Assembly: GCA_000309945.1 (NCBI GenBank)
Contig: CM001633.1
Location: 270,723 to 334,722 of the forward strand
Direction: 5' to 3'
Source: Leptolyngbyaceae cyanobacterium JSC-12
GTDB lineage: Bacteria; Cyanobacteriota; Cyanobacteriia; Leptolyngbyales; Leptolyngbyaceae
DNA: 64,000 nucleotides
Position numbers and translations under genes: made by a program
Shown: positions 1 through 64,000 of the stretch, piece after piece
How the letters are laid out: each line of letters opens with the position of its first letter
Position numbering within the stretch: the first letter of the stretch is position 1
The notes under the pieces: model-generated
The model's input: the letters and a program-made list of their open reading frames with translations, nothing else
The model's database searches: none
Told to the model about the DNA's origin: nothing

Positions 1-2
1 AC

Positions 3-1205
3 CGAGGCGAATTCAGCACCGTCCACATCGCCCCCGACTCCACCGCCGATATCCCCGACGACTGTACCCAGGGTGTCCGGCTAGTGGTGCTGCATCCCCA
101 ATATCCCCACAGCAGAGCGAATCAGGATAGCCCCGCCCGCCAATGGGTTGAAGCAGCCCTGCACCACCGAGGCAGCAGCCCTCGCTATTACAAAAACACC
201 CTGCTCTTCCTAGCAGCCGACCAAGCCAAACTGGAAACCCTGGAGCGCAACACCGCCCAATACTTGGCATGGAGCGCGATCGTCGCCGAAAAAGAGACCC
301 TCAACCTGGATGCCTTCCAAACCAACCAAGCCAGCACCAAACTCCAGCAGTCCAATCAAGAGGTGGATGGGAACCTGCGCGACACCTATCAATGGCTGCT
401 GATCCCAACCCAACCCGATGCCCAGGGCAGTATCCAGTGGAGAGAAATGCGCCTGCAGGGGCAAGACACCCCCATCCTGCAAGCCAGCCGCAAAGCCGTC
501 CACGAAGGCGATCTGCTGCCCGTTTACTCCGCCACCAACCTGCGCCTAGATACCCTCGATCGATTCCTCTGGCGCAACACGAACCACATCGACCTGAAAC
601 AGCTATGGGAGTATTTAACTCAGTACCTCTACCTGCCCCGCCTCAAAGATCAAAACGTCTTGCTGGAAGCAGTTCGTAGCGGCATTGCATCAACCACTTG
701 GGCAGACAGTTTTGCCTATGCCGAAGGCTTCGACGCGGCAACAGGAAAGTATCTCGGCCTGCGCGTTGCCACCGGCATCAACCCCAACATCAGCCCCCAA
801 AGCCTGCTGGTAAAGCCAGAGGTGGCTCAGGAGCAATTGGATGGGGAGAGGAGAAGAGAGGAAAGAGAAGGGAGAAAAGAGGAAAGAGAAGGGAGAAAAG
901 AGGAAAGCGAAACAACAAGCCAGATGCCAATGAGCAATCAACAACTCACTCCTCCCTCCTCTCGCCCTGTCTTCCGGAGATTTTATGGAAACATCGAGCT
1001 GGATGCAATGCGGATTAATCGTGACGCTTCAGCGATCGCCAACGAGGTCATTCAACACCTCACCGCCTTACCAGGTGCTACAGTCAAAATCACCCTGGAA
1101 ATTGATGCTGAAATTCCGGATGGGGTTCCTGATGATGTAGCGCGTACTGTGATGGAAAATTGTCGAACACTCAAGTTTAATCGTCAATCCTTTGAGCAGA
1201 GTTGA
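3..1205 (+). CDS. C-terminal part of a DUF499-type (COG1483) ATPase, 5' end outside the window
   Basis: The frame is open from the left edge, so this is about the last 400 residues of a larger protein. The stretch with FLAAD, a YLAWSAIV-like segment and the downstream helical region resembles the C-terminal half of DUF499 (COG1483) AAA-type proteins. In other genomes these often lie beside DUF1156 methylases in predicted defence or DNA-modification loci; the partner gene would be off the left edge. A 65-base all-purine tract (843-907) encodes an in-frame charged repeat, EEREGRK repeated twice plus a partial copy, just before a conserved-looking C-terminal module of about 100 residues. The gene ends at TGA 1203-1205 and converges on leftward genes. 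The family call is moderate because the ATPase core is not visible. Confidence 0.6.
   Translation, partial: RGEFSTVHIAPDSTADIPDDCTQGVRLVVLHPQYPHSRANQDSPARQWVEAALHHRGSSPRYYKNTLLFLAADQAKLETLERNTAQYLAWSAIVAEKETLNLDAFQTNQASTKLQQSNQEVDGNLRDTYQWLLIPTQPDAQGSIQWREMRLQGQDTPILQASRKAVHEGDLLPVYSATNLRLDTLDRFLWRNTNHIDLKQLWEYLTQYLYLPRLKDQNVLLEAVRSGIASTTWADSFAYAEGFDAATGKYLGLRVATGINPNISPQSLLVKPEVAQEQLDGERRREEREGRKEEREGRKEESETTSQMPMSNQQLTPPSSRPVFRRFYGNIELDAMRINRDASAIANEVIQHLTALPGATVKITLEIDAEIPDGVPDDVARTVMENCRTLKFNRQSFEQS
843..907 (+). repeat. Polypurine in-frame 21-bp tandem repeat
   Basis: An uninterrupted run of about 65 purines on the + strand contains two full copies and a partial copy of a 21-bp unit that translates as EEREGRK. 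Because the unit is a multiple of three, copy-number changes keep the frame. It falls in a low-complexity linker between two parts of the DUF499-type protein. Confidence 0.85.
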
Positions 1206-1237
1206 CATGGCGATCATGAAAAATGAAGGGCTGGTCT

Positions 1238-1420
1238 TTAACCAAACTGTAAATTTTGAGGCAGTAGCAAATATTGACCAATCCAGCGAATACGACCTTG
1301 CTGCTCAAATTGGCTTAGTAAACGGGTTATCGTAACTCGTGTTGTGCCTAGCGTGTCGGCAATATCCTGATGGGTCAGGCGGATGGGTTTAGGCATAACG
1401 GGGATACTGCTCTGCAACAT
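1238..1420 (-). pseudogene. Stub of a Crp/NtcA-type regulator (HTH only)
   Basis: This 60-codon frame matches only the C-terminal winged-helix of Crp/FNR-family regulators: RLTHQDIADTLGTTRVTITRLL is the classical recognition segment, followed by a short wing. The cyclic-nucleotide-binding domain and dimer helix, about 150 residues in full proteins such as NtcA, are missing, and the upstream 20 bp join directly to the end of the next gene. It is either a relic or a free-standing DNA-binding stub. It is the last of a leftward run of small genes (2251 to 1238) and converges on the DUF499 gene. Confidence 0.6.
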
Positions 1421-1439
1421 TTACATTACTTGCGCGCAG

Positions 1440-1640
1440 TCACGAAGGGTGTGCTGTGCGCGATCGCGTACCATCAGTATTCCCTAATCGGCAAGAGTGC
1501 ATGAGTTGACTGACAGTTGCAGTCGCTAAATTCGGCATTTCCTGACGACAACTTGGGCAAAACCAATAGACACCAGAGCTACGAACATGACGCAACAAGG
1601 TTCTAGTGCAGCAAATGCAATCATTATGACTATGGCTCAT
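1440..1640 (-). CDS. Small cysteine-rich protein with zinc-ribbon-like motif
   Basis: A 66-residue protein. CICC near the N-terminus, followed by LLRHVRSSGVYWFCPSCRQEMP, gives two CxxC-type knuckles about 20 residues apart, as expected of a small zinc ribbon. Similar short 'YWFCPSCRQEMP' proteins occur widely in cyanobacteria, to my knowledge without an assigned function. Its ATG lies inside the last codons of the GDCCVxC gene (11-bp overlap), which suggests translational coupling and a common mRNA. No catalytic residues can be recognised. Confidence 0.6.
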   Translation of the reverse strand: MSHSHNDCICCTRTLLRHVRSSGVYWFCPSCRQEMPNLATATVSQLMHSCRLGNTDGTRSRTAHPS

Positions 1641-1821
1641 AGGAGGGACACCTTATATCTCCGTAAGAGCAAAAAACACAACAATCTCCAGGTAATGGCT
1701 TGAGTAGCTGTCTGCATCCGTCACACTCATAAAAGTACACACAGGCATCGAGGGGTACTTCCTCAGCCTTTTGATAGCCACAGGAGGGACAGGTGATAGT
1801 AGAGATGTGAGCGGTTGCCAT
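1630..1821 (-). CDS. GDCCVxC-domain small stress-type protein
   Basis: A 63-residue protein with eight cysteines: CPSCGY near residue 11, CDGC near residue 34, then the signature GDCCVFCSYG and a terminal CP. The GDCCVxC family is known from mercury/metal and thiol-stress loci and includes selenoprotein members. Here every position is an ordinary Cys codon, so no selenocysteine is needed. It follows the DsrE-like gene by 28 bp and overlaps the next small gene, so the three look like one transcript. A role in metal or thiol chemistry is inferred from the cysteine pattern only. Confidence 0.75.
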   Translation of the reverse strand: MATAHISTITCPSCGYQKAEEVPLDACVYFYECDGCRQLLKPLPGDCCVFCSYGDIRCPSYEP

Positions 1822-1849
1822 TCGATGAATCCCAATTCAATGGGATTCA

Positions 1850-2251
1850 TCATAGCGTAATCACCTGATCGGGAAGATTACTGCTCAGTGCGATGTACAA
1901 ATCGGGAAAACAGCCAACGGTCACTCCCTCAACGACATCTTTGACCCTGCACTGCCCTGGTTCTTTGCGTCCGGTTCCATCTGGATTGCACCAGCGTGGC
2001 TCCCCCTCTGCTAGGTTGCGTTCTAGGGCACACAGATCACACATCATCAACAGCATGTTCTGTTCTTTCGCCACCTTTGCTAATCGTTCCCCGATCGGAT
2101 CGCCCGTTCGCAGCACAAAACAGTTGTCGTCGAAGAAGAACATGCCGACCACTTCAACCCCATGTACACCGACTTCCAACTGGGGCAAAATCATCTATCC
2201 TAGCTTGTAAGTGCCCCCACGAGGATGGGCAAAAACGTAGGCAACTTTCAT
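1850..2251 (-). pseudogene. DsrE-like (SaoD-like) gene interrupted by an in-frame TAG
   Basis: From ATG 2251-2249 the frame reads MKVAYVFAHPRGGTYKLG, a typical beta-1 and loop of the DsrE/DsrF fold. It then meets TAG (2197-2195) and continues in the same frame from ATG 2194 for 114 codons (GVEVVGMFFFDDN, then CDLCALERN, then TVGCFPDLY) to the stop at 1850. The residues on both sides of the stop form one domain, so a sense codon seems to have mutated to TAG. Translation from 2194 would lack the first strand and glycine-rich loop. The CxxC-type cysteines suggest sulfur or selenium handling, as in the group called SaoD, but this is inferred. The gene lies upstream of the GDCCVxC gene. Confidence 0.7.
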
Positions 2252-2274
2252 AGAGACTCCTGATTTATCCTGAT

Positions 2275-2518
2275 TTAAATTGGTTGCTTGTTGCTAATGG
2301 CGTGCTGCATCTTTTCCTGAAGTTCGGAGAGCGTCATCGAGCCGATTTCTCCTGCCTGACGGGTTCGCACACTCAAGGTCTGAGTTTCCACTTCCCGCTT
2401 GCTAACAACTGCAACGATGGGAATCTTTTCTAGTTCTGCAGTGCGAAGCGGTGAATCATAATCGGACGCTGACGAGAACCGTCTGCCGCCACGTATTCCA
2501 TGTCGAGCAGAAAATATG
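2275..2518 (-). pseudogene. thrS: Degenerate 3' end of threonyl-tRNA synthetase
   Basis: Reading leftward, about 2507-2440 encodes LDMEYVAADGSRQRPIMIHR, a catalytic-domain stretch of ThrS. It is joined almost directly, in another frame and after a stop, to KIPIVAVVSKREVETQTLSV and RTRQAGEIGSMTLSELQEK, the end of the anticodon-binding domain, finishing at TAA 2277-2275. The roughly 80-100 residues that normally separate these segments are gone, and TGA codons lie upstream in the first frame. It cannot make a working enzyme. It is a relic of a second thrS copy; an intact gene must exist elsewhere. Confidence 0.75.
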
Positions 2519-2596
2519 GGAATCAGCTTGACAATCCCGCTCCTTAGCAGACGAATGAAGAGCTTGGCTAACCATACTTAAACCGTACTTAACAGT

Positions 2597-2615
2597 AAGA
2601 ATGATAATCATTCTC
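2597..2615. promoter_or_regulatory. Strong Fur-box-like operator
   Basis: The 19-mer matches the classical Fur consensus GATAATGATAATCATTATC at 16 of 19 positions and contains an almost perfect 7-1-7 palindrome (GAATGAT-A-ATCATTC). It is 22 bp before ATG 2638 of a short frame running antisense into the ferritin 3' end. On the other side it faces the thrS remnant. No intact protein gene is an obvious target. Confidence 0.65.
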
Positions 2616-2720
2616 AGATTAACATGGTTGTACAGGAATGAACCACAGGTTCTTCATTCGTGGTGAGTTGTTTCGAACTTATGACTGGAGAATGACGGAC
2701 AAGCGCTTGCTCACCAGATG

Positions 2721-3248
2721 CTACTGCATGGATGTTGACGGAGTTTTCTTTTCCTTAGTTGCAGCCAACGCGCCAATCTCGCGATCGATAAAGAACAGTC
2801 CCTGCCCTTCTGTGCCAATCAGTTTAATCTTGTCGAGAATACTCTTAAACAAAAATTCTTCTTGGTGTTGTTCTGCAACATACCATTGCAGAAATTGCAG
2901 TGTGGAATAATCGGGTTCTGTATTTGCTAGATGAACGAGACTATTAATCTTGCCAGTAATGAATTGTTCATGGGTATAGATTTTTTCAAACACGTCCTGC
3001 AATGAACTAAATTCTTTCGATGGTGCGTCCATGCTGCCAAGGATGGCGAGTGCACCTGTTTCTTGTAGATAGCTGATCAGCCGCCGCATGTGCATCATTT
3101 CTTCGTCGGCATGTTGGTTCAGGAAGGTGGCGCAGCCATCCAGTGCTTTGTGGGCACACCAGGAACTCATTTGCAGATAGAGGTGAGAAGAAAACATTTC
3201 CAGGTTGATTTGTTCATTCAACCGATCGATCATGGCTTGAGACAGCAT
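2721..3248 (-). CDS. ftnA: Ferritin (FtnA-type, non-haem)
   Basis: A 175-residue iron-storage protein. The diiron ferroxidase ligands fall at the same numbers as in E. coli FtnA: E17, Y24, E50, H53, E94 and Q127, with E126 and E130 nearby for the third iron site. The protein oxidises Fe(II) and stores the mineral in a 24-mer cytoplasmic shell. The start is supported by AGGAG about 9 bp upstream. It begins only 22 bp after feoC on the same strand, so it appears to be the distal gene of the feo operon, an unusual pairing of uptake and storage. The C-terminus (KEKKTPSTSMQ) is a polar tail. Confidence 0.92.
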   Translation of the reverse strand: MLSQAMIDRLNEQINLEMFSSHLYLQMSSWCAHKALDGCATFLNQHADEEMMHMRRLISYLQETGALAILGSMDAPSKEFSSLQDVFEKIYTHEQFITGKINSLVHLANTEPDYSTLQFLQWYVAEQHQEEFLFKSILDKIKLIGTEGQGLFFIDREIGALAATKEKKTPSTSMQ

Positions 3249-3270
3249 TGCAATCGCTCCTACATCACAA

Positions 3271-3510
3271 TCAAGAATTAGGGTTTACCCACTCATACAG
3301 TTCCAAACTTTCTGGCGCACAGCTATGACAACCACCACATTGCTTGCCTGCTAATTTACGAACTCGCCCCTTGCGAATGAGTTGCACTAACATTCCGCGC
3401 AGGGCATCGGCATCACTCTGAAAATGATGGGTCAGAAAATGATGGGTCAACTCTGCGAGGGAGGTTTGGGGATGGGTGCGTAAATAGTTTTGTAGTTGTT
3501 GCAGAATCAT
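3271..3510 (-). CDS. feoC: FeoC-like winged-helix protein
   Basis: A 79-residue protein with an N-terminal winged-helix pattern (ILQQLQNYLRTHPQTSLAEL, then a recognition-like helix and a basic wing at residues 40-55). A cysteine cluster C58-x2-C61-x2-C64 follows in the order typical of FeoC, where such cysteines bind an Fe-S cluster or metal. FeoC is thought to control FeoB stability or activity or to act as an Fe-S-dependent regulator. The gene follows feoB after 4 bp. Only three cysteines are in the cluster, as in several FeoC proteins. Confidence 0.8.
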   Translation of the reverse strand: MILQQLQNYLRTHPQTSLAELTHHFLTHHFQSDADALRGMLVQLIRKGRVRKLAGKQCGGCHSCAPESLELYEWVNPNS

Positions 3511-3514
3511 GGCT

Positions 3515-5869
3515 TCACTGACTGGCTAACACTCTCTGGTCGATCGCACTCTGTGGCTGAATCCGACGATGCTTGCTAAATCGTTTCAGTCCAAGCAAAA
3601 CGGCAACCATGAACAGTGTCAGACCCACTAACCAGGCGATCGCACTGGCTGGATGCTGGTTCAATGTCATGAGTTGGTAGTAAAACACCGCCACCCAGTA
3701 CGCCAGTCCAGTCGTCCAGGCTCCTACAAAGGCTGTCCAGCCCAGATTGGTTTCGCGGTAGACGGCTGCTGTGGCGGAAACACAGGGAAAATAGAGCAGG
3801 ACGAATAGGAGGAAGGCGATCGCGGCGGTGGTACTGCCAAAGCGCGTTGCCATTTGTCCAAAGGTCGTGTAGTGAACTTCTTGCGCTTCTGCCGCTGCTT
3901 TCTGGTCGCCCGTATCGTTTAGAATCCTGACTCCAAGGGGATCAAGGGCTTGATCAGCTAGCTTTGATAAGTTGGTAGGAATGCTGGTAAACGCCTCCCC
4001 AATGCCGCCCCAAAAATCAAAGGCTTCTGGGGGTTCGTCGCCAGTTCCGGCAGCATCTTGAGCCAGTTGGGTATAGAGCGAGTCCATCGTGCCGACCATC
4101 ACTTCCTTAGCAAACACTCCAGTCATTAAACCAACGGTTGCGGGCCAGTTGTCCTGTTGAATCCCCATTGGCGTGAACACAGGCGTAATCGTGCGGCTGA
4201 AGGCACTCAGAATCGAATCTTGACTGTCCTTTTTGCCGAAAGAACCATCTACCCCGACCGAGTTCATCAGCCCTAGAATCACCACCATCACCACGATCAT
4301 CCGACCAGCTTTGGTAATGAATGCCTTCAGCCGATCCCAGGCACGAATCAACACCCCTCTAACCGTGGGAATGTGGTAAGGCGGCAGTTCCATCACAAAT
4401 GGGGCAGTGTCTCCCCGGAACAGGGTTTTCTTCATCACCAGCCCAGTAAATACGGCAGCAATGATGCCTAAAACGTAGAGCAGAAAGACGATATTTTGAC
4501 CATTTGTGGGGAAAAAGGCAGCGCAGAACAAGGCATACACGGGTAGACGGGCACCGCAGGACATAAACGGATTCATTAGGATCGTCATCAGGCGATCGCG
4601 CCGATTTTCCAGCGTTCGGGTGGCCATAATGCCAGGAATGTTACAACCAAACCCGACCATCATCGGCACAAAAGATTTGCCAGGCAGCCCGACAAACCGC
4701 ATCAACCGATCCATCACAAACGCCGCCCGTGCCAGATAGCCCGAATCTTCCAGGATGGCGAGAGAAATAAACAATAGACCAATCTGAGGAATAAAGGTAG
4801 ACGTGGTTTGAATCCCGCCCCCAACACCATCTGCCAATAACCCAATCAACCATCCGGGCGCATTCATCTGTTGGAGCAAATGGGCAGTTCCACTGACGAA
4901 AATAGTGCCTACGCCAATGTCGAAGAAATCAATAAACGCACCCCCCAAATTGATGGCAACCAGAAACATGAGATACATCACCACTAGAAAAATGGGAATT
5001 CCCAGCCACCGATTGAGTACTACCTGATCGATGCGATCGGATACCGTTTGCTTCACCAAATGGGTTCGTTCGGCAACCCCCTGAATGATATGCCGAATCC
5101 AGGTGTAGCGGCTGTCCGCAATCAATAGATCCGTATCTTCTCCCAGGGTTTGATGGATGCGGTGACGGTGCTCAGCAATCTGTCGTAGGGTGTCCTGTCC
5201 CAGGTTCGGCAGGTAGCGATCGTCGTACTGCAACAGGTTCAATGCAAACCAGCGCATCTGGGCAGGGTTAGCGATCGCTGATGTTTGCAATACCGGGATT
5301 AAATCCGCCAGTGCCTCTTCGATCACGGGGGGATAGGCCACGTAGGTCTGGGGAATTGCAGGGTGCATCAACGCCTGCTGGATCAAGTCCTTGAGTTGGG
5401 ATACCCCTGTTCCTTTATGGGCACAGAGAGGAACGACCGGACAGCCCAGGCGCTCAGATAACAGGTGGGGATCAATGCGAATTTCTCGCTTTTCTGCCAG
5501 ATCCATCATGTTGAGGGCGATCATCATGGGCACCCCCATCTCTAGAATCTGAGTCGTGAGATAGAGATTACGCTCCAGGTTAGAAGCATCCACGATGTTA
5601 ATGATGACATCTGCCTCGCCGGATAGCAGATAATCCCGCGCTACCAGTTCATCCAGCCCCGTCGTCGTATCTTCGGCATCCACCGAATAGACACCGGGTA
5701 AATCCACCACAGTGATAATTTGCCCCTGGTAGCGATAGTTGCCTTCCTTACGCTCAACCGTGACCCCAGGCCAGTTGCCGACGCGCTGATGCGCTCCCGT
5801 TAATGCATTAAACAGAGTTGTCTTACCACAGTTGGGGTTGCCGACTAATGCGATCACGGCTTGTGTCAT
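3515..5869 (-). CDS. feoB: Ferrous iron transporter FeoB
   Basis: A 784-residue inner-membrane Fe(II) transporter with an N-terminal G domain. The G1 loop GNPNCGKT is at residues 10-17, G3 DLPG at 56-59 and G4 NMMD at 120-123, followed by a helical GDI-like region to about residue 280 and then the multispanning core. Two Gate-type repeats are visible, one around GFGCNIPGIMATRTLENRRDR and one in the second half with KEVMVGTMDSLY; the length is standard. The start codon overlaps the stop of the FeoA gene by 4 bp (ATGA), implying translational coupling. It operates with FeoA and FeoC encoded on either side. Confidence 0.97.
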   Translation of the reverse strand: MTQAVIALVGNPNCGKTTLFNALTGAHQRVGNWPGVTVERKEGNYRYQGQIITVVDLPGVYSVDAEDTTTGLDELVARDYLLSGEADVIINIVDASNLERNLYLTTQILEMGVPMMIALNMMDLAEKREIRIDPHLLSERLGCPVVPLCAHKGTGVSQLKDLIQQALMHPAIPQTYVAYPPVIEEALADLIPVLQTSAIANPAQMRWFALNLLQYDDRYLPNLGQDTLRQIAEHRHRIHQTLGEDTDLLIADSRYTWIRHIIQGVAERTHLVKQTVSDRIDQVVLNRWLGIPIFLVVMYLMFLVAINLGGAFIDFFDIGVGTIFVSGTAHLLQQMNAPGWLIGLLADGVGGGIQTTSTFIPQIGLLFISLAILEDSGYLARAAFVMDRLMRFVGLPGKSFVPMMVGFGCNIPGIMATRTLENRRDRLMTILMNPFMSCGARLPVYALFCAAFFPTNGQNIVFLLYVLGIIAAVFTGLVMKKTLFRGDTAPFVMELPPYHIPTVRGVLIRAWDRLKAFITKAGRMIVVMVVILGLMNSVGVDGSFGKKDSQDSILSAFSRTITPVFTPMGIQQDNWPATVGLMTGVFAKEVMVGTMDSLYTQLAQDAAGTGDEPPEAFDFWGGIGEAFTSIPTNLSKLADQALDPLGVRILNDTGDQKAAAEAQEVHYTTFGQMATRFGSTTAAIAFLLFVLLYFPCVSATAAVYRETNLGWTAFVGAWTTGLAYWVAVFYYQLMTLNQHPASAIAWLVGLTLFMVAVLLGLKRFSKHRRIQPQSAIDQRVLASQ

Positions 5870-6561
5870 GACTCTCCTCTTGTAACAGGCTCAACTATCA
5901 GAGCATCGGCTTCATCTTTTCGCAGGCTCAGGTGAAAGTTGCGCACTTGAATTTCAGTCGGGTCACCCAAGGGAGCATGGCGCATCACGCGCAATTCTGT
6001 ACCGGGCGTCAAGCCCATTGCCAGGAGCTTGCGCTTATAGTCTCGCATAGTCGGTTTATAGCCAATCACTCTTAACACTGAACCGATCGCCGCATCTCGC
6101 AGTTTGACAGGGGAAGTATCGGGGGTAGTTTGCATGGTTTCCAGGGTTCTCGTCGGACTCGGTTGAGGATGCTCTCTGTATTGGTCTGCATCACATTGGT
6201 CTGCATCTGTGACCTGAATCCGTCGTGCCACCTCTGCCCCCAAGCCCAAGCGCTGATCTTGCAGGGACACAATCACCGACCCAGGAGACACACGACTAAT
6301 CACCTCTAGCACTGCACCGGGGAGCAGTCCCATGCCCATCAAGCGGTTATTGGATTCACCACAGTTTAAGGACAGAATGCGGACGCGATCGCCCACCTGC
6401 GCCATTGCCAGTGAGGTCATGGGTAACTGAGCCGCAGAGCCATTACCCTGCTCAGGGAAGTTGTCCCCATGCCTACCCTCGCCATCAGGATGAGGAGACT
6501 CGCCCATATAGATAAACGGCTGCCAATGGTTGGACTTAGCATTTGCTGAACCATTACTCAT
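5866..6561 (-). CDS. feoA: Tandem-domain FeoA protein
   Basis: A 231-residue protein containing two FeoA (SH3-like) domains instead of the usual single domain of about 75 residues. Domain 1 is at about 50-115 (VGDRVRILSLNCGESNNRLM, GLLPGAVLEV) and domain 2 at about 152-228 (MRDYKRKLLAMGLTPGTELRV, then VRNFHLSLRKDEADALIVEP). The first 45 residues are low-complexity and not family-like, so translation might instead start at Met48. FeoA is cytoplasmic and stimulates or assembles FeoB. The 4-bp overlap with feoB supports co-translation. It is the promoter-proximal gene of the operon. Confidence 0.9.
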   Translation of the reverse strand: MSNGSANAKSNHWQPFIYMGESPHPDGEGRHGDNFPEQGNGSAAQLPMTSLAMAQVGDRVRILSLNCGESNNRLMGMGLLPGAVLEVISRVSPGSVIVSLQDQRLGLGAEVARRIQVTDADQCDADQYREHPQPSPTRTLETMQTTPDTSPVKLRDAAIGSVLRVIGYKPTMRDYKRKLLAMGLTPGTELRVMRHAPLGDPTEIQVRNFHLSLRKDEADALIVEPVTRGES

Positions 6562-6824
6562 GGAAATTATTGATTATATTTCTCATTAACTGCATTCAGC
6601 TTAAGCCTCGAACTCGGATAAGGTAGATAGCTTTTACAAATTCTTAAGCCCTTTTGTAGATCAAACTATCTGTTCATAGGCTCACTCAAAGATAGTATTT
6701 CAGTGATTTTCCAGGTTAATGGCCGAGAAGCAAGACCTATCTTTGAGGCGCTCAAGCAACACAAGATGAGACAGAGAGTCAACGAAATTCAGCAGGTTTT
6801 AGCAATGGTATCCTGGGTAGAATA

Positions 6825-6843
6825 GATAAGAATAGTTCTTATT
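6825..6843 (-). promoter_or_regulatory. Candidate Fur box/promoter upstream of feoA
   Basis: The 19-mer matches the Fur consensus at 13 of 19 positions and is a perfect 7-3-7 palindrome (ATAAGAA-TAG-TTCTTAT). On the minus strand it overlaps TATTCT, a possible -10 element, so a repressor bound here would block it. It lies about 265 bp upstream of the feoA start, which is long for a direct operator. Confidence 0.4.
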
Positions 6844-7042
6844 AAAAGAGAGTGGAAAACAAGAGTAGGAAAACAATGTCAACCAAGTGCGCTACCTTTC
6901 ATCATCGCTTTTTCGGCTGTAATTGCAGAATGCAGCTATAGTCGTCGTTTGACTGAATCAGCGATCAAGATCGCGCCTCACTCTGGAAAGAAAAACTCTG
7001 CTGAGTCCTCATCCGCAGGCGCATGGTTGCGATAGTATGCCT

Positions 7043-7076
7043 CTTTTTTTCAGGATTGTCTTTTTTTCAGGATTGT
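7043..7076. repeat. Exact 17-bp tandem duplication
   Basis: Two adjacent identical units, CTTTTTTTCAGGATTGT, at 7043-7059 and 7060-7076. This is probably a slippage or short-duplication event; no function is visible. Confidence 0.9.
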
Positions 7077-7164
7077 GTAGATGCTGTCTTCAGAAGCCGT
7101 CCTAATGTGCTTTCGTAAGGCTATGGTACAAATCGCTTCCGCAGTCAAATAAAATAAATTCTAT

Positions 7165-7196
7165 CTGTAGGGATGCTTGATGGAACATCCCTACAG
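7165..7196 (-). terminator. Rho-independent terminator of the RTX gene
   Basis: A perfect 11-bp stem (CTGTAGGGATG with CATCCCTACAG, 10-nt loop) lies 23 bp beyond the stop of the leftward RTX gene. It is followed on the minus strand by a T-rich stretch (GAATTTATTTTATTTG), as expected of an intrinsic terminator. Confidence 0.75.
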
Positions 7197-7219
7197 AGAT
7201 CTTGTTAATCAACTCCTGG

Positions 7220-10150
7220 CTAAACGAATGCAAAGTTATCGATTGTCAACTGTGGTGCACCAATGATTTGTGTCAATGCACCGCCTGTACCAAATCCAGG
7301 TATAGCTCCATCATTGTTGAAGAATAAAGTGCCACTGGATTGGCTATAGATGAGCGATCGCGTACTGCCCCGTGCCAGGTTATCATTTGCAACAAAGTCA
7401 ACTGAATCAGCCGTGAGTGGTCCAAAGCTAGTTTGGCTGAGTACTAATTTGTCATCTCGATCAAAGTCATAAATTTGGTCGAAGCCAAAGTCAGCCGCTT
7501 GATAGGGACGAATGGATTGGAAAACGAAAGAATTCGCGCCGCTCCCACCATATAGCAAGTCATCACCGGGTCCACCAATCAAGGTGTCATTGCCACCCTC
7601 GCCATAGATAATGTCGTTCCCCAAATTGCCACTCAGAATATCGTTGCCATTACCGCCAAAGATTTGATCATCACCTGGTTGAGCTGGATCGGCAACAAGC
7701 GCGATTGCAAATCCATTAAGGGTTTGGCTACCACTCCCAATTACACCCATACGAGTACTTTGACCAGTCATCAAATCAACTTGATACAGAGTTGAACCAT
7801 CTAGCAAAATTGCAATGTTGGTATCCCCTGTAGGGCTGGTGAGAATATCAAAATTGGCGTTGTCTTGGACATCAAACCCTAAAGACCCAATGGTTCTAAG
7901 AGTACCTGCATTGGGTGAATCGAAACTGACTAATGTATTGAGTCTTGAATCGATACCAAATAATGTCGTTGTTGTAGCTCCAGCGATATTGTTACTGTAT
8001 GCTACAGCGACAATATTAGGATTTTGCCCAGCATTCACATCATTTGTCAGATATGCTAGTGTGCCATCTGGCTGGACACCTGGCAAGTTTGCATTGTTGT
8101 CGGCAACTGCTCCCGTATCCACGTTGATGCGGAAGTTGAGATCGCCACCATTTACTAACCGTAGGCGATCAGGTACAGGGTTGAAGTCAACACCCACACC
8201 GACTAGTGAATCCCCTGGATTAAAGAAGGGTGTATTCAATGCACTGACCTCAGTTGCCGTAGCCGTGAGGTAATCCAGAGTATACAGACGATTGTTACTA
8301 CCCACACCATACAGCAAGTTATTGGCAGGGCGGCGATCAATCCCAGTTAAACTTACACCCGTTGGCAACCCAGTAATTTGCAACACTTGTGGTTGAGCCA
8401 GTTGGGCGGGGTCAATCGACAACAGGGTGTTATTGCTACCCAACGCATAAAACTTCAGGAAGGCATCGCCATCAATGCTGTCATTCCCATCACCACCATA
8501 CAAAATATCATTACCGCCTTCACCCAGGATTGCGTCATTACCACTGCCACCGTCTAACAGGTCATCGCCACTGCCACCCCGTAAATTGTCATTACCGCTG
8601 CCGCCTAATAGAGTGTCTCTGCCAGTGGAGCCGTCGAGAATGTCGTCACCTTCTCCACCCTGTAATAAGTCGTTGCCATCACCGCCGTCTAATATATCTA
8701 CTCCATTGCCGCCCCGGAGCGTATCGTTGCCATCACCGCCTTGCAGAATATCATTGCCATTGCCACCATCAAGTTCATCATCGCCAGCTTCACCTTGAAT
8801 GACATCATTGCCATCTCTACCAAAAACGCGATCGCGCCCATCTCCCGCCTGGATGATGTCATTTCCGGTACCGCCATCGACAAAATCATTGCCGCCACCC
8901 GTTCGGATTAGATCGTTACCATCACCACCAAACACCTGATCATTGCCACCGGAGGTATTAGGATCAGGCGTAATTTGCACGACTAACCCTCGCAGATTCA
9001 GATTGCCATCGCCAATTTGCCCAATATTGGTTGCTTTACCTGTCTGCAAGTCAACACTATAGAGTGTGGAGTTTGCCACAAATACAGCGGTTTGCACTCC
9101 ATTTGGCAATGTGGTGATCTCAAATCCGGCGTCGTTAATATCTACGCCCAAAGCCCCAATAGTAGTTAAGATGCCGCCATTCGGAGAACCTGGATTAGTG
9201 GGAAAATTGATTGCACCTTGAACCGCCAGCACATCCCGATTCGCATCCAAGACATACAGAGTGTTTGCACGGGTTGGATCGGGTGAGGGTGGGAAGTTAT
9301 TCGTATATGCGGCTCCCACAATATTTGGGATTTGTCCGGCATTTGGGTCATTTAGGGCAAAAGCAACGGGAGTATCATCATTGACAGCTCCAGTATCGAC
9401 ATTGATGCGCAGATTTCGTTGATTGGTAATGATGCGGAGGCGATCTGGCGAGGGGTTGAAATCAAAGCCGGTAATCACCTCTCCCTGATTCAATGGAACA
9501 TTCAGAGTACTAACTAGGCTCGCTTGTCCTGTGAAACCATTAATGCGGTAAAGCTGATTCGTTGTGGTTAACCCATAGATCTGGTTATCTGCAGTGCGAA
9601 CATCAATGCCAATCAAGCTGCCGGTCACTCCCACAACGGGAATGCTTTGAACATTGCTGGGTGTATTTGGATCAAAGCTGATCAGCGTGTTGCGATCGCT
9701 CAATGCCAGAATCCGAAAAGCGGAATCACTATCAATCACATCATCACCAGCACCTCCATCAAGATAGTCATCACCTGCTTCACCCAACAACGCATCATTG
9801 CCATTGCCGCCAAAAATGGTGTCGTTACCGCCGCCGCCCCGTGCGGCATCGTTACCATCCCCCGCTGAAATAAAGTCGCGATCGCGTCCCCCATCAATCA
9901 GATCGTTTCCATTGCCGCCAAATAGCGCATTTAGCCCGTCGCCACCTCGAATAATGTCATTGCCAGCACCACCATCAACAAAATCATTCCCTTCTCCAGC
10001 AAACACCACATCATCTCCATCATTGCCAAACAGCGCATCATTGCCAGCACCACCAATGAGTGTGTCATTCCCAGCTCTTCCCACTAATGTGTCTGGTTGA
10101 GGTGTTCCTCGAAGCGTATCATTTGCATCCGTCCCAAATAACGTCGCCAT
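7220..10150 (-). CDS. Secreted RTX calcium-binding protein with two DUF4394 domains
   Basis: About 976 residues. Repeats of the GGxGxDxLxG type occur in three blocks: the N-terminus, the middle and before the C-terminal 90 residues. They form Ca2+-binding parallel beta-rolls. Two copies of a DUF4394-like domain are inserted between blocks. Each begins with [11 protein letters not shown] or [11 protein letters not shown] and contains GIDVR/GIDRRPA, DFNPxPDRLR, RINVDTGAV and AAYTNN/VAYSNN signatures. There is no Sec signal; such proteins usually leave by type I secretion using a C-terminal signal. The start [13 protein letters not shown] at 10150 is preferred over an ATG 84 bp upstream because it has GGGAG upstream and begins directly in the repeat. 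It is divergent from the response regulator at 10399. Enzymatic function is not evident. Confidence 0.85.
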
Positions 10151-10398
10151 GATCAAAATTCTCCCTTGGTCAAAAGTGTTGAGTGTGCGTATTGTTGAAT
10201 TTAGAAAACTTGACAGCAGCAGTTGATCCATCAACCTGAGAGGGTGACTAGAATCGAAACAGAAACAAAATGGGTCAGTGCTGATGCAAAGCTGACTGGA
10301 GTTTATTCAGCTTTGGTAAGGTATACGAAGAACATTGATCAATGGATGCATGATAAGGAAAAGACCTTTCACATCACCCAACCGAGCAAACTGTTAGT

Positions 10399-12234
10399 AT
10401 GAAAGTTTTATTAGTTGAAGATGATCAAAGCCTGGTTGATGTCCTGACACAAACTTTAATCAACCACCATTATTTGGTAGATACTGCTACTGATGGCAAA
10501 ACAGGTTGGGATTTAGCCGCAACATTTGAGTATGACTTAATCTTGCTGGATTTAAGATTACCTGGACTCGATGGGATTGAGATTTGCCAGCGATTACGCA
10601 GGGCAGAAGACACCACAATTCAATCACCCAATCTACAAACCCCTATTCTATTGATAACGGCTCAGGATACTAGTTTCAGCAAAGTCACAGGATTAGACGC
10701 AGGTGCTGACGATTACATTGTTAAACCCGTTGATATTAATGAATTATTGGCACGGATGCGGGCATTGCTGCGTCGGAGCGGAAGCAAGCGATCGCCCGTG
10801 CTGAATTGGGAAGGGTTAGAGCTTGATCCAAGTACGTGTGATGTGAAATATCAGGGGCATCCTCTACGCCTGACCGCTAAAGAATACAAACTGCTAGAAC
10901 TGTTGCTGCGCCATCCCCAGCAAATCTTCAGTCATGACAAACTGGTTGAGCATCTATGGGTTTTAGATGAGATGCCGACCGACAGTGCCATCCGAGCACA
11001 CATCAAAGGGTTACGAAAGAAGCTCAAAGCGGTTGGCGCGGAAGACGTGATTGAAACGATTTATGGATTGGGGTATCGGTTGAAAGCGGCAAAAAAAGCG
11101 GAGGTAAATCAGATCAGCCAGATGTGGGAGCGCTATCGGAAAACCTACTGCGATCGCCTGGCAATCATTCAGCAAGCAACAACCGCCCTGCAAAATCACA
11201 CGCTCACCGAGGAACTCCGCCAGCAAGCACAACAGGAAGCTCATACCCTAAAAGGTTCCCTGGGTCTGTTCGGATTAGATGCAGCCTCCCAACTGTCCCA
11301 GATGATTGAGCGATTGCTCAACTCACCCGATCTTCTCAACCACATCTCCTCCCTATCTAACTCAGTAACCCAACTACAAACCCTACTCCACCCCACCCCA
11401 CCCCCTCCCACCCCCGCCTTCCCCCCTGCTCCTGCTGCCCCATCTTCCTCATCCCCAGTTCCCGCCCAACTACTCCTGCTGACAACGGATGCCGACCTTT
11501 TTCCTGCTCTTGCCAACGCCGCTAACCGCTGGCATATTCAAGTACAGCTTGCAACACGCTTGTCCCAAGCCAGAGAGATGATTACCCAATCACCTCCAAA
11601 CATTGTTGCGCTTGATCTAACAGCCTACTCCCATGAAGAAGGGGTGGATTTCCTGACGGATCTGGCTAATAATGAACCACCGATCCCTAGCTTGATATTG
11701 ACCGAACAGGATGACTTTGCAGAACGCATGAAATTGGCAAAGCTAGGGGGCAAAGGCATCTTGCAAAAACCGATTGCTCCGGATCACGTTTTGCACATGG
11801 GGTTTCAGGTGTTACAACGCCTCACCCCCACCACGGGTAAAGTATTGATTGTGGATGATGATGCGATCGTGCTAGACCAACTCCACAGCATTCTGCAACC
11901 CTGGGGATTTGACCTGATCCTGCTTAGCGATCCACAGCGCTTTTGGGATACATTAGCCGCTACCCATCCCGACTTAATCATTCTGGATATTGAAATGCCG
12001 GGTGTAAATGGGATTGATTTGTGTCAAGTTGTTCGCAACGATCAACAATGGGGCGATCTGCCCATTCTGTTTTTATCCGCACATACTGATGAACCTACGA
12101 TTCAGCAGGTATTTTCTGCCGGAGCCGATGATTACATTGGAAAGCCTATTCGAGCTGCGGAGTTAGTGGCGCGAGTATTGAACCGCTTAAAAACGGCAAG
12201 AATGCTACAGACGTTACAACGTTTGAGAGGCTGA
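10399..12234 (+). CDS. Multidomain response regulator REC-wHTH-HPt-REC-REC
   Basis: A 611-residue protein. REC1 is at 1-120 (phospho-acceptor D51, K109) and an OmpR/PhoB winged helix at about 135-230 (LTAKEYKLLELLL, then a C-terminal IYGLGYRL hairpin). An HPt domain at about 240-330 carries H282 in AHTLKGSLGLFG. A Pro/Ser-rich linker (332-356) leads to a degenerate REC2 (358-475, D406) and REC3 (481-605, D530 in ILDIEMPG). An OmpR-type DNA-binding regulator joined to an HPt and two further receivers could integrate a phosphorelay within one chain. It stands 4 bp before the histidine kinase gene and is divergent from the RTX gene, its most obvious candidate target. Confidence 0.93.
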   Translation: MKVLLVEDDQSLVDVLTQTLINHHYLVDTATDGKTGWDLAATFEYDLILLDLRLPGLDGIEICQRLRRAEDTTIQSPNLQTPILLITAQDTSFSKVTGLDAGADDYIVKPVDINELLARMRALLRRSGSKRSPVLNWEGLELDPSTCDVKYQGHPLRLTAKEYKLLELLLRHPQQIFSHDKLVEHLWVLDEMPTDSAIRAHIKGLRKKLKAVGAEDVIETIYGLGYRLKAAKKAEVNQISQMWERYRKTYCDRLAIIQQATTALQNHTLTEELRQQAQQEAHTLKGSLGLFGLDAASQLSQMIERLLNSPDLLNHISSLSNSVTQLQTLLHPTPPPPTPAFPPAPAAPSSSSPVPAQLLLLTTDADLFPALANAANRWHIQVQLATRLSQAREMITQSPPNIVALDLTAYSHEEGVDFLTDLANNEPPIPSLILTEQDDFAERMKLAKLGGKGILQKPIAPDHVLHMGFQVLQRLTPTTGKVLIVDDDAIVLDQLHSILQPWGFDLILLSDPQRFWDTLAATHPDLIILDIEMPGVNGIDLCQVVRNDQQWGDLPILFLSAHTDEPTIQQVFSAGADDYIGKPIRAAELVARVLNRLKTARMLQTLQRLRG

Positions 12235-12238
12235 TGGC

Positions 12239-14542
12239 ATGACACGACATCGATTGTTTCGCCTGAACGCTTACCTGGTTGCAGGGTTCAGTGTTTTTGT
12301 CGCCACAGTCTTCACGCTATTATTCCAGCTATCTTTGGCAAACACTATTCTGCCATTCTACTTTGTGGCTGTAGCAATCAGTAGTTGGCATGGAGGCTTG
12401 AAACCGGGAATGGTCGCGGTTGTATGCTCGGTTATCTGCGTCAATTATTTCTTTATTCCACCAATAAATACGTTTACTGTCACGACCTTGGGAGACTTGA
12501 TTCGACTAGGTACCTTCTTTACCGTTGCTACTATTATTAGCTTATTAAACGAAAACTTGCGCAATGCGAAACAACAACTACAACAATTGAGCGATAGCCA
12601 GTTACAAACCTATGCAATGCAATTGCAACAAGCACTAAAAGCAGCTCACATGGGCATGTGGAGTTGGAATCTGGTAACTGGCGAAGTTACTTGGTCGCCT
12701 GAGCACGAGCAATTGTTCGGTTTGGCTCCTGGCACATTTGATGGGCGCATTGAAACCTTTGAAGCTTTCTTACATCCGGAGGATCGCGAGTCACTGAATC
12801 AAGCAATTCAAACTGCTGTGCAGGGGCAGTGCAACTATCAACACGAATATCGTGTAGTGTGGCAAGATGGTAGCATTCATTGGGTTGAAGGCAGAGGACA
12901 GGTATTTTACAATGCAACCAATCAGCCTGTTTACATGGCTGGAACAATCATGAACATTGATCAGCGGAAGCAAGCCGAACTGGCGCTGATGCAAAGTGAA
13001 GAACGATTTCGCTCAGTGTTCGAACAATCTCCCCTCGCTATGATGCGGTTTGCTCCAGACGGTCGCTTACTTTGTGTGAATCCAGCCTGGGAAACGATGT
13101 GGGGCACTCCGCCTCAGATGCTGGCAGATTACAACATTTTGCAGGATCAGCAAATTGCCGCGATCGGCGATCAGCCTGCAGTTCAACGAGCGTTTGCTGG
13201 AGAAGTGGTAGATCTGCCAGCCAGGTTTTACGACCCCGCTTTAATGGGTCACTCAGGACAAGCTCACTGGGTAGAACCATTTTTATATCCGATTCAAGAT
13301 TGCACTGGGCAAGTACTAGAAATTATTTTGGTATCTAGAGATGTGACTGCGCGCAAACAGGCTGAACAATCCCTACAACAATTAAATAATGAACTGGAAC
13401 AACGAGTTGCAACACGTACAGCCGAGCTAAAAGTACTCAATGAACGTCTTTTACAATCCTTATCAGAACTACAATCTTCTAAACAAGAAGTTGAGGATCT
13501 CTACAATCAAGCACCCTGTGGCTATCATTCACTGGATGCAGAAGGACGATTCATTCGCATCAATCAAACTGAACTAAATTGGCTAGGTTATGAAGCTGAT
13601 GAGATTTTAGGCAAACAATTTACGGACTTCCTTACACCTGAAGGCATTCGGCAATTTCAAAAAAACTTTCCCATACTTAAGCAACAAGGATGGATTCATG
13701 ATCTGGAATATGATCTGCGCTGCAAAGATGGGTCTCTTTTACCCATTTCCCTAAGTGCCACTGCAGTTAAAGATGCCAATGGTAATTTAGTCATGACTCG
13801 GACTAATGTTTTTGATCGGCGAGAGCGCAAACGGATTGACCAGATCAAGTCTGAATTTATCTCCATTGTTAGCCATGAACTTCGCACACCCCTCACCTCC
13901 ATCAATGGCGCATTGGAACTGCTGTCTACTGGTTTGCTAAAACCTGAGTCAGAACGAGGACAACAAACAATTCAAATTGCTGCTCAAGAAGCCGATCGCC
14001 TTACCCGATTAGTTAATGACATCCTGGATTTGGAACGGTTGGAATCGGGCAAAGTTCGGTTAGAAATCAAGCCTTGTAACCTGGCAGACTTAATGTTCCG
14101 GGCTGCAGATTTTATGCAACTTGCTGCTGACCAAGCTGCTATTACTTTGACCGTCGTGCCACTTTCCCTATCCTTGAACATCGACAGCGATCGCATCCTG
14201 CAAGTCCTCACGAACCTCCTCAGCAACGCCATCAAGTTCTCACCACCTGGAAGTACCGTTTGGCTCACCGCAGAATTTTCCTCCCCTCCGTACTCTGCAC
14301 CTTCAATTCTCTTCTCTGTTAAAGACCAGGGACGCGGCATTCCTCCCACCATGTTAGAGAGCATCTTTGAACGATTTCATCAGGTTGATACTTCTGACTC
14401 GCGCAAAAAAGGTGGCACGGGGTTAGGGCTTGCCATTTGCCGCAACATTATTGAGCAACACGGTGGAAAAATTTGGGCAGAGAGTGTTGTGGGGCAAGGG
14501 AGTTGCTTTAAATTCATTCTTCCATTAGAAAATAGCCAATGA
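12239..14542 (+). CDS. DUF4118-PAS-PAS-PAS histidine kinase
   Basis: A 767-residue membrane sensor kinase. The first 110 residues form four hydrophobic helices of the KdpD-type DUF4118 domain (AVAISSWHGGLKPGM between helices 2 and 3). A coiled segment and three PAS domains follow at about 130-245, 250-375 and 418-535, then HisKA with H546 in VSHELRTPL. The HATPase has its N box in NLLSNAIKFSPPGS and G boxes in DQGRGIPP and [10 protein letters not shown]. It starts 4 bp after the regulator at 10399 and is followed after 31 bp by a single-domain receiver, so the three form an operon. The signal is unknown. No haem or flavin signature was recognised in the PAS domains. Confidence 0.93.
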   Translation: MTRHRLFRLNAYLVAGFSVFVATVFTLLFQLSLANTILPFYFVAVAISSWHGGLKPGMVAVVCSVICVNYFFIPPINTFTVTTLGDLIRLGTFFTVATIISLLNENLRNAKQQLQQLSDSQLQTYAMQLQQALKAAHMGMWSWNLVTGEVTWSPEHEQLFGLAPGTFDGRIETFEAFLHPEDRESLNQAIQTAVQGQCNYQHEYRVVWQDGSIHWVEGRGQVFYNATNQPVYMAGTIMNIDQRKQAELALMQSEERFRSVFEQSPLAMMRFAPDGRLLCVNPAWETMWGTPPQMLADYNILQDQQIAAIGDQPAVQRAFAGEVVDLPARFYDPALMGHSGQAHWVEPFLYPIQDCTGQVLEIILVSRDVTARKQAEQSLQQLNNELEQRVATRTAELKVLNERLLQSLSELQSSKQEVEDLYNQAPCGYHSLDAEGRFIRINQTELNWLGYEADEILGKQFTDFLTPEGIRQFQKNFPILKQQGWIHDLEYDLRCKDGSLLPISLSATAVKDANGNLVMTRTNVFDRRERKRIDQIKSEFISIVSHELRTPLTSINGALELLSTGLLKPESERGQQTIQIAAQEADRLTRLVNDILDLERLESGKVRLEIKPCNLADLMFRAADFMQLAADQAAITLTVVPLSLSLNIDSDRILQVLTNLLSNAIKFSPPGSTVWLTAEFSSPPYSAPSILFSVKDQGRGIPPTMLESIFERFHQVDTSDSRKKGGTGLGLAICRNIIEQHGGKIWAESVVGQGSCFKFILPLENSQ

Positions 14543-14573
14543 CTCCTAACGAATGCCTAATGACTACTGACCC

Positions 14574-14951
14574 ATGACCAAACGCATCTTACTGATTGAT
14601 GATGAGGATGGCGCTCGTCAAATTACTCAATTTAGTCTAGAAACTGCCGCAGGTTGGGAAGTGTTAACAGCTTCTTCGGGAAGGGAAGGATTGGAAATTG
14701 CTGCTGTAGAGTTGCCAGACGCGATTCTGCTAGACGTGATGATGCCTGATTTGGATGGACCCGCAACTTATCAACGGCTGCAAGAAAATGCAGCAACGCG
14801 AGCAATTCCAGTCATTATGCTGACAGCAAAAGCATCTCCTGCTGAGCACCAGCCATTGCTACAGATGGGAATTGCAGGAATTATCACGAAGCCATTCAAA
14901 ATTCCGTTCCTCATTGCCAGGATTCAAGAAATTTTAGGTTGGAATCATTAG
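14574..14951 (+). CDS. Single-domain CheY-like response regulator
   Basis: A 125-residue receiver consisting only of REC. The acidic pocket is D10/E11, the phospho-acceptor D54 is in ILLDVMMPDLDG, the conserved Thr is in IMLTAKAS and K106 is in IITKPF. With no output domain it probably shuttles phosphate between kinase and HPt domains or acts by protein contact. It directly follows the histidine kinase gene and is the natural partner of that kinase and of the HPt in the regulator at 10399. Confidence 0.92.
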   Translation: MTKRILLIDDEDGARQITQFSLETAAGWEVLTASSGREGLEIAAVELPDAILLDVMMPDLDGPATYQRLQENAATRAIPVIMLTAKASPAEHQPLLQMGIAGIITKPFKIPFLIARIQEILGWNH

Positions 14952-15103
14952 ATCCTTATCGCAAGTTTTTTAGATCCTTATCACAAATTTTTCACAATCT
15001 CATTTTAGTGTTTAAGCATTCCCCAAGTTCGCCCAGATAGATGCCTGTCACAGGTTGGTATGACTGTGCCTGAAAGCCTGATTTGAGTGAGGAGACCGTC
15101 GTT

Positions 15104-15553
15104 GTGCAAGACAATGACGCTTATGAAATCTTCAAAGGTATTGCGATCGAAGTTTTTAAGAGTCGCAGCCTGAAAGCAATTCAATCACTCAAAGACTTTT
15201 TGACTGCTCTTCCTAGCCCCACTGCCATTCGTACCGTTTTATTGGACAGCGTCTATCAACTGGTCGAGCATGATAGCGAGGCGTATGACTGGATTTTGAC
15301 TCATCATCGTGCTTTAGAGCCAGAACTTAATCTCATCCGGATTGCACAAAAAATTGTCACTGAGCAACTACAGCCCCACGGTTTGGTACTTAATCAAGAC
15401 TTTTGTTTCGGGGAAAATGGACAGTTACAAGCCAGTCGATCTATTCGAGCTTTGCTACTTGAGAATGTTTCAGAGCGCGATCGCCTACTGCTTACAAAAG
15501 TCCTAAGCTTTGGTTATTCGCCTGATGGATGCGAATGTTCTAACTGTCAATGA
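15104..15553 (+). CDS. Conserved-looking hypothetical protein with C-terminal CxC-x2-C
   Basis: About 149 residues, not assigned to a family. I prefer GTG 15104, which has AGGAG nine bases upstream, over a TTG at 15083 without one. The protein is mostly helical by sequence (EIFKGIAIEVFKSRSLKAIQ, DSVYQLVEHDSEAYDWILTH) and ends in a cysteine cluster, DGCECSNCQ, which could bind a metal. There is no signal peptide or membrane span. Its position between a CheY-like gene and a hybrid kinase suggests an accessory signalling role, but that is context only. Confidence 0.6.
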   Translation: MQDNDAYEIFKGIAIEVFKSRSLKAIQSLKDFLTALPSPTAIRTVLLDSVYQLVEHDSEAYDWILTHHRALEPELNLIRIAQKIVTEQLQPHGLVLNQDFCFGENGQLQASRSIRALLLENVSERDRLLLTKVLSFGYSPDGCECSNCQ

Positions 15554-15647
15554 TATTCCCCCCAAGTACCTTAATGAATGTTTTCAATCAACGTTAGTTG
15601 ATTCCTGAACCATGCTGATAGACTATTGCTCACAGGAATTTAGCACT

Positions 15648-16955
15648 ATGTTACGCTCATCTCCAGCTATTAACTTCACACAACATCAAAGAACCTTTTT
15701 AGTTCTAGTTGCAGATGATGATCAAGCTATTCTTGACCTAGTTAGTCAAGTATTAGTTAATGATGGCTACAGAATTTTGAAAGCCAATGATGGCATTCAA
15801 TGTTTGGAGATGTATCAGAAATTTCATCCTGCCCTAGTGCTGTTGGATATGCAAATGCCTGGAATGGACGGTCTAACATGCTGCAAAAGAATCAGCAAAC
15901 TCTCAAATGGCAGCGTTCCTATTTTGATGATGTCTAGCTTTAGTAGCGGTGAACTGATTGATCGGGTCTTTGCAGCAGGAGCAGTTGATTACCTGATCAA
16001 ACCCTTTCATCTGACAGTGCTCCAACATCGGGTTCAGCAATTCCTTTATCAAATTGATCTTGAGCAGAAAATTCAACAATTGACTTCTGATTGGGCTTAC
16101 CAAACACAACTGTATCAATCTGCACAAAAACAAATCAAAGAATTAGAAGAACTCCATCAACGCAAAGATGATTTTTTGAATACTGCCTGTCACGAATTAC
16201 GCGCTCCCCTCTCAAATATTCGTCTAGCAATTCAAATGTTGACCTATTTCCTTACAGAAGGGAAGTCTTCTAGTCAAGAATCAGGTACTCAAAACTTAGA
16301 AAACTGCAAAACTGCTCACTATCTTAAGATTTTAGAAACTGAATCTGAGCGCGAAATTACTTTGCTGAACGACTTGCTTGACCTGCAACGATTGGATGGT
16401 GGAGAACATCCCCAACAAACTAACATTATGTATTTAGACGAGTGGCTTAACACGCTTACCAACTCTTTCAAAGAGCAAATGCAGCAGCGCCAACAGATGC
16501 TACGGCTTCAAATTCCTCCAAAATTTCCCCCCTTCGTTTGTGATACATCCAGTCTCAACCGTATTCTGACAGAACTCCTACAAAATGCGTGCAAGTATAC
16601 ACCTGTTGGGGAGACTATCCTGGTTACAGCAAGAATGATGACAGGAGATAAAGCAGGAGAAAGAGAGAGTTTGGTCCTCCCTTCCCTATCTTCCGCTTCT
16701 TTCTCGCAATTTCTACAAATCAGTGTTACTAATTCTGGAGTTGAAATTCCGGTTGAAGATCTGCCCCGAATTTTTGAAAAGTTTTATCGAGTGCCTGGCA
16801 GCGATCGCTATCAACAAGGTGGTACAGGGCTAGGATTAGCACTGGTACAGAAGTTAGTCGAACATATGGATGGCAGTATTCAAGTCAGCAGTTCTGACCA
16901 GCAAACTTGCTTTACAGTCACGCTTCCGTTTACCCCCGTTACTGGCTGCATCTAG
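15648..16955 (+). CDS. REC-histidine kinase hybrid
   Basis: About 435 residues from ATG 15648, chosen because AGGAA lies nine bases upstream; an in-frame ATG at 15612 has none. An N-terminal REC (phospho-Asp about 67 in LVLLDMQMPGMDG) is followed by a coiled linker, HisKA (His about 182 in ACHELRAPL) and HATPase (NACKYTPVGE, then GGTGLGLALVQK). The REC-first order, with no sensor or transmembrane region, means a cytoplasmic kinase whose activity is set by another kinase phosphorylating its receiver. The H-box reads CHELRAP instead of SHELRTP, a common variant. Confidence 0.9.
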   Translation: MLRSSPAINFTQHQRTFLVLVADDDQAILDLVSQVLVNDGYRILKANDGIQCLEMYQKFHPALVLLDMQMPGMDGLTCCKRISKLSNGSVPILMMSSFSSGELIDRVFAAGAVDYLIKPFHLTVLQHRVQQFLYQIDLEQKIQQLTSDWAYQTQLYQSAQKQIKELEELHQRKDDFLNTACHELRAPLSNIRLAIQMLTYFLTEGKSSSQESGTQNLENCKTAHYLKILETESEREITLLNDLLDLQRLDGGEHPQQTNIMYLDEWLNTLTNSFKEQMQQRQQMLRLQIPPKFPPFVCDTSSLNRILTELLQNACKYTPVGETILVTARMMTGDKAGERESLVLPSLSSASFSQFLQISVTNSGVEIPVEDLPRIFEKFYRVPGSDRYQQGGTGLGLALVQKLVEHMDGSIQVSSSDQQTCFTVTLPFTPVTGCI

Positions 16956-17071
16956 CAATTTGCATCTATGGAAATACTTCATACATATACTCACAAGCAG
17001 TTCTCACTGATTAACCTGGCATCTGTTGTTACATACGCCCTCATCCAGCATGCCCATATCCAGTCCTAACT

Positions 17072-17225
17072 GGGAGCATATCAGTTTTGCAAGTCTCTGC
17101 AATTGCCCTCATCCCCAACCCCTTGTATCTTAAAACTTGGGAGAAGGGGAGTCGAAGCTTCAAGTCCCTCTCCCACAAGCTTGGGAGAGGGATTTAGGGT
17201 GGGGGCGCAAAGGTGACATGCTCCC
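17072..17225. mobile_element. 154-bp MITE with 9-bp target duplication
   Basis: The ends are 12-bp terminal inverted repeats, GGGAGCATATCA (17072-17083) and TGACATGCTCCC (17214-17225), matching at 11 of 12 positions. The element is flanked by identical 9-bp direct repeats, GTCCTAACT, at 17063-17071 and 17226-17234. Inside is a 10-bp stem (CCCTCTCCCA, loop, TGGGAGAGGG; 17166-17191). It has no coding capacity, so it is a non-autonomous element that would need a transposase supplied elsewhere. It sits in the 500-bp gap between two kinase genes; the rest of that gap shows nothing else I can name. Confidence 0.85.
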
Positions 17226-17463
17226 GTCCTAACTTTTGTTCCATGTTTTCTCGTAAGCGATCGAACATCACTATCTAAAATACTTGATCTACAAATATTT
17301 GCTAGAGCAATTATCTTTAGATAGAAATTTGTTTTTCCCTAATAGATTTTTTTGGACTTTGGTTAAAGTAGTACTAAAAGAGTTTTCGCCAATACTGGTA
17401 TTCTAGATCACCAGTATGTCCGTGATATTGATTGATTCGTTGTGATCGCTTTTACAAAATACC

Positions 17464-20118
17464 ATGTTGGACCTCCTTACCAATCTTCTGTCACCGAGTA
17501 CATACATGCCCCATGGGCATTGCTACCTCTGGCAGACTCCTTTAGTGTGGCTTCATTTGATTAGCGATGCACTGATAGCGATCGCGTATTTCTCCATTCC
17601 AGCAATGCTTATTTACTTTGTGCGGAAGCGAGAAGATGTTCCGTTTTCCAGAGTATTTGCGCTGTTTGGGGCGTTTATCGTTTTGTGCGGTATTGGTCAC
17701 CTGCTTGATATTTGGACACTCTGGCATCCAGCATATTGGGTTTCAGGGGTAGAGCGGGCAATTACAGCGCTGGTATCTTGTTACACTGCCCTAAAGCTGG
17801 CAGAACTACTCCCACAATTTTTATCACTTAAAAGCCCAAAACAACTTGAACAACTTAACCAGGAACTCGAGAAAGAAATTGTCAGACGCAAACAAGCTGA
17901 AGCGCTGCTGGAGGTGCGAGTTGAACAACGCACGGCGGAATTAATGAAAACCAATGCTGCCCTGGAAACTGAAATTCAGGAGCGGATAGTAGCCGAAACT
18001 AAGTTTCAACAAGCGGCACAACGGGAACAAGCAACTGCCCGTGTCATTCAACGTATGCGCCAAAGCTTAGAATTAGACACTATCTTTCATGCAGTAACAG
18101 AAGAACTTCGACTTGCTATCCAGTGCGATCGCACCCTTGTCTATCGCTTCAATCCAGACTGGAGCGGACAAGTCCTTGCCGAATCAGTTGCAGAAGGCTG
18201 GAACACAATTATTCCTGTTCGCAGTAAAGACTCAAACTTAACACAAGTAACCACGAATCAGGCGAGTTGTATTGTCAAACAATTAGATGGCAGCGAAGTT
18301 CTGATTCAGGATACTTACCTGCAAGAAACCAAAGGTGGGCTATATCGTCAACGCTCCAACTATTGCTGTGTTCCGGATATTTATCAGGCAGGATTTAATC
18401 GCTGTTATCTGGAATTACTGGAATCTCTTCAGGCAAGAGCATATATTATCGTCCCCATTTTTTGTGGTAATCAGCTCTGGGGTTTACTTGCGACTTACCA
18501 AAACAACGCCCCACGTGCGTGGCAGTTAGATGATATCTGTATGGTAGCGCAAATCGGTAATCAATTAGGCGTTGCCGTACAGCAAGCAGAATTATTTATC
18601 CAAATCCAGGAACAGGCAGAACAACTCAGGCAAGCAAAAGAACTGGCAGATTCAGCCAATTATGCAAAAAGTGAGTTCCTGGCAAATATGAGCCATGAGT
18701 TGCGAACTCCCCTCAATGTCATCTTGGGCTTAACTCAACTGCTGAATCGAGATCGAACGTTGACTCGCGAGCATCAACAATATCTAGAAACAATCAGTAG
18801 AAGTGGTGAACATCTACTAGGGTTGATTAATGAAGTCTTGGAAATGTCTAAGATTGAGGCTGGCAGATTAACCTACCTGGAAAGTACCTTTAATCTTCAT
18901 GATTTGTTGGATGGTTTGAGGGAGATGTTGCATCTTAGAGCCATCTCTAAAGACATCCAGTTTAAAGTTGAATCTAGCCCTGATTTACCACTTCTAATCA
19001 AAGCTGATGAAGGCAAATTGCGTCAAATTTTGCTCAATTTACTTGGCAATGCCATTAAGTTCACCGATCAAGGTGAAGTGATTTTGAGAGTCAAAAGTGA
19101 GGCTGTAGATAGCAGGAACCAGCAATTAGAAGGTGAGCAAGATGAAGACAACGGGGAAGCGATAAAGATTCTGTTTGAAGTTGAAGACACTGGACCTGGT
19201 ATTGCACCGGATGACCTCAAGCGACTCTTCAAACCCTTTGAGCAAACTCGCTCAGGTATGATAGCGAGCGAAGGCACGGGATTAGGGCTGGCGATTAGCC
19301 GAAAATATGTGCACATGCTGGGGGGTGATATCACGGTTCATAGCCAACTGGGGCGGGGTACTGTATTTTCCTTTACCATTTCGGTCATTCCTGTAGATGG
19401 TGTTTCTGTGGAAAGCCAAGCTGCGATCGCAGGCAAAGTGGTTAAACTAGCACCTCAACAGCCCATCTATCGTATTTTAGTAGCGGAAGATAATCCAGCC
19501 AATCGATTAGTTCTGATGACATTGCTCACGAAGGTTGGATTTGATCTGGAAGAGGCAGTAAATGGGCAGGAGGCTATTGAGCTTTGGCAAACGTGGCACC
19601 CTCACCTCATCTTCATGGATGTTCGAATGCCCTTTATGAATGGATACGAAGCGACTCGTCAGATCCGGGCACAAGAACCATTCAACGAAACACAAAGAAC
19701 GAAAATTATCGCGCTAACAGCCAGTGCTTTTGAAGAACAACGGGAAGAAGCTTTAGCTTCTGGCTGTGATGATTTCATTCGCAAGCCTTTTAAGGCTCAA
19801 GAAATTTTTGAAAAGATTGCTCATCACCTATCTGTGGAATATCTCTATGAGGAAACTACAGATACGGCTTCCACTTCTGAGTCGCAGGTACGTCATTCTT
19901 ACACCTTAGACCCTGATCTTCTACAAACAATGTCTTCTGAATGGATAGAGCAACTTTATCAAGCGGCAATCCAAGGAAATGATTTGCAAATTCTTACTCT
20001 CACAAAAGACATTCCAGCCCACCAACATACCTTAGCTGAAACACTCAGCTATTTTGCTGAAAACTTCCAATTTGACAAAATCACAGAGGCAGTTTCTCTG
20101 CTTGAACTGTCAAGATAA
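17464..20118 (+). CDS. Ethylene-receptor-like hybrid histidine kinase with bilin-type GAF domain
   Basis: An 884-residue protein. Residues 25-120 match the three-helix ethylene-binding domain of plant ETR1 and cyanobacterial relatives (for example Synechocystis Slr1212). The copper/ethylene residues D25, Y32, I62, C65 and H69 of ETR1 correspond to D35, Y42, I72, C75 and H79, all offset by ten. A coiled coil is followed by a phytochrome/CBCR-like GAF (about 200-370) whose likely bilin cysteine is C314 in FNRCYLELL. HisKA (H411), HATPase and REC (D719 in [12 protein letters not shown]) come next, then a C-terminal helical segment of about 90 residues. Ethylene binding and light sensing are inferred from conserved residues. 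Confidence 0.93.
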
Positions 20119-20208
20119 ATACATAGGCATTGTCATTGAGCGATCGCTCCTAACTCTGCTTTCCTCTCCTATGCCATCTCACGCTCATATCGTTCTAAAC
20201 TGCCTGGC

Positions 20209-21513
20209 ATGAATTCGCAGCAAACAGCACAATCAAACATCCCTCAAACTGAAAGTCAGCGGACAGATGTTTTAATCGTTGATGATATCCCTGACAATAT
20301 TCGCTTCCTATCAACCTTTTTAGTAGACCAAGGCTATCAGGTGCGGAAAGCTATCAATGGGCAAATGGCTCTAAGAACAATCGCTGCCTTCCCACCTGAT
20401 CTAATCCTGCTTGATGTCAATCTGCCGGATATCAGCGGCTATGAGATTTGCCAACAGTTGAAGCAAGACCCAGTTACAGCCTCAATTCCAATAATTTTTC
20501 TGAGCGCTGGTAATGCTACGATTGACAAAGTAAAAGCATTCCAGACGGGAGCAGCAGACTATATTTCCAAACCTTTTCAGTTAGAAGAAGTTTTAGTTAG
20601 AATTCAAACTCAATTAACAATTCAAACACTTCAAAAAGACTTAGAGACACAAAATCAGCAATTGAAGAAGGCTCTAGAAGATCTGAAAATCGCTCAAATA
20701 AACTTGGTTCAGCAAGAAAAAATGTCAACTCTGAGGAAAGTAGTGGCTGGAGTTGCTCACGAAATTAATAATCCTCTCAGTTTCATTGCTTGTAACATTA
20801 AGCCTGCACAGGAATACATTCATCAATTATTAGGACTGATTAACTATTATCAGCAGCAAAATCCAGAGTTAGATTTATCGATCAAAGCTTACCTGGATGA
20901 GATCGATCTGGAGTTTCTTGTTGCAGATCTGATGAAAATTTTGAAATCGATGGAAAATGGAGCCGAGCGCATTCAAACAGTTGTTTTAGCACTCAAAATT
21001 TTTACTCGTCTAGATGAGTCAGGAATTAAACCAACTGATGTGCATGAGTGCATTGATAATGTTCTTGCATTGCTGCGCTATCGCCTTATGTCTAACGATA
21101 ATCAAATCATGGTCCAAGTTCATAAAGAATTTGGCAACCTACCGTTAGTTACTTGTCACGCAGAGCAATTTAATCAGGTAATTTATAATCTTTTGTATAA
21201 CGCAATCGATGCTATTGATGAAAAAATCAGTCATAATATTCATTCAGACTTTGTTCCAAAGATTTCTATCCACACTCAGTTTTCCAGTCCCAATTTAGTT
21301 GAAATTCGAATTTGTGATAATGGGGTGGGAATCCCTGAAGCTGATAAAGCCAAAATCTTTGAGCCATTTTTTACAACAAAATCAGCCGGACGGGGAATAG
21401 GTTTAGGGCTGGCGACAAGCCAGCGCATTATTGAAGAACTGCATGATGGTGTTCTCACCTGTCAATCTATAGTTGGTGAGGGTTCTGAATTTAAAATTCA
21501 GCTTTTTCTGTAA
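20209..21513 (+). CDS. REC-histidine kinase (NtrB/His-Asn-Pro type)
   Basis: A 434-residue protein. REC occupies residues 15-135 with D69 in ILLDVNLPDISG and a K in YISKPF. A long coiled coil leads to a HisKA-like segment with H184 in VAHEINNPLSF and a HATPase domain (NLLYNAIDAI, DNGVGIP, GRGIGLGLATSQ). The HEINNPL H-box is the subtype common in cyanobacterial REC-kinases that often follow hybrid kinases. It lies about 90 bp after the ethylene-receptor-like kinase on the same strand and probably receives phosphate from it or acts beside it. Confidence 0.9.
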   Translation: MNSQQTAQSNIPQTESQRTDVLIVDDIPDNIRFLSTFLVDQGYQVRKAINGQMALRTIAAFPPDLILLDVNLPDISGYEICQQLKQDPVTASIPIIFLSAGNATIDKVKAFQTGAADYISKPFQLEEVLVRIQTQLTIQTLQKDLETQNQQLKKALEDLKIAQINLVQQEKMSTLRKVVAGVAHEINNPLSFIACNIKPAQEYIHQLLGLINYYQQQNPELDLSIKAYLDEIDLEFLVADLMKILKSMENGAERIQTVVLALKIFTRLDESGIKPTDVHECIDNVLALLRYRLMSNDNQIMVQVHKEFGNLPLVTCHAEQFNQVIYNLLYNAIDAIDEKISHNIHSDFVPKISIHTQFSSPNLVEIRICDNGVGIPEADKAKIFEPFFTTKSAGRGIGLGLATSQRIIEELHDGVLTCQSIVGEGSEFKIQLFL

Positions 21514-21549
21514 ATGTTGGTGTTTTGATAAGACCAAGAAACCTGATTA

Positions 21550-21690
21550 ACTGACAAAACTCATTTGTCCTCTCCCCAAACCCCTCTCTCAGAGCGGGAG
21601 AAGGGCTTTGAACCCAAGCAACTCGTTCTGGCTCCCCTTCGCCCACTGGGGGCGAAGGGGTTGGGAGATGAGAGGAAAAGATTTGTCAGT
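21550..21690. repeat. MITE-like palindromic intergenic element
   Basis: The ends are inverted, ACTGACAAA (21550-21558) and TTTGTCAGT (21682-21690), with further imperfect pairing inward (TCCTCTCC with GATGAGAGGA). Inside is an 11-bp stem, CCCCTTCGCCC with GGGCGAAGGGG (21634-21660). No matching target duplication is visible. It fills most of the gap between a rightward kinase and a leftward RTX gene and could also act as a bidirectional terminator. Confidence 0.6.
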
Positions 21691-21759
21691 CAATCAGCCA
21701 AAAAACTCTTCTATCAGACAAGACAGAAGAGATGATCGGGGACTTAATCAAGCCTTACA

Positions 21760-24700
21760 CTAGCTGAAAACAAAGTTACTATCAGTTAGGCTATCAAATT
21801 TGACGTTTGACAGGATTGCCAACACTTCTTTAGTGTTAGAGACTTGAATCAGGGTGTCTTTGGCGATCGCGCCTGTTCCTTGAACTACGCTCACCTGCCC
21901 CAGAGTTAAGCCACCAACCAACTTGATCACATCTTCATGAACGTTGAAGTCGGTAATGGTATCAGTGCCTTCACCTGCCGCCAGCACAAAGACATCCTTT
22001 CCACATCCACCTGTGAGAACATCTGCGCCGAAACCGCCTACAAGGGTATCATTGCCTGCACCACCAATCAACGTGTCGTTACCGGCTCCTCCCCGTAATA
22101 AGTCATCCCCGCTTAACCCATTCACGTAGTCATCTCCGCCTTGAGCATTGATGACATCATTCGAGTGTTCAAATCCTTGAATATGATTATTCAAGTCATT
22201 TAAGAAGGTAACAGAATTACGGTTGAAAATCCGGTCAAAATTCCATTCAGCATTGAAGACATCAAAACTATCTGCGATTTGGGTTTGTCCATTAAATAAG
22301 ATGTTACCCAGGTTAACTGATGCACCTGTTGCACGGGTGAGATTATCCAACTGATCTAGTTGGAAGTTTTTCAGCACAACCTTTGTGTTTTTAACTCCAT
22401 CAAACGTGAGTTCAAGATTACTGCCTACTTGAGTTAATAATAAGTTCCGAGCAGTCAGTCCTTCTCCTTCGAGCTTGAGCGTATCAACTTCTGCAATAAC
22501 TGGGGCAGTGGGGTTAACTCCTCGTCCAACTCCACCAAAGTTTGCAATTGTCCGGGTGCCATCGCCCTGCTCAATGATGAACTGTTTTTGCCCTCCTAAA
22601 CCAGATGGGGTGGGGTTAAATTCAAACACACCTGTTGTGCCGCTGACTTCGTTAGTAACAACCAGAAGCGCAACTCCATTTGGGCTTTGGCTGGCAGGAA
22701 TGAACGTGAGACCTTCAGGGCTGATATCGCCTGGGCTGGTGGTATATTCCAAAAATTTTGGCTTTTGAGCATTGGTTACGTCATAAACCATAACCCCACC
22801 CGTCCGCTCTAATCCAATGAAAGCGTAAACTCGTTCGTCTACAACTCCAATCACAACTCCTTCCGGTTCGGGACCTTTGTTGTCACTACGAGTATCAAAC
22901 GTGGCTGCATTTCCGTTGGAGTTAAACAGCGTGGGAATGGCGGCAGCAGTGATGCGTTCAAACTGATCGCCACTATCGAAGACAAGATTACCACTAGTAT
23001 CGCGAATAGAGAAAGACCGACTACCAAATACATGAATCTGGTCGAAGTCACCATCGCCATCGATGTCGCCAGTTGCATTAGTGACTGTTAATCGACCAAG
23101 AATGGCGTTGTTTTTGAGTGCTGCCGCATTGGGAAACGTGGTTGGGTCGAGGATGTATCGACTGTCACCGACTCGGATTTCTTCGGTAAACCCGGTGTAA
23201 TCGCGAGCATCCCCTTCATTGGCAGTGATCAGATAGGTTTTGCCATCTAACCCAGTAAACTGGGCGATCGCATCTGGTTGATACATCCCAAACACGGGTT
23301 GATTCTGAATGTTGATTCTGCCAGTGTTATTCGCGCCATCGCGATCGCTGGCATCGAGTCCATTGCTTTGATTAAATCGGATAATACCAAGTTTAATCGT
23401 GTCGGGTACGGTCGGTTTGGAGAGAGTTCCATCGCCATTCAGGGCACTGCCACCCACTCCAAAATCGTTATCATTGATCACAGCAATGGTGTTGGCGTCA
23501 ATCAGTGCTAGACCTTCTATTTTTTCAATGCCAGTATAACCAATGGCTGCAGCGTTCACGGTAAGTCGTTTACTGACGGGGGCAATATTAGCAGTCCGCA
23601 ATTCTGCAACCGTTAATTGCTCTAGAGTTTTGCCAGACGGAATACTGGTTAGGTTTGCCGGATTGTTGATGTTGGTAGCACCGTTTAGATTGATTTCGTA
23701 GATCAATTTATTAGCATCACTAGTGGAGCGATCATCCCGCTCAATTACCAAGAATTTGCCATTGCCCAAGGAGACCGCATCACCAATTTTGTCAGTGCGA
23801 GCATTACCGCTGCCACTGATACTATCGAGGATGTAAAGGTATTCACCCGTGACCGTGTGAGTGACAATATCAAATTCCAGAATCCGCAAGTTACGAGAGT
23901 TGCGAGAGGTTGTATCTCCGGGAACATCTGGGTTGTCGATCGCACTTTGAATAAAGGCGTAGAGTTTTGTCCCTTCTAATGCCAGCGCTTCAAAACCTCG
24001 GTTAACCCGGCGTTGCGCATACACAGCCGGAAATACGGGTGTGCCAAATTCACCTGTAGCAGTGGGTGCACCCTGGGGAATAAAGCGGTTAATCAAAGTG
24101 CCGCTGCGATCAAACTGGTAGATTGCCGGACGGTATTCATCGCTCAGCCAAAATGTACCATCGGGAGCTACAACGATGGCTTCAAAATCACCGCCCAATG
24201 GATCGTTGTTTAAGGGCTTGCCAAATACATCGACCGGTACTTCGTCTGTATATGCGGTGCCTGCTGCACCTGCTTGCACATTTGGCAATCCGGTCAGCGG
24301 AGTGCCATCTTGCCGCTTTAGCCCAATTTGTTGAACAATGTGAATCTTTCCTGTTTGTTGATTGAGTTCAAACCGGATGAGTTGGGGTTGAAAATCGGGC
24401 AGAGGAAACGGACGATTATTACCCGTGGGTTCAGCGTTGGGACCACGGTCAGTGTGGGTAATGAATTTCAGGTTACCGTTGGCCGCCACTCCTTCGAAAA
24501 ATAAACCGGAGAAACCACCTAAAAGAATTTCCTGCCCGCCTGCTGTTATACCCAGAGATGGGAGATCAGTGAATTCGTAGTTGGTGATGGTAGGAAGCCC
24601 CTTGCTGTGGTCTTTGAGACCCAGTGGTAAGATGCTAGTTACTCTGGCCGTGGCAATATCGACGACAGCGATCGCGTTGTTTTCTTGCAACGTCACCCAG

Positions 24701-25374
24701 GCTGTTTTACCATCCGCTGAAACCGTGATATACTCCGGCTCCAAATCTTGAGCAACCGTAGCATTGGGACCAAAAATGCGAACACCCCGTGCTTGCAAAT
24801 CGGCTTTTTGGCTGTTAAAGCTTTCAAAGCCCGCAGTAGCCACAGTTGCACCAGCTACACCATTTGTCAGGTCAATAATGCTCACTGAGCCAACGGGATC
24901 TACTGAATCTGGTCGATTGTAGCTTGATGGTTCTCCTTCGTTTGCCACCAAAATCTTCTTGCCATCCGGTGTAAACGTCAACATATCAGGCAGTGCACCA
25001 ACCGTCACCTGTCCCAAAAAGTTGCTGTTGGCATCAAAGAAAACAACGGTTCCTGGGTCGGTTGCGGGAGTCGCCTGCACAGCAACAGCAACTAAACCAT
25101 TACTGATAGCAACGCTGTTGGCTCCCCCCCCATAAGCAGATACATCCAGCCTTCTTACCAAAGTCGGATTACTGGGATTGCTAAGATCCAGAACGTCCAG
25201 AAGGGTGCTACCGGAAATAACGAATAATCGCTTAGTCGCAGAGTCATAAGCTGAGATTTCGGCCCCTGATCCCGTAAATCCACCAATTTTCCTGAGAATG
25301 CTTTCACTATCAGATTTAACAACAACTGAACTGAAATCTTGGGGTGCTGAAGGATTTAAGCTAAACGATGGCAT
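21760..25374 (-). CDS. Secreted RTX protein with choice-of-anchor-I and phytase-like esterase domains
   Basis: About 1204 residues from ATG 25374, which has an AGGT-type ribosome site and precedes [11 protein letters not shown]; an ATG 60 bp upstream is less likely. Residues 20-270 and about 690-930 look like the two halves of a beta-propeller of the choice-of-anchor-I type ([43 protein letters not shown]). Inserted between them is an esterase-like phytase domain ([45 protein letters not shown]). The C-terminus carries RTX repeats ([20 protein letters not shown]) and a terminal domain suited to type I secretion. It would act extracellularly, perhaps on phosphate esters; the activity is inferred from the domain name. 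Confidence 0.85.
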
Positions 25375-25434
25375 AGTGATTACCTGGCTAACCGATAAGC
25401 AAATAAATAAGCACAACAAACCTGGCGTGACCAA

Positions 25435-25843
25435 GGCTCGAAGATTGCGAGCGCGATCGCCGATGAAATGAAATGTTACAATTTACTAGACGAAGTTCAT
25501 CGAAAACACGTCATGGTATCCGTCATGCAAACCCTTCTTCGTCATGCAGATCCTTAACCAGCCTAACCAGAACTTAAATGAACTTGCGGTAAGCTGATGC
25601 GTGTTTTCTCTGATTGTTTCATCATCAATTGCAACACCTCAACCAAACTATCACTGTCATCTAGGTAGCTCTAAGTGATGCAGAAAACATTAGGGGTAAA
25701 GATTGTATAAAGAACTGCAGAATCACCAAGTATAATTACGTTCTTCACAGGTCAAGCAGTTCTTATCTCATCCAACTTTGACGTGAGTGCTCTCCACGCT
25801 AGGCAACAGAGCTAAAACCTGCTACACTAAAAAAGTTTTGTAG
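25435..25843. other. 400-bp gap before tRNA-Cys
   Basis: No gene or clear repeat was found. It carries the promoter regions of the leftward RTX gene and of the tRNA. TTGACG at about 25780 and TACACT at about 25822 are visible, but the spacing is too long for them to form one promoter. Confidence 0.5.
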
Positions 25844-25915
25844 GGCGGCATAGCCAAGTGGTAAGGCAAGGGTCTGCAAAACCCTCATCCCCCAGTTCGA
25901 ATCTGGGTGCCGCCT
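25844..25915 (+). tRNA. trnC: tRNA-Cys (GCA)
   Basis: The acceptor stem GGCGGCA pairs with TGCCGCC. A D-arm (GCC...GGC), an anticodon arm GGGTCTGCAAAACCC with anticodon GCA, and a T-arm (CCCAG-TTCGAAT-CTGGG) follow in order. The discriminator base is T, typical of tRNA-Cys. CCA is not encoded. Confidence 0.96.
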
Positions 25916-25980
25916 TTTAGTGATAGGCATCCCTGGGTTGCAGTACCTCTTTGACATCTCAAGCTCGTTCTCCCACACCT

Positions 25981-26013
25981 CAGCTCATGGGTTACAGCAG
26001 CTCATGGGTTACA
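25981..26013. repeat. 17-bp tandem duplication after tRNA-Cys
   Basis: CAGCTCATGGGTTACA occurs at 25981-25996 and again at 25998-26013, a two-copy tandem with one intervening G. It lies between the tRNA and an acetyltransferase relic. Confidence 0.85.
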
Positions 26014-26027
26014 ACTGGGAGATGGCA

Positions 26028-26486
26028 CTACCCAAGTTCAAAGGTGGTGACACCAAACAGACGATTTACTCCGTATCCAGCCAGTGTATTGTTCTGTAAA
26101 ATACCCAAAGCAATACAATTGGGTTGATTGATCCAACATCGCAGAAACTGAGCGCGATCGCCCGGAAAGAATGGCTGATCGTAAGCTGCAATGATTTCAA
26201 AGGGAATCTTAGATAATTGAACAATTCCTGGATGACTTATTGATACAACTTCAGCAACGCTTTCATAGCGAATAGTATGATAAGCAAACCGAAATCCAGA
26301 TTTTTGGTAATTCTTCTGTTGAGACAGCACACCGTCTAGACCAATATTTCGACCTGATAAAGTATCTAATGCAGTATTCCAAAAAGGAAGGTCAAAACTA
26401 CTAAAGAACCCAAACAACCGAGACAACCGCTCGTTACTTTCAGCATTTAGTCGAAATTTAGCAAACGTCAACTTTTTTGCATCCAC
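26028..26486 (-). pseudogene. GNAT acetyltransferase remnant
   Basis: The middle of this frame resembles the central and later part of a GNAT-family enzyme: FWNTALDTLSGRNIGLDGV, then NYQKSGFRFAYHTIRYE, then FLRCWINQPNCIALGILQ and NTLAGYGV. The N-terminal substrate and acetyl-CoA P-loop region before it is replaced by about 35 unrelated residues, and the usual C-terminus after LAGYGV is replaced by a short unrelated tail. The fragment abuts the left end of the IS copy at 26505, so IS-associated rearrangement probably removed the rest. It is unlikely to be functional. Confidence 0.65.
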
Positions 26487-26504
26487 ATCTGACTGAATGA
26501 ACTA

Positions 26505-27960
26505 CACGACTTGGCAAGTTACCCAGAAAGGAAAAAGATAAGCAGAAAATGTAGGAGACGTTAGCCGTAGCCGTATCATGCTGCCCTTTGTCGCTGTGCC
26601 ATCGACGATTGCTCAAGAGTTTGGGAAATATCGAGACCTGTTCTGCCGAGGCGCAGGCTTTGAGCAGGTGAGTCGCTATGTGACCGGATTGCTGTTGAGT
26701 GAGAACAAAACCTTGCAAGGGATTGCCGGACAATGGGTAGCAGGTGGGGAGGTCGGCGGACGAAGAGCGATGCACGCAGCGGTGTTTGAGGCGGGCTGGA
26801 GGAGTTCAGAGTTAATGTCCCATCATCGTGCTGTGATAGCCAAAGAGCATCAGGGGCGAGGGCGAGAAGTCATCAGTCTGGATTGGACGCTCAGCCATCA
26901 CGATTGGGGCAAGCAGATCTTTGGGGTGAAGCGATCCTATGATTATGTGGAACATCGGATGAGTTGCTTTCAAACGGTGGTGACGGCGACGATTGCGAAC
27001 CGCCACCTAATTGATGGGATTGACGTGGTGGTGCAGTTTCCAGATTTTTCAGTGGCAGAACGGGAGTATCTGAAGGTGACGGCAAAATCCCACTATGACG
27101 ATTTAGACCAAGTGCGAGAACGACTGATTGAGATGTTGCATTATCACAAGAATCGATTGGAGTATCGCAAACGCACCGAGATTGCCGTCGAGATTGTGCG
27201 CCAAGTGGAAGCGGAAGGACAATTTCCCACCGCCGATTATGCGTTTGACAATGGGGTGTTGACCGTTGAGTTAACCACCATGATTGAGTCCGCAGGAAAA
27301 CACTGGGTGAGTGAAGTTGAAAGTTCTCGCAACATCTTGTGGAATGACCAATGGCAACGGGTAGATGCGATTGGTTTAGAACTCAGAATCCATCACCCAG
27401 AGAGCTTTCGCCCGATTCAAGTCACTTGCCGCAACGGCGAAACGAAACCGATTTGGGCATTTACCAAAGTCGTGCGCCTCAAGAAGTTTGGACGCAAGCG
27501 ATTGGTCATCGTCCACGAGCAAGCAGATTTACAAGACCCACCTCGCTTCCTGCTCACCGATGCGTTGCATTGGGAAAGTGGGCGAGTCATGCAGACTTGG
27601 AGTTATCGATGGTCCTGCGAGGTCTTTCATGAGGTGAGCAAACAGCACACCGGGCTAGAGTCGGCTCAGGTGCGGAACGAGGAAGCGGTCAACCGTCACT
27701 TCCGTCTTAGTTGCGTGGCGCAGTCGATTCTGCAACGGACTGCCTGTTCTGGCGCACAATCTGAACGATTTGAGTTTGCTCAAGGCAAGCAAACGGTGGG
27801 ACAGAAGCTCTATACCCTCACTCGTCAAGCCTTTGATGATTTGCTGCAATTCATTGTGACGCGATGTTCTCACGGACATACAAATGAACAGATTTTACAA
27901 GCTCTCCTCCCCAGTTGATTGGCGATCGTTTTTTCTACTTCGGTAACTTGCCAAGTTGTG
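26505..27960 (+). mobile_element. IS4/IS701-type insertion sequence, copy 1
   Basis: A 1456-bp element bounded by 19-bp inverted repeats with one mismatch: CACGACTTGGCAAGTTACC at 26505-26523 and the complement of CACAACTTGGCAAGTTACC at 27942-27960. It is almost identical to copy 2 at 49483-50938; one silent C/T difference was noticed in the transposase gene. No target duplication flanks this copy (left ...TGAACTA, right ATAGCTG...), and both neighbours are truncated genes. Confidence 0.9.
26578..27918 (+). CDS. DDE transposase of IS copy 1
   Basis: A 446-residue DDE transposase of the IS4/IS701 supergroup. Likely catalytic acidic residues are in VISLDWTLSHHDWGK, in ADYAFDNGVLTV and in the C-terminal SYRWSCEVFHEVSKQHTGLE helix (E after the YxxR-like motif). 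It binds the element's inverted repeats and catalyses cut-and-paste transposition. The frame is intact and the protein is identical in sequence to the one in copy 2, so it may still be active. Confidence 0.9.
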   Translation: MLPFVAVPSTIAQEFGKYRDLFCRGAGFEQVSRYVTGLLLSENKTLQGIAGQWVAGGEVGGRRAMHAAVFEAGWRSSELMSHHRAVIAKEHQGRGREVISLDWTLSHHDWGKQIFGVKRSYDYVEHRMSCFQTVVTATIANRHLIDGIDVVVQFPDFSVAEREYLKVTAKSHYDDLDQVRERLIEMLHYHKNRLEYRKRTEIAVEIVRQVEAEGQFPTADYAFDNGVLTVELTTMIESAGKHWVSEVESSRNILWNDQWQRVDAIGLELRIHHPESFRPIQVTCRNGETKPIWAFTKVVRLKKFGRKRLVIVHEQADLQDPPRFLLTDALHWESGRVMQTWSYRWSCEVFHEVSKQHTGLESAQVRNEEAVNRHFRLSCVAQSILQRTACSGAQSERFEFAQGKQTVGQKLYTLTRQAFDDLLQFIVTRCSHGHTNEQILQALLPS

Positions 27961-28726
27961 ATAGCTGGTATAAGCAAATGCTGATAATTCTGTATTGCCA
28001 TACTGCCAAGACAGATCAACCTGCTGACAAATCGTCAACGGTAATAGCAAGGGACACCCATTGTAGGCAGCCCCAAACATGCTAGACAGAATTCGCATTT
28101 TTGCCTTAGCCCAGTCATCTGTCATCAGCGGCAGCTCAACTAATACTGAAGGCAAGGTTTCTGCCAATAGGGTATGAGTTCTACCCAGGGCTGCCCCCAC
28201 ATCTTCAGGGGTAGGGTCGCTCGGCAAATCAATACCCAATTCACGCAGAATCATTAGGGCTGTATCAATGCCTGAACGAAGTTGATTTTGGGCAACACAA
28301 GCTTGAATCTTAGCCTCATAGATGGGAACTCGATCCAAAACCGTTCAGGATATCAGCCAGTTGCAGGGCGATTGTCAGGACTTCTACTAAGGGTAATGAC
28401 TGTTGCTGTAGGTAGGCGCCTAAGTCCATGCCCCCCCAATCTTCCATTACCAGGGCATAACCACTACTCAATGATTCCAGACTTAAGGGGTGAACAATCC
28501 CAGGAATGGGAAGATTCTTGGCAATAGCATACTGATTGCGAAATTGCACCAATTCGCCAAAGCTAGGGTATTCATGCCGCAATACCTTAATCACCACGGG
28601 TTGCTGGGTTGCGGTTTGGATCGCTCGATAGACTGCTGTGCGACTCCCTGCGTAGATTTGCTCGGTAACCGTATAGCCAGCAAGTTTGGGGAATGTCTGC
28701 TGGGAAGTTGCTGCTGAATATGTCAT
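27961..28726 (-). pseudogene. Remnant of a trifunctional Ser/Thr kinase-AAA-histidine kinase gene
   Basis: From ATG 28726 about 130 residues match the start of the large cyanobacterial signalling proteins with a Ser/Thr kinase at the front: YTVTEQIYAGSRTAVYRAI, then VVIKVLRHEYP and YALVMEDWGG. The frame then breaks near 28330 and a second frame continues with the TPR-like middle of the same protein family (EAKIQACVAQNQLRSGIDTA, then LTICQQVDLSWQYGNTELSA). The kinase catalytic half and AAA domain, several hundred residues, are deleted. The right end of IS copy 1 then cuts off everything downstream. Full-length relatives exceed 1,700 residues, so this is a deeply decayed relic. Confidence 0.75.
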
Positions 28727-28834
28727 CGCTTCGCCTGCGAAACCTAATCTTTATCTATCTAGAAGATTTATTTTGATAGAGTTCCCAAAGATTAAGCGAT
28801 CGCACCAACAGCCTTACGTGTCTACAGATTGCCT

Positions 28835-29685
28835 GGTAGTGTGCTAGACATGGGGATCGATAAGGTCAAACTACCCGTCCAAATTCATAGCGATTGATGA
28901 ACAACCCAATCACAATGTCATGTAGCCGTTCGGACTTGGAGAAGCAGATCGTCTTGCGAGCTAATCGCTTAATTCGGGTTCGTAACGTCAAATGCTTGCG
29001 CTCAATTTTCTGTGTATTCTGTTTACCAACCACATGCTGGTCTTCATCGAACAAGCGAGCATAGGCTCCCCATCCATCGGTATAAAAGGTTTGAACCCCA
29101 AACGGTGCTAACAATGCTTTTAACTCGACCAACGCTTGGTCTTGATGGTCTGCCAGCACATACGCCAATACCTGCCCCGTCTGATGGTCAATGGCATGCC
29201 ACAGCCAACGTTCCTGTTTTTTACACCGGACAAAGCTCCACATCTCGTCTGCTTCGGCTTCTTCGATGTGTTTGGCAATAGTCACAGCTGTTGGCTCCAG
29301 TTGTTCCAACAATGATCGATTGATCTGTTCAAGATGACGATCTTTTTTTAATTCTTCAATGACAGTAGTCGGACTAATTCTGAGTACTCGTGCAGTATCG
29401 CGAATTCCGCTGCCATTGAGTGCCATCTCACAAATCTGTTGTTTCACATCAGGTAAGTAACCTCGGTAGGAATACTCCAGAACAAAGCTATGGCGAGTGC
29501 ATTCGGAATTCCGACATTTATATCGTTGTTTGCCTTCAGCCGTCTTGCCATGTTTGACGATGTTAGTGCTGTTGCAAGTGGGACAGTGTACAGGTTCGAG
29601 TACCATCGTAGTCGTTTTGAACTACCCTAACTGATTTGGTAATTCTATTTACCCTGATCCTTAGCCCCATGTCTAGAACATTACC
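28835..29685 (-). mobile_element. IS1-family element, copy A (inverted pair)
   Basis: An 851-bp element ending in inverted repeats beginning GGTAGTGTGCTAGACATGGG (28835) and GGTAATGTTCTAGACATGGG (complement, ending 29685). It is identical in length, and in the stretches compared in sequence, to copy B in the opposite orientation. The left flank AGATTGCCT and right flank ACTATTGA are not repeats of each other but are reverse complements of the corresponding flanks of copy B. Confidence 0.92.
28866..29606 (-). CDS. IS1-family transposase (copy A)
   Basis: A 246-residue single-frame transposase, whereas enteric IS1 fuses InsA and InsB by frameshift. An N-terminal zinc ribbon (CPTCNSTNIVKHGKTA, then C) and HTH precede a DDE core: D in EADEMWSFV, D in FYTDGWGAYARL and E in KIERKHLTLRTRIKRL, with the typical RKTICFSKS segment. 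It is intact and identical to the protein of copy B. Confidence 0.93.
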   Translation of the reverse strand: MVLEPVHCPTCNSTNIVKHGKTAEGKQRYKCRNSECTRHSFVLEYSYRGYLPDVKQQICEMALNGSGIRDTARVLRISPTTVIEELKKDRHLEQINRSLLEQLEPTAVTIAKHIEEAEADEMWSFVRCKKQERWLWHAIDHQTGQVLAYVLADHQDQALVELKALLAPFGVQTFYTDGWGAYARLFDEDQHVVGKQNTQKIERKHLTLRTRIKRLARKTICFSKSERLHDIVIGLFINRYEFGRVV

Positions 29686-29835
29686 ACTATTGATTAGACT
29701 TAAAAAGAGACAAAAATGAGAATTAAAGACTCAACTCAATAATGGGTCGTGTTCTAGGCTTGGGGTAGCTTGCAAAAACGTACCTTTGAAGTAAAGGCGG
29801 AAATCAATCATCTTGTTGTACTGCTAAGGCAATCT

Positions 29836-30686
29836 GGTAATGTTCTAGACATGGGGCTAAGGATCAGGGTAAATAGAATTACCAAATCAGTTAGGGTAGT
29901 TCAAAACGACTACGATGGTACTCGAACCTGTACACTGTCCCACTTGCAACAGCACTAACATCGTCAAACATGGCAAGACGGCTGAAGGCAAACAACGATA
30001 TAAATGTCGGAATTCCGAATGCACTCGCCATAGCTTTGTTCTGGAGTATTCCTACCGAGGTTACTTACCTGATGTGAAACAACAGATTTGTGAGATGGCA
30101 CTCAATGGCAGCGGAATTCGCGATACTGCACGAGTACTCAGAATTAGTCCGACTACTGTCATTGAAGAATTAAAAAAAGATCGTCATCTTGAACAGATCA
30201 ATCGATCATTGTTGGAACAACTGGAGCCAACAGCTGTGACTATTGCCAAACACATCGAAGAAGCCGAAGCAGACGAGATGTGGAGCTTTGTCCGGTGTAA
30301 AAAACAGGAACGTTGGCTGTGGCATGCCATTGACCATCAGACGGGGCAGGTATTGGCGTATGTGCTGGCAGACCATCAAGACCAAGCGTTGGTCGAGTTA
30401 AAAGCATTGTTAGCACCGTTTGGGGTTCAAACCTTTTATACCGATGGATGGGGAGCCTATGCTCGCTTGTTCGATGAAGACCAGCATGTGGTTGGTAAAC
30501 AGAATACACAGAAAATTGAGCGCAAGCATTTGACGTTACGAACCCGAATTAAGCGATTAGCTCGCAAGACGATCTGCTTCTCCAAGTCCGAACGGCTACA
30601 TGACATTGTGATTGGGTTGTTCATCAATCGCTATGAATTTGGACGGGTAGTTTGACCTTATCGATCCCCATGTCTAGCACACTACC
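29836..30686 (+). mobile_element. IS1-family element, copy B (inverted pair)
   Basis: An 851-bp element identical in layout to copy A but in the opposite orientation, 150 bp away. Left flank AGGCAATCT (29827-29835) is the exact 9-bp reverse complement of copy A's left flank. Right flank TCAATAGT (30687-30694) is the 8-bp reverse complement of copy A's right flank. This pattern is what intramolecular replicative transposition with inversion leaves behind. Confidence 0.92.
29915..30655 (+). CDS. IS1-family transposase (copy B)
   Basis: The same 246-residue single-frame IS1 transposase as in copy A, with identical protein sequence: zinc ribbon, HTH and DDE residues all present. The near identity of the two copies implies a recent event. 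Ribosome-site evidence is weak, as is usual for transposase genes. Confidence 0.93.
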   Translation: MVLEPVHCPTCNSTNIVKHGKTAEGKQRYKCRNSECTRHSFVLEYSYRGYLPDVKQQICEMALNGSGIRDTARVLRISPTTVIEELKKDRHLEQINRSLLEQLEPTAVTIAKHIEEAEADEMWSFVRCKKQERWLWHAIDHQTGQVLAYVLADHQDQALVELKALLAPFGVQTFYTDGWGAYARLFDEDQHVVGKQNTQKIERKHLTLRTRIKRLARKTICFSKSERLHDIVIGLFINRYEFGRVV

Positions 30687-30862
30687 TCAATAGTCTTATA
30701 TAAGATTAAGAGACTAAAGTTTTTACTTCACATCGATCGCTGATTTCCTTTCAATGTTTCGTTGCTGGTTGAAATGCCCATTTTCCTCATTAAGATTATT
30801 CTGCGCGGTTAAAATACATGGATGACCTGTGGTTGTGAGAATTTAGAACTAACTGTAAACAG

Positions 30863-31930
30863 ATGAACAGGCAAGCAGCGATTGACTGGCTAAAGCAACG
30901 TCCCTGGTTAATTGTGCCAGTGCTGGGGGTTGTCCCTTTGGTTGGTATTCCACTCATGAATCAAGTTTCGTCTACCTCAGGAACAGTGACCGTTTCTCCC
31001 TCACCCCTGTTACCGACGGCGGTTGTCACGTTGCCAACGCTGGCTTCAACATCCCTTCCAGCTTTGCAAGCTACCCCCAAGCCATCTTCCTCACCTCAGA
31101 GTTCTCAAAAGACGGCTGCTAAAGCTATGCAGAGTCCTAAACCAGCACAAGCAGTGAATGCGCAGGCGGTGCAATCAGCAATCAATTTATCGGTGGATGC
31201 GGCGATTCAGATGCGCGTCTTGATCCATGCAGCAGCAAGTCGTTTATCGATCAGCACATCTGGTGGTGGTGGGGTGTTTGATGTGCAGTCCAATCGGTTA
31301 CTGTATGAGCTTCCGGCAAGGTCTGGTTATGAGATGCAGGCAGATGGCAGCACGATTCTGTTAGGTTCGCTCCGGCTCCCCTCATTAATTTGGATTGATC
31401 CATCTCCAACCGGGATAACCTATGTGGGCGATCGCGGTTATCGGGGGCGGCTATTAATTGCATCTAGTGAAAGTCGGCTCTGGGTAGTGAATTACGTGAA
31501 TCTGCAGCAGTATTTGTATAGCGTGGTTGGCAGTGAAGTATCCCCGAGTTGGCCAATGGAAGCTTTGAAAGCCCAGGCAGTGGCTGCCCGGTCTTATGCA
31601 TTGACTTACCATCTCAAGCCAGTAAAACGAGATTTATATGATTTAGGCTCGGATGAGTACTACCAGGTTTATAAAGGGATTGAGAGTGAGGCAGCTCGGA
31701 CTCGCCAAGCTGTTAATAGCACCAGTGGCGAATTCGTAAGCTACCGGGGCGGTGTGGTGGAATCTCTCTATGCTGCGACGGATGATATTGTCATGGAAGC
31801 GTTTCAAGGTCGTGGAATGAGTCAGATTGGGGCATTGGGATTAGCAGAACAGGGGCAAACTTATCGCCAAATTTTAGGTGCCTATTACGCTGGAACCGGG
31901 ATTGCACAAATTCAAATGGATATTGAATAA
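30863..31930 (+). CDS. SpoIID/LytB-domain protein, membrane anchored
   Basis: A 355-residue protein. An N-terminal transmembrane segment (WLIVPVLGVVPLVGIPL, 15-31) is followed by a Ser/Thr/Pro-rich linker to about residue 95 and a SpoIID/LytB domain. The latter shows YLYSVVGSEVSPSWPMEALKAQAVAARSYAL, the family hallmark, and ends with GRGMSQIGALGLAEQGQTYRQIL and YYAGT. SpoIID relatives are peptidoglycan lytic or amidase-enhancing enzymes of the envelope. The periplasmic location fits the single anchor. The gene lies between the IS1 pair and the Xer locus, in regions rich in AGTCTTAA-like motifs on both sides. Confidence 0.88.
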   Translation: MNRQAAIDWLKQRPWLIVPVLGVVPLVGIPLMNQVSSTSGTVTVSPSPLLPTAVVTLPTLASTSLPALQATPKPSSSPQSSQKTAAKAMQSPKPAQAVNAQAVQSAINLSVDAAIQMRVLIHAAASRLSISTSGGGGVFDVQSNRLLYELPARSGYEMQADGSTILLGSLRLPSLIWIDPSPTGITYVGDRGYRGRLLIASSESRLWVVNYVNLQQYLYSVVGSEVSPSWPMEALKAQAVAARSYALTYHLKPVKRDLYDLGSDEYYQVYKGIESEAARTRQAVNSTSGEFVSYRGGVVESLYAATDDIVMEAFQGRGMSQIGALGLAEQGQTYRQILGAYYAGTGIAQIQMDIE

Positions 31931-32053
31931 AGCACAAACTCTTCTTACTGTTTGATGCAAACGGAATACTGTCTATCACTCCTTTAGTCTGATGCCCCTC
32001 CAGGAAGCATCGTTATAACCACATGGGAAGCGTGGCAAAAGGCTGATTTATCA

Positions 32054-32105
32054 AAGTCTTGGATTCAAAGAATGATCGCGCGATCGTTCTTTAAATCCAA
32101 GACTT
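32054..32105. repeat. 52-bp near-perfect palindrome
   Basis: Two 26-base arms around a GATCGC|GCGATC centre (AAGTCTTGGATT... and ...AATCCAAGACTT) differ at only two positions. The RNA form would pair as a long hairpin. It lies 123 bp after the SpoIID-like gene and could be a terminator without a T-run, a cruciform, or part of the recombination region downstream. Confidence 0.85.
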
Positions 32106-32216
32106 CCGACTGCTTGCGGTTTGAGTCTTAAGTTAGATTTCAATACTTATATTTAGACTCAAAACAAGACTTATTTAAGACAATAAGACTGCAGTTCGTC
32201 TCTCCATCTTGATTTA

Positions 32217-32252
32217 AGACTTAAAAGTAGACTTAAAGTGAGACTTAAATGA
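32217..32252 (+). repeat. Three 12-bp iterons (AGACTTAA core)
   Basis: AGACTTAA occurs at 32217, 32229 and 32241 at exact 12-bp spacing (units AGACTTAAAAGT, AGACTTAAAGTG, AGACTTAAATGA). Related octamers in both orientations precede it. The phasing is suited to cooperative protein binding, though short tandem repeats of this kind also occur in cyanobacteria without known function. Confidence 0.85.
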
Positions 32253-32339
32253 GAAAGTAGGACTAGATAGATGGTATGTTTCTCAATCTGGAACTGCCAA
32301 TCCAAAATCCAAAATCGATACACGTTATCGAGGTATAGT

Positions 32340-32369
32340 AGTTGGTGATAACACTAATTATCACCAACT
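32340..32369. promoter_or_regulatory. dif-like 11-6-11 palindrome at the start of the recombinase gene
   Basis: Arms GTTGGTGATAA (32341-32351) and TTATCACCAAC (32358-32368) are perfect inverted repeats around CACTAA, extended by one further pair outside. The 28-bp 11-6-11 geometry and the inner ATAA...TTAT ends are those of Xer dif sites. It lies directly before a Xer-type gene, as difSL lies beside xerS in streptococci. The alternative is an autoregulatory operator, since it covers the position of a ribosome-binding site. Confidence 0.5.
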
Positions 32370-32370
32370 C

Positions 32371-33249
32371 ATGCATTTGGTTTCCTCTTCGACAGGCTCA
32401 AACCCACCTCTAGCAAGGATTGACAGCATTGAACAGTTTATTAATTTGTGGCTAAAAGACAAATCACCCAATACTCAGCGTGCTTATCGCAAAGATATCC
32501 AGTATTTTCTAGTGTTTTTGGGTAATAAACCTTTAGAGCAAATTATTTTGAATGATGTTCATGCTTACCTGGATGCCATGGAAGAGCAAGGCTGGGCAGA
32601 ATCTACGATTAACCGTCGGCTAGCAGTTGTCAAAAGCTTTTTGACCTTTGGCAATTCCATTGGTATGTTGCGTCTCAACGTGGGCAAAGCTGTGAGACTG
32701 AAAGACATGCCCAAACAGTTTTCCCAGCGGACTCTTACCGAAAGCCAAGTATTGATGATGATCGCTATGACACCCAACTCACGCGATCGCGCCCTGCTGC
32801 GATTTATGTATGCAGTGGGGTGTCGAGTCAGCGAATTATGCTCCTTGCGCTGGCAAGACATTACTGAAAATCCAGATGGAACCGCAACAGTACACATTTT
32901 TGGCAAAGGCAGAAAAAACCGTTGGGTGAAGTTTTCCAGCGAAACCTGGAACGAACTGAAATCTTTACGAGGAGATGCCAGAGGAGACGACCACCTATTT
33001 ACCTCGCGACAGGGAGGCGGACTCAAACCGAACCAGGTGCGCAACATTGTGAAAGCAGCAGGGCAAAGAGTCAATGCTCCCGCAACCTCGCCACACTGGC
33101 TTAGACATAGCCACGCAGGACACAGCGTACAACGCAAAGTACCACTGACCTTGCTCCAGGAAACATTAGGGCACGAATCATTGAATACGACCCGAAATTA
33201 CATTGCAGCCAATCCAAATGATAGTAGCGCTATGCACTTGCCAGTTTAA
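32371..33249 (+). CDS. Xer-type tyrosine recombinase
   Basis: A 292-residue site-specific recombinase. An N-terminal SAM-like core-binding domain (about 20-105; SPNTQRAYRKDIQYFLVFL) is followed by the catalytic domain with all conserved residues: R152 (GCRVSELCSLRW), K179 (FGKGRKNRWV), H242 and R245 (SPHWLRHSHA), H268 (LGHES) and nucleophile Y277 (TTRNYI). The length equals that of XerC/XerD/XerS. It is not flanked by phage genes. The first ATG follows a 30-bp palindrome by one base and has no separate ribosome site. A role in resolving chromosome or plasmid dimers at the adjacent palindrome is plausible; an integrase of a lost element is the alternative. Confidence 0.9.
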   Translation: MHLVSSSTGSNPPLARIDSIEQFINLWLKDKSPNTQRAYRKDIQYFLVFLGNKPLEQIILNDVHAYLDAMEEQGWAESTINRRLAVVKSFLTFGNSIGMLRLNVGKAVRLKDMPKQFSQRTLTESQVLMMIAMTPNSRDRALLRFMYAVGCRVSELCSLRWQDITENPDGTATVHIFGKGRKNRWVKFSSETWNELKSLRGDARGDDHLFTSRQGGGLKPNQVRNIVKAAGQRVNAPATSPHWLRHSHAGHSVQRKVPLTLLQETLGHESLNTTRNYIAANPNDSSAMHLPV

Positions 33250-33267
33250 TGCAAGTCTCCACGTTAA

Positions 33268-36200
33268 TTACTCTCGGTTGATACCAGTAAGAACATTTTG
33301 AGGTGGAACTTCCGTTCTAGCAGACTGAGATTGACTAGGACGGCATCTATCAAACAAGTCGTGCAAAAGCACGTAAAAGCAGGGAATGATAAACAGCGTC
33401 AGCAACGTTGCTAGAGACAGTCCAGAAAAAACAACAATCCCCAAAGGTTGCAGAAATTCGCCCCCCTGCCCCAGACCTAATGCCAACGGAAACATCCCTA
33501 AAACCGTAGTGATTGTCGTCATCAAAATGGGACGCAGGCGTTGAGGCGCAGCTTTGAGAATGGCAGTCCGGCGATCGCACTCCTCGCGCTCTCGGATCTG
33601 GTTTGCTAATTCCACCATAATGATGGCATTATTCACCATAATCCCCACCAGCAGCACTGCCCCTACAATCACCGTCGCACCGATCGCCGTCTTCGTTACA
33701 AATAATCCAAAAATCCCACCCGCCAGTGCCAGCGGAATCGTAAACATAATCACCAGTGGATCCACCAGTGAATTGTATTGCACTGCCATCACCACAAATA
33801 CTAGAAACGCCGCCAAGCTCCCTAATATCGGCAGCGTTGCTTGCAGTTGACGATTACTCTCAGCCGCGGCACTGGGCAAAACGCTGACCCCTTCAGGCAA
33901 GTCAAGCTCACGCATGATTTCGTTAACCTGCTGAATCGCCCCTCCCAAACTTGCTCCCTGATTCAGGTTCCCAGCAATTAGAAACACCTGACGCTGATTA
34001 ATTCGGCGCACCTCCCCAGGAGCAAAACTCTCTTCAATTTGGGCAACATCTCCCAATCTCACCAACTGGTTACCTGGTGTAAATAACGGGATCTGAGCAA
34101 TTTGAGAAGGTTGCCGAACAGCGCTTCGGTCTAGCCTTACACGCACATCTACCAGTCGATTACCGCGTTGAATTTGGGTGGGAACCGTTCCTTCAATCGC
34201 CGTTTGTAACGATGCTCCAATATCTTGAATGTTCATATTCAGGGCAGACAACCGTTCCAGATCTGGACGGATTCGCAGTTCCGGCTGACGTTCATCCGCA
34301 TCTGGACGAAACGTTGCGAGAGTCGCTTTTTGTTCCAGCGCCTGCAACACTTGTCGCCCTGCTTGAGTTAGAGAATCCTCATCAACACCTTGAAGGATCA
34401 CATCCACTTCCGCACCCCGCACAGGAGAGTTGCTTGTAATCAAGCCTCGCACCTGTCCTGGACTGATTCGGAGGCGAATATCGACCAGATTTAATTTGCG
34501 GAATTGCCGCGTTACCTTCGTCACAAATGATTCCACATTCGTTCCAGGCTTTAGCGTAATGTTGCTAGAAGCCCGCAGAGGGTTGGCGCTGGTATTGCTG
34601 CCAAATAGCACTCCCCCAACCGTTGTAAATGCATATTCCGTTTCAGGTTGTGCTAACAAAATGCGATCGACTTCTTCCATTACCCTGCGGCTGGTTTCCA
34701 GGGGGGTACCTGGCGGAAATTGGGCATTCAAATTCGCTTGTCCAGTATTGATACGGGGCAGAATTTCTTGTGGAATTTGCCCAACCATCAAAATACTGCC
34801 ACCACCAAACACCAACACAACCAAACCAATAACCAGCAATCGTCTTGCTAGCACCCAATTTAAGATTGAGGTATAACCACGAGTGGCATCTTCAAAGCGA
34901 TGATTAAACTGACGCAATAGCCAAAAATTACTCACCCCACTGGATTGACGAATTGCCAGTAATCGAGATGTGAACATTGGCACAACTGTGATGGCAATCA
35001 AAATCGATGCAGCAACCGAGAAACTGATTGTCAAAATTAGTTCATTAAACAGCAGCGCAATAAAACCACCAATTAACAAAAACGGCAACACTGCTACCAG
35101 ATTTGTACTCGTAGAAGCAAGCAATGCCGATTCTACTTCTTGACTACTAATAATCGATTGACGAATCAGTTGTCGGGGTGACAGTCGAGTAGTGGCATCC
35201 TTGCCAGGAGTCATGCCTGCCCCTTCAGCAATGTTTTCCAGCATGACGATCGAGTTATCTACTACGATACCCACACCCAACGCCAATCCACCCAAACTGA
35301 AAATGTTGAGTGACAGTTTGAAAACGCCCATCAAGATAATTGCTGCCAAGACTGCCAGGGGAATTGCCAACACAATAATCAGCGTTTGCCGGACAGAACC
35401 GAGAAATAGCAGAACTGCGATCGCTGCCAGCGTAGCCCCAGTCATTCCTGCACTCGTCACGTTAGAAACCGCATTTCGAATAAAGATAGATTCATCCAGA
35501 GTTGGCAGCAGTTGCATATCCTCAGGAATTACCCCCGCTTGGCGCAACTCCTCAATTCGCTGCTTTACTCCTTCCACGACCGTAATGGTATTGGCATCCG
35601 GTTGTTTCTGTACACTGACTTTGACCGCAGGTTGTCCGTTCAGTGCAACGAAAATGCGTTGTTCTTCCGTACCATCAATCACATCCGCAAAGTCTCGCAA
35701 ATACACACGACGGGTTAGCATACCTGCTGTGGATTGCCCACCCTCCTGATTTCTGACTGCAAACGACAAATTCCTTAACTCGTCTGCACTCCGAAATCGT
35801 CCAACCGCTCGTGTCAACGGCTCAGAATTTTCACCGTAAATCCGTCCGCCAGAAATATCCTGGTTGCGATCGCGCAACTCTGTTAGCACATCATTCAAGC
35901 CGACACCTAATGCTTGCAATCGATTTAGATCAATCGTGACCCCAACTTCTTCTTCCACCCCACCGGACACATCCACCGCTGCCACACCTGGCACAACTCC
36001 CAGTTCTCGCGCTAATTCTTCATCCGCAAACACCCGCAAATCTACAGCTTGTAAAGATGGAGACGTAACTGCCATTTCATAAACAGGCAACTGAGATGGA
36101 TCAACTTTGAACAATCGTGGTTCTTCAATGCTGTCTGGTAGCCGTCCTCGTGCCCGGTTAAACGTCGCCGTTGCATCATTTAACGCCTGGTCAATATTGC

Positions 36201-36516
36201 CACCTGGTTGAAAATACAGGTCTAAATTCACCTGCCCCTCACGAGTTTGGGAATAAACCTGAGTTACTCCCTCAGTTGCTGAGAGTGCTTCTTCCAGTGG
36301 TCTGGTAATTTCATTGATCGCCACCTCCGGAGAAACACCTGGTGCATTCAAGCGCACCCCAATTCGAGGATAAGTAATAGAAGGTAATAAATCTACTTGC
36401 AGCGTAGTGATATAAAATACGCCGACCACAATCACCGCCAGCGTCAGCATCAAGGTCCCGATATGGCGACGAATAGAAAGCGCACTGATACTAAAGCTAG
36501 TAGGACGATCTTGCAT
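33268..36516 (-). CDS. RND efflux pump inner-membrane transporter
   Basis: A 1082-residue RND permease of the AcrB/MdtB-like hydrophobe/amphiphile class. TM1 follows SIRRHIGTLMLTLAVIVVGVF. The porter-domain motif DLLPSITYPRIGVRLNAPGVSPEVAINEITRPLEE lies at the start of the first periplasmic loop, and the proton-relay region reads GLALGVGIVVDNSIVMLENIAEG in TM4. The second half repeats the fold and ends in a polar tail. It works with the adaptor encoded just upstream on the same strand (about 110 bp gap) and an outer-membrane TolC-type channel not present in the window. The substrate cannot be told from sequence. It converges on the recombinase gene with an 18-bp gap. Confidence 0.95.
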   Translation of the reverse strand: MQDRPTSFSISALSIRRHIGTLMLTLAVIVVGVFYITTLQVDLLPSITYPRIGVRLNAPGVSPEVAINEITRPLEEALSATEGVTQVYSQTREGQVNLDLYFQPGGNIDQALNDATATFNRARGRLPDSIEEPRLFKVDPSQLPVYEMAVTSPSLQAVDLRVFADEELARELGVVPGVAAVDVSGGVEEEVGVTIDLNRLQALGVGLNDVLTELRDRNQDISGGRIYGENSEPLTRAVGRFRSADELRNLSFAVRNQEGGQSTAGMLTRRVYLRDFADVIDGTEEQRIFVALNGQPAVKVSVQKQPDANTITVVEGVKQRIEELRQAGVIPEDMQLLPTLDESIFIRNAVSNVTSAGMTGATLAAIAVLLFLGSVRQTLIIVLAIPLAVLAAIILMGVFKLSLNIFSLGGLALGVGIVVDNSIVMLENIAEGAGMTPGKDATTRLSPRQLIRQSIISSQEVESALLASTSTNLVAVLPFLLIGGFIALLFNELILTISFSVAASILIAITVVPMFTSRLLAIRQSSGVSNFWLLRQFNHRFEDATRGYTSILNWVLARRLLVIGLVVLVFGGGSILMVGQIPQEILPRINTGQANLNAQFPPGTPLETSRRVMEEVDRILLAQPETEYAFTTVGGVLFGSNTSANPLRASSNITLKPGTNVESFVTKVTRQFRKLNLVDIRLRISPGQVRGLITSNSPVRGAEVDVILQGVDEDSLTQAGRQVLQALEQKATLATFRPDADERQPELRIRPDLERLSALNMNIQDIGASLQTAIEGTVPTQIQRGNRLVDVRVRLDRSAVRQPSQIAQIPLFTPGNQLVRLGDVAQIEESFAPGEVRRINQRQVFLIAGNLNQGASLGGAIQQVNEIMRELDLPEGVSVLPSAAAESNRQLQATLPILGSLAAFLVFVVMAVQYNSLVDPLVIMFTIPLALAGGIFGLFVTKTAIGATVIVGAVLLVGIMVNNAIIMVELANQIREREECDRRTAILKAAPQRLRPILMTTITTVLGMFPLALGLGQGGEFLQPLGIVVFSGLSLATLLTLFIIPCFYVLLHDLFDRCRPSQSQSARTEVPPQNVLTGINRE

Positions 36517-36626
36517 AGGGAAAAGGGGGTTAGAGAATGGGAAATTGGGAACGTGGGGAGAGCAATGAGAGGATAAGGGGATGAGGATCTCTGATTTCTG
36601 ACTCCTGACTGCTAATCTCCTGATTG

Positions 36627-38054
36627 CTAATTACGATTTTCTGCCCGCTCTCTTCTTCCTTCAGACAAAATGCTGAGTTTGACAGGTGTACCATCTTTAA
36701 GAACCTGGCTGCTACGGGTAACGTAGCGATCGCCCACCTGCAAACCTGACAAAATCTCAACTTTTCCATCCTGCCGTCTGCCAAGCGTCACCTGCCGGGC
36801 TTTTACCGTTGGGGTTCCGCGATTGTCATTCAACACAAACACCATACCGAATCGCCGCTCCAGTTGAGACCGTGTTGATCTGCTAGTTTCCGAAGAGCCA
36901 CCCCGCCCTCCTCGACGTGAACCAGATTGCTCTGCTCCGGCTGCATTTTCAGACTGCTGACGGGAACGGTTCTCCTGACTGGTTTGTAAGGCTGTTTCTG
37001 GCACAACTACTCGCTGCACAGCTTGTTGGTTAAAGTTGACACGTGCCAGCAAGCCACTCCCGATGCGATCTCCCTGATTTGGAATCGTCACTTCAACCGG
37101 AATTAAACGAGACGTTGGATCAGCGGCGGGTGAAACCCGGCTAACCCGTCCAACAATTTGCTGATTTGGGAACGCATCTAAACGGACTCGAACTAACTGT
37201 CCGACTTGAATAGTTCCCAATTCACGCTCAGACACCTGAACAGCAACTTTTACCTGGCTAAAATCTCCAAGCTTCAAAATTTCGCTACCCGGTTGCGCTA
37301 AATTGCCGGGTTCCAGCACCCGCTCCAATACCGCACCTGTCACAGGAGAAGTCAACACACTAAACGATTGCCGTTGTCGTTGCTGGGCAACAATCGCTTG
37401 CTGCGCCGTTACTCGTTGCTGAGCGGCAACGACTGCCTGCTGCTGAGTACGCACCTGTTCTTGAGCTGATCGGACTGTTTGGCGAGCAGTAGCCACAGCG
37501 GTTCGAGCGTTCTCGACCTGTTGTTCTGGAATCGCACCTTCGCGAAATAACTGTTCCAACCGTGCCAGATCAGACTGTGTTTGTTGCAACCTCAATTGGG
37601 CATCTACAACTCGTGTCCGAGCATTACTCACCTCTGCTTGCGCCCGGGCAACTTCAGACTGACGTGCCGCGACTTCTGCCTCCGCTTCTACCACAGTTGC
37701 TGTCAAGACCGCATCATCTAACCGCCCCAGTACCTGCCCCTGGGTCACAGGATCGCCTACATCCACAGATAAATCAACAATCTGACCTTCCACTTGCGGT
37801 CGCAGGGAAACCTGGCGATAGGGTTGGGTTGTACCTGTATATTCCTGATCTTGTTGCAACAATGCTGTACGCGCAATTGCTACATCAACGGCTACTGGAC
37901 CATCTGCATCTTGCTGCCCGCGCCGAGGTCGCTGTGCTTCTGCATCTGCCTTAGACAAAGAACCACAGCCAGCAAGGGCAACAAGCATTCCTGCTAAAGA
38001 AACCCAGCCCGCGATCGCAGCAGTTGGAGTAAATCGCAGAACAAACTGTGACAT
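36627..38054 (-). CDS. RND efflux periplasmic adaptor (membrane fusion lipoprotein)
   Basis: A 475-residue HlyD/AcrA-family adaptor. The signal peptide ends in a lipobox (LVALAGC, Cys about 30), so it is likely lipid-anchored. The barrel-sandwich/lipoyl half-motif ([24 protein letters not shown]) is followed by a long coiled-coil hairpin (about 120-220, alternating Q/A/R-rich) and the second lipoyl half ([19 protein letters not shown]). The beta-barrel comes next, and the membrane-proximal domain is split by a Ser/Gly/Arg-rich insertion at about 355-390. It is the first gene of the two-gene pump operon; it binds the RND permease and bridges to the outer-membrane channel. Confidence 0.94.
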
Positions 38055-38230
38055 ACATTTTTGAGTAAGGTTGGGAGGAAACGAGCCAATCGTTAGACAC
38101 TAAGGTTTTCAAAAAGGTTCAACAGGTGAAATAATCCCAAAAATCATGGACATCTACATTACAAATTGTAACAAGCTTCCCCAAAAAGTTAGCATCTATC
38201 ATAGTTCGTGGCATCCTCCACAAGGTATAC

Positions 38231-39265
38231 TCACCGTTGAAACAGAGCTACTGCAAACCATTGATTCGCATCGATCCAGGTTTGGAGATAATTTAAACCC
38301 TTGCAAGTAAGCTGTTGTTGCAAACTGGATAAATCAAACTTACGTGAAATCTCACTTCGAATTGTTTCCCCGTTAGTTAGTTCAAACTCGAAGTCTAACT
38401 TGTTGAGTCTGATTGTCTGAGGTTTCAAGCTTTTGAGATGCATTTCAATTTGATGCAATGCTTCGTTGTAAAAAGCATGATGTTCAAACTGAGCCAGGTC
38501 AAAATTACCCTCAAATTGCCGATTCAAGTGCTGCAGAATATTGAGATTAAATTCAGCAGTAACTCCCTGGCTATCGTTGTAAGCAGCCTCGAGTTGAGCC
38601 GTGGATTTATGCAAATCTACTCCCAGTAAAAAGTAATCGTCAGATCGCAATGCTGCCGCAATTTGTTCAAAGAAGCGATCGCATTCTTCCGGATTCAAAT
38701 TGCCTAGAGAACTTCCCAAAAAGCTGATCATCCGTTTGGGCAAATAGCCTACTGATAAATGCTGCAACCCCAGTTCATAAGTGCTCACCAGTGCATGAAC
38801 TTTCAGCCGAGGATACTCTTCCAATAGTTGTTGAGTGCTACTTTCCAAAATCCCAGCACTGACATCAATGGGGCGATAACACAAACGATATCCCAACGCC
38901 TGATAAGCATTCAAAAGCGATCGCGTTTTAGTCGAACTCCCACTGCCCAACTCTACTAGTTCGCATTCTCCCGTAAGTTTCGCAATGCTACTTGCATGGG
39001 CTTCTAAAATAGCTACCTCAGTACGGGTTAAATAGTACTCAGGCAAATCGCAGATTCGCTCAAACAGTTGCGAACCGCGATCGTCATAAAAGTATTTAGA
39101 TGGTAGCGTTTTCTGAGGCTGACACAGCCCCTGAATAACGTCTGCTCCAATCGCTTGCTCATTATTTTCCGATGCTGCATCCGTTAAGTATTCAATGAAT
39201 AGTCGCTCCGTCTGGGTTAAGATCCGCTTTTGCGAAGCAGTGTTGACTAAATTCGAAAACGACAT
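38231..39265 (-). CDS. egtD: Histidine N-alpha-methyltransferase EgtD
   Basis: About 344 residues. The SAM-binding segment is CELVELGSGSSTKTRSLL, preceded by PSKYFYDDRGSQLFERICDLPEYYLTRTE, which is diagnostic of EgtD. Later motifs FLGSSLGNLNPEEC, DYFLLGVDLHK and YNDSQGVTAEFNLNIL also fit. The enzyme trimethylates histidine to hercynine, the first step of ergothioneine synthesis in the cytoplasm. ATG 39265 is favoured by a purine-rich GAGAGAGAGA site; the ATG 36 bp upstream adds a non-family N-terminus. EgtB is not encoded nearby. It is divergent from the TatA-like gene. Confidence 0.93.
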   Translation of the reverse strand: MSFSNLVNTASQKRILTQTERLFIEYLTDAASENNEQAIGADVIQGLCQPQKTLPSKYFYDDRGSQLFERICDLPEYYLTRTEVAILEAHASSIAKLTGECELVELGSGSSTKTRSLLNAYQALGYRLCYRPIDVSAGILESSTQQLLEEYPRLKVHALVSTYELGLQHLSVGYLPKRMISFLGSSLGNLNPEECDRFFEQIAAALRSDDYFLLGVDLHKSTAQLEAAYNDSQGVTAEFNLNILQHLNRQFEGNFDLAQFEHHAFYNEALHQIEMHLKSLKPQTIRLNKLDFEFELTNGETIRSEISRKFDLSSLQQQLTCKGLNYLQTWIDANQWFAVALFQR

Positions 39266-39359
39266 GCTTTCTCTCTCTCTCCACGCCTGCCATTTTCCCA
39301 CGCGATGCTACGCTAGAACCTATCCTCACCGTAAGATTAGCGATCGCAGGAGAACGAGT

Positions 39360-39533
39360 ATGTTTGGATTGGGGTGGCCCGAAGTTATTATCATCAGCGT
39401 GGTAGCCATTCTGATTTTTGGTCCGAAAAAAATCCCCGAACTGGGTAGCACCTTAGGCAAAACCCTACGTGGCTTCAAAGAAGAGGTCAGCAAGCCGGAT
39501 GAAGAATCTACTGACTTAGATCAACAAGACTAA
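39360..39533 (+). CDS. tatA: Sec-independent translocase subunit TatA/E-like
   Basis: A 57-residue protein with one N-terminal membrane helix (WPEVIIISVVAILIF), the FGPKKIPELG hinge typical of TatA/Hcf106, an amphipathic helix (LGKTLRGFKEEVSK) and an acidic tail. AGGAG lies 7-8 bases before ATG 39360. TatA oligomers form the pore that exports folded, twin-arginine-signalled proteins across thylakoid and plasma membranes. TatC is not in the window. The frame is open further upstream, but only this start gives a normal TatA. Confidence 0.93.
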   Translation: MFGLGWPEVIIISVVAILIFGPKKIPELGSTLGKTLRGFKEEVSKPDEESTDLDQQD

Positions 39534-39613
39534 TCAGGATTATCAGTAATCCTCATAGCTCAAGCCAGCCAACACTTTGCGCTAGATTGGGGATAGTCAT
39601 TGCGAACGTCCAT

Positions 39614-41266
39614 ATGAACTCCTCTCCCTTCGCCTCTGAGCATTTGCTGTTTGCTCCGGCAACTCCAACTGCTGATGCCATCCCTGTAATCTTTGCCTTT
39701 CCAAACGAGTACAGCGTGGGCATTACTAGCCTGGGATATCAAGTCGTATGGGCAACACTGGCATCCCAGCAAGACTTACAGGTTAGTCGCTTGTTTACCG
39801 ACGTGCATGAAGTTTTGCCATCCAAGCCAGAACTATTAGGCTTTTCCATGTCGTGGGAACTGGATTACGTTAACATCCTGAGCTTACTAGAGTCCCTGGA
39901 TATTCCCATCCGAGCAACTGCCCGCTCTGCTGTACATCCCCTTGTTTTTGGTGGCGGTCCCGTGCTCACAGCCAACCCAGAACCTTTCGCCGATTTTTTT
40001 GATGTAGTGTTACTGGGAGATGGCGAATGGCTACTGGGTGAGTTTATTGAAGCCTACAAAACAGTGCGGTATGCCGATCGCAAAACTCAGCTAAAGCATT
40101 TGGCAAGTATTCCGGGAATTTACGTACCCAGTCTTTATGCCATCAGATACGACGGACAAGATGGTGCAGTCCTGGCAATTGAAGCGATCGCACCAGACAT
40201 ACCTGCCCACATTCATAAACAAACCTATCGCGGGAATACCTTATCTACTTCCACTGTCGTTACCGAAAAAGCTGCTTGGGCAAACATTTACATGGTGGAA
40301 GTGGTGCGTAGTTGCCCAGAAATGTGCCGCTTCTGCCTTGCCAGCTATTTAACCTTGCCTTTTCGCATTGCCGATGTCGAAGCCTCCTTAATTCCGGCGA
40401 TCACTCGCGGGCTACAAGTCACTGATCGCCTGGGATTGCTCGGTGCATCTGTTACGCAACATCCCGAATTTGAGAGCTTGCTGGATTACTTGAATCGTCC
40501 CGAATTTGATCACGTCCGACTCAGCATTGCTTCTGTTCGGACCAACACTGTGACATCCAAACTGGCAGAAACCCTCGTTAAACACGATTCTCGATCCATC
40601 ACTATCGCCGTGGAAAGCGGCTCTGATCGTATCCGCCAGATCATTAACAAAAAACTCACCAACGACGAAATTGTGCTGGCAGCACTCAACGCCAAAGCAG
40701 GTGGGTTGAGCAGCATGAAACTGTACGGCATGGTTGGCATTCCTGGTGAGGAAATGGAGGATTTAGAAGAAACCGTTGAAATGATGAAAATCCTTAAAAA
40801 AGCAACCCCAGGTCTGCGGCTAACTCTAAGCTGCAGCACGTTTGTCCCCAAAGCACACACCCCATTCCAGTGGTTTGGGGTAAATCGCCAGGCAGAAAAG
40901 CGTCTCCAGGTTTTGCAAAAGCAATTGCGATCGCAAGGCATTGATTTTCGCCCCGAAAGCTACAACTGGTCAGTGATTCAAGCCCTCCTCTCACGAGGCG
41001 ATCGCCGTCTTTCTCAGTTGTTAGAACTCACCCGCCATTATGGTGACTCCCTGGGCAGCTACCGTCGCGCCTTTAAAGAACTGCGCGGTAAACTCCCCCC
41101 CCTCAACTACTACGTGCACGAAAACTGGAATTTGCAGCAAACCTTACCGTGGAGCCATTTACAAGGTCCTTTGCCGCAAACAACCTTAATCAAACATCTC
41201 ACAACCGCCACAGAAAACTTTCAACAGCCAATGGTTGGGTTTGAGCCATCTGTGATCGCCCCTTAA
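39614..41266 (+). CDS. B12-binding-type radical SAM protein
   Basis: About 550 residues from ATG 39614, preferred over a TTG nine codons upstream. The N-terminal region (30-155) has the Rossmann-like layout of cobalamin-binding radical SAM enzymes (FAFPNEYSVGITSLGYQV, LLGFSMSWELDY, VFGGGPVLTANPEPF). The radical SAM CxxxCxxC motif follows as CPEMCRFC (cysteines at about 234, 238 and 241), with downstream VESGSDRIRQIINK and KLYGMVGIPGEEMEDLEET typical of the TIM barrel. The product is probably an uncharacterised enzyme conserved in cyanobacteria. The cobalamin-binding DxHxxG motif is not evident, so B12 use is uncertain. Confidence 0.88.
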   Translation: MNSSPFASEHLLFAPATPTADAIPVIFAFPNEYSVGITSLGYQVVWATLASQQDLQVSRLFTDVHEVLPSKPELLGFSMSWELDYVNILSLLESLDIPIRATARSAVHPLVFGGGPVLTANPEPFADFFDVVLLGDGEWLLGEFIEAYKTVRYADRKTQLKHLASIPGIYVPSLYAIRYDGQDGAVLAIEAIAPDIPAHIHKQTYRGNTLSTSTVVTEKAAWANIYMVEVVRSCPEMCRFCLASYLTLPFRIADVEASLIPAITRGLQVTDRLGLLGASVTQHPEFESLLDYLNRPEFDHVRLSIASVRTNTVTSKLAETLVKHDSRSITIAVESGSDRIRQIINKKLTNDEIVLAALNAKAGGLSSMKLYGMVGIPGEEMEDLEETVEMMKILKKATPGLRLTLSCSTFVPKAHTPFQWFGVNRQAEKRLQVLQKQLRSQGIDFRPESYNWSVIQALLSRGDRRLSQLLELTRHYGDSLGSYRRAFKELRGKLPPLNYYVHENWNLQQTLPWSHLQGPLPQTTLIKHLTTATENFQQPMVGFEPSVIAP

Positions 41267-41482
41267 ACTACTACTACCCTTTAAGCAACAAAGTGTGGAC
41301 GAACAGCAACGATTCTGGAACGAGCGCTAGGATGAATAGCAAGAACTGACAGAGCACAACGGTGTCATAACGCACAACCTTGTAAAAGATATTTACGTTA
41401 TGCTGCCTAAAGTGGCAGATCGTTATTGTCTTGCCAATGCTGGTTTGTGACTTGAGAAAGCGACTCTCTTTGTAGGAATCCT

Positions 41483-41719
41483 ATGTCCACGCCTAACTCT
41501 TCGTTTGAAAATAGTGCTGCGATCGCAAACACCTCGCCAGAACTCCTCAATCTACCTGCTGACTCTGAAATTTGGGAGAGCTTAAAACACGCAATTTCAG
41601 CAAGCTCTGGGTTTCAGCGTTGGCAGTTGGAGCTAGGCACTGAATCAGAAAAGCATTCAGGCTTAGATCATCTTATTCGTCGTTACCTGCGAGAGACCCT
41701 AGAGACCCTTGCTTACTAA
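41483..41719 (+). CDS. Small hypothetical protein
   Basis: A 78-residue acidic protein. ATG 41483 has TAGGAA 10 bases upstream. There is no signal peptide, cysteine motif or membrane span. The C-terminal half (SEIWESLKHAISASSGFQRW to LIRRYLRETLETLAY) is predicted helical and looks folded, and its composition is similar to neighbouring genes, so I take it as real. I do not recognise the family. It lies alone between a radical SAM gene and a convergent DUF1400 gene. Confidence 0.55.
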   Translation: MSTPNSSFENSAAIANTSPELLNLPADSEIWESLKHAISASSGFQRWQLELGTESEKHSGLDHLIRRYLRETLETLAY

Positions 41720-41839
41720 GTCATAGCAATTAAGGGCAATCCTTAGCGGTTGCCCTTGGTTCCAAGTTTGGTTTCAAGTAAGGTTACTGGCAGGCTCAAA
41801 AAGAATTCGGGGGAAGTGTTGCCAAACTCTTTTCCAACT

Positions 41840-42439
41840 CTATTTCAGAAAGTCAGGAATTTTAATGCCCTGATCTTTCAAGATTTGGCGGAGCGGTTCA
41901 GCTCTTTGAATTGCATTTTGCAGCGATCCTTGATATCTGGCAACGCGGTCATAAGTCCGAATTGCCCGTTTTACGTCCAGATGGATTTCGTCAGTTGGAT
42001 AATTTTGAACCACTTCCAGCAACGTCAACTGATTGTCTCCGGCCGTAGATTCCAGTAGTGCAGTGCAAAGCGCCTCCCGATTTCCCTTATCATCTGGAGT
42101 TTGAATTATTTTACCGAGTTCATCTAGCAGCATATTGCCTGCAACATTGTTTAAGCCTCTGTCTAAGAGACGCCGCTCTACATTCACAGTCCGATTCAAC
42201 ACTGCACGAATTTCTTCTGGATTGCTATTAGTCTGGTTAAGATACCGCTCAACCACAGGCGATGTCTCCCCAGTTTGGGCAAATTTTGTTAGTTCCGCCA
42301 CCGAGAGGCGCTGGCGCAAGATCCCATACCGAAACACAATCTCATCAGCGGCTTTGCCTGCGGGAGCCGTTGCCAAAATTCCTGCGGCAGCGATCGCCCA
42401 AACAGTAGATTGCCGGAAAAAAGACTTCAACCCCTGCAT
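41840..42439 (-). CDS. DUF1400-domain exported protein
   Basis: A 199-residue protein with a Sec signal peptide (FFRQSTVWAIAAAGILATAPAGKAA, cut near residue 30). One DUF1400 domain follows: VFRYGILRQRLSVAELTKFAQTG, then LNRTVNVERRLLDRGLNNVAGNMLLDELG. In many cyanobacterial proteins this domain precedes an alpha/beta-hydrolase; here it stands alone, and no GxSxG serine is present. The location is periplasmic or extracellular. The function is unknown. Confidence 0.85.
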   Translation of the reverse strand: MQGLKSFFRQSTVWAIAAAGILATAPAGKAADEIVFRYGILRQRLSVAELTKFAQTGETSPVVERYLNQTNSNPEEIRAVLNRTVNVERRLLDRGLNNVAGNMLLDELGKIIQTPDDKGNREALCTALLESTAGDNQLTLLEVVQNYPTDEIHLDVKRAIRTYDRVARYQGSLQNAIQRAEPLRQILKDQGIKIPDFLK

Positions 42440-42575
42440 AGCTCCTCCTAAACTTGAACCCGCTTTACGCTAGCATATGAGCCACTTAAACGACAGAACG
42501 TTGTTTTCTGCTGATATAGCTTTTAGACTGACGTAATAAAGTTGAAAGTTCCACCCACTTGAGTTAAATCAACCG

Positions 42576-43343
42576 ATGTCCTTATTTGATTCTGTTGAAG
42601 CAATCAATGTTTTGATTGTGGGAGCCTCCCAGGGCATTGGTTTAGAGTTTGTTCGCCAGTTGTTGAAAGATGCCCAGGTTGGGTATGTATTTGCCACCTA
42701 TCGCCATACTCCCAGTCCAGAGTTAGGGGCATGGATGGAGCATGAGCCACGGCGGTTAATCCTGATTACAATGGACGTTACAGACGAAGCCCAAATCGCT
42801 CAAGGCGTTGCTCAGATTCAGCAGCACACGCCCCATCTGCATTTAGTCGTGTATTGTGTAGGGCTACTGCACGATGGCGATCTGCAACCCGAGAAAAGCC
42901 TCCAGCAAATTCAGCCAGAGCGGTTGATGCGATATTTCCAGGTGAATAGCATTGGAGCCGTGTTGCTAGCAAAACATATCATCCCGTTACTCAAGCATCG
43001 TGAGCGCAGCGTATTTGCCAGTATTTCTGCGAAAGTTGGCAGCATTGGTGATAACCAGATTGGAGGATGGTATGGCTATCGCGCTTCCAAAGCCGCATTA
43101 AATATGTTTTTGCGAACAGTGGCGATCGAGTATCAGCGCAAAAGCCCCAACACGCTCGTGGTAATGCTACATCCTGGCACCACAGACACCCGCCTTTCCA
43201 AACCCTTTCAGCGTGGAGTTCCTCCCGAAAAGTTGTTCTCAGTTGAACGCACGGTTGCTCAACTACTGCAAGTTATCTCCAACCTACAACCAGAAGATAG
43301 TGGGCAATTTTTTTCCTGGGATGGCAGTCCATTACCCTGGTAA
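42576..43343 (+). CDS. Short-chain dehydrogenase/reductase (SDR)
   Basis: A 255-residue Rossmann-fold oxidoreductase. The cofactor loop GASQGIG is at 16-22 and D67-V68 follows MDV. An NNAG-like position reads YCVG (93-96), the catalytic Ser is about 149-151 (FASISAKVGS), and Y168-x3-K172 lies in YGYRASKAAL. The C-terminus FFSWDGSPLPW is typical of the CsgA/YciK-like C-factor subgroup. The altered YCVG in place of NNAG is unusual but seen in that subgroup. The substrate is unknown. It converges closely with the TrpD2-like gene (23 bp). Confidence 0.9.
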   Translation: MSLFDSVEAINVLIVGASQGIGLEFVRQLLKDAQVGYVFATYRHTPSPELGAWMEHEPRRLILITMDVTDEAQIAQGVAQIQQHTPHLHLVVYCVGLLHDGDLQPEKSLQQIQPERLMRYFQVNSIGAVLLAKHIIPLLKHRERSVFASISAKVGSIGDNQIGGWYGYRASKAALNMFLRTVAIEYQRKSPNTLVVMLHPGTTDTRLSKPFQRGVPPEKLFSVERTVAQLLQVISNLQPEDSGQFFSWDGSPLPW

Positions 43344-43366
43344 AGCTCACATCACAAAAGTCCAAA

Positions 43367-44422
43367 TCACCCCCCCAAAACCGACATTGGAACCATTGCT
43401 TGCTGCAAAGCCTGTAACGTTTGCTTCACCAAGCCTTGCGTCAGCAATCTTTCCGTCTCTGCAATGCCCGCCTTGATTGAGGAGCTAACGCCACAGCGCC
43501 AGAGGTAGAATCCCCCGTTCCACAAAACTGATGGCATTAATTCAGATGGGTGTCCGTCCAGCGTCGCTTTCATCTGATGAATTACATACTCTGCCGAATC
43601 TAACGCTACATTCTTTGCCTCAAACTGAAAGTCACGCGGATGGAGGTGAAGACGTTCCAATGTTCCTGATTTCCCCAAACCAATAATGGCAGTACGTTCA
43701 CGAGGGAGATCACAACTTCCCTCCAAGCCTTTGACCGTAGTAAATGTGTCTACTCCACGCAGGGAAAACGCTGTTTGAAACATTGCTTCTGTAGGTGGAT
43801 GGACAAATCCAGAAACAACATGGGACTTCCCAGCGTAGGGACACCACATTAACTCCATCGTGGCAAACGGCGGACGTTTACCAATTTGCTCACGGTAGGG
43901 CACTAATCCTTGTGCCAGCGGAAAGTGCGTTGGCAGGTAAATAAATCCCACTCCCCTTTGCTCCAGCACAGATTGCACCTGGTTGAGCGAAAGCTGAGTC
44001 CAATCAACGCCCAACCCTTGCCAAAACAGAATCAGCGGGTCACCTTCTTTGGTAGGCATGCGATCGCCCCCATGCATCAACACGGGTTGCCCGGCTGTGG
44101 CCAAAACTAATGCAGTCAACGGCATGATTGGTGCAGTGCGAGTTCGCCCATCATAGGGAATACCGAAAACTAGCACTGGTTCCGTTGCGAGCGCCGTCAG
44201 CAGCGGTCCCAATTCTTCATAAGCATCTAGCATTCCTGCCAGCTCTTCGCCTGTGGGTCGTCGAATACGATGAGCAATCATGAACGCTCCAATCTGAGCC
44301 GGAGTTGCCTCTTGCAACAGCATCAACCGAGTTGCCAATGCGGCTTCCTGGCGAGTTAGACTTTCTCCCGTGTGGGGACCGCTGCCAATTTTGCGGAGTA
44401 GGTTTCTAAACGCATGGCTCAT
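43367..44422 (-). CDS. Anthranilate phosphoribosyltransferase-family protein (TrpD2/YbiB-like)
   Basis: A 351-residue protein of the glycosyltransferase family 3 fold. An N-terminal helical domain (LTRQEAALATRLMLLQEATPAQIGAFMIAHRIRRPTGEE) is followed by the phosphoribosyl-binding region LVLATAGQPVLMHGGDRMPTKEG. The canonical GTGGD and KHGNR/S motifs of TrpD are altered, as in the TrpD2 (YbiB-like) branch, which has lost anthranilate activity and in some members binds nucleic acid. It begins 24 bp after ntcB on the same strand, so it is the second gene of an NtcA/NtcB-type operon and may have a nitrogen-linked role. Confidence 0.82.
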   Translation of the reverse strand: MSHAFRNLLRKIGSGPHTGESLTRQEAALATRLMLLQEATPAQIGAFMIAHRIRRPTGEELAGMLDAYEELGPLLTALATEPVLVFGIPYDGRTRTAPIMPLTALVLATAGQPVLMHGGDRMPTKEGDPLILFWQGLGVDWTQLSLNQVQSVLEQRGVGFIYLPTHFPLAQGLVPYREQIGKRPPFATMELMWCPYAGKSHVVSGFVHPPTEAMFQTAFSLRGVDTFTTVKGLEGSCDLPRERTAIIGLGKSGTLERLHLHPRDFQFEAKNVALDSAEYVIHQMKATLDGHPSELMPSVLWNGGFYLWRCGVSSSIKAGIAETERLLTQGLVKQTLQALQQAMVPMSVLGG

Positions 44423-44446
44423 AGGGAATTCTCAGTTCACTATCAA

Positions 44447-45427
44447 TTAACCGTCAATACTGACAGGAGATAAGGGCAACGTCGTAACACTTTTGGGCAG
44501 CAGATCAACCACCAACTTATAAAAGTGCTGAATTGGAGGAATTTGCAGGCGATCGCGCGTTGTTACCATCACCACCTGACGAGTTAAGGGAGGATCAGAT
44601 AGTACATCAGTTGCTGAGCCTTTCACCGAAATTGTGTCAGGTTCAATCGAGCGAATTGCCAGACTAGGATCTCGATAGGCATCAACCAGTGCCGTTTCAG
44701 GCAGCAATGCAACTAATTCCCCCTGACGTACCACACCCCGAAAGGCATCCGGTGTATTCAACTCCAACACCGCCTTCAATGCAGTACCCCGCCGCTCAAA
44801 CTGCTCCTGCACAATCCGTTGCATACCATAGCCGTCTTTGAACACGACTTGCGGATATTGAGCCAGTTCTTCCCAGGGAATTGCCTCAAACTTGGCGAGT
44901 GGGTGATCTGCAGCGATTAATACTCGAATCGGTTCCTTATAAAGCACCTGAACAATCATTTCCGAACCAGTGGTCAAAAAGCGATTGTTCATGACAATTG
45001 CCAGATCCACTAACCCATCTTTTAGCACTTTCAATGAGCGATCGCTACCTAATGCCGTTACTCGCAACTGTACATCAGGATAATCGCGACAGAACTGTTG
45101 CAGAACAGGTGGCAGATGGTAAGAACAGATTGAATGAATCGCTGCCACACACAATTCTGGCTGCTTGCCACTCATTAAATCGTTCACATCCTGAACCGCT
45201 GTTTGCCATTCCTGACAAATTCTTCGAGCACGAGGTAGCAAGCGATCGCCCGCAACCGTCAGCGTTACTTGCACAGAGCGATGAAACACAGGTGTACCCA
45301 AATCTGCTTCAAGCGCCTGAATTTGTCGGCTAATTGCCGATTGGGTCACGCCACACTTTTGAGCGGCCTTCTGAAAACTGCCCGTTTCCGCAACCGCCAG
45401 AAACGCCTGTAATTGTTCTAAACGCAT
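44447..45427 (-). CDS. ntcB: LysR-type nitrogen regulator NtcB
   Basis: A 326-residue LysR regulator. The N-terminal wHTH reads MRLEQLQAFLAVAETGSFQK and GVTQSAISRQIQALEADLG. The periplasmic-binding-like effector domain contains LCVAAIHSICSYHLPPVLQQFCRDYP and VFKDGYGMQRIVQEQF, which resemble cyanobacterial NtcB. NtcB activates nitrate assimilation genes in response to nitrite. The assignment is strengthened by a perfect NtcA promoter layout upstream (GTAN8TAC with a TAN3T -10 box). The C-terminus has a variable insertion before LTRQVVMVTTRDRLQIPPI. Confidence 0.78.
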   Translation of the reverse strand: MRLEQLQAFLAVAETGSFQKAAQKCGVTQSAISRQIQALEADLGTPVFHRSVQVTLTVAGDRLLPRARRICQEWQTAVQDVNDLMSGKQPELCVAAIHSICSYHLPPVLQQFCRDYPDVQLRVTALGSDRSLKVLKDGLVDLAIVMNNRFLTTGSEMIVQVLYKEPIRVLIAADHPLAKFEAIPWEELAQYPQVVFKDGYGMQRIVQEQFERRGTALKAVLELNTPDAFRGVVRQGELVALLPETALVDAYRDPSLAIRSIEPDTISVKGSATDVLSDPPLTRQVVMVTTRDRLQIPPIQHFYKLVVDLLPKSVTTLPLSPVSIDG

Positions 45428-45447
45428 GAGGATGAGTGGTGTAGCTT

Positions 45448-45515
45448 AGGTCACATTTTCCAGCTTGAAGTGACCTTATCGGATTCTCACTAACCACTTC
45501 CGTAGGAGTTGATAC
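45448..45515 (-). promoter_or_regulatory. NtcA-activated promoter of ntcB with LysR-like inverted repeat
   Basis: Reading leftward, GTATCAACTCCTAC (45515-45502) is an exact GTA-N8-TAC NtcA site. It is followed after 23 bases by TAAGGT (45478-45473), a TAN3T -10 box. This is the class II NtcA promoter arrangement. Overlapping and downstream is an inverted repeat, AGGTCAC/GTGACCT (45448-45454 and 45470-45476), a candidate site for NtcB itself. The start codon is about 40 bp past the predicted transcription start. Confidence 0.75.
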
Positions 45516-45686
45516 AGCTTATTCGAGAGATAGCTGTAGCAATAAAATTTTTAGAGGATAAAAACGGTCATGAATCATGGGGTAGAGAAGATGGAGATGA
45601 GGAATTGAGGAGTTGGAGAATTTTGAATTTTGAATGGCTCCCCTAACTCCCGATCTCCTTATACTCTCTGACTTCCCCCACCTCAA

Positions 45687-46481
45687 CTAACGAAACTTAT
45701 TGGGATTCAACCGCCGACCAGGAGTCGTAGCCCGTCCTTTCTGAAGATATTGAGCAGTTCCCCCATCAGCACGATCCAGGAACGGACGCAGATCGATGGT
45801 GTTGGAATAGGATTGTCCAATGCTGGAGCGTCCACCTCCAGGTAAACCGATACCCAGCCAGCGTGCCGCTTCACCCAACATTCCGCTCTGCCGTCCACTA
45901 ACAAAGGTGTTGACACCCTGGGTTGGTTGCCCACTATCGGCAATGGTGAGATTCTGGAAGACGCGGTCACGAGTAGCGATCGGATCTTGACCCCGTGGTA
46001 CCGTCATCACAATCCGACATCCTGGCACTCGTTGCGTCGTCACACATACTATGTTGTAGCCATTTTCTACAGCCGTTTGCATCTCTAACAGCCCATCTGG
46101 GCGGTAAGACTCTAACCGACGACTAATCTCATAACAACGTCTTGCCGGATCCCAACCGCCCCCCATAGCACTAGGAATAGCCCATGGGTACATCTGTCTT
46201 GGTTGGCTTTCAGGCTGATACATAACCGTGTATTGACCATTGTTTATCTGGCAAGAAAACCGAGTTCCGGAGAGGTTAGAACCCGATGGAGATGGCTGAG
46301 TGCCAGATTCAGGCTCCACAATCACATCACTGGAATCATCTGAAGGGAAGCGATCTTGAGGTGAAACTTGAGCATACGCTGGTAAGGAGATCAGACTGAA
46401 CAAAATCCCCAATCCAACGACTGTTTTTTGAATTGGAGAAAAATGCAGTCCAGATGTTGAAGCAAATGTCCGATGTGCCAT
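45687..46481 (-). CDS. COP23-domain exported protein
   Basis: A 264-residue protein with a signal peptide (about 1-38, ending SLPAYA-Q) and a Ser/Pro linker. The COP23 domain (about 72-180) has four spaced cysteines (RFSCQINNGQYTVMY, DPARRCYEISRRLESY, NIVCVTTQRVPGCRIVM) that probably form disulfides. A low-complexity C-terminus with GIGLPGGGRSSIGQ follows. COP23 names the circadian oscillating polypeptide domain; it is an envelope or periplasmic protein of unknown biochemical role. Confidence 0.87.
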   Translation of the reverse strand: MAHRTFASTSGLHFSPIQKTVVGLGILFSLISLPAYAQVSPQDRFPSDDSSDVIVEPESGTQPSPSGSNLSGTRFSCQINNGQYTVMYQPESQPRQMYPWAIPSAMGGGWDPARRCYEISRRLESYRPDGLLEMQTAVENGYNIVCVTTQRVPGCRIVMTVPRGQDPIATRDRVFQNLTIADSGQPTQGVNTFVSGRQSGMLGEAARWLGIGLPGGGRSSIGQSYSNTIDLRPFLDRADGGTAQYLQKGRATTPGRRLNPNKFR

Positions 46482-46744
46482 ACCGTAGCCCTTCCTTTGG
46501 TGAATAAATGAGGTAGCGCGATCTAAGCAATCCTTTAGCTCTTGAAAGACGACACCTTATCAATAAGGTTCCCGAATTAAGACGCACAAGACCCTAACCC
46601 GAGATGGAGTGAAAGCGCTACTCGTGAGAAACAGGCGTTTCAGTCAATCGCCACATAAAACCAACTGTTCGCTCAAAACTTCTATTCACCAGCGATCGCT
46701 TAGAAAAAACCAGATTGGATTTTGTGAGCAGGTTTAACAAAACT

Positions 46745-46772
46745 TTGTTGCGATCCAGAGGTATCGTATACT
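46745..46772 (+). promoter_or_regulatory. Sigma-70-type promoter of crtR
   Basis: TTGTTG (46745-46750), a 16-base spacer and TATACT (46767-46772) lie about 31 bp upstream of the crtR start, so transcription would begin near 46779. The remaining 260 bp of the gap to the COP23 gene shows nothing else notable. Confidence 0.5.
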
Positions 46773-46802
46773 ACGCGTTGGTGGCTAAAGGAGTTGAGAT
46801 AG

Positions 46803-47831
46803 ATGATGTCGGAGGCAGCCAAGCCCCTGACGGCACCACGGGAACTGATGGGTCCGCCAGAAGACTTTTTCAATCCCACATTATTGATGTTTTTGTCGTC
46901 GGTCATTATTGCGACCATTTCCACAATTGGGTATTTCTGTTGGCACTGGATTGACTGGTGCTGCTTTCTGCTGAATGTACTGGCACTCCACCTGGTAGGA
47001 ACAGTGATTCACGATGCTTGCCACAATGCTGCCCATCGCAACCGCATAATCAATGCCATATTAGGGCACGGCAGCGCGCTGATGCTGGGATTTTCTTTTC
47101 CAGTATTCACACGAGTACACATGCAGCATCACGCTAACGTGAACGATCCTGAAAACGACCCAGACCATATTGTCTCGACCTTTGGTCCCTTATGGCTGAT
47201 TAATGCTCGTTTCTTTTATCACGAAATCTTCTTTTTCCAGCGTCGCCTCTGGCGCAAATATGAACTCTTGGAGTGGTTGATTGGACGAGCACTAGTCGCA
47301 ACGATTGTCTACCTGGGTGTTCGTTATGATTTTCTAGGCTATATCTTCAACTTTTGGTTTGTTCCCCTGGCAGTTGTCGGGTTAGCATTGGGCTTATTTT
47401 TCGACTATCTGCCCCATCGCCCTTTTCAAGAACGCGATCGCTGGCTCAACGCTCGTGTTTATCCCAACCCCATCTTAAATCTACTGATTGGTGGACAAAA
47501 CTACCACTTGGTTCATCATCTCTGGCCCACTATTCCCTGGTATCGATATGAAGCAGCATACTACCAGATGAAATCATTGCTTGATCAAAAAGGGTGCCAT
47601 CAATCGTTAGGGCTATTGCAATCTCCCAAAGACTTTTTCGGCTTTCTCTACGACATCTTACTAGGAATTCGCTTTAATGCGTTTCATTCAACAACCTCTT
47701 TTTCTCAAGCGGCTGAAAAACGGTTACCTGAAGCGATCAACCCTGTACCGAAACTGACGCAAACCTCTTGCAAATCCGAAACTGCTGTCGATGAGGAAAA
47801 CTCTCCAATCAAAGTCATTTCGGAAGAATAA
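46803..47831 (+). CDS. crtR: Beta-carotene hydroxylase CrtR
   Basis: A 342-residue membrane-bound diiron hydroxylase of the fatty-acid-desaturase superfamily. Histidine boxes are H70-DAC-H74 (HDACHNAAH), H106-MQHH (HMQHHANVNDPENDPDH) and HLVHH near residue 239 (GGQNYHLVHHLWPTIPWYRYE), with four hydrophobic helices. It hydroxylates beta-ionone rings to make zeaxanthin and related xanthophylls in cyanobacterial membranes. ATG 46803 is preceded by AGGAG at good spacing. The last 55 residues are a non-conserved polar tail. Confidence 0.96.
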   Translation: MMSEAAKPLTAPRELMGPPEDFFNPTLLMFLSSVIIATISTIGYFCWHWIDWCCFLLNVLALHLVGTVIHDACHNAAHRNRIINAILGHGSALMLGFSFPVFTRVHMQHHANVNDPENDPDHIVSTFGPLWLINARFFYHEIFFFQRRLWRKYELLEWLIGRALVATIVYLGVRYDFLGYIFNFWFVPLAVVGLALGLFFDYLPHRPFQERDRWLNARVYPNPILNLLIGGQNYHLVHHLWPTIPWYRYEAAYYQMKSLLDQKGCHQSLGLLQSPKDFFGFLYDILLGIRFNAFHSTTSFSQAAEKRLPEAINPVPKLTQTSCKSETAVDEENSPIKVISEE

Positions 47832-47975
47832 CTAACACCACATCCAACTCAAATATTTTGTTTGAAAAATATTTTGTTTAAAACTGTTCGACTTGGGAAG
47901 GATATTCTGGGAAGAACGTTGGTTGAGGCAACCCCTTGCAGTAAAATATGACGGTTGTGCGCTGCGACACGAACC

Positions 47976-49271
47976 TTGATTGAGCGGTATACCTTGCCCG
48001 AAATGGGCGAACTTTGGACAGAAACCTACAAGCTAAAGACCTGGCTTCAGGTAGAGATAGCGGTTTGTGAAGCTCAGGCAGAACTGGGCTATATTCCGGC
48101 GGAAGCAGTTGAAGAAATTAAGGCGAAGGCGAATTTTGATCCCCAGCGAGTGCTGGAGATTGAGAAAGAGGTGAAGCATGATGTCATTGCTTTTTTGACG
48201 AACGTGAATGAATATGTGGGCGATGCTGGACGCTATATTCATCTAGGCATGACCAGTTCCGATATGTTGGATACGGCATTGTCATTGCAGATGGTTGCCA
48301 GTCTAGACGTGATCTTGACGTGGGTAGAAGCGCTGATTCAAGCAATTCGCTATCAGGCACAGCAACATCGCGACACGGTGATGATTGGACGATCGCACGG
48401 AATCCATGCTGAACCGATGACCTTTGGCTTTAAGCTGGCTGGCTGGCTGGCTGAAGTGCTGCGGCATCGAGAGCGCCTGACCCACCTGCACAACGAAATT
48501 GCTGTGGGTAAAATCTCTGGAGCCGTGGGCACCTACGCCAATATAGATCCGAAGATTGAAGCGATCGCCTGTCAGAACTTGGGCTTAAGACCCGACTGTG
48601 CTTCAACCCAGGTGATTTCCCGCGATCGTCACGCCAACTTTCTCAACCATCTGGCATTATTAGCAGCCTCGATCGAACGCTTTGCCGTCGAGATTCGTAA
48701 CCTGCAACGTACCGATGTCCTGGAAGTAGAAGAATTCTTCTCGAAAGGACAAAAAGGCTCCTCCGCCATGCCCCACAAACGCAACCCAATTCGCTCCGAA
48801 CGCTTAACTGGGATGGCACGGATGATTCGCGGTTACGCCATGACAGGACTAGAAAACGTTGCCCTCTGGCATGAACGAGATATTTCCCACAGTTCTGTCG
48901 AGCGGGTGATGTTACCCGATGCCTGCATCCTGACTCACTTCATGCTGGTAGAAACCACCGACCTGGTGAAAAATCTGCTGGTCTACCCCAACAATATGCA
49001 GCGCAACATGAATATTTACGGTGGCGTAGTGTTTAGCCAACGAGTGATGCTGGCATTAGTTGAAAAAGGCTTAAAGCGCGAAGAGGCATATGCGATCGTG
49101 CAATCCTGCGCTCATACAGCCTGGAATCAACCAGATGGCAACTTCCGTGCCTTAATTGAACATGATGCTCAGGTGCTTAAATACCTTTCTGCTGAAGAGA
49201 TTTCTGCCTGTTTCGATCCCTCCTATCATCTGCGTCATTTAGATCAGGTTTATCAACGTCTGGGAATCTAA
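47976..49271 (+). CDS. purB: Adenylosuccinate lyase PurB
   Basis: 431 residues when read from TTG 47976 (IERYTLPEMGELW), the usual family length. The frame extends seven codons further upstream, but without family similarity. Signature loops are present: SSDMLDTALSLQ, the catalytic-His region IGRSHGIHAEPMTFG, and the fumarase/ASL signature GSSAMPHKRNPI. It catalyses adenylosuccinate to AMP and the SAICAR step of purine synthesis. No clear ribosome site precedes the TTG. The IS copy 2 insertion lies 212 bp after the stop. Confidence 0.95.
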   Translation: MIERYTLPEMGELWTETYKLKTWLQVEIAVCEAQAELGYIPAEAVEEIKAKANFDPQRVLEIEKEVKHDVIAFLTNVNEYVGDAGRYIHLGMTSSDMLDTALSLQMVASLDVILTWVEALIQAIRYQAQQHRDTVMIGRSHGIHAEPMTFGFKLAGWLAEVLRHRERLTHLHNEIAVGKISGAVGTYANIDPKIEAIACQNLGLRPDCASTQVISRDRHANFLNHLALLAASIERFAVEIRNLQRTDVLEVEEFFSKGQKGSSAMPHKRNPIRSERLTGMARMIRGYAMTGLENVALWHERDISHSSVERVMLPDACILTHFMLVETTDLVKNLLVYPNNMQRNMNIYGGVVFSQRVMLALVEKGLKREEAYAIVQSCAHTAWNQPDGNFRALIEHDAQVLKYLSAEEISACFDPSYHLRHLDQVYQRLGI

Positions 49272-49482
49272 CAGTCGCAAATTGTAACGGGTGCCCTCTT
49301 TAGATAGGACAACAACTTTCATACAGCATTCTTGGTTAACAGTGGTTGAAACAACCGAGTGAGTCTACCATCGCACACCACAGTTTTACGATGGTGGTCA
49401 GTCATCCGAGGTGACTGGGTAAGCAAAATGCCATCCCCCTTTGCTGCCCTCAAGTCACTTGCCCAGATCTTTGGGTATTCTA

Positions 49483-50938
49483 CACGACTTGGCAAGTTAC
49501 CCAGAAAGGAAAAAGATAAGCAGAAAATGTAGGAGACGTTAGCCGTAGCCGTATCATGCTGCCCTTTGTCGCTGTGCCATCGACGATTGCTCAAGAGTTT
49601 GGGAAATATCGAGACCTGTTCTGCCGAGGCGCAGGCTTTGAGCAGGTGAGTCGCTATGTGACCGGATTGCTGTTGAGTGAGAACAAAACCTTGCAAGGGA
49701 TTGCCGGACAATGGGTAGCAGGTGGGGAGGTCGGCGGACGAAGAGCGATGCACGCAGCGGTGTTTGAGGCGGGCTGGAGGAGTTCAGAGTTAATGTCCCA
49801 TCATCGTGCTGTGATAGCCAAAGAGCATCAGGGGCGAGGGCGAGAAGTCATCAGTCTGGATTGGACGCTCAGCCATCACGATTGGGGCAAGCAGATCTTT
49901 GGGGTGAAGCGATCCTATGATTATGTGGAACATCGGATGAGTTGCTTTCAAACGGTGGTGACGGCGACGATTGCGAACCGCCACCTAATTGATGGGATTG
50001 ACGTGGTGGTGCAGTTTCCAGATTTTTCAGTGGCAGAACGGGAGTATCTGAAGGTGACGGCAAAATCCCACTATGACGATTTAGACCAAGTGCGAGAACG
50101 ACTGATTGAGATGTTGCATTATCACAAGAATCGATTGGAGTATCGCAAACGCACCGAGATTGCCGTCGAGATTGTGCGCCAAGTGGAAGCGGAAGGACAA
50201 TTTCCCACCGCCGATTATGCGTTTGACAATGGGGTGTTGACTGTTGAGTTAACCACCATGATTGAGTCCGCAGGAAAACACTGGGTGAGTGAAGTTGAAA
50301 GTTCTCGCAACATCTTGTGGAATGACCAATGGCAACGGGTAGATGCGATTGGTTTAGAACTCAGAATCCATCACCCAGAGAGCTTTCGCCCGATTCAAGT
50401 CACTTGCCGCAACGGCGAAACGAAACCGATTTGGGCATTTACCAAAGTCGTGCGCCTCAAGAAGTTTGGACGCAAGCGATTGGTCATCGTCCACGAGCAA
50501 GCAGATTTACAAGACCCACCTCGCTTCCTGCTCACCGATGCGTTGCATTGGGAAAGTGGGCGAGTCATGCAGACTTGGAGTTATCGATGGTCCTGCGAGG
50601 TCTTTCATGAGGTGAGCAAACAGCACACCGGGCTAGAGTCGGCTCAGGTGCGGAACGAGGAAGCGGTCAACCGTCACTTCCGTCTTAGTTGCGTGGCGCA
50701 GTCGATTCTGCAACGGACTGCCTGTTCTGGCGCACAATCTGAACGATTTGAGTTTGCTCAAGGCAAGCAAACGGTGGGACAGAAGCTCTATACCCTCACT
50801 CGTCAAGCCTTTGATGATTTGCTGCAATTCATTGTGACGCGATGTTCTCACGGACATACAAATGAACAGATTTTACAAGCTCTCCTCCCCAGTTGATTGG
50901 CGATCGTTTTTTCTACTTCGGTAACTTGCCAAGTTGTG
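49483..50938 (+). mobile_element. IS4/IS701-type insertion sequence, copy 2
   Basis: 1456 bp, with the same 19-bp inverted repeats as copy 1 (49483-49501 and 50920-50938). It is flanked by exact 7-bp direct repeats TATTCTA at 49476-49482 and 50939-50945, so this copy arrived by simple transposition. Its right end is 54 bp upstream of yebC and may have displaced that gene's promoter. The 200 bp between purB and the element hold no recognisable gene. Confidence 0.95.
49556..50896 (+). CDS. DDE transposase of IS copy 2
   Basis: The same 446-residue IS4/IS701-type transposase as in copy 1, with an identical protein. The one difference noticed is a silent ACC/ACT change in the VLTVEL region. All presumed catalytic acidic residues are retained (LDWTLSHHD, YAFDNGV, CEVFHEVSK). 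The near-identity and the intact target duplication point to a recent insertion. Confidence 0.93.
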   Translation: MLPFVAVPSTIAQEFGKYRDLFCRGAGFEQVSRYVTGLLLSENKTLQGIAGQWVAGGEVGGRRAMHAAVFEAGWRSSELMSHHRAVIAKEHQGRGREVISLDWTLSHHDWGKQIFGVKRSYDYVEHRMSCFQTVVTATIANRHLIDGIDVVVQFPDFSVAEREYLKVTAKSHYDDLDQVRERLIEMLHYHKNRLEYRKRTEIAVEIVRQVEAEGQFPTADYAFDNGVLTVELTTMIESAGKHWVSEVESSRNILWNDQWQRVDAIGLELRIHHPESFRPIQVTCRNGETKPIWAFTKVVRLKKFGRKRLVIVHEQADLQDPPRFLLTDALHWESGRVMQTWSYRWSCEVFHEVSKQHTGLESAQVRNEEAVNRHFRLSCVAQSILQRTACSGAQSERFEFAQGKQTVGQKLYTLTRQAFDDLLQFIVTRCSHGHTNEQILQALLPS

Positions 50939-50991
50939 TATTCTATGGATTGAAGTAATTGTGTTGCAGGATTGAGCGATCGCAGTGAGAT

Positions 50992-51807
50992 ATGGCAGGA
51001 CATAGTAAGTGGGCAAACATCAAACGTCAGAAAGCCAGGGTCGATGCTGTTAAAGGCAAAGTATTTACAAAAATCTCAAGAGAAATTATTGTAGCGGCTC
51101 GAAATGGCGTACCTAACCCTGCTGGCAACTTTCAACTGCGGACGGCGATCGAAAAAGCAAAAGCAGCTGGTATTCCAAACGACAACATTGAACGGGCGAT
51201 CGCTAAAGGAGCGGGTAAACTTGGTCCTGATAATGCGGCTTTAGAAGCCATCCAATATGAGGGCTATGGTCCAGGTGGAGTTGCTATCTTAATCGAAGCG
51301 CTGACAGATAATCGCAACCGCACGGCTGCTGATCTAAGAGTTGCCTTTAGCAAAAATGGTGGGAATTTGGGCGAAACAGGCTGTGTAAGTTGGATGTTCG
51401 ATCAAAAAGGGGTTGTATCGGTGCTGCTGACACCTGCTAAATCTACAGGGCGAGGGCGACGTAGCGAAGTCGTCAACGAAATCAGCGAAGAAGACTTACT
51501 AGAAGCCTTTCTTGAAGGGGGCGCGGAAACTTACGAGCTACTTGAAACTGAAGAAGGCACCCTAGCCGAAGCATTGACCGACGTGGTAAACCTGGAGACA
51601 TTAAGCCAGACTCTGAAAGACAGAAATTTGACTGTTTCTCAGGTAGAGCTTCGCTGGATTCCTAACAACATCCTCGAAGTAACCGATCCGGATCAAGCGC
51701 GTAGCCTTTTGAAGCTGATGGATGCCTTGGATGATTTGGATGATGTGCAGAATGCAACTGCCAACTTTGAAATGGCAGACGATCTGATGTCTCTTAGTCT
51801 TGTCTAG
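50992..51807 (+). CDS. yebC: YebC/PmpR-family protein
   Basis: 271 residues. The N-terminus MAGHSKWANIKRQKARVDAVKG is invariant in the family, followed by ISREIIVAARNGVPNPAGN, IPNDNIERAIAKGAGK and YEGYGPGGVAILIEALTDNRNRTAADLR, the hallmark middle segment. YebC-family proteins are cytoplasmic; some were described as transcription regulators and others bind ribosomes to help with polyproline stalls. It has a short insertion (PAKSTGRGRRSEVVNEISE) compared with the usual 245-250 residues. The IS 54 bp upstream may now influence its transcription. Confidence 0.95.
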   Translation: MAGHSKWANIKRQKARVDAVKGKVFTKISREIIVAARNGVPNPAGNFQLRTAIEKAKAAGIPNDNIERAIAKGAGKLGPDNAALEAIQYEGYGPGGVAILIEALTDNRNRTAADLRVAFSKNGGNLGETGCVSWMFDQKGVVSVLLTPAKSTGRGRRSEVVNEISEEDLLEAFLEGGAETYELLETEEGTLAEALTDVVNLETLSQTLKDRNLTVSQVELRWIPNNILEVTDPDQARSLLKLMDALDDLDDVQNATANFEMADDLMSLSLV

Positions 51808-52166
51808 CTCTTAGTCTTGTTTTGAAAAGAAATTTTGAAAAGAAGTAAGGAGCCGAGTTAAACCCCCATCGGCTCCTACAAGTGTCTGTACTCTACACAA
51901 GATTTAAGATAAACCAGTCTTAAGGGAGGGAATTCCCCCAACTGGATCAACCCGATTGGGTGATTTTTCCAATAAGCTAGATAGTTTCTGCCATCAAAAA
52001 AGAAGATGCGTTAAAAAGTTTGCCTGGATTCAGGGTTTTAGCCATTTGTCCTGTTCTAACCCTTTTAACTAAGGCTGTAAGTACATGAATCAATTTTTTT
52101 CTCTCGGAAGAGGAGACAGGCAGTAAGTTCCCAGTCAAAGGTTGAGAAGTAGTTTATGATACAAAA
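51808..52166. other. 360-bp gap with a hairpin after yebC
   Basis: A 9-bp stem, AGGAGCCGA (51848-51856) with TCGGCTCCT (51869-51877), lies 40 bp after yebC and may end its transcript, although no T-run follows. No gene is seen in the remainder, which should hold the promoter of the downstream permease. Confidence 0.45.
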
Positions 52167-53258
52167 ATGCAACACTCCACTCAATCACCAAACCGCCCTG
52201 CTTCCAGGACACCTGCGATCGCCACGCTTCTAGCCCTTTGCATTGCGCTGGTTTCGATCTCATCTGCTGCCATTTTCATCAAAATTAGTGAGCAGGAAAT
52301 TAATCCCTACGCCACTGCGTTTAACCGATTTTGGATTACAACAGTTGTGCTTGCAGGCTGGAGCGGGGTTCGTGCCATACGGGAACGCAGCAAAGCGTAC
52401 TATGCCCAGGCGGAACTGTTGCAGTCCCCATCCAGCCAAGGTTTGCCAGTGGGACAGTTGTTTTTAATCGGGCTATTCCTGTCAGGGGATTTGATGCTGT
52501 GGGCATGGTCGCTGACTCAAACAAGTGTGGCAAATGCAACCTTGTTAGCAAATCTCACGCCAATCTTCTCGTGTCTGGTTGGCTGGCTAATTTGTCGAAA
52601 GCGATTTGATCGGCAGTTTATTATTGGCATGGCAATCGCGATCGCAGCCATATTTGCCATCGGATTAGGAGATTGTCAGAGCGGGATTAGTAAGTTTCAA
52701 GGAGACTTAGCTGCTCTGATTGCAGCGATTTCCTTCAGTGTCTACTTATTTATTCTGGAGCGATTGCAAAGCCGATTAAATGCTTTAACGATTGTAATGT
52801 GGAGTTCAGCGCTCGCAACTCTCATTACGCTACCTGTAGCGTTACTTAGCGGTGGGCACCTATTTCCAACATCCTGGCAGGGTTGGCTGACTATCATTTC
52901 TCTAGCTGGAGTTTGTCAGATTTTAGGACAAGGGATGCTAGTTTACAGCTTAAATCAGATGTCCTCAGAATTTGTAGCCCTGTCTTTGCTGCTGGAACCC
53001 GTTTTCGCAGGAATGGGTGCCTGGCTCTTGTTCTCAGAAAGCCTCAGTATGATGAATCTTGCCGCCTTTGCGATCGCCTTGGCAGGAGTCTTTCTGTCAC
53101 TCTCCAGCCCCTCTGCCATGCGAGATACTGCACTTTCAGTTGCAACAATACCCGAAACTGCTGAAGCCGAAGAGATTTTATGTAATCATCAGGACGCTAT
53201 TCAGCTCAATCCTCTGCCAGAATTCGTTAGCATTACTGAAACGATCCACTATCGATAA
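52167..53258 (+). CDS. EamA-type DMT-family permease
   Basis: A 363-residue drug/metabolite transporter with ten hydrophobic helices in two EamA repeats (about 20-155 and 185-320). Examples are LLALCIALVSISSAAIFIKIS, WSLTQTSVANATLLANLTPIFSCLVGWL and VALSLLLEPVFAGMGAWLLFSESLSMM, the last being the typical end of the second repeat. A polar tail of about 45 residues follows. It probably exports or imports a small metabolite; the substrate is unknown. It ends 6 bp before the TPR-protein gene on the same strand, so the two are likely co-transcribed. Confidence 0.9.
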   Translation: MQHSTQSPNRPASRTPAIATLLALCIALVSISSAAIFIKISEQEINPYATAFNRFWITTVVLAGWSGVRAIRERSKAYYAQAELLQSPSSQGLPVGQLFLIGLFLSGDLMLWAWSLTQTSVANATLLANLTPIFSCLVGWLICRKRFDRQFIIGMAIAIAAIFAIGLGDCQSGISKFQGDLAALIAAISFSVYLFILERLQSRLNALTIVMWSSALATLITLPVALLSGGHLFPTSWQGWLTIISLAGVCQILGQGMLVYSLNQMSSEFVALSLLLEPVFAGMGAWLLFSESLSMMNLAAFAIALAGVFLSLSSPSAMRDTALSVATIPETAEAEEILCNHQDAIQLNPLPEFVSITETIHYR

Positions 53259-53264
53259 TTTGAT

Positions 53265-55112
53265 ATGGACGATCGCTATCAGGACTTAATCAACCGCATT
53301 ATTGAAGCCACCCTCAAAGGGCAAATTCGCTCTAAGGAGCAGGTTTACAATCTGCTGCGAACCGAGGTGAACTCTGGGACAGGCGAACTGTTTGAGCGAT
53401 GCTTGCAAATCCAACTGGAGCAGGTACAGGCACAACTCCGCAGCACCGATGAGTTAATTCAAGCCAAGGCAACCCGCCAGCAGCGGGCACTCAAAACCAT
53501 TCAGGGAGAGTGGGAGCGCTGGCAAAAACAGACTCAGAATAACGCCGCCTTGACAGATGTGTCACAAGCGATCGCTGCCGCTACTCCAGCAGAGCAACTC
53601 AACAGTTTATTGCAAGCGATCGATCCGAACCAACCCCGTGTTTTGAACCGGGAGCAACTTCAGCAGCTTGCCCAGGCATTGCAGCAGACAGCCAGCAATA
53701 CTGAAGAAGCTAAGCAGCAATCGGCAATGATAGAATTTGCGGCTGGTATTACTCAGGGGTTGAAATCCTGGCAGGAAATGGAAGGCAGCGTCGTCAGTTG
53801 GATTTTTGAGCAGGGTCAGGGAGCTTTGGGGTTTGGAGCTAATTCAGAGCAGCGTGGACCCTGGAGCAGTTGGGCAAAATCGATCAGTTCGCCTGGGTTA
53901 AAGCAACTCTTTAATGATTTAGCGCTGCATCAAACGGTTACATCCGCTGGCATTCCAACCGTGTTGAGTCAATCTGCCTGGATTGAGCTAGCACTGGTGA
54001 TGCAACGGCTGCAATTGGGCTTAGTCAGTTGGCTTGATAAACAACCCTACGATCGCACTGCTGGAAAACGGCTTTCTATTTCCACCTATTTGACATTCAC
54101 GGTTGTTTGGAGTCAGCTATCTCAGCGCTTTTCTGAACTGGGGCAGCGGCAACTAGCAGACGGCTGCTTCCAGATGGCACTGCAATCCCTCTACCACTTC
54201 GCTCAACAAGATTATTTCCCCCTCTATGGGGGATTGTTTGCGGCGTTGTCGGGTGAGTCGTTGCGGGTAATGTTGGACTACCTAGATCAACCCCTGCGGC
54301 AAGTGCCCAATACCCAAAGCAAAGCTCGCATTCTAACACTGTTGGGTTTCTCGCAGCGGGCATTGGGACAATACAAACAGGCATTGCGGTTACACGAGTG
54401 GGCACTGGAAATTGCCAGAGGTGCCAGCGATCGCCGTTGCGAAATTGCGAATCTGAATCACCTCAGCCGCACGTACATGATGCAAAAACAGTACAGTGGA
54501 TCCATTGATGGCAGTCAACGAGCATTAATTTTGGCACGGCAAACGGGTGATCGCTTAGGAGAAGCCAATGCCCTGGCAAATTTAGGATGCAGTGAAGTAT
54601 TTCAATCCCAGGCACAAAACTCACTAGATACAGACCAGTACGAGCGGATTTTGGGCTATCTAGAACGAGGATTGCAATTGTCAGAGCAAGAAGGCGATCG
54701 CCCTAGTCAGGCATTATGTGCTCACAGTCTGGGAATTGCTCAGGTAGTATCGGGTCAATATCAGGCAGCGATCGCTGCCTTGAAACAAGGATTGCAAATA
54801 GCCCAGGCAATTGGCGATTTGTTTTTACAGGGGATGAACTGTGTATACCTGGCAGAAGCCTATTACGGCTTAAATGATGGTGAAATGGCAGTCTATACTG
54901 GATGTCTAGGGATGTACCTGCTACACCAGATTCAATCCGAACAATGGCGACAGTCTGCCAGTCTCCTTACCGTTTTGCAGGGGCAAATGGGAGCAGCAGC
55001 CTTTCAAACAGTGCTGACAAAATTTCGTCCTCAGTTTTTGCAGCAGATCGGCGTAGACGGGTACGACTACCTGCCCGCTTTGTTGGCAGACTATCAGCGA
55101 TCATTAGAATAA
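53265..55112 (+). CDS. TPR-repeat protein
   Basis: A 615-residue cytoplasmic protein with no signal peptide. The N-terminal helical region (1-150, Q-rich; LTDVSQAIAAATPAEQLNSLLQAIDPNQPRVLNREQLQQLAQAL) is followed by a long middle domain and TPR repeats from about residue 350: ARILTLLGFSQRALGQYKQALRLHEWALEIA, then SIDGSQRALILARQTGDRLGEANALANLG and SGQYQAAIAALKQGLQIAQAIGD. TPRs mediate protein contacts. The partner is unknown; the 6-bp linkage to a DMT permease is the only context. Confidence 0.88.
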   Translation: MDDRYQDLINRIIEATLKGQIRSKEQVYNLLRTEVNSGTGELFERCLQIQLEQVQAQLRSTDELIQAKATRQQRALKTIQGEWERWQKQTQNNAALTDVSQAIAAATPAEQLNSLLQAIDPNQPRVLNREQLQQLAQALQQTASNTEEAKQQSAMIEFAAGITQGLKSWQEMEGSVVSWIFEQGQGALGFGANSEQRGPWSSWAKSISSPGLKQLFNDLALHQTVTSAGIPTVLSQSAWIELALVMQRLQLGLVSWLDKQPYDRTAGKRLSISTYLTFTVVWSQLSQRFSELGQRQLADGCFQMALQSLYHFAQQDYFPLYGGLFAALSGESLRVMLDYLDQPLRQVPNTQSKARILTLLGFSQRALGQYKQALRLHEWALEIARGASDRRCEIANLNHLSRTYMMQKQYSGSIDGSQRALILARQTGDRLGEANALANLGCSEVFQSQAQNSLDTDQYERILGYLERGLQLSEQEGDRPSQALCAHSLGIAQVVSGQYQAAIAALKQGLQIAQAIGDLFLQGMNCVYLAEAYYGLNDGEMAVYTGCLGMYLLHQIQSEQWRQSASLLTVLQGQMGAAAFQTVLTKFRPQFLQQIGVDGYDYLPALLADYQRSLE

Positions 55113-55195
55113 AATGCTTTGTCAATCAGATGTCTTGTCAATCCAGCCAATCCATGGCATGCCTTAGATTCATCCAATGAACCCCTACCTATTTT

Positions 55196-57040
55196 TTATT
55201 TTTTCCGGGACTGTAATTTCATTCGTTCAAAACTGAGCGCACCAACACCCATCGTTACCAGTAAAATTCCCAACCATTGAATTCCTTGCAACTTATTCTG
55301 AATCAAAATCCACGCAAGAAATGCGGTCATTACAGGACCAATTGATGCCACGATTGATGCTAATCCTGCTCCCATAAAGCGCACACCAAAGTTGTTAGCA
55401 AGATAACCAATCAGAGTTAACACACCCAACAGTGCACCGCTCAAGACAAATCCGGCTCGTTGTTCAGCAATAACTTGCACACCTAAATTCGGTCCGGCCA
55501 CAATTAAGATAACTGCCGACAATACAAAAATTGTAAAAAACTGCACCAAACTCACTGGAACTGGGTGCAATTTCTTGAACCCCAACTGCATAAAGATGAG
55601 GTATAGCGCGAAAGCAATGCCTGAACAAATCGCAAAAGTAACCCCTTCTAATGACCAGCCCTTTCCTGAATCCACAATATTTGGTTGAGCAGTCAAAACC
55701 ACACCTGCCAAAATTACTGCCATTACTCCCCACCGTAGAGAGGTTGGGCGATCGCCAAACAACAGCCATGCCAGTGGCACTGTCACAATAGGATACATAA
55801 ACAAAATAGTAACCGCTGGTCCCGCCCCAATTTGCCCAATTGCAATGTAGATCAACACCTGAGACAGGAACAAAAATAAACCACTTCCTACTACATTAAA
55901 AACCGGACGGCGATCGCGAGCACTAAAAAACTTCCTCAAATCGCGCCAAACTGGTGGGTACAAAAACATTGCCACTCCCACCATGAGCGGTAGCACAATC
56001 AGCATCCGTAACCATAAAATCAGCAGCGAATTGCCTAAAACCGTAATGTTGATAAAACCGCCAATCTCCGGAGCACCCAAAATAGAGCTAGGCTTGCCAA
56101 TCACCCGAACAAGCACGTTATGAACTGATAAGGCTATGGTTGAGATCAGTACAAGCAGTAAGCCAGCCCAGAAGTTGGACGTATCTTTTTTAGCAGTAGA
56201 CTGAGATGGGACAGCAGTCGCAGGAACTGCCAGCGGAGTTGGAGATGGATAGCGCTGCGTCTGAGACTGAGGAGATTGTGCTTGTTGCAGTGCAGCCTCA
56301 GAGAATTGAGAGACCGCAGAAGATGAGTAGGCTTGGGATTGAGCGGCGTATTGATATCCCTGAAATGACGAGGAGTTCTTAAGAGTACCATCGTAAACAG
56401 ACGATTGCCCGGTTGTACCGTTTTCATATCCAGTCGGCGATTGCGATCGCGCCATCTCAACCTGGAGTTGTTCTCGTAACCGATTCACTAGTGCTTCTAA
56501 AACCGCTTCTCCTTGCTGCTCTAAGTTGTGCATTCGATTAATTTGCTGAGACAAGGAGCTTTGGTAGCTATCCAGTTCTTGCTGGAGTGCCTTGAACGCT
56601 GCGCTAAACGTTGAATCCAACGACGCTAGTAAGCGATGCGCATTCTCACTGTGAATATTGCCATCTGCGACAACACTCAATCCATCATGACTGCCCTGGT
56701 TAGACTTTACGGCTTGGTTAATTTGCTGCATCATCAACCCTTGCAAATGATTCGACAACGCCAGAGCTAATTGCTTCGCCCAAAGCTGTTGCTGGGCAGT
56801 TTGTTGTTGCGACAAGATACTGACGTTTTGAGCTTGTAATTGCTGATGTTGAGCTTGCAGCTTTTGCACTTCTGACAGAAGTCGGGCTTTCTCAGTTTGC
56901 AATTGGGTGACTTCTTGAGAAAGCTGAGTAATCAACCCTTGATGCAACCGCTTGAGATCTTGTGTAACCGTTTGCAAAACACTCTCAACGGTGCGTCCGT
57001 TTTCACTGCTACTATCTGGTCGATTCTCCATTAATCCCAT
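55196..57040 (-). CDS. Coiled-coil/EamA permease fusion
   Basis: A 614-residue protein. Residues 1-200 are predicted coiled coil (LIQ-type heptads such as LQTEKARLLSEVQKLQAQHQ and ALQQELDSYQSSLSQQINRM), with a Ser/Gln-rich disordered linker at 200-285. From about 288 to 600 there is a ten-helix DMT/EamA permease: FWAGLLLVLISTIALSVHNVLVRV, then FMYPIVTVPLAWLLFGDRPTSL and ASIVASIGPVMTAFLAWILIQNKL. Ordinary EamA permeases are about 300 residues; the cytosolic coiled coil of 200 residues is the odd part and may oligomerise or tether the transporter. The substrate is unknown. Confidence 0.88.
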   Translation of the reverse strand: MGLMENRPDSSSENGRTVESVLQTVTQDLKRLHQGLITQLSQEVTQLQTEKARLLSEVQKLQAQHQQLQAQNVSILSQQQTAQQQLWAKQLALALSNHLQGLMMQQINQAVKSNQGSHDGLSVVADGNIHSENAHRLLASLDSTFSAAFKALQQELDSYQSSLSQQINRMHNLEQQGEAVLEALVNRLREQLQVEMARSQSPTGYENGTTGQSSVYDGTLKNSSSFQGYQYAAQSQAYSSSAVSQFSEAALQQAQSPQSQTQRYPSPTPLAVPATAVPSQSTAKKDTSNFWAGLLLVLISTIALSVHNVLVRVIGKPSSILGAPEIGGFINITVLGNSLLILWLRMLIVLPLMVGVAMFLYPPVWRDLRKFFSARDRRPVFNVVGSGLFLFLSQVLIYIAIGQIGAGPAVTILFMYPIVTVPLAWLLFGDRPTSLRWGVMAVILAGVVLTAQPNIVDSGKGWSLEGVTFAICSGIAFALYLIFMQLGFKKLHPVPVSLVQFFTIFVLSAVILIVAGPNLGVQVIAEQRAGFVLSGALLGVLTLIGYLANNFGVRFMGAGLASIVASIGPVMTAFLAWILIQNKLQGIQWLGILLVTMGVGALSFERMKLQSRKK

Positions 57041-57596
57041 GAAAACTTCCTCTAAGCTGCAAACCTCTTAAATGCTGTTGCTATCTTTCGAGTATGCACG
57101 ATTTATTCAATATGCCCAGTTGCTCAACCATGAATCACAATCATTCATTTCTCGTTTGGGTCAATTCATAAAAGAATCTACTCAAAGCTCCGTTTAGCTG
57201 AAGAAAAACTTTCCAAAAACTCTTAACAGCCAGGATATATCCAAATTCTCAAGATCGCACAGCAACTTTCCGAGATTGAAGACTAAACTGCCCTATGCCA
57301 TCTATCGATTTTGTCATTGACTTCTACGCTAGAGAGTTTTTTCGTTAGCAATTCGGTGCAAAAACTCTAAAGCTTTGATCGCATTTGATTTTCCACTCGC
57401 ATTTATCCCAATCAACAAAGTTTCAGTTATACCGTGAGTCGATCAATAGGTAATTCGGCATAACAGAAACTTTTCCAAGTTTCCAGGATTAGTTTCTTCA
57501 ACACAGCTCACTCCACAATTGAAACCTCGCCCACAGGCAAGTCTATAGGTCTCTCCAAGAGAAACCTACACCTCCAGTTGTCAACTTGGGCATGGT
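57041..57596. other. 555-bp gap between DMT fusion and alaS
   Basis: Apart from an AAA-type ATPase relic (57329-57504) there is no gene. The rest (57041-57328 and 57505-57596) shows no clear repeat or motif. Confidence 0.6.
57329..57504 (-). pseudogene. N-terminal relic of an AAA/RecF-like ATPase
   Basis: From GTG 57504 the frame encodes VLKKLILETWKSFCYAELPI then DRLTV, a typical start of a COG4637/RecF-like ATPase. It stops, then resumes one frame over as TLLIGINASGKSNAIKALEF then LHRIANEKTL before TAG 57331-57329. The second piece contains a Walker A motif (GINASGKS). Full members have 350-450 residues, so only the first 55-60 remain, with a frameshift. Confidence 0.75.
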
Positions 57597-60224
57597 TTAG
57601 CTCAATCCTAATTTGAGTTGATTGTGAGCTTCTTTGAGGGCTTCGGGAAGTTTGCTTTCATCGCGTCCGCCTGCCTGAGCCAAGTTGGGTCTACCGCCAC
57701 CACCGCCACCACAGAGTTTAGCGATCGCGCCAATAAACTTGCCCGCATTCAAGCCTTTTTTCATCACTTCTGGGCTAAATGCTGCAACCAGGCTAACTTT
57801 ACCAGGCTCCGGAGCAGATCCCAACACCACTGCACCATGCTTCAACTTTTGCTGGAGTTGCTCAGCAGCAGTTTTTAGTGATTCGGGATCAACGGCTTCT
57901 AATTGCGCCACGAGGATATTGAACTTGCCCACGGCTTCTGCCTCTGCCAGCAAACTGTCAGCTTTTGCTAGCGCCAGTTGAGCTTTGGTGGCTTCAAGCT
58001 GCTTTTGGGTCGCTTTCAGTTCGTTTTGCAGAGCCGTAATTCGGTCGGGGATTTCCTCTGGCTTCACCTTAAAGCGATCGCTTAAGTCCTTCACCACGGC
58101 ATCTCGGATGTTCAGGTATTCCAGCACAGCCGGACCTGCCACTGCTTCAATCCGGCGAATTCCAGATGCTACACCTGCTTCAGACACAATTTTGAACAGC
58201 CCAATTTCTGCTGTGTTGTTAACATGAGTGCCACCACACAACTCCATCGAAACTCCGGGCAAATCCAGCACTCGCACCTCACTACCATACTTCTCTCCAA
58301 ACATGGCGATCGCCCCTCGAGCTTTAGCTTCTGCTAGAGGTAAAGTGTAGGTTTGAGCCGTGTGTGCTTCTGCAATCCAGGTATTAATCTGGTCTTCAAT
58401 CTGTTGCAGTTCATCTGTCGTTAACGGGCGAGGACAATGGAAATCGAAGCGGAGACGATCAAAGGCAACCAGTGAACCCGCTTGCGAAATCGAGTCATCC
58501 ACAATTTGCTTCAAGGCTGATTGAAGTAAATGGGTAGCCGTATGGTTTGCTTGAGCACGCCGACGGCAGGCAAGATCAATCTGAGCATTGACCACATCCG
58601 CAACGTGCAACGTTCCCCGTTCAATGCGCCCATAGTGAACAAAAAAGCCCGACTCTTTCTGCACATCTTCAACTCGCACCAAAACATTGTCGCCAGAAAG
58701 ATAACCGCGATCGCCAATTTGCCCACCAGACTCAGCATAAAAGGGCGTTTGATCCAGAATTACCTGGACCTCACTACCTGCTTCCGCCATTGCCACAGCG
58801 TGCCCACCTATCATCAGCGCCTGCACTTCTGCCTCCGCCGAAGGTTGCGTGTAGCCAAGAAACTCAGTTTCATGGATATGCTCTGCTAGTTGGTTTAAAG
58901 AACCCTGAACTGTCAGGTCAATAGTTTCAACCGCATTCCGGGAACGCTGCCGCTGCTTCTCCATCTCTGTTTCAAACCCCTTTACATCCACCGTCATACC
59001 TTTTTCAGCGGCGATTTCTTGAGTCAGTTCCAGAGGGAAACCATAGGTGTCATACAGAACAAAGGCGTTTTCGCCAGGAATTTGTCCGCCTGCTCCAATT
59101 TTTTGAATCAGGGTTTCCAGTTCTCGTTCACCAAACTCCAGCGTCTTCAGGAAGCGGACTTCCTCCCGTTGCAGCGCGACCTTAATGCTTAACTCCATCT
59201 GCCGTACATGGGGATAGGCTTCCTCAGACAGGGCGATCGCCGTTTCTGCTACCTGGGGCGTAAATTCCTTGTTAATTCCAATCAATCGTCCATAACGAAT
59301 GACTCGTCGAATCAACCGGCGCAAAACATAACCCCGCCCTTCATTCGACACAGTAATGCCATCCGCCAGCATATGCACTACTGCCCGAATATGATCCCCA
59401 ATTACCTTCAGGGCTACTTTCGTTGGCTCATCAGCTTTGTGGTAATCAATTCCTGCAATCTCAGCAGCGGTTTTAACGATCGGGAAGATCAAGTCGGTTT
59501 CGTAATTATTTGGGACTTTCTGGAGAATTTGTGCCATTCGCTCCAGCCCCATCCCAGTATCAATATTCTTGCTTTGCAACGGAGTCAGGTTGTTGTCTAC
59601 GTCCCGGTTATATTGCATGAACACCAGGTTATAAAACTCGATAAAGCGGCTGTCATCTTCCAGATCGATGTGGTCATCCCCCAGTTCAGGTTTGAAGTCG
59701 TAATACAGTTCAGAGCAGGGACCACAGGGACCAGTAGGACCGGAAACCCAGAAGTTGTCATCAGCTCCCATGCGCTGAATTCGATGAGCAGGAATGCCAA
59801 TTTCATCTCGCCAGATGGCAAAAGCTTCGTCATCTTCCTCAAACACACTGACCACGATTCGCTCTGGCGGCAACCCAAACACCTGCGTAGAAAGTTCCCA
59901 TGCCCAGGCAATCGCCTGCGACTTAAAGTAATCGCCAAAGCTAAAATTCCCCAACATCTCGAAAAACGTATGATGTCGAGCAGTGCGACCTACATTCTCA
60001 ATATCATTTGTGCGAATACATTTTTGTGCCGTTGTCGCACGGGGAAACTCCGCTGCTCGTTGTCCCAGAAAAATCGGCTTAAAAGGAAGCATTCCTGCGA
60101 TCGTCAATAGGACAGTTGGATCTTCTGGTACAAGCGAGGCACTGGGAAGAATCTGATGTCCTTTACTTGCAAAGAAATCCAGGAAGGTTTGCCGAATTTG
60201 GGCACCTGTCAGGGGAGTAGCCAT
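57597..60224 (-). CDS. alaS: Alanyl-tRNA synthetase
   Basis: 875 residues, full length. The class II core is at 1-250 ([40 protein letters not shown], the [15 protein letters not shown] loop). The editing domain has HTATHLL (about 567) and CGGTHVNN (about 663), the zinc-binding/editing histidines and cysteine. The C-Ala/DHHA1 domain at the end has [15 protein letters not shown]. It charges tRNA-Ala and edits mischarged Ser/Gly. It is followed upstream on the same strand, after 104 bp, by a phycobilisome-family gene. Confidence 0.98.
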
Positions 60225-60328
60225 GAAACTTATGCGAATAATTAAAATCCATCTTTCTTCATCATGCCGCAGATTTTACTAATCTCAGCATTTCAGCAGT
60301 CAGATTACACAGATACACCCTTGACACC

Positions 60329-60802
60329 CTACACTGCTCCCAGTACCTGCCGGTTCATTTCTAGGATTGGACAAAATAGGCTGGCTTGAGCAGGAGAAAG
60401 GTGCTGCTTCACCACCTCTTGCATGACCGCGTAAGTTACGTTGCAGCTTCGCTCTGCCCCAAAAGCTTTCATAATCGTTCGCATCCAGAACAACAACTTT
60501 TCGCGCAAGGAGTCGGGATCATCGAGCAGCATAGCGATCGCAGAATATCGCAAAACCCGAATTGTGTCCCGCTTCCACTTAGCACTTACATCCGCATCGC
60601 CACTCATCAAAAGACTAGGTTCGGATGCCTTGATCTTGGCATAAACCTGCTGAACAATCTGGGCTTCTGCTGCCTGCAATTGTTGGTAAGTTTGCGCCCT
60701 TAGCTGAAAGGAGCGGACAAAATCAATGATCATCTTCAGCTCCTCATCCGTCGCATACCGACCATCTGTTTTGTAACTTAAAGTTTGTAGCTGGCTCAGC
60801 AT
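60329..60802 (-). CDS. Phycobilisome-family protein lacking the bilin-binding cysteine
   Basis: A 157-residue globin-like phycobiliprotein homologue closest in feel to the allophycocyanin group: TDEELKMIIDFVRSFQLRAQTYQQLQAAEAQIVQQV (helices A-B/E), then KWKRDTIRVLRYSAIAMLLDD and a C-terminal VVKQHLSPAQASLFCPILEMN. In bilin-binding relatives this stretch reads C-x-R-D-x4-LRY; here the cysteine position is W76, so covalent phycocyanobilin attachment at the usual site is not expected. It may be a structural or regulatory paralogue. The name ApcD/F is not justified. It is in the same orientation as alaS. Confidence 0.8.
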   Translation of the reverse strand: MLSQLQTLSYKTDGRYATDEELKMIIDFVRSFQLRAQTYQQLQAAEAQIVQQVYAKIKASEPSLLMSGDADVSAKWKRDTIRVLRYSAIAMLLDDPDSLREKLLFWMRTIMKAFGAERSCNVTYAVMQEVVKQHLSPAQASLFCPILEMNRQVLGAV

Positions 60803-60997
60803 TCCCTATCCTTCTAAATTCGTTTTGCTCGATCAGTTGGAATTACTAACAGCGTGCCCTAACCAGTGCCGAAAAGTAACACTTTATTAAGCAGCTATTG
60901 ACCTTACAGTTACCTCTACTCTTATTAAATCTTCCGTGGTGAGTTTTAAGCGTTGTCAAGCTAACCTCCCAGCTTGGTCACCAGAGAACATAGCTTA

Positions 60998-61483
60998 TCA
61001 AAGCTCCGTGCTTTGTGAAAAATATTGTCCTAAATTAAAGCTAGTTGTATTTTCAATTTGCTTCATCATCGAGCGAGTGATCAGTTTGCCCGCCTCTACC
61101 AAAACTTGCCCAGTGATGGGATGGAGCAAATCTTGCTCGGCTCTTCGTCCAATCAAGGCTTCAATGTCCTTAATAGAGTTGACATACATCCCGGGAGGTA
61201 GTTCTACCACCACGCCATCTTTTAACACTCTTGCCTGACACGCCAACCGAGAGTTGGGTTTACATGTCGTAATTACTTCCAGCGTTCGCTGCTCTCTACG
61301 ATTAATTGGTGACAGCGCAGCCATACCATCTCTGACATAAACATGGCAAGTAGCACACATGCCGCGCCCACCACATTCTTTCAGCACGTCTAAATCTTTG
61401 TTAATTAAAACAGATAACAGATTTCCGTTGGTTTCAATTGAAGTTTCTTGAGCGATCGGCTCAAGGCGAACAGTTTTAGCCAT
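60998..61483 (-). CDS. [2Fe-2S] ferredoxin-type protein
   Basis: 161 residues from ATG 61483 (MAKTVRLEPIAQETSI); an in-frame ATG 57 bp upstream adds a non-family tail. Cluster ligands are C37-x5-C43-x2-C46 and C82, the adrenodoxin/Isc-type spacing rather than the C-x4-C-x2-C of photosynthetic ferredoxin. A C-terminal extension of about 65 residues after VVVELPPGMYV is not part of the ferredoxin fold. It probably carries electrons in the cytoplasm to an unidentified partner. It lies 107 bp after the roadblock-like gene on the same strand. Confidence 0.85.
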   Translation of the reverse strand: MAKTVRLEPIAQETSIETNGNLLSVLINKDLDVLKECGGRGMCATCHVYVRDGMAALSPINRREQRTLEVITTCKPNSRLACQARVLKDGVVVELPPGMYVNSIKDIEALIGRRAEQDLLHPITGQVLVEAGKLITRSMMKQIENTTSFNLGQYFSQSTEL

Positions 61484-61590
61484 TAGAGACTCCAGGGAAT
61501 AGGGGATGAGGGTAGGGAGAATAGAGGAAGTGATCAGCAACCTAAAATCCTTCTCTCTTGCCTCCTATCTCGTCTACCTTCTATATTCAT

Positions 61591-62463
61591 TCATCCCAAA
61601 AGTAAGGCTTTTTGTTCATCGCTCAGAGCTTTTTGTTGAATGATTGTCGGAAAGTCACGAATCACCTGTGAACATCGTTTAATAAATTCAGCTACCCATT
61701 GCTGGAGCCAGGTTTTTTGGTCTGGACTGAGCTGGCTTTGTAACTCTTGAGGAGTTGCATCTGCAATGCTTAGGTGGGCAGAACGATCAACTTGAACACG
61801 ATCCAGCCAGTCATGGGCAGGACGGGTTAATTTCCAATAGTTAGCGATGACGTGGATTCCGAGGTATTGCGTTGTGAATTGGCTGAGGTGATTGAGGGCC
61901 GCGATCGCATCATTGAGAGTCGCCGTGGGTGTTGCCTGTATTTCCCTAAGTGAAGATTGAGCAGAAGCCGTTCCATTGAGCGGAACATTTGTAGCAGAAA
62001 TAGGAGGCTCGTAACTGCCAGGCTCAAGAGAATCCGTCGGAGGTTGAACTGGCATTATTACCTGTTGACGAAAATTAATTCCGCTGAGGGTTGTATGTCC
62101 AGTGCTTAAACGAAAAGTAGCAATTATGTTCCCGATATCTTCTCCCAATGCAGCTTTTAGGTTTTTAATAGTCTTTAGATAGTCTGAGTAAATCAAATTA
62201 TCTTGGGTTAGCACCAACAAAATAGTTCCGTGGTCAAGTTTATAAATGTAAACTTGATGCGCGGCAAAATGAAATTTGAACGATTCAAATCCATCAGGAA
62301 TTGTTTCAAGTACCTGTAAGATGCCCTGAGCCAGAGCTTCTTTCTGCTGAAAGTTCAATGTCTGATCGACGCCACAAAAATAGGGACGAGCACGTCGATC
62401 AATGAGAGCGATCCCTGCAATTCCTGGTAAATTCAGAAAGTCCTGAATAACTTCCTGTTTCAT
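61591..62463 (-). CDS. Roadblock/LC7-like cyanobacterial protein
   Basis: A 290-residue protein. The first 120 residues (FLNLPGIAGIALIDRRARPYF, then VYIYKLDHGTILLVLTQDNL) have the strand-helix order of roadblock/LC7 modules. A Pro/Ser/Thr linker (135-185) leads to a helical C-terminal domain (LSQFTTQYLGIHVIANYWKL, then PDQKTWLQQWVAEFIKRCSQ). There are no catalytic motifs, signal peptide or membrane span. Such modules scaffold signalling GTPases, but none is nearby. It is divergent from rbcR across 189 bp. Confidence 0.7.
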   Translation of the reverse strand: MKQEVIQDFLNLPGIAGIALIDRRARPYFCGVDQTLNFQQKEALAQGILQVLETIPDGFESFKFHFAAHQVYIYKLDHGTILLVLTQDNLIYSDYLKTIKNLKAALGEDIGNIIATFRLSTGHTTLSGINFRQQVIMPVQPPTDSLEPGSYEPPISATNVPLNGTASAQSSLREIQATPTATLNDAIAALNHLSQFTTQYLGIHVIANYWKLTRPAHDWLDRVQVDRSAHLSIADATPQELQSQLSPDQKTWLQQWVAEFIKRCSQVIRDFPTIIQQKALSDEQKALLLG

Positions 62464-62652
62464 AGAGTCTTTTTTACGTTTCTACACAATTGTATGTCTA
62501 AGTGCATTTTTAGAGGCTTCACCGATTATTTCATAGTTCTTCTATGCTACGGTTTTGGTCTTAGAAGCCTCCTTGCTCGCACTTGCTGTTGTCCTCTCAA
62601 TTTACCAACCCTCTGGTAATTCTCAAGGCTCTTTTCATAGTGGTTTAGCCGT

Positions 62653-63684
62653 ATGTCTGACCTTCCTTTTACTTTAGATCAACTCCGCATTCTCAAGGCG
62701 ATCGCCGCTGAGGGGAGTTTTAAGCGGGCTGCTGACAGTTTGTATGTCTCCCAGCCAGCCGTAAGTTTGCAAGTGCAAAACCTGGAACGTCAACTAGATG
62801 TACCCCTATTTGACCGGGGTGGAAGGCGAGCACAACTGACCGAAGCGGGACACCTCCTCTTAAGCTATGGCGAGAAAATTTTGACTTTGTGCCAGGAAAC
62901 ATGCCGTGCTCTGGAAGACTTGCAAAACCTCCAGGGAGGCACCCTAATCATCGGAGCCAGTCAGACAACAGGAACTTATCTGTTGCCTCGCATGATTGGG
63001 ATGTTTCGCCAGAAATATCCAGATGTTGCGGTTCAACTCCATGTGCACTCAACCCGGCGGACTTCTTGGAGCGTGGCAAATGGGCAAATTGACCTAGCTA
63101 TTATTGGTGGGGAAATTTCCCCAGAACTCCAGGACTCTTTAGAAATTATTCCCTATGCTGAAGATGAACTAGCATTGATACTACCCGTGACTCATCCCTT
63201 AGCCAAAGAAGACGTGGTTCAAAAGGATGACCTTTACAAATTGCAATTTATTGCCCTTGACTCTCAATCTACCATTCGGAAAGTGATTGATCAGGTTTTA
63301 ACTCGTTGCGGCATTGAAACACGCCGTCTACGAATTGAAATGGAACTTAATTCTATTGAAGCGATCAAAAACGCAGTACAGTCAGGGTTAGGGGCTGCGT
63401 TTGTTTCAATTTCTGCGATCGAAAAAGAATTACAAATGGGGGTATTGCATCGAGCCTCAATTGATGAGGTGGTGGTTAAACGGATGTTGTCCGTCATTAT
63501 CAATCCCAACCGTTATCGGTCGAAAGCTGCCGAAGCATTTTGTAAAGAAATCCTGCCAAAATTTGCAACCTACACAGCTCAGTTGCAAAACTACACCTCG
63601 TCGGGGCACCTTGATGCGGTGCGTTCTATCAATTCTTCTAGTTTGGAAAAGCCTTCACTTATTGTGCCTGATGTCGATTCCTGA
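62653..63684 (+). CDS. rbcR: LysR-type regulator RbcR
   Basis: A 343-residue LysR regulator. The wHTH segment [20 protein letters not shown] and [20 protein letters not shown], then [20 protein letters not shown], matches the highly conserved RbcR/Ycf30 start. The effector domain contains [20 protein letters not shown] and [20 protein letters not shown]. RbcR activates Rubisco and carbon-concentration genes in cyanobacteria and red-lineage plastids. About 30 residues after the effector domain are variable. The next gene begins 5 bp later. Confidence 0.92.
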
Positions 63685-63689
63685 CGCTC

Positions 63690-64000
63690 ATGGATGTTTA
63701 CTGCACTCGTCCAGGCTGTCCGAAACCTGTTAATCCGTTTGCGGATCTGGATGACCCTGCAATATTTAAGTCTGTTCAACAAAAATATTGCATATCTTGC
63801 GGAATGCCCTTAATTCTGGTAGGGCGCTATGTTCCCCTCAAATTATTGGGGCAGGGAGGGTTTGGTGCAGCATTTTTGGCTCAAGATCGCTACTTCCCTA
63901 AACTGCGCCAATGCGTTGTGAAACAATTCCTACCCTCTGCCAATCTCACTCCTTCTCAACTGCAAACTGCTCAAGACTTGTTTGAACGAGAAGCTCATGC
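63690..64000 (+). CDS. Ser/Thr protein kinase with 4-Cys prefix, 3' end outside the window
   Basis: ATG 63690 opens a frame that continues past the right edge (103 codons visible). A zinc-finger-like prefix has C5, C10, C34 and C37 (CTRPGC then CISCG). The start of a eukaryote-type kinase domain follows, with glycine loop LGQGGFGAAF (54-59) and the ATP-anchoring lysine at about K78 (CVVKQF). This '4-Cys prefix' architecture is common among cyanobacterial Spk kinases. It follows rbcR by only 5 bp, so read-through transcription is likely. Confidence 0.9.
   Translation, partial: MDVYCTRPGCPKPVNPFADLDDPAIFKSVQQKYCISCGMPLILVGRYVPLKLLGQGGFGAAFLAQDRYFPKLRQCVVKQFLPSANLTPSQLQTAQDLFEREAH

What the first reader, a model, noticed from the sequence alone, without database searches (positions are those of the whole stretch)
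32340..33249. Candidate single-recombinase Xer/dif module in a cyanobacterium
Directly visible: a perfect 11-6-11 palindrome (arms GTTGGTGATAA and TTATCACCAAC, centre CACTAA) ends one base before the ATG of a tyrosine recombinase that has all six catalytic residues and XerC/D/S length. Known: E. coli dif has the same geometry and the same inner ATAA...TTAT; difSL and difH lie beside the genes of their single recombinases XerS and XerH. Inference: fully symmetric arms suit one recombinase binding both halves, so this may be the dimer-resolution site of the replicon and its enzyme.
Basis: partly seen in the sequence, partly recalled or inferred. Interest (0 to 1): 0.75.

Follow-up and report, generated by a model that had tools for sequence, protein, structure and literature searches.

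The report
Self-contained Xer/dif-like recombination module
A cyanobacterial chromosome carries a DNA-cutting-and-rejoining enzyme gene directly beside its own probable target site, lying opposite the predicted replication origin, which makes it a good candidate for the missing cyanobacterial system that separates accidentally joined chromosomes.

Summary
It is single-copy in the 5.53-Mb genome and in both available congeners, always beside the same gene. The arms are identical in all three although synonymous sites and the upstream DNA have diverged to saturation. Homologues (35-47% identity), mostly plasmid-borne, often carry a different dif-like site upstream with the same 6-7 bp spacer: score >=17 in 13/48 loci at spacer 6 and 7/48 at spacer 7, against 0-3 at other spacers. 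In close pairs arms are fixed (3/208) and centres vary (18/59). The site lies 18.5 kb (0.33% of the genome) from the point opposite a DnaA-box cluster beside dnaN. The only other full-length tyrosine recombinase found is an integron integrase, and no FtsK is conserved in the genus. Best reading: a single-recombinase, probably FtsK-independent Xer/dif-like module derived from a plasmid resolution family and serving the chromosome. That it is the recombinase's target is well supported; chromosome-dimer resolution is inferred. Published scans found no dif in cyanobacteria.

The parts
32340..32369 (.). dif-like site: perfect 12-6-12 palindrome AGTTGGTGATAA-CACTAA-TTATCACCAACT (arms 32340-32351 and 32358-32369, centre 32352-32357)
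   Evidence: conserved in G001 and G002 beside the orthologue with centre CGATAA
32371..33249 (+). tyrosine recombinase, 292 aa, simple Xer-like two-domain type, catalytic R152 K179 H242 R245 H268 Y277
   Evidence: dN 0.08-0.17 with saturated dS among congeners
32334..32339 (+). TATAGT, likely -10 box abutting the palindrome; conserved in all three congeners
   Evidence: alignment; no matching -35 box was found
32101..32264 (+). cluster of (A)AGACTYA-type short repeats, partly at 12-bp period (GACT at 32218, 32230, 32242); candidate accessory or regulatory array of unknown role
   Evidence: 10 RGACT per 250 bp, against a maximum of 6 in sixty 20-kb samples; similar arrays in G001 and G002

Best explanation
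The palindrome is the target site of the adjacent recombinase. One recombinase species binds both 11-12 bp arms as a dimer. Two sites brought together, on the two halves of a dimeric chromosome, form a tetramer that exchanges strands across the 6-bp centre through Tyr277 and converts the dimer to monomers. The module belongs to a largely plasmid-borne cyanobacterial family of self-contained resolution modules (recombinase plus upstream dif-like site). In this genus it sits on the chromosome, opposite the predicted oriC. Because the site overlaps the promoter-leader of its own gene, binding probably also represses the gene. Shown here: anatomy, conservation, single copy, family-wide geometry, position. 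Inferred: binding, cleavage, FtsK-independence, dimer resolution.
For: Single copy, always beside the gene, in 3 of 3 congeners. Arms identical 24/24 while dS is saturated and the rest of the upstream region is unalignable. Forty-eight homologues under 75% identical: combined palindrome plus ACATAA-core score >=17 in 13 loci at spacer 6 and 7 at spacer 7, against 0-3 at each other spacer from 3 to 14; p<0.02 against matched background in 19 and 9 loci, against 3-6. Arms fixed and centres variable in nine orthologous pairs: 3/208 against 18/59, Fisher p about 1e-10. 102 PLSDB plasmid records carry homologues, several next to ParA or CyRepA1 genes. Eight DnaA boxes beside dnaN at about 3.0498 Mb; the site is 18.5 kb from the antipode, chance about 0.7%. 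The only other long tyrosine recombinase is an integron integrase. No PF01580 protein in G002, and none with an FtsK gamma domain hit in G000. Closest solved relatives by sequence are XerD 1a0p and XerA 4a8e and 5hxy.
Against: No replichore GC, TA or k-mer skew on the ori-site axis, so the real terminus is unknown and replication might be multi-origin, as in some cyanobacteria (PMC7198777). About 20 of the 48 homologues show no clear site, including the closest outside the genus (L005/L040, 46% identity). Most other members of the taxonomic family lack an orthologue, so the function is not universal. No binding or recombination data exist. The family-level score was composed after looking at the sites.
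Confidence: 0.66

Rival explanations
1. A plasmid-type resolution module that entered the chromosome and still recombines, but without a chromosome-dimer role, for example a remnant of an integrated plasmid or a service to transient plasmids.
For: The family is mainly plasmid-borne and the window clade nests in it; the host genus is cyanobacterial, a group with polyploid members that may not need dimer resolution; there is no replichore skew.
Against: Kept with the same spoIID neighbour in three species under strong purifying selection; no other plasmid genes seen beside it; position opposite oriC.
Confidence: 0.18
2. The palindrome is only an operator: the recombinase-fold protein represses its own promoter and does not recombine there.
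For: The site abuts a conserved TATAGT and the ATG; similar -10-like sequences precede several homologous sites.
Against: All catalytic residues are kept; distance to the start codon varies between homologues while the 6-7 bp spacer and dif-like core are kept; in one close pair the centre differs at 4/6 against 2/80 in the flanks, which an operator would not predict.
Confidence: 0.09
3. attP-like core of an integrative element with its integrase.
For: Integrase genes often lie beside attP (general knowledge); two IS1-family copies lie 1.7 kb and 2.8 kb away.
Against: Same chromosomal neighbour spoIID in three species; single copy with no second att-like site within 3 mismatches; no other element genes seen.
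Confidence: 0.04
4. RNA hairpin or terminator in the leader.
For: Perfect 12-bp stem just before the ATG.
Against: The predicted -10 box abuts the left arm, so the transcript would lack part of the stem; arms are conserved in sequence, with no compensatory changes; the scan finds no terminator-like site; in homologues the site is not tied to the ATG.
Confidence: 0.03

Closest known systems
Archaeal XerA/dif
   Same: Single recombinase, R-K-H-R-H-Y residues, described as FtsK-independent; NF040815 hits at 163 bits; PDB 4a8e and 5hxy are among the nearest by sequence (PMC5357621).
   Different: Below the NF040815 cut-off of 220; a plasmid-linked cyanobacterial family; in most analysed archaea dif lies 122-144 degrees from oriC, not 180 (PMC5357621).
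XerS/difSL and XerH/difH
   Same: One recombinase genetically linked to its dif-like site (PMC2731167, PMC3325230).
   Different: Fully symmetric arms here; XerS profile only 55 bits against a cut-off of 267; 292 aa against about 360 (profile and chain lengths); no conserved FtsK in the genus.
XerCD/dif and XerCD/cer
   Same: 6-bp centre and inner ATAA...TTAT; cer core is 30 bp with about 180 bp of accessory DNA (PMC5357621), loosely like the repeat array here.
   Different: One recombinase, not two; XerC and XerD equivalog cut-offs missed by half; gene beside the site.
Cre/loxP of P1
   Same: Single plasmid-borne recombinase resolving dimers at inverted arms near its own gene (general knowledge; PMC5357621 notes large plasmids carry recombinase beside site).
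   Different: 13-8-13 site; no sequence relation tested.
'Cyan' subgroup of simple tyrosine recombinases (Smyshlyaev 2021, PMC8138268)
   Same: Cyanobacterial Xer-like recombinases suggested to replace Xer; possibly the same or a neighbouring group.
   Different: The section read names no target site; membership could not be tested here because the subgroup profiles are not held.

Membership tests
Xer/dif single-recombinase system | Xer-type two-domain tyrosine recombinase with all catalytic residues | tested here: met
Xer/dif single-recombinase system | About 28-bp site: two inverted 11-bp arms around 6 bp, dif-like inner core | tested here: met
Xer/dif single-recombinase system | One site per replicon | tested here: met
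   (0-3 mismatches, three genomes; two are drafts)
Xer/dif single-recombinase system | Site in the replication terminus or at the skew minimum | tested here: inconclusive
   18.5 kb from the antipode of the predicted oriC, but no skew signal
Xer/dif single-recombinase system | Recombinase binds and recombines the site and resolves dimers | not testable with these tools
   needs experiment
XerC, XerD, XerA or XerS equivalogs (NCBIfam) | Score above the curated cut-off | tested here: not met
   170/335, 155/330, 163/220, 55/267 bits
FtsK-dependent Xer recombination | Conserved FtsK translocase with gamma domain | tested here: not met
   no PF01580 hit in G002; two ATPases in G000 without other Pfam domains
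Integron integrase | TIGR02249 above cut-off | tested here: not met
   68/265 bits; by contrast the protein at G000:5491178 scores 480
'Cyan' simple YR subgroup (PMC8138268) | Match to the published subgroup profile | not testable with these tools
   profile not held

The most novel reading that the evidence does not exclude
This is a chromosomal dif of a cyanobacterium and its dedicated enzyme: a plasmid resolution module taken over as an FtsK-independent chromosome-dimer resolution system. The same rule (recombinase plus upstream dif-like site with 6-7 bp spacer) defines a widespread family of plasmid modules whose centre diversifies while the arms stay fixed.
Probability: 0.5. Interest if true: 0.75.

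Novelty: new variant of a known kind. Interest (0 to 1): 0.62.

Why it matters
A systematic scan predicted dif in nearly all bacterial phyla but in none of the cyanobacteria (PMC3025954), and a 2019 genome paper repeats that none is predicted (PMC6416890). A concrete site with its enzyme makes the question of how, and whether, cyanobacteria resolve chromosome dimers testable. The family also gives a set of compact single-protein recombinase/site pairs with different arm sequences, possibly orthogonal, native to cyanobacterial plasmids.

Tried and rejected
GC, TA, GC3 and coding-strand skew change-points in 60 x 20-kb samples: not above permutation. Fixed ori-site axis and k-mer polarity (k=3-8): no signal, so no KOPS-like motif can be claimed. 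Pure palindrome count at spacer 6 across 48 homologues: only modest enrichment (8 at p<0.05), so the dif core was added; independent E. coli XerD half-site matching at spacers 6-7 gave 17/48 against 7 and 4 for two control motifs. The first upstream scan read minus-strand loci in the wrong orientation and seemed to show the site missing in G001; corrected. The pair table compared three sites in opposite orientation; corrected. The second PF00589 protein as a rival Xer: it is an integron integrase. The GACT repeats as a dedicated recombination accessory array: weakened, because G002 also has them upstream of spoIID.

Full report
Observation. The palindrome is real. It lies between a TATAGT (32334-32339) and the ATG at 32371 of a 292-aa tyrosine recombinase. 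The protein has SAM-like and phage-integrase domains and R152, K179, H242, R245, H268, Y277. Only one other repeat in the window has perfect 12-bp arms with a short loop.

Copy number and conservation. The window is 270,723-334,722 of a 5,530,391-base single-contig genome. The 28-mer occurs once there, and once in each of the two congeners held, even with three mismatches allowed, always just upstream of the orthologue (85% and 78% identity). The congener records are cyanobacterial MAGs, one titled Leptolyngbyaceae. The upstream neighbour is spoIID in all three. The arms are identical; the centre is CACTAA in the window genome and CGATAA in both congeners. The conserved block runs from TATAGT through the palindrome to about CAT, while the rest of the upstream region cannot be aligned. 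Synonymous sites are saturated (dS 1.6 or more) and dN is 0.08-0.17. So both gene and site are under selection.

The family. A class-wide search found the recombinase family in 64 of 390 genomes at E<=1e-30. 102 plasmid records match at E<=1e-20, mainly Nostoc, Gloeothece, Calothrix, Leptolyngbya, Planktothrix and others, with a few Methylobacterium, Rubrobacter and Acinetobacter records. On plasmids the gene lies beside or near ParA or CyRepA1 replication genes in several cases. In the tree the window clade (100/100) sits inside this mostly plasmid-borne family on a long branch, with the recombinase of a 521-kb second contig (L005, identical in upstream sequence to L. boryana pLBX) among its near neighbours. 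Many rows of the tree come from draft contigs whose replicon type is unknown.

Sites of relatives. Upstream of many relatives there is a different sequence with the same architecture. Examples are AATGCAATATAA-GCGTAG-TTATATTGCATT, AGTTTGACATAA-GGCTAA-TTATGTCAAACT, AAACACAGATAA-CGTTAA-TTATCTGTGTTT and AAACAGACAAAA-TTGGCG-TTTTGTCTGTTT. In 48 homologues (less than 75% identical) a combined palindrome plus dif-core score reached 17 in 13 loci at spacer 6 and 7 at spacer 7. Each other spacer from 3 to 14 gave 0-3. The score was composed after the sites had been seen; an independent test with the E. coli XerD half-site gave 17/48 at p<0.05 against 7 and 4 for two control motifs, and pure palindromicity gave modest enrichment. 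About 20 homologues show no convincing site, among them the closest outside the genus.

Arms fixed, centre free. In nine pairs of orthologous sites the arms differ at 3/208 positions and the centre at 18/59 (Fisher p about 1e-10); four of the nine pairs come from one Nostocales plasmid group, so they are not fully independent. In one close pair (L072/L073) the centre differs at 4/6 but the flanks only at 2/80. This is what a crossover site predicts, since its centre need only match its own copy. It is not what a mere operator or an RNA hairpin predicts.

Position. Eight DnaA boxes (up to one mismatch, four exact) cluster at 3,049,609-3,049,970 beside dnaN, the densest cluster in the sampled 1.26 Mb. 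S. elongatus has its mapped oriC in that arrangement (PMC7198777, PMC3480399). The antipode is at 284.6 kb; the site is at 303.1 kb, 18.5 kb or 0.33% of the genome away (chance about 0.7%). dnaA itself is at 3.23 Mb. Against over-reading this: no GC, TA or k-mer skew marks these replichores, and cyanobacteria with irregular skew may fire several origins (PMC7198777).

Competing machinery. The genome has three PF00589 hits: this gene, an integron integrase (480 bits to TIGR02249) and a 64-aa fragment. PF01580 ATPases exist in G000 without other Pfam domains and none is found in G002, so FtsK-dependent activation is unlikely.

Mechanism proposed. One recombinase binds both arms; two sites synapse; strand exchange across the 6-bp centre resolves dimers; binding also occludes its own promoter. 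The first step (target identity) is well supported by comparison; strand exchange and dimer resolution are inferred from family knowledge. A cluster of GACTTA-type repeats upstream (10 RGACT per 250 bp; no 20-kb sample exceeds 6) recurs in the congeners. It could be an accessory array like that of cer, but in G002 it also precedes spoIID, so regulation of both genes is as likely.

Comparison with the known. It works like Xer/dif with one recombinase (XerA, XerS, XerH) or Cre/loxP. As a protein it misses the curated cut-offs of XerC, XerD, XerA and XerS. It may belong to the 'Cyan' subgroup named by Smyshlyaev et al. (PMC8138268), for which the section read names no site. Published dif surveys found none in cyanobacteria. 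I therefore call it a new variant of a known kind.

Noticed in passing
window 28866-29606 (-) and 29915-30655 (+): Two identical IS1-family transposase genes (246 aa) in inverted orientation about 300 bp apart, just upstream of spoIID.
   Followed up: no
window 32054-32105: Near-perfect 52-bp palindrome with GCGATCGC-type centre between spoIID and the recombinase; G002 has a different perfect 54-bp palindrome at the same place, probably a spoIID terminator or transient insertion.
   Followed up: partly
window 32101-32264; L184 12430-12660; L185 upstream of the site: Dense AAGACTTA/GAGACTYA short repeats, locus-associated in three species; in G002 also upstream of spoIID. Role unknown.
   Followed up: partly
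G000:C1 5,491,136-5,492,101 (L168 2137-3102): Integron integrase (TIGR02249, 480 bits) in the chromosome; recombinases of similar size and PF00589 score occur in many relatives.
   Followed up: partly
L201 (NZ_CP063797.1) 24366-32340: Tolypothrix plasmid recorded as circular carries two protelomerase genes within what looks like a large inverted duplication, suggesting a linear plasmid with hairpin ends mis-assembled as a circle.
   Followed up: no
G337:C88 (L068, L072) and G296:C2 (L060, L073): One plasmid-sized contig carries two different recombinase/site modules of this family about 53 kb apart, with different arm sequences.
   Followed up: no
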